From assembly GCA_022848785.1 (NCBI GenBank), contig JAJISK010000046.1:1-7576 (forward strand): a stretch of DNA of 7,576 nt, written 5' to 3'. Positions within the stretch are counted from its first letter, which is position 1. Each line of letters starts with the position of its first letter. The notes below the pieces were generated by a model that was not told where the DNA came from, did no database searches, and saw only the letters and a program-made list of their open reading frames with translations. The DNA is from Thermoplasmatota archaeon (GTDB lineage Archaea; Thermoplasmatota; Thermoplasmata; RBG-16-68-12; JAJISG01). A program made the translations under genes and the position numbers. Below, piece by piece: positions 1 through 7,576 of this stretch.

Positions 1-2
1 TC

Positions 3-92
3 GAAGACGACGTTCGTCTGGCCTTCACACTAAATCCAGGCTGTTACGCCACGAGTCTCCTCCGCGAGGTGAGGAAGGGGGATACCCTCTAA
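3..92 (+). CDS. truD: C-terminal end of tRNA pseudouridine(13) synthase TruD (partial)
   Basis: This is the last 29 codons of a gene that begins before the window, ending in TAA at 90-92. The reading frame gives LAFTLNPGCYATSLLREVRK near the end. That matches the closing motif of archaeal TruD proteins, which has the general form F-S-L-P-x-G-S-Y-A-T-x-x-L-R-E followed by a short basic/acidic tail. TruD converts uridine 13 in the tRNA D-loop to pseudouridine. Only the final strand and helix of the catalytic domain are visible, so no active-site residue can be checked. The identification rests on that one motif and on the stop falling just after it, as expected for the family. The next gene starts 17-23 bases downstream on the same strand. 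Confidence 0.75.
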   Translation, partial: EDDVRLAFTLNPGCYATSLLREVRKGDTL

Positions 93-95
93 TAG
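88..95 (+). promoter_or_regulatory. Possible TATA box (TCTAATAG) for the 72-residue zinc protein
   Basis: TCTAATAG overlaps the truD stop codon and lies 21 bases upstream of the GTG at 116 and 15 upstream of the GTG at 110. The same octamer occurs on the minus strand at 5306-5313, 23 bases before a clear ATG. The position would fit a leaderless or near-leaderless transcript starting around 116. The gene could equally be read through from truD. Confidence 0.3.
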
Positions 96-109
96 CGCTG
101 CTCGGCTGG

Positions 110-328
110 GTGATCGTGGCGCCACGGAGCGACCCCCGGACCCACTCCTGTTCCGTCTCGGGGTGCCAGGGGGAAGTCACGCGCTCCCTCTCATATCGCA
201 AGGTTCGGGACGCGCTCTCGGAGCACGGAATCCAGGAGGGGCGTCGAGCCCATCTCTGCAAGCAACATTACAGAGAGTTCAAGAAGGCTACGAAGGGTGA
301 ACGGACCATCGATCGCCTCACGTGGTAG
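110..328 (+). CDS. Small putative zinc-binding protein, unknown function
   Basis: The 72-residue product has two pairs of likely metal ligands: Cys14 and Cys19 (C-x4-C) near the N terminus, and Cys50 and His53 (C-x2-H, in LCKQHYREFKK) in the second half. Between them lies a basic amphipathic stretch, and the C terminus is Lys/Arg-rich. This suggests a compact zinc-stabilised fold, possibly nucleic-acid binding, but I cannot assign a named family. The start is uncertain. GTG at 110 gives the longest form. GTG at 116 removes two residues and fits the TATA-like element at 88-95 better. The gene follows truD by 17-23 bases and could be co-transcribed with it. It ends 5 bases before the stop of the convergent PPC-domain gene. 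Confidence 0.68.
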   Translation: MIVAPRSDPRTHSCSVSGCQGEVTRSLSYRKVRDALSEHGIQEGRRAHLCKQHYREFKKATKGERTIDRLTW

Positions 329-333
329 CGGTC

Positions 334-765
334 TTACCGGGGTTCCACGGCCAGCTCGTTGAGGCCCGTGGTCGGATTCTTCCTTCGTGTCATGCGAAGG
401 CCCTCGAGATGCTGGATGCCGATTTCTGCCAGGACCGACACGCGCCCGTCGAACAGGTGCCCGCCGACGGCAGCGTAGTCGGAACCGGCCACCGTGGCGT
501 GGAGGTGCAAAGGCGGGTCCGCCCGCAGCGTCACGCTGCCCTGAAGGGCCAGGAGCTCGTGGCTGCCCTCGAAACGCCTCCGAACGTATCCTTCCCCCTC
601 GGGATCGAACCAGCCCAGCTCGAGGCCATCAAGCGCCCCGATCCCGCTGAGTACCAGACCCGAGGTGATGCCCCTTTCCTCCAGGGCGGCCTGCAGGGAG
701 GGGAGGACCTCCTCGCCCCGCTCCAACTTCACCACCAACCATCGACCGTCCCGACCCGTCTGCAT
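334..765 (-). CDS. PPC/DUF296 domain protein (predicted DNA-binding)
   Basis: The 143-residue product is a single PPC domain (plants and prokaryotes conserved, also DUF296), which forms trimers with a metal site. The N-terminal half carries the usual strand-helix part with SGIGALDGLELGWFD (residues 40-54). The diagnostic part is L-H-L-H-A at 86-90 followed by G-G-H-L at 101-104; His87, His89 and His103 are the expected zinc ligands. The length is normal for single-domain prokaryotic members, most of which are uncharacterised. In plants the domain accompanies AT-hooks in DNA-binding proteins, but no AT-hook is visible here. It is the last gene of a three-gene minus-strand operon. Its ATG at 765 lies 9 bases after the stop of the nuclease gene, with a weak purine-rich AGGCGG upstream. 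Confidence 0.9.
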   Translation of the reverse strand: MQTGRDGRWLVVKLERGEEVLPSLQAALEERGITSGLVLSGIGALDGLELGWFDPEGEGYVRRRFEGSHELLALQGSVTLRADPPLHLHATVAGSDYAAVGGHLFDGRVSVLAEIGIQHLEGLRMTRRKNPTTGLNELAVEPR

Positions 766-774
766 GCCGACCGC

Positions 775-1740
775 CTAAAACCATCCCTTGCCCAAGGGTT
801 CGGCCTTCGTTCGGAGCTTGACCCGGATCGTCTTGGCCAGCTCCTCGTCGTACCCGAGGCACGTGTAAACCTCCCTGGGGTTGCAGGCGTCCACAAACCA
901 CATCAGGTCGTCGATGTCCCCGTGGTCGCTCAGGGGAAACTGGGCATCCAGATGATGGCTCCGGCGGAAGTCGTAAACGGCGCACCAGCCCGACGTGAAG
1001 GCCGTCCGGCCGCCCCGGTCCAGGACCTCCCGGACCTCCGCGCTCCCGGGCCGTTTGAAGGCGCGGGACGGGGCGAGGAGGACGTAGGCACCCTCCTTCT
1101 CCTCGTTCGCCTGGGTGTAGGGGATGAAACGGAGCGGGTGTCCGTGCTCCCGGTAGACCTCGGCGATGCGGGCCATCTGGTTCGGCACGAGCACAGGCAC
1201 GTCCAGCTCGTTGGCCAGGGCCACGAGCTCCTGGCCTTTCCCGAACTCGTAGGCCCCCAGGGCCACGGGCCCGGTTTCCAAGGAGTCCTCCATCCACGAA
1301 AGGAGGTCTGCCAGCACCTCCTCCTTCGGGGGAAAGGCGAACCGGGGATCCCCGTACGTGGACTCGATCACGAGGGTGTGGCAGTCCTGGGGCTCGCAGG
1401 CCCCACAGGTCGGGCCGCCGCTCGGATTGAAGTCGCCGGTGAAGAGGAGGTCGTCCACTCGGATCATGGCGGATCCGAAGACGTGCCCGGCCTCCGAGAG
1501 GGAGACCTTCATGCCCTCCACGTCCACCTCCTGGTGGTACGGCAAAGCCATCCCGTCGGCCTTTTGCCCCATCCGGACCTTCATCACGTCGAGGGTCTCC
1601 GGGGTCATGTACGCCCCAGGGGCCAAATGATCCATGTGGGCGTGGCTGACGACCGCGTGGGGCTGGCGGGATCGGGGGTCGAGGATGAGCTCCCGCCCGT
1701 TCCGGTGGACGCGGATGCCCCTCTGGTAGAACACCCTCAT
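775..1740 (-). CDS. Metallo-beta-lactamase/beta-CASP-type nuclease (COG1236-like exonuclease)
   Basis: The 321-residue protein has the two-metal MBL nuclease signature: SHAHMDHL with His33, His35, Asp37 and His38; His86 in EAGHVFGSAM; Asp103 in FTGDFN; Glu126 in IESTYGDP (motif A); and His273 in PLSDHGD (motif B). These define hydrolases acting on RNA or DNA (CPSF73/Ysh1, SNM1 and the ligase-associated bacterial exonucleases). At 321 residues without KH domains it is far shorter than archaeal aCPSF1 and close in size to the ligase-associated exonuclease group, which it also resembles around the Cys112/Cys115/Cys120 segment before motif A. Motif C, normally His-Gly in RNA-acting enzymes, reads T-C-L-G-Y (Leu295). 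The frame extends upstream to 1893, but ATG at 1740 is the right start: it begins where the homologous sequence begins and forms an ATGA overlap with the preceding stop. RNA versus DNA as substrate is not decided by sequence. Confidence 0.92.
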   Translation of the reverse strand: MRVFYQRGIRVHRNGRELILDPRSRQPHAVVSHAHMDHLAPGAYMTPETLDVMKVRMGQKADGMALPYHQEVDVEGMKVSLSEAGHVFGSAMIRVDDLLFTGDFNPSGGPTCGACEPQDCHTLVIESTYGDPRFAFPPKEEVLADLLSWMEDSLETGPVALGAYEFGKGQELVALANELDVPVLVPNQMARIAEVYREHGHPLRFIPYTQANEEKEGAYVLLAPSRAFKRPGSAEVREVLDRGGRTAFTSGWCAVYDFRRSHHLDAQFPLSDHGDIDDLMWFVDACNPREVYTCLGYDEELAKTIRVKLRTKAEPLGKGWF

Positions 1741-2132
1741 GGCGTCTTCCTCGTGAACGTGTAGCGCGTCGGCACCCGGCGCTTGAGGCCCGTCCAGTAG
1801 GGGCAGTTGCGGCACCGATGCCCCAGCGTCACCGTGCCTCCGAATACCGTCATGTTCTTCACGCGATTCATCCGATGCCCGCAGACGGGGCACCGGTGGG
1901 GCGTCCCCACTACCGTGCCCTCGCGGCTCTCGATTTCCATGTTTACCAGGCCCGAGTCGTACGCGATGCGGCGGGCCCTCGGTCCGCTCACTCGGTATCT
2001 ATCCTCCTGGGCCATCTCGGAATCGAGCAACTCCTTGAGCTCTCGCTGGGAGGCGATGGTCTTGCGTCTACCGAGCACGCGTTCGAGGGCTCCCATGACC
2101 CTCTCCCGTGAGGGGATGCGATAGCTCGGCAT
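1737..2132 (-). CDS. Conserved-looking archaeal zinc-ribbon protein, unknown function
   Basis: The 131-residue product has a helical, basic N-terminal half (about residues 9-60, with ASQRELKELL and GPRARRIAYD) resembling a small helix-turn-helix. A zinc ribbon follows, built from CPVCGH (Cys81, Cys84) and CRNCPY (Cys107, Cys110). The C terminus is rich in Arg/Lys/Thr. The order of HTH-like part then zinc ribbon suggests nucleic-acid binding, but I do not recognise a characterised family. ATG at 2132 is preferred over the adjacent GTG at 2135 because the TATA-like element at 2156-2163 lies 24 bases upstream, which fits a leaderless mRNA. The stop overlaps the start of the nuclease gene (ATGA), so the two are likely translated in coupling. 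This makes a role beside the nuclease, for example substrate recognition, plausible but unproven. Confidence 0.83.
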   Translation of the reverse strand: MPSYRIPSRERVMGALERVLGRRKTIASQRELKELLDSEMAQEDRYRVSGPRARRIAYDSGLVNMEIESREGTVVGTPHRCPVCGHRMNRVKNMTVFGGTVTLGHRCRNCPYWTGLKRRVPTRYTFTRKTP

Positions 2133-2155
2133 CACCGCGCTAATGGCCAGGTTGT

Positions 2156-2163
2156 GTTAAAGA
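2156..2163 (-). promoter_or_regulatory. Predicted TATA box of the minus-strand three-gene operon
   Basis: Read on the minus strand the sequence is TCTTTAAC in an A/T-rich stretch inside otherwise G+C-rich DNA. Its end lies 24 bases before the ATG at 2132, so transcription should start at or next to that ATG. This predicts a leaderless message for the zinc-ribbon/nuclease/PPC operon. Confidence 0.5.
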
Positions 2164-2190
2164 TATCGAAGCTGGTCTGCCAGGAACAGC

Positions 2191-2199
2191 CTTAATTAG
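2191..2199 (+). promoter_or_regulatory. Predicted TATA box of the COG2403 gene
   Basis: CTTAATTAG is an isolated A/T-rich element. It would place the transcription start near 2220 and leave a leader of about 35 bases that contains the ribosome binding site at 2241-2247. It lies about 35 bases from the divergent minus-strand TATA element, so the two promoters share one short intergenic region. Confidence 0.5.
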
Positions 2200-2240
2200 G
2201 GCCCCGTCCTGGTGGCGCCGGAGCCGACGGACCGCGGTTC

Positions 2241-2247
2241 GGAGGTG
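2241..2247 (+). promoter_or_regulatory. Strong ribosome binding site that fixes the COG2403 start at ATG 2255
   Basis: GGAGGTG matches the complement of the archaeal 16S rRNA 3' end and sits 7 bases before ATG 2255. It decides the start: translation begins in the frame encoding MPRKQVIIMGAAGRD and not at the later GTG 2283, which has no such site and lies in the frame of the rest of the protein. A real start in the 'wrong' frame is part of the case for the intron at 2300-2330. Confidence 0.68.
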
Positions 2248-2254
2248 CGGACAC

Positions 2255-3605
2255 ATGCCCAGGAAACAAGTCATCATCATGGGTGCCGCCGGACGGGACA
2301 GCTCCGGAGGGAAGCCTGCGGAGCCCCGGGTTCCATAACTTCAACCTCGGGTTTCGGGATCGGGACGCGTATGAGGTGGTGGCCTTTACGGCCACCCAGA
2401 TTCCCAACATCGAGGGAAGGCGGTATCCGGCCAGCCTAGCGGGAAGCCTGTACCCCGAGGGCATCCCCATTCGTGGGGAGGAGGAGTTGCCCGCGCTCAT
2501 TCGGGAGCACGACGTGGATCTGGTCGTCTTCGCCTACAGCGACGTCTCATACGAATACGTCGGCCATCGCTCCGCCCTCGTCCATGCCGCCGGCGCGGAC
2601 TTTCTCCTGATGGGTCCTAAGCGGACCATGCTGGAAGCGGCCGTCCCCGTCGTCGCGGTCTGTGCCGTGCGGACCGGGGCCGGAAAGAGCCAGACGTCGA
2701 GGCGCGTGGCCTCCATCCTACAGGACCGGGGCAAGAAGGTCGTCGTGGTCCGTCACCCCATGCCCTACGGGAATCTGGAGATACAGGCGGTCCAGCGGTT
2801 CGCCTCCCTTGAGGATCTGGATCGGTACGAGACCACCCTGGAGGAGCGCGAAGAGTATGAGCCGCATCTGGAGCGGGGGATCGTCGTGTATGCGGGGGTG
2901 GATTACGGGGCCATTCTGGAGAAGGTGCAGAGGGAAGCGGAGGTCATCCTGTGGGACGGGGGGAACAACGACCTTCCCTTCTACCGGCCCGACCTCCACA
3001 TCGTCCTCGTAGACCCACACCGGCCGGGTCAGGAGCTGAGCTCGTATCCCGGAGAGGCAAATCTCCGACGCGCTGACGTGGTCATCGTGAACAAGGTTGA
3101 GACCGCTCGACCCGAGGACGTGGCCTTGGTCCGCGCGAACGTCGACGCGGTCAACCCGGCCGCGCAGGTGATCGAGGCCGCCTCGCCCATCACCGTCTCG
3201 GACCCGCAACTCGTCAAGGGGAAGCGCGTCCTCGTGGTGGACGACGGGCCGACCCTCACGCACGGCGGCATGCCGTACGGGGCCGCATGGCTGGCGGCCA
3301 AGCAATATGGTGCGGCCTCCGTGGTCGATCCCCGGCCCCATGCCGTGGGCTCCATCAAGGACGTTTTCGAACGGTATCCGCACTTGGAGGAGGTCCTACC
3401 GGCCATGGGCTACGGGGAGGATCAGCTGGAGGAGTTGGAGGCGACAATCAACGCATGCGAGTGCGACCTCGTCCTGAGTGGCACCCCGGTGGACCTCGGG
3501 CGCCTCATCCAGGTCACGAAACCGCTCTTGCGGGTCCGCTACGAGCTTCAGGAGAGGGGCAAACCAACCCTCGACGAAATTCTGGACGCCTTCCTTTCCA
3601 CGTGA
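2255..3605 (+). CDS. COG2403 P-loop protein, cyclic 2,3-diphosphoglycerate synthetase-like; split by a predicted 31-nt intron (exons 2255-2299 and 2331-3605)
   Basis: With 2300-2330 removed, the gene encodes 439 residues. The N-terminal Rossmann-like strand VIIMGAAGRD comes from exon 1 and runs straight into FHNFNLGFRD from exon 2, the continuous conserved block of this family. TATQIPNIEGRRYP and the segment AYSDVSYEYV follow. A P-loop, VRTGAGKSQTS, begins at about residue 128, a Walker-B-like strand ends in ILWDGGNND, and VIVNKVE resembles the NKxD motif of GTPases. The characterised relative is cyclic 2,3-diphosphoglycerate synthetase of Methanothermus, which uses ATP to cyclise 2,3-diphosphoglycerate, a thermoprotective solute. 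Most homologues outside methanogens are only predicted GTPases, so the reaction here is uncertain. Without splicing, translation from 2255 ends at the TAA at 2336-2338 after 27 codons. GTG 2283 keeps the main frame open but replaces the conserved first strand with unrelated residues, so a simple gene call there would be wrong. Confidence 0.9.
2300..2330 (+). other. Predicted archaeal BHB intron (31 nt) inside a protein-coding gene
   Basis: The RNA from 2291 to 2334 folds into a canonical hBHBh' element. The outer helix is GGA 2291-2293 with UCC 2332-2334. The central 4-bp helix is CGGG 2294-2297 with CCCG 2325-2328. The 5' bulge is ACA 2298-2300, and the 3' bulge, on the opposite strand, is GGU 2329-2331. 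The inner helix is GCUCCG 2301-2306 with CGGAGC 2319-2324, extended after a G-G mismatch by AGG/CCU and a GAAG tetraloop. Splicing endonuclease cuts after the second base of each bulge, here 2299/2300 and 2330/2331. Excision joins GAC to TTC, giving GRD-FHNFN exactly as the protein family requires and restoring the frame (31 is not a multiple of three). The structural and protein evidence are independent. A frameshifting insertion or assembly error is the alternative, but would not be expected to make this motif. Confidence 0.82.
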
Positions 3606-3626
3606 GGAAAAACCCGGCCGACTACC

Positions 3627-3633
3627 TTTTTAT
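3627..3633 (+). promoter_or_regulatory. TATA box of the tRNA-Leu gene; its T-run may also terminate the upstream gene
   Basis: TTTTTAT is centred 28 bases before the first base of the mature tRNA (3658), the standard archaeal spacing for a tRNA promoter. Its run of five T residues lies about 20 bases past the COG2403 stop codon and may also act as a U-tract terminator for that gene. Confidence 0.62.
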
Positions 3634-3657
3634 CGACGCCAATCTCTCATCCGTGCT

Positions 3658-3742
3658 GCGAGGGTAGCCAAGTCCGGCCAACGGCGACAGACTCAAGATC
3701 TGTTCCCGTAGGGGTTCCCAGGTTCGAATCCTGGCCCTCGCA
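3658..3742 (+). tRNA. tRNA-Leu(CAA): tRNA-Leu, anticodon CAA, no intron
   Basis: The 85-base gene folds as a complete class II tRNA. The acceptor stem is GCGAGGG 3658-3664 with CCCTCGC 3735-3741, and the discriminator base is A3742, as expected for leucine. The D stem is GCC 3667-3669 with GGC 3683-3685. The anticodon stem is ACAGA 3687-3691 with TCTGT 3699-3703, with loop CTCAAGA and anticodon CAA at 3694-3696, which reads UUG. The variable arm is long (3704-3717, CCC/GGG stem), typical of tRNA-Leu. The T stem is CCAGG 3718-3722 with CCTGG 3730-3734, and the loop is TTCGAAT. The 3' CCA is not encoded, so it must be added after transcription. There is no intron at the usual position after the anticodon. 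Confidence 0.97.
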
Positions 3743-3756
3743 TCCTCCTCGCATCC
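3736..3756 (+). repeat. Tandem duplication of the tRNA 3' end
   Basis: CCTCGCATCC occurs at 3736-3745, spanning the end of the acceptor stem and the first bases beyond it, and again at 3747-3756 with one base between. This is an 11-base tandem unit. It could be replication slippage or a trace of recombination at the tRNA end. No integrase or second boundary is visible in the window. Confidence 0.35.
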
Positions 3757-3870
3757 CTCGAAACTGGCAGGGACGCAGCTCCCGTCGCCCCTCCTCTCGA
3801 GCCCCAGGGCTTGCCTGGATTCCGCCAGAGGTCTCAAGTAGGGTTTCCGTGTAGGAGGCTCGGGAGGAGG

Positions 3871-4077
3871 ATGCTGGAGGCAAGCGCTTACTTTCGCGAC
3901 TGGGGACCCTGGGGGTGGGTCTGGGCCGGTGGCCTGTACGCGTTCCTGCTCGGCTTGGTCTTGGCTCCCCTGGCCCTGTCCGGGATGACCCCCGGGGCTC
4001 TCCTGTTCGTCCCCGTGCCGGGGGCCGTCCTCATGCGAGCGGCCGCGACGTCTGCGTGGGAACGTGCCTCGGCTTAG
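3871..4077 (+). CDS. Small two-helix membrane protein, unknown function
   Basis: The 68-residue product has an aromatic N-terminal stretch (DWGPWGWVWAGG), a clear hydrophobic segment at about residues 18-38 (LYAFLLGLVLAPLAL) and a second, weaker one at about 42-57 (ALLFVPVPGAVLM). It then ends in a short basic/acidic tail. The helices are joined by only a few residues, suggesting a hairpin in the cytoplasmic membrane. Codon third positions are strongly G/C, as in the neighbouring genes. The frame extends upstream to a TTG at 3811, but ATG 3871 is preferred because purine-rich GGAGG motifs (3854-3858 and 3863-3867) precede it, although the nearer one is tighter than usual. I do not recognise a family. 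It lies between tRNA-Leu and a regulator gene. Confidence 0.6.
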   Translation: MLEASAYFRDWGPWGWVWAGGLYAFLLGLVLAPLALSGMTPGALLFVPVPGAVLMRAAATSAWERASA

Positions 4078-4082
4078 AAACC

Positions 4083-4090
4083 AATATCTA
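4083..4090 (+). promoter_or_regulatory. Predicted TATA box with BRE-like GAAACC for the regulator at 4120
   Basis: AATATCTA is preceded directly by AGAAACC, which resembles an archaeal TFB-recognition element. It predicts a transcript starting around 4111-4114, so the mRNA would be leaderless from GTG 4111 or carry about 7 bases before ATG 4120. Confidence 0.5.
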
Positions 4091-4094
4091 AGGA

Positions 4095-4108
4095 GGCGGT
4101 TTTCCGCC
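4095..4108 (+). promoter_or_regulatory. Inverted repeat between TATA box and start: candidate operator
   Basis: GGCGG-TTTT-CCGCC is a perfect 5-bp inverted repeat between the TATA box (4083-4090) and the first possible start codon (4111). Archaeal repressors often bind there to block polymerase recruitment. The downstream gene encodes a winged-helix protein, so autoregulation is a natural guess. Confidence 0.38.
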
Positions 4109-4119
4109 GGGTGGGTTCC

Positions 4120-4584
4120 ATGGCATTCCAGATCCACGTCGTGAGCAACGTCCCGCTGACCTCCGTGAAGGACCCACAGGAGGTGGCCCTGTTGTTCCTC
4201 GGACAGATCGGCTACTTGCCGACACGAGCGGGTGTCGGGGACGAGGAAGTGAGGCGGAGCATCCCCTACCGTCTCCTCGTGGACCACCTGCTCCGCCGGT
4301 CCGAGAGGGGATGGACCGCCGAGGAGTTGGCCTCCAGACTTGGAACGGGGAAGGCCACGGTGTACCGGCACATCAACAAGCTCAAGTCCCTCGACCTCTT
4401 AGAGGAGGTGAAGGTGCCCACGCCGGACGGGTCCCGGAAGGGCTATCGCATTCGCTACGGCAACCTGGCGAAGGCGTGGAACTTCGTGGAGGCCCACGTG
4501 GACGTGGCGATGGAGAACTACAGGAGGACGGTGGAGCACTTTCAGGGACTGATCGAGGGAGGTTCACTATATGGGGAAGGATGA
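4120..4584 (+). CDS. Winged helix-turn-helix transcriptional regulator
   Basis: The 154-residue protein has a central winged helix: SIPYRLLVDHLLRRSERGWT, then AEELASRLGTGKATVYRHIN as helix-turn-recognition helix, then a wing around EEVKVPTPDGSRKGYRIRYG. A C-terminal amphipathic helix (about residues 120-148, AWNFVEAHVDVAMENYRRTV) is suited to dimerisation. The first 45 residues are not part of the HTH and contain no obvious ligand motif. The general type is ArsR/MarR/TrmB-like, but I cannot name the target or effector. The start could be ATG 4120 or GTG 4111, three codons upstream. The promoter has an inverted repeat at 4095-4108 that may be its own operator. The last 14 bases overlap the next gene, so the two are probably one transcription unit. 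Confidence 0.87.
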   Translation: MAFQIHVVSNVPLTSVKDPQEVALLFLGQIGYLPTRAGVGDEEVRRSIPYRLLVDHLLRRSERGWTAEELASRLGTGKATVYRHINKLKSLDLLEEVKVPTPDGSRKGYRIRYGNLAKAWNFVEAHVDVAMENYRRTVEHFQGLIEGGSLYGEG

Positions 4585-4852
4585 GCAAGACATCTTCATG
4601 ATGACCCCGGGATCCCGTTACCGACTGACTTCCGTCGAGTCGCGGGAGGCGCCGATGCGGACCTCGGGAGTCTTCAAGGGATTTGCCACGGTGGGGACGG
4701 ACGACGCGGTGGTCATGGAACTGGACGAGAACCACGGGGAAGACGAGGGGAGGACTCGAGTCATCCCGCTCCACATGATCCTCGCCATCGACGTGTTGGA
4801 GACCGCCGAGCCAGAGGAAGAGGAAACGCCCCGGGAGACGATGTTCGGCTAG
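4571..4852 (+). CDS. Small conserved-looking protein with a predicted beta-barrel core, unknown function
   Basis: The 93-residue product starts at ATG 4571, inside the end of the regulator gene, with GGGAGGT 8 bases upstream. The core (about residues 15-75) alternates short strands: SRYRLTSVE, RTSGVFKGFATVG, DAVVMELDE, RTRVIPLHMILAIDVLE. The run G-x-F-x-G-F-x-x-V-G followed by I-P-x-x-x-I-L-x-I-D recalls small Sm-like or SH3-like barrels, but there is no clear Sm1/Sm2 signature. The C-terminal tail is acidic (EPEEEETPRE). No signal peptide or membrane segment is seen. Overlap with the winged-helix regulator suggests a shared role, perhaps as a partner or co-regulator. The stop codon shares a CTAG with the stop of the opposing gene. 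Confidence 0.82.
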   Translation: MGKDEQDIFMMTPGSRYRLTSVESREAPMRTSGVFKGFATVGTDDAVVMELDENHGEDEGRTRVIPLHMILAIDVLETAEPEEEETPRETMFG

Positions 4853-5283
4853 CCCTCGGGCTCGTCCCTCAGGAAGTTGTCGTAGCGCGTCTCGAGAGAT
4901 CGACGCCGCTTCCGATAGGCTTCCTCATCGAGGTCGCCCGCCGCGAGGTCGTCCTCCAGGAGACGCAAGCTTCGCTTGTAGTCGGCCAGCATCTCCTCCC
5001 GGTACTCCCAACTGATGGCCGCGGCCTTCTCAATGTACGTCAGGCCGAGGTCGCTCAGCCGGTAGACGATGCGGGGCCGCCCGTCGGCCGGGAAGACGGC
5101 ACTCCGGTCGACGAATCCCCAACCGTAAAGCTCCAGGAGCTGCTTGTCCACGCTCTGGCGCCGGAGCTCCAGCCGTCGGGCCAGATCCTCGGGGTGGTCC
5201 ACGCCCTTCTCCAGCAGGTTCAAGATCCGGAAGCGACTCGGCGATGCGACGACCTGGAGGATCTGGAGGGCGCGCTCGTCCAT
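4849..5283 (-). CDS. ArsR-type winged-helix regulator with a C-terminal SHOCT-like helical segment
   Basis: The 144-residue protein opens with an ArsR-like winged helix: ILQVVASPSRFRILNLLEKG, then PEDLARRLELRRQSVDKQLLELYGWG with the recognition helix at about residues 41-52, then the wing VFPADGRPRIVYRLSDLG. No cysteine or histidine cluster for metal sensing is present, so a metal sensor is unlikely. Residues 105-135 (SLRLLEDDLAAGDLDEEAYR and on to RYD) form two short helices resembling the SHOCT oligomerisation motif. They also resemble the start of the bactofilin-like protein encoded divergently at 5636. ATG 5283 lies 23 bases after a TATA-like TCTAATAG, so the mRNA is likely leaderless. 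The divergent arrangement and the inverted repeat at 5369-5388 suggest it controls that neighbouring unit. Confidence 0.88.
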   Translation of the reverse strand: MDERALQILQVVASPSRFRILNLLEKGVDHPEDLARRLELRRQSVDKQLLELYGWGFVDRSAVFPADGRPRIVYRLSDLGLTYIEKAAAISWEYREEMLADYKRSLRLLEDDLAAGDLDEEAYRKRRRSLETRYDNFLRDEPEG

Positions 5284-5305
5284 CGGGGCGTGGAGGTGAA
5301 GGACG

Positions 5306-5313
5306 CTATTAGA
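5306..5313 (-). promoter_or_regulatory. Predicted TATA box of the ArsR-type regulator gene
   Basis: On the minus strand the octamer is TCTAATAG, preceded by the A-rich GGAAAAAAG that could serve as a BRE. It ends 23 bases before the A of ATG 5283, predicting a leaderless transcript. Confidence 0.5.
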
Positions 5314-5368
5314 CTTTTTTCCACCCGCGGGCTGAACTTATCCTCGCCTCAGTGGAGGATATCAATAA

Positions 5369-5388
5369 TTATACTGAAGATAGTATAA
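5369..5388 (+). promoter_or_regulatory. Inverted repeat overlapping the TATA box: candidate operator
   Basis: TTATACT (5369-5375) and AGTATAA (5382-5388) are perfect 7-bp inverted arms separated by 6 bases. The right arm overlaps the TATA box at 5384-5391. A dimeric winged-helix protein bound here would exclude TBP. The divergent ArsR-type regulator is the obvious candidate, though this is inference. The A/T-rich context could also produce such a repeat by chance. Confidence 0.4.
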
Positions 5389-5391
5389 ATA
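5384..5391 (+). promoter_or_regulatory. Strong TATA box (TATAAATA) of the bactofilin-like unit
   Basis: This is the best TATA box in the window, in an A/T-rich island within G+C-rich DNA. Its centre lies about 27 bases before ATG 5415, so transcription should begin at or beside that codon. Confidence 0.68.
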
Positions 5392-5414
5392 AAGTACTCT
5401 CACTCATATTCTCC

Positions 5415-5639
5415 ATGAACGAGACGAGTCGGGTCCTGATGACCGCGGGGGCGGCGAAGACGGCCAAGAAGGCCGGTTCCCGAATCGGACGGCTTCTGGC
5501 CCTCCTGTCCGTGCTCACCGCCGTGGGTCGAGGGCCACGCCACGGCGTCGCCACTCCTCCCCCCTGGCGTCTGCGATCCTCGGCGAATCGGGTCTATCCC
5601 CTCCTGGGGGGCCATGACATGGGAGGGCTCCTCCGATGA
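5415..5639 (+). CDS. Possible small basic protein (74 residues), unknown function
   Basis: The case for a gene is positional. ATG 5415 sits where the strong TATA box predicts the transcription start, and the frame ends in an ATGA overlap with the next gene (TGA 5637-5639, ATG 5636). The first 40 residues are rich in Ala, Lys and Arg, with a mildly hydrophobic stretch (RLLALLSVLTAVG, residues 27-39) too short for a confident membrane helix. Codon third positions are strongly G/C there. The second half has less typical codon use and a low-complexity sequence (TPPPWRLRSS) without a recognisable fold. Alternatively, 5415-5635 is an untranslated leader, and then 5284-5635 holds only promoters and leader RNA. 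No homologous family is recognised. Confidence 0.42.
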   Translation: MNETSRVLMTAGAAKTAKKAGSRIGRLLALLSVLTAVGRGPRHGVATPPPWRLRSSANRVYPLLGGHDMGGLLR

Positions 5640-6700
5640 GACGCGAAGACTTGCTTCGGAAGCTCGAGGCACGTTTGGCCGAGGGCGAGATTGGCGAGGA
5701 GACGTATCGTGAGATCAAGGCGCGCTACGACGCCATGCCGGAAGAGCCTCCGGAACCCCCGGAACCCGTAGCCGACGCGCCGGAGGAGGCCCCGAAGCGG
5801 CCCCCAAAGAGATTCGGCCCCTTGGACATCTCGGCCATCGTTGGAGAGGCCATGGACTCGGCCATGGAGGAGGTGAGCAAGACCCTCGAGGCGACGCTGG
5901 GAGATGAGCTACACGAGCACATGGACGACGTCAACAGGCACGTGCGGCGAGCCCTGCGGCACGTCGGGCCGGAATACGACAAGGGGAAGCGGCGCGTGAT
6001 AATCCGCTCCGTGGGCAAGGTCGCGCTCGATGAATCCATTGAGGAGTTTCGGTGCTCCGGGGCCGGGAAGGTCACGAGCGACCTCATCGCGGAGAATGTG
6101 CGCATCGCCGGTGCTTGCAAGATCGAAGGGCGGTGCGAGTGTGAAGTCTTCCAGGCCTCAGGCGCGGTCAAGGTGAACAAGGACATCCAGGCCGAGACGT
6201 TCAGATCCTCCGGCTCCGCGAAGATCGGCGGCGACCTGCGAGCCAAGGACATCACCGTCTCCGGGTCGACGGCGGTGGGGGGTTCCATCGAAGCGGAGAC
6301 CGTCCGCGTCGGAGGCATGCTTCGCGTGAACGGCCGGGTAAAGGCCGAAACCTTCCGGTCCCGTGGCCGATTCCGAATCGGAGAGGGCCTCGAGGCGGAT
6401 ACGATTGAGATTCTCTTGGATGACACCGCCCAGGTTCCGGTCATCAAGGGAAAGGACATTGTCGTGAAACGAAGCAAGCGTGGAGGCGCGCTTCGAGCGA
6501 AGACCATCCAAGGGGATCGCGTGTCGGTCTCCGGAACACGGGCCCAGCTCGTTCGAGGGCGGGATGTGCGCATCGGCCCCCAGAGCCGCATCGACGTCGT
6601 CGAGGCGGACAAGGTGGAGGTTCATGAGACGGCTCGGGTCGGGGAGAGACGACCGCTCCCGACCGAGGAACCTTCGGAAGAGGAATCCTCCGCCGATTGA
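5636..6700 (+). CDS. Bactofilin/DUF4097-like beta-helix repeat protein with N-terminal SHOCT-like segment
   Basis: The 354-residue protein has four parts. Residues 3-32 (LLRKLEARLAEGEIGEETYR and on to ARYD) form a SHOCT-like helical pair. Residues 35-62 are a Pro/Glu-rich linker. Residues 64-110 are amphipathic helix (AMDSAMEEVSKTLEATLGDE and following). Residues 139-257 are seven consecutive repeats of exactly 17 residues, of general form x-x-S-G-x-x-K-V-x-G-x-I-x-A-E-x-x, followed by less regular strands to about 335 and an acidic tail. Such repeats build the right-handed beta-helix of bactofilins (polymer-forming cytoskeletal proteins) and the related DUF4097 group. No signal peptide or membrane segment is visible, so it is probably cytoplasmic and may polymerise or bind the membrane through partners. 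GGAGGG at 5622-5627 is a good ribosome binding site. It lies divergent from a regulator with a similar SHOCT-like segment. Confidence 0.86.
   Translation: MRREDLLRKLEARLAEGEIGEETYREIKARYDAMPEEPPEPPEPVADAPEEAPKRPPKRFGPLDISAIVGEAMDSAMEEVSKTLEATLGDELHEHMDDVNRHVRRALRHVGPEYDKGKRRVIIRSVGKVALDESIEEFRCSGAGKVTSDLIAENVRIAGACKIEGRCECEVFQASGAVKVNKDIQAETFRSSGSAKIGGDLRAKDITVSGSTAVGGSIEAETVRVGGMLRVNGRVKAETFRSRGRFRIGEGLEADTIEILLDDTAQVPVIKGKDIVVKRSKRGGALRAKTIQGDRVSVSGTRAQLVRGRDVRIGPQSRIDVVEADKVEVHETARVGERRPLPTEEPSEEESSAD
6050..6406 (+). repeat. Seven in-frame 51-base repeats coding 17-residue beta-helix turns
   Basis: The seven units start at residues 139, 156, 173, 190, 207, 224 and 241 of the repeat protein with no insertion or deletion between them. 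The Ser-Gly (or Gly-Gly/Arg-Gly) near position 3-4 and the Ala/Cys-Glu/Lys/Asp near position 14-15 recur in nearly every unit. DNA identity between units is low, so this is an old protein-level repeat and not a recent DNA duplication. Confidence 0.8.
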
Positions 6701-6774
6701 CAGTCCAGTCTCGTTCGTAGAACCATGTCCTCCTGGGGCAAGGCCCGGCAGCGGTCAGTGTAGGAGGGTGGCAG

Positions 6775-7576
6775 GTGGCGGCTGCGGTGTCTCTCGGCGG
6801 TGGATCGAAACGACGTCCCGCGGGTTTCCGGGCCTTCCTGATCGTCTGGGCCGGCCAGATTGCCTCCATCCTCGGCACCGGCATGACCACTTTCGTCATC
6901 ATCTTCTTCGCCTTCCAGGTCACCCAGTCTGCGACGGTTTTGGCGCTCGTCGCCCTCTCGGCCTTCGCGCCCACGGTCCTCTTTAGCCCCTTCGCCGGGA
7001 CCTGGGTCGACCGGTGGAACCGTAAACTGGTGATGGTCCTCGCGGACGTTGGGGCGGGTCTCAGTACCGCAATCCTGCTCGTGCTGCTACTCGCCGGGCG
7101 GCTGGAGATCTGGCATCTCTATCCCACCGCCGCCATCGCCGGGATCTTCTCCGCCTTCCACTTCCCCGCATACTCCGCCGCCGTAACCCTCATGATCCCG
7201 AAACAACACTACGCGCGGGCCAGCGGCTTGATTTCGATGGCCGGCGCTCTGTCGGGGATCATGGCCCCGATTCTTGCGCCCATCTTCCTGGGACTCTTGG
7301 GTGATGTCCAAGGACTCGTCACCGTCTTCACCATCGACATCATCACGGTGCTGGCCGCGGTGGGGACCGTGGCCTTCGTCCACATCCCAAAGCCGGCCGA
7401 GACGGAGGAGGGGGCCGCCGGCAAAGGCAGCTTTTGGACCGAATTGGCCTATGGCTTCCGCTACATCTTCCAGCGTCGGAGTCTTCTGAACATCCAGCTC
7501 ATCTTCTTCGGCGTGAATTTCGTGGCTAGTTTCGCCTTCGTCCTAGTGGCCCCCCTGATTCTCACCAAGACGGACG
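6775..7576 (+). CDS. MFS transporter (efflux type), N-terminal 267 residues; runs off the window
   Basis: The frame is open from GTG 6775 to the window end. GGAGG at 6763-6767 lies 7 bases upstream and supports this start. Hydrophobic segments fall at about residues 18-48, 52-74, 85-107, 113-135, 150-175, 181-204 and 237-260, i.e. the first six helices, the cytoplasmic central loop (205-225, charged, KPAETEEG) and helix 7. The loop between helices 2 and 3 has GTWVDRWNRK (75-84), the motif A of the major facilitator superfamily. Family members usually have about 400-430 residues, so roughly a third is missing. The sequence resembles the MFS_3-type drug or siderophore exporters, but the substrate cannot be told. 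The gap after the repeat protein is only 74 bases with no clear TATA box, so co-transcription with it is possible. Confidence 0.9.
   Translation, partial: MAAAVSLGGGSKRRPAGFRAFLIVWAGQIASILGTGMTTFVIIFFAFQVTQSATVLALVALSAFAPTVLFSPFAGTWVDRWNRKLVMVLADVGAGLSTAILLVLLLAGRLEIWHLYPTAAIAGIFSAFHFPAYSAAVTLMIPKQHYARASGLISMAGALSGIMAPILAPIFLGLLGDVQGLVTVFTIDIITVLAAVGTVAFVHIPKPAETEEGAAGKGSFWTELAYGFRYIFQRRSLLNIQLIFFGVNFVASFAFVLVAPLILTKTD

Follow-up and report, generated by a model that had tools for sequence, protein, structure and literature searches.

The 7,576-nt stretch of DNA analysed here, referred to as the window, contains a gene whose conserved N-terminal block and remaining coding sequence lie in different reading frames, separated by 31 bases. 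This raises the question of how a full-length protein can be made from it. The 31 bases at positions 2300-2330 are very probably a conserved bulge-helix-bulge (BHB) intron in a coding gene. The archaeal splicing endonuclease EndA likely cuts it out of the pre-mRNA, and RtcB probably joins the exons; the fold is a prediction, and cleavage and ligation are inferred.

Interruption of the host gene

The insertion splits the gene between Asp15 and Phe16, within the motif GAAGRDF, which is invariant in all 20 uninterrupted homologues that we selected and aligned. Given the sequence at this point, any other cut would lose the Asp or the Phe. An earlier note on this DNA had described the coordinates, the 31-nt insertion, the frame shift and a complete hBHBh' fold, all of which are as described in the sequence and in its minimum-energy fold; the cut sites that it marked coincide with the ends required by protein homology at the GRD-F junction. 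It had further held that the intron must be removed for a full-length protein to be made. The frame of ATG 2255 yields only 27 residues when left unspliced; with 2299 joined to 2331, a 439-residue protein can be read without a stop and GRD-FHNFN is restored. The relatives described below support the claim in the comparison that the note had proposed; the splicing itself is inferred.

The label COG2403 for the host gene is that of the earlier note. Relatives are named "predicted GTPase" or "cyclic 2,3-diphosphoglycerate synthase" in the databases. A Pfam scan of the host protein returned only cobW, below its cut-off, and an NCBIfam scan returned no match. When a profile of 20 relatives was compared with solved cDPGS chains, it gave a partial match to 9sxb (residues 209-321, E = 5.5e-8), with the exon-1 motif outside the matched part.

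Table 1. Features of the interrupted gene and of the predicted BHB motif (window coordinates).
Feature	Position	Strand	Basis or remark
Putative Shine-Dalgarno-like site GGAGGTG	2241..2247	+	7 nt upstream of ATG 2255; sequence
Exon 1, MPRKQVIIMGAAGRD, 15 codons from ATG 2255	2255..2299	+	Sequence
Putative intron, 31 nt	2300..2330	+	Frame, homology; insertions in L114 and L115 at the same base and of the same length
Exon 2, FHNFN to stop, GTPase/cDPGS-like protein	2331..3605	+	Translation, homology
Unspliced ORF from GTG 2283, MPPDGTAPEGSLRSPGFHNFN...	2283..3605	+	Reading used in database annotations of relatives
Canonical hBHBh' bulge-helix-bulge	2291..2334 (44 nt)	+	Predicted minimum-energy and centroid structure
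BHB outer helix GGA/UCC, 3 bp	2291-2293/2332-2334	+	Predicted fold
BHB core helix CGGG/CCCG, 4 bp	2294-2297/2325-2328	+	Predicted fold
BHB 3-nt bulges (ACA, GGU)	2298-2300 and 2329-2331	+	Predicted fold
Inner helix, 6 bp	2301-2306/2319-2324	+	Predicted fold
Tip helix, 3 bp	2308-2310/2315-2317	+	Predicted fold
Hairpin loop	2311-2314	+	Predicted fold
Predicted cuts	2299/2300 and 2330/2331, within the bulges	+	Match the boundary required by homology

Predicted fold and its chance expectation

The minimum-energy fold of positions 2285-2340 is exactly the BHB claimed earlier. Two 3-nt bulges and a 4-bp helix at the exon-intron borders are the minimum-energy fold both in the window and in the closely related locus L114. 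EndA cuts at a set position inside each bulge, and the sites given in Table 1 are those marked in the earlier note. Under the proposed mechanism, EndA would cleave within both bulges, and ligation of the exons by RtcB would then produce the GRD-FHNFN junction and the complete protein.

A BHB motif alone means little, because a loose scan (introns of 20-120 nt) gave three matches on the + strand and four on the - strand of the window, close to the 3.1 per strand expected from first-order Markov sequences. An exact 31-nt BHB turned up 0.033 times per 7,576 nt, or about 4e-6 per position. The stability of the 56-nt fold is modest (z = -1.6; 14 of 200 shuffles equally stable), and for the 44-nt motif z is -2.45, with 2 of 200 shuffles equally stable. 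The evidence for the BHB is its geometry and its placement on a boundary set by homology, not its folding energy.

Relatives carrying the insertion

Our DNA comparison covered the order of the soil archaeon G005 (record L040), with 37 genomes, 33 of which have a match to the gene. Matches bearing the insertion, and starting at residue 15, occur in G404 (locus L114, 96% protein identity) and G403 (locus L115, 72%), the sole genomes of their family among the 37. In the DNA alignment both insertions are 31 nt long and lie at the same base as in the window; the motif can form in both, in L115 with a changed sequence, in agreement with the earlier reading. At a single intron base L114 departs from the window, with U-G in place of a C-G pair. 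In L115, 8 of the 31 bases differ. The loop holds three of these and the 3' bulge two; another two replace a G.G mismatch of the window by A-U, and the last breaks a pair of the inner helix. The strict BHB is attainable in L115 but lies 1.7 kcal/mol higher in energy than an alternative fold. Over the three intron DNAs, 94% of cells pair in register against 29-61% when the register is slid, with shuffles reaching the same values. A two-sided pair change is seen in none of them, and the seven outer and core pairs are uninformative by themselves because they are invariant across the three DNA rows.

Exon 1 is identical to the window at 43 of 45 nt in L114 and 37 of 45 nt in L115; the 100 nt upstream, aligned without gaps, match at 57 and 33 positions, respectively. 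Exon 1 of L115 has seven changed codons: five, confined to codons one to five, encode another residue, and the two in VIIMGAAGRD are synonymous. Two codons differ in L114, both altering the residue. A Shine-Dalgarno-like site is present in each relative (GGAGGTG at the window spacing in L115, AGAGGTG in L114). Judged by these sequence patterns, exon 1 looks coding. The start-codon position of L115 (L115:1428-1430) reads ATA, which is either an uncommon start codon or an error in the sequence. The codons GGA CGG GAC, which form the 5' side of the BHB, are found in all three intron-bearing DNAs and in 1 of 128 uninterrupted loci. The earlier note had also seen room for regulation through intron retention. 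The unspliced 27-residue product is common to L114, but in the frame of L115 it has 35 residues, and there is no sign favouring regulation.

The insertion can also be followed in proteins. Our protein searches each list the top 120 of about 8,000 scored proteins; among those listed, 14 database proteins contain PDG.A.......P.FHN, representing 12 distinct intron strings. In 13 of them, 16 residues precede the motif Phe in the frame of GTG 2283; the remaining one, P0006, starts further upstream, and its annotated N-terminus can read VIIMGAAGRD when shifted by one base, a result obtained with 0 of 20,000 random 11-mers of equal composition. P0002 is identical to L114 in the tree described below, and P0005, labelled Thermoplasmata archaeon, is 91% identical.

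Such annotations correspond to an alternative in which no splicing takes place and GTG 2283 or a later codon serves as the start, the first 15 residues having been replaced or dropped in this lineage. The frame from GTG 2283 is indeed open, and the database proteins are annotated in this way. However, exon 1 is conserved and in frame behind a ribosome-binding site, the motif that would be lost is invariant elsewhere, and the shifted peptide keeps the residues that a BHB demands while its other positions vary in a strand-complementary manner. In all 14 proteins the GC clamp and the CCCG core are covered by an Ala, a Pro and a following residue whose codon has G in first place (Gly, Val, Ala or Asp); the seven residues between Ala and Pro are variable. 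With the best codon choice, 105 of 108 pairs over the 12 strings can be Watson-Crick in register; at slid registers of -2, -1, +1, +2, +3 and +4 the numbers are 81, 73, 98, 65, 80 and 66. P0018 stands apart in allowing only 7 of 9 pairs. Facing codons such as Lys-Leu, Lys-Phe, Gly-Ser and Ser-Gly are compatible with complementary strands, and reshuffling the 3' halves among the protein-read introns gives P = 0.015 in a test that ignores relatedness. We regard a start at GTG 2283 or later as improbable. On the pattern of these sequences, the shifted-frame N-termini are an accidental readout of the putative intron by gene finders. A BHB intron would explain why a group of database proteins begins with MPPDGTA rather than the conserved GAAGRD.

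The strong predicted hairpin directly behind the last codon would also suit programmed ribosomal bypass or frameshifting, with the hairpin skipped in the manner of T4 gene 60 and no RNA splicing. Bypass requires matching take-off and landing codons. The take-off codon is GAC, but directly before TTC the window has GGG and L115 has GTT, and only P0017 of the 14 proteins has Asp at the landing place. We reject bypass because these codons do not match; it would also leave the outer helix and the 3-nt bulges unexplained, and its probability is very low. An assembly artefact or decaying pseudogene is hardly credible either: the named relatives are metagenome-derived, but the same insertion site and length recur in two other genomes, the protein reading yields 12 distinct strings, and exon 2 is open in the window, L114 and L115.

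With a BHB intron as the preferred reading, its distribution can be considered. In the phylum of G005, 145 of 389 genomes matched the gene, with at best 66% identity, and the insertion was not found in any match reaching the N-terminus; some matches are fragments that lack it. Some loci whose genomes belong to this phylum set bear the titles Thermoplasmata, Thermoplasmatales and Methanomassiliicoccus, which together with the label of P0005 makes Thermoplasmatota the probable lineage. The scan of genome contigs, which covers the 80 best of 588, may miss close relatives; in each of the 80 the match starts at residue 1-5. The uninterrupted-motif pattern is present in 128 of 140 loci, which is not a species count because several loci hold the gene twice. 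The 12 loci without the pattern are L114 and L115 together with L012, L047, L082, L088, L109, L119, L120, L130, L135 and L138; in these latter ten, the matches begin at residue 1-5 and show no break. Viral contigs gave 235 pattern matches, none of which was confirmed as a relative.

A tree of 59 rows of our own choosing, rooted at the midpoint, places 17 intron rows and eight rows with odd or late starts in one clade (97/89). The tree leaves out L082, L095, L119, L120, L130 and L135, which have no usable frame, as well as P0003, P0005, P0010, P0012 and P0039. None of the 25 clade members has a normal annotated N-terminus, and the uninterrupted sequences all fall outside the clade. The intron rows alone do not form one clade, and the label "intron" alone needs three changes on the tree. 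The simplest reading would be a single intron gain at the base of the clade, where the eight odd rows (P0016, P0019, P0036, P0038, P0022, P0045, P0121 and P0122) are known as proteins only. The sister rows P0022, P0045, P0121 and P0122 have the odd N-termini MDRDSPPVRV, MIGGASPPSHA, LRPAGSQ and MIGAWSPRPRG just upstream of F[HQ]NFN. It is possible, as a guess, that these four carry the same intron with other lengths.

A repeated or mobile intron is not supported. Across the 37 genomes, the intron model R1 has one strong full-length match in G404 and one in G403, and it otherwise finds the shorter uninterrupted site or weak matches. The best weak match away from the site of the gene is at G405:C8:2531-2623 (93 nt, E = 0.004).

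Splicing machinery and known introns

The two enzymes whose genes the earlier note had proposed to look for are both encoded in the related genomes G404 and G403. EndA is a single ORF with two tRNA_int_endo repeats in each, and RtcB is present in each. The two repeats suggest a narrow-specificity, single-chain alpha'2 enzyme. In the available text of the respective studies, single-chain alpha'2 EndA, for example that of Thermoplasma acidophilum, is classed as narrow in specificity (PMC6379350), and the Archaeoglobus alpha'2 enzyme is described as restricted to the canonical BHB (PMC12397907). The homodimeric EndA of Ferroplasma, a member of the Thermoplasmata, is reported in the accessible part of its description to cleave minimal BHB substrates at 30 C and to process BHB-carrying mRNAs in fission yeast (PMC8707768); on this account, such a homodimeric EndA can act outside a tRNA.

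A tRNA check in G403 and G404 gave 60 matches, from which the 14 spanning at least 93 nt were taken. Near the anticodon, eight of these 14 longest matches show a BHB-like insertion; the scan is loose, with matches at other places and on the opposite strand as well, and the support it lends is weak. The eight long tRNA-like genes (L188, L190-L192, L194, L195, L198 and L200) carry insertions of 17-39 nt in this uncurated scan.

The closest known system is the cbf5 intron of the Desulfurococcales and Sulfolobales. The sections available from PMC2738675 give it as 16-44 bp with a mostly unconventional BHB, link its origin to the heteromeric endonuclease of Crenarchaeota and the relaxed specificity of that enzyme, and mention putative introns predicted, unconfirmed, in other genes. 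Archaeal tRNA introns span 11-175 nt in the same source. With these ranges, the description of the 31-nt intron as among the shortest plausible, made in the earlier note, is not supported. On the basis of those sections, the intron described here resembles that of cbf5 in being short, in its BHB-type borders, in interrupting an essential or conserved motif in the coding part of a protein gene, and in its clade-wide, vertical distribution. The gene and the lineage are different. The motif is a canonical 3-4-3 BHB, in contrast to the mostly unconventional BHB of cbf5, and the EndA of G403 and G404 is a single ORF with two repeats, in contrast to the heteromeric enzyme for cbf5. Splicing is demonstrated for cbf5, whereas here it is predicted. 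A cbf5 intron was not found in G403 or G404, where the gene is one open frame in each.

A 2020 count of archaeal BHB introns outside tRNA and rRNA, as given in the available part of PMC7714728, comprises crenarchaeal cbf5 and that study's own case in a 5' UTR. The latter, the Haloferax volcanii HVO_1309 intron, is likewise a BHB intron in a euryarchaeal mRNA; it differs in being 46 nt long and outside the coding part, and it was shown by circRNA-seq and in vitro cleavage (PMC7714728). Haloferax also carries a 31-nt tRNA-Gln intron according to the same text. Canonical archaeal tRNA introns at 37/38 have the same 3-4-3 geometry, but here the motif lies in a protein gene with no tRNA body. In our searches of the open-licence PMC literature, which contains no preprints and few subscription papers, titles and abstract openings mention no BHB intron for this gene family and none for a Thermoplasmatota coding gene; priority is accordingly unproven.

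By far the best reading of these sequences is a conserved BHB intron in a coding gene. It would work like a known archaeal pre-mRNA BHB intron, set apart from that of cbf5 by the gene and the lineage, the class of the motif and what seems to be the type of enzyme. We consider it likely that this coding-sequence BHB intron, outside the Crenarchaeota, arose by a single gain at the base of a Thermoplasmatota clade, has been retained by all members seen and is spliced via a canonical motif by a narrow two-repeat EndA. If so, pre-mRNA introns need no relaxed enzyme to originate or to be maintained, which would break the proposed link between such introns and a relaxed heteromeric endonuclease. It would also suggest that more of them are hidden in archaeal genomes as mis-started genes, which could be searched for by a BHB at the point where the reading breaks off.

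Other genes of the window include a metallo-beta-lactamase-type protein at 775-1740 (-), near the ligase-associated DNA exonuclease TIGR04122 and below its cut-off (189.7 of 325 bits). A 354-aa protein at 5636-6700 (+) has a bactofilin-like stretch slightly under the Pfam cut-off (25.8 of 27.9 bits), in an archaeal host, and an MFS transporter at 6775-7575 (+) continues past the window end.
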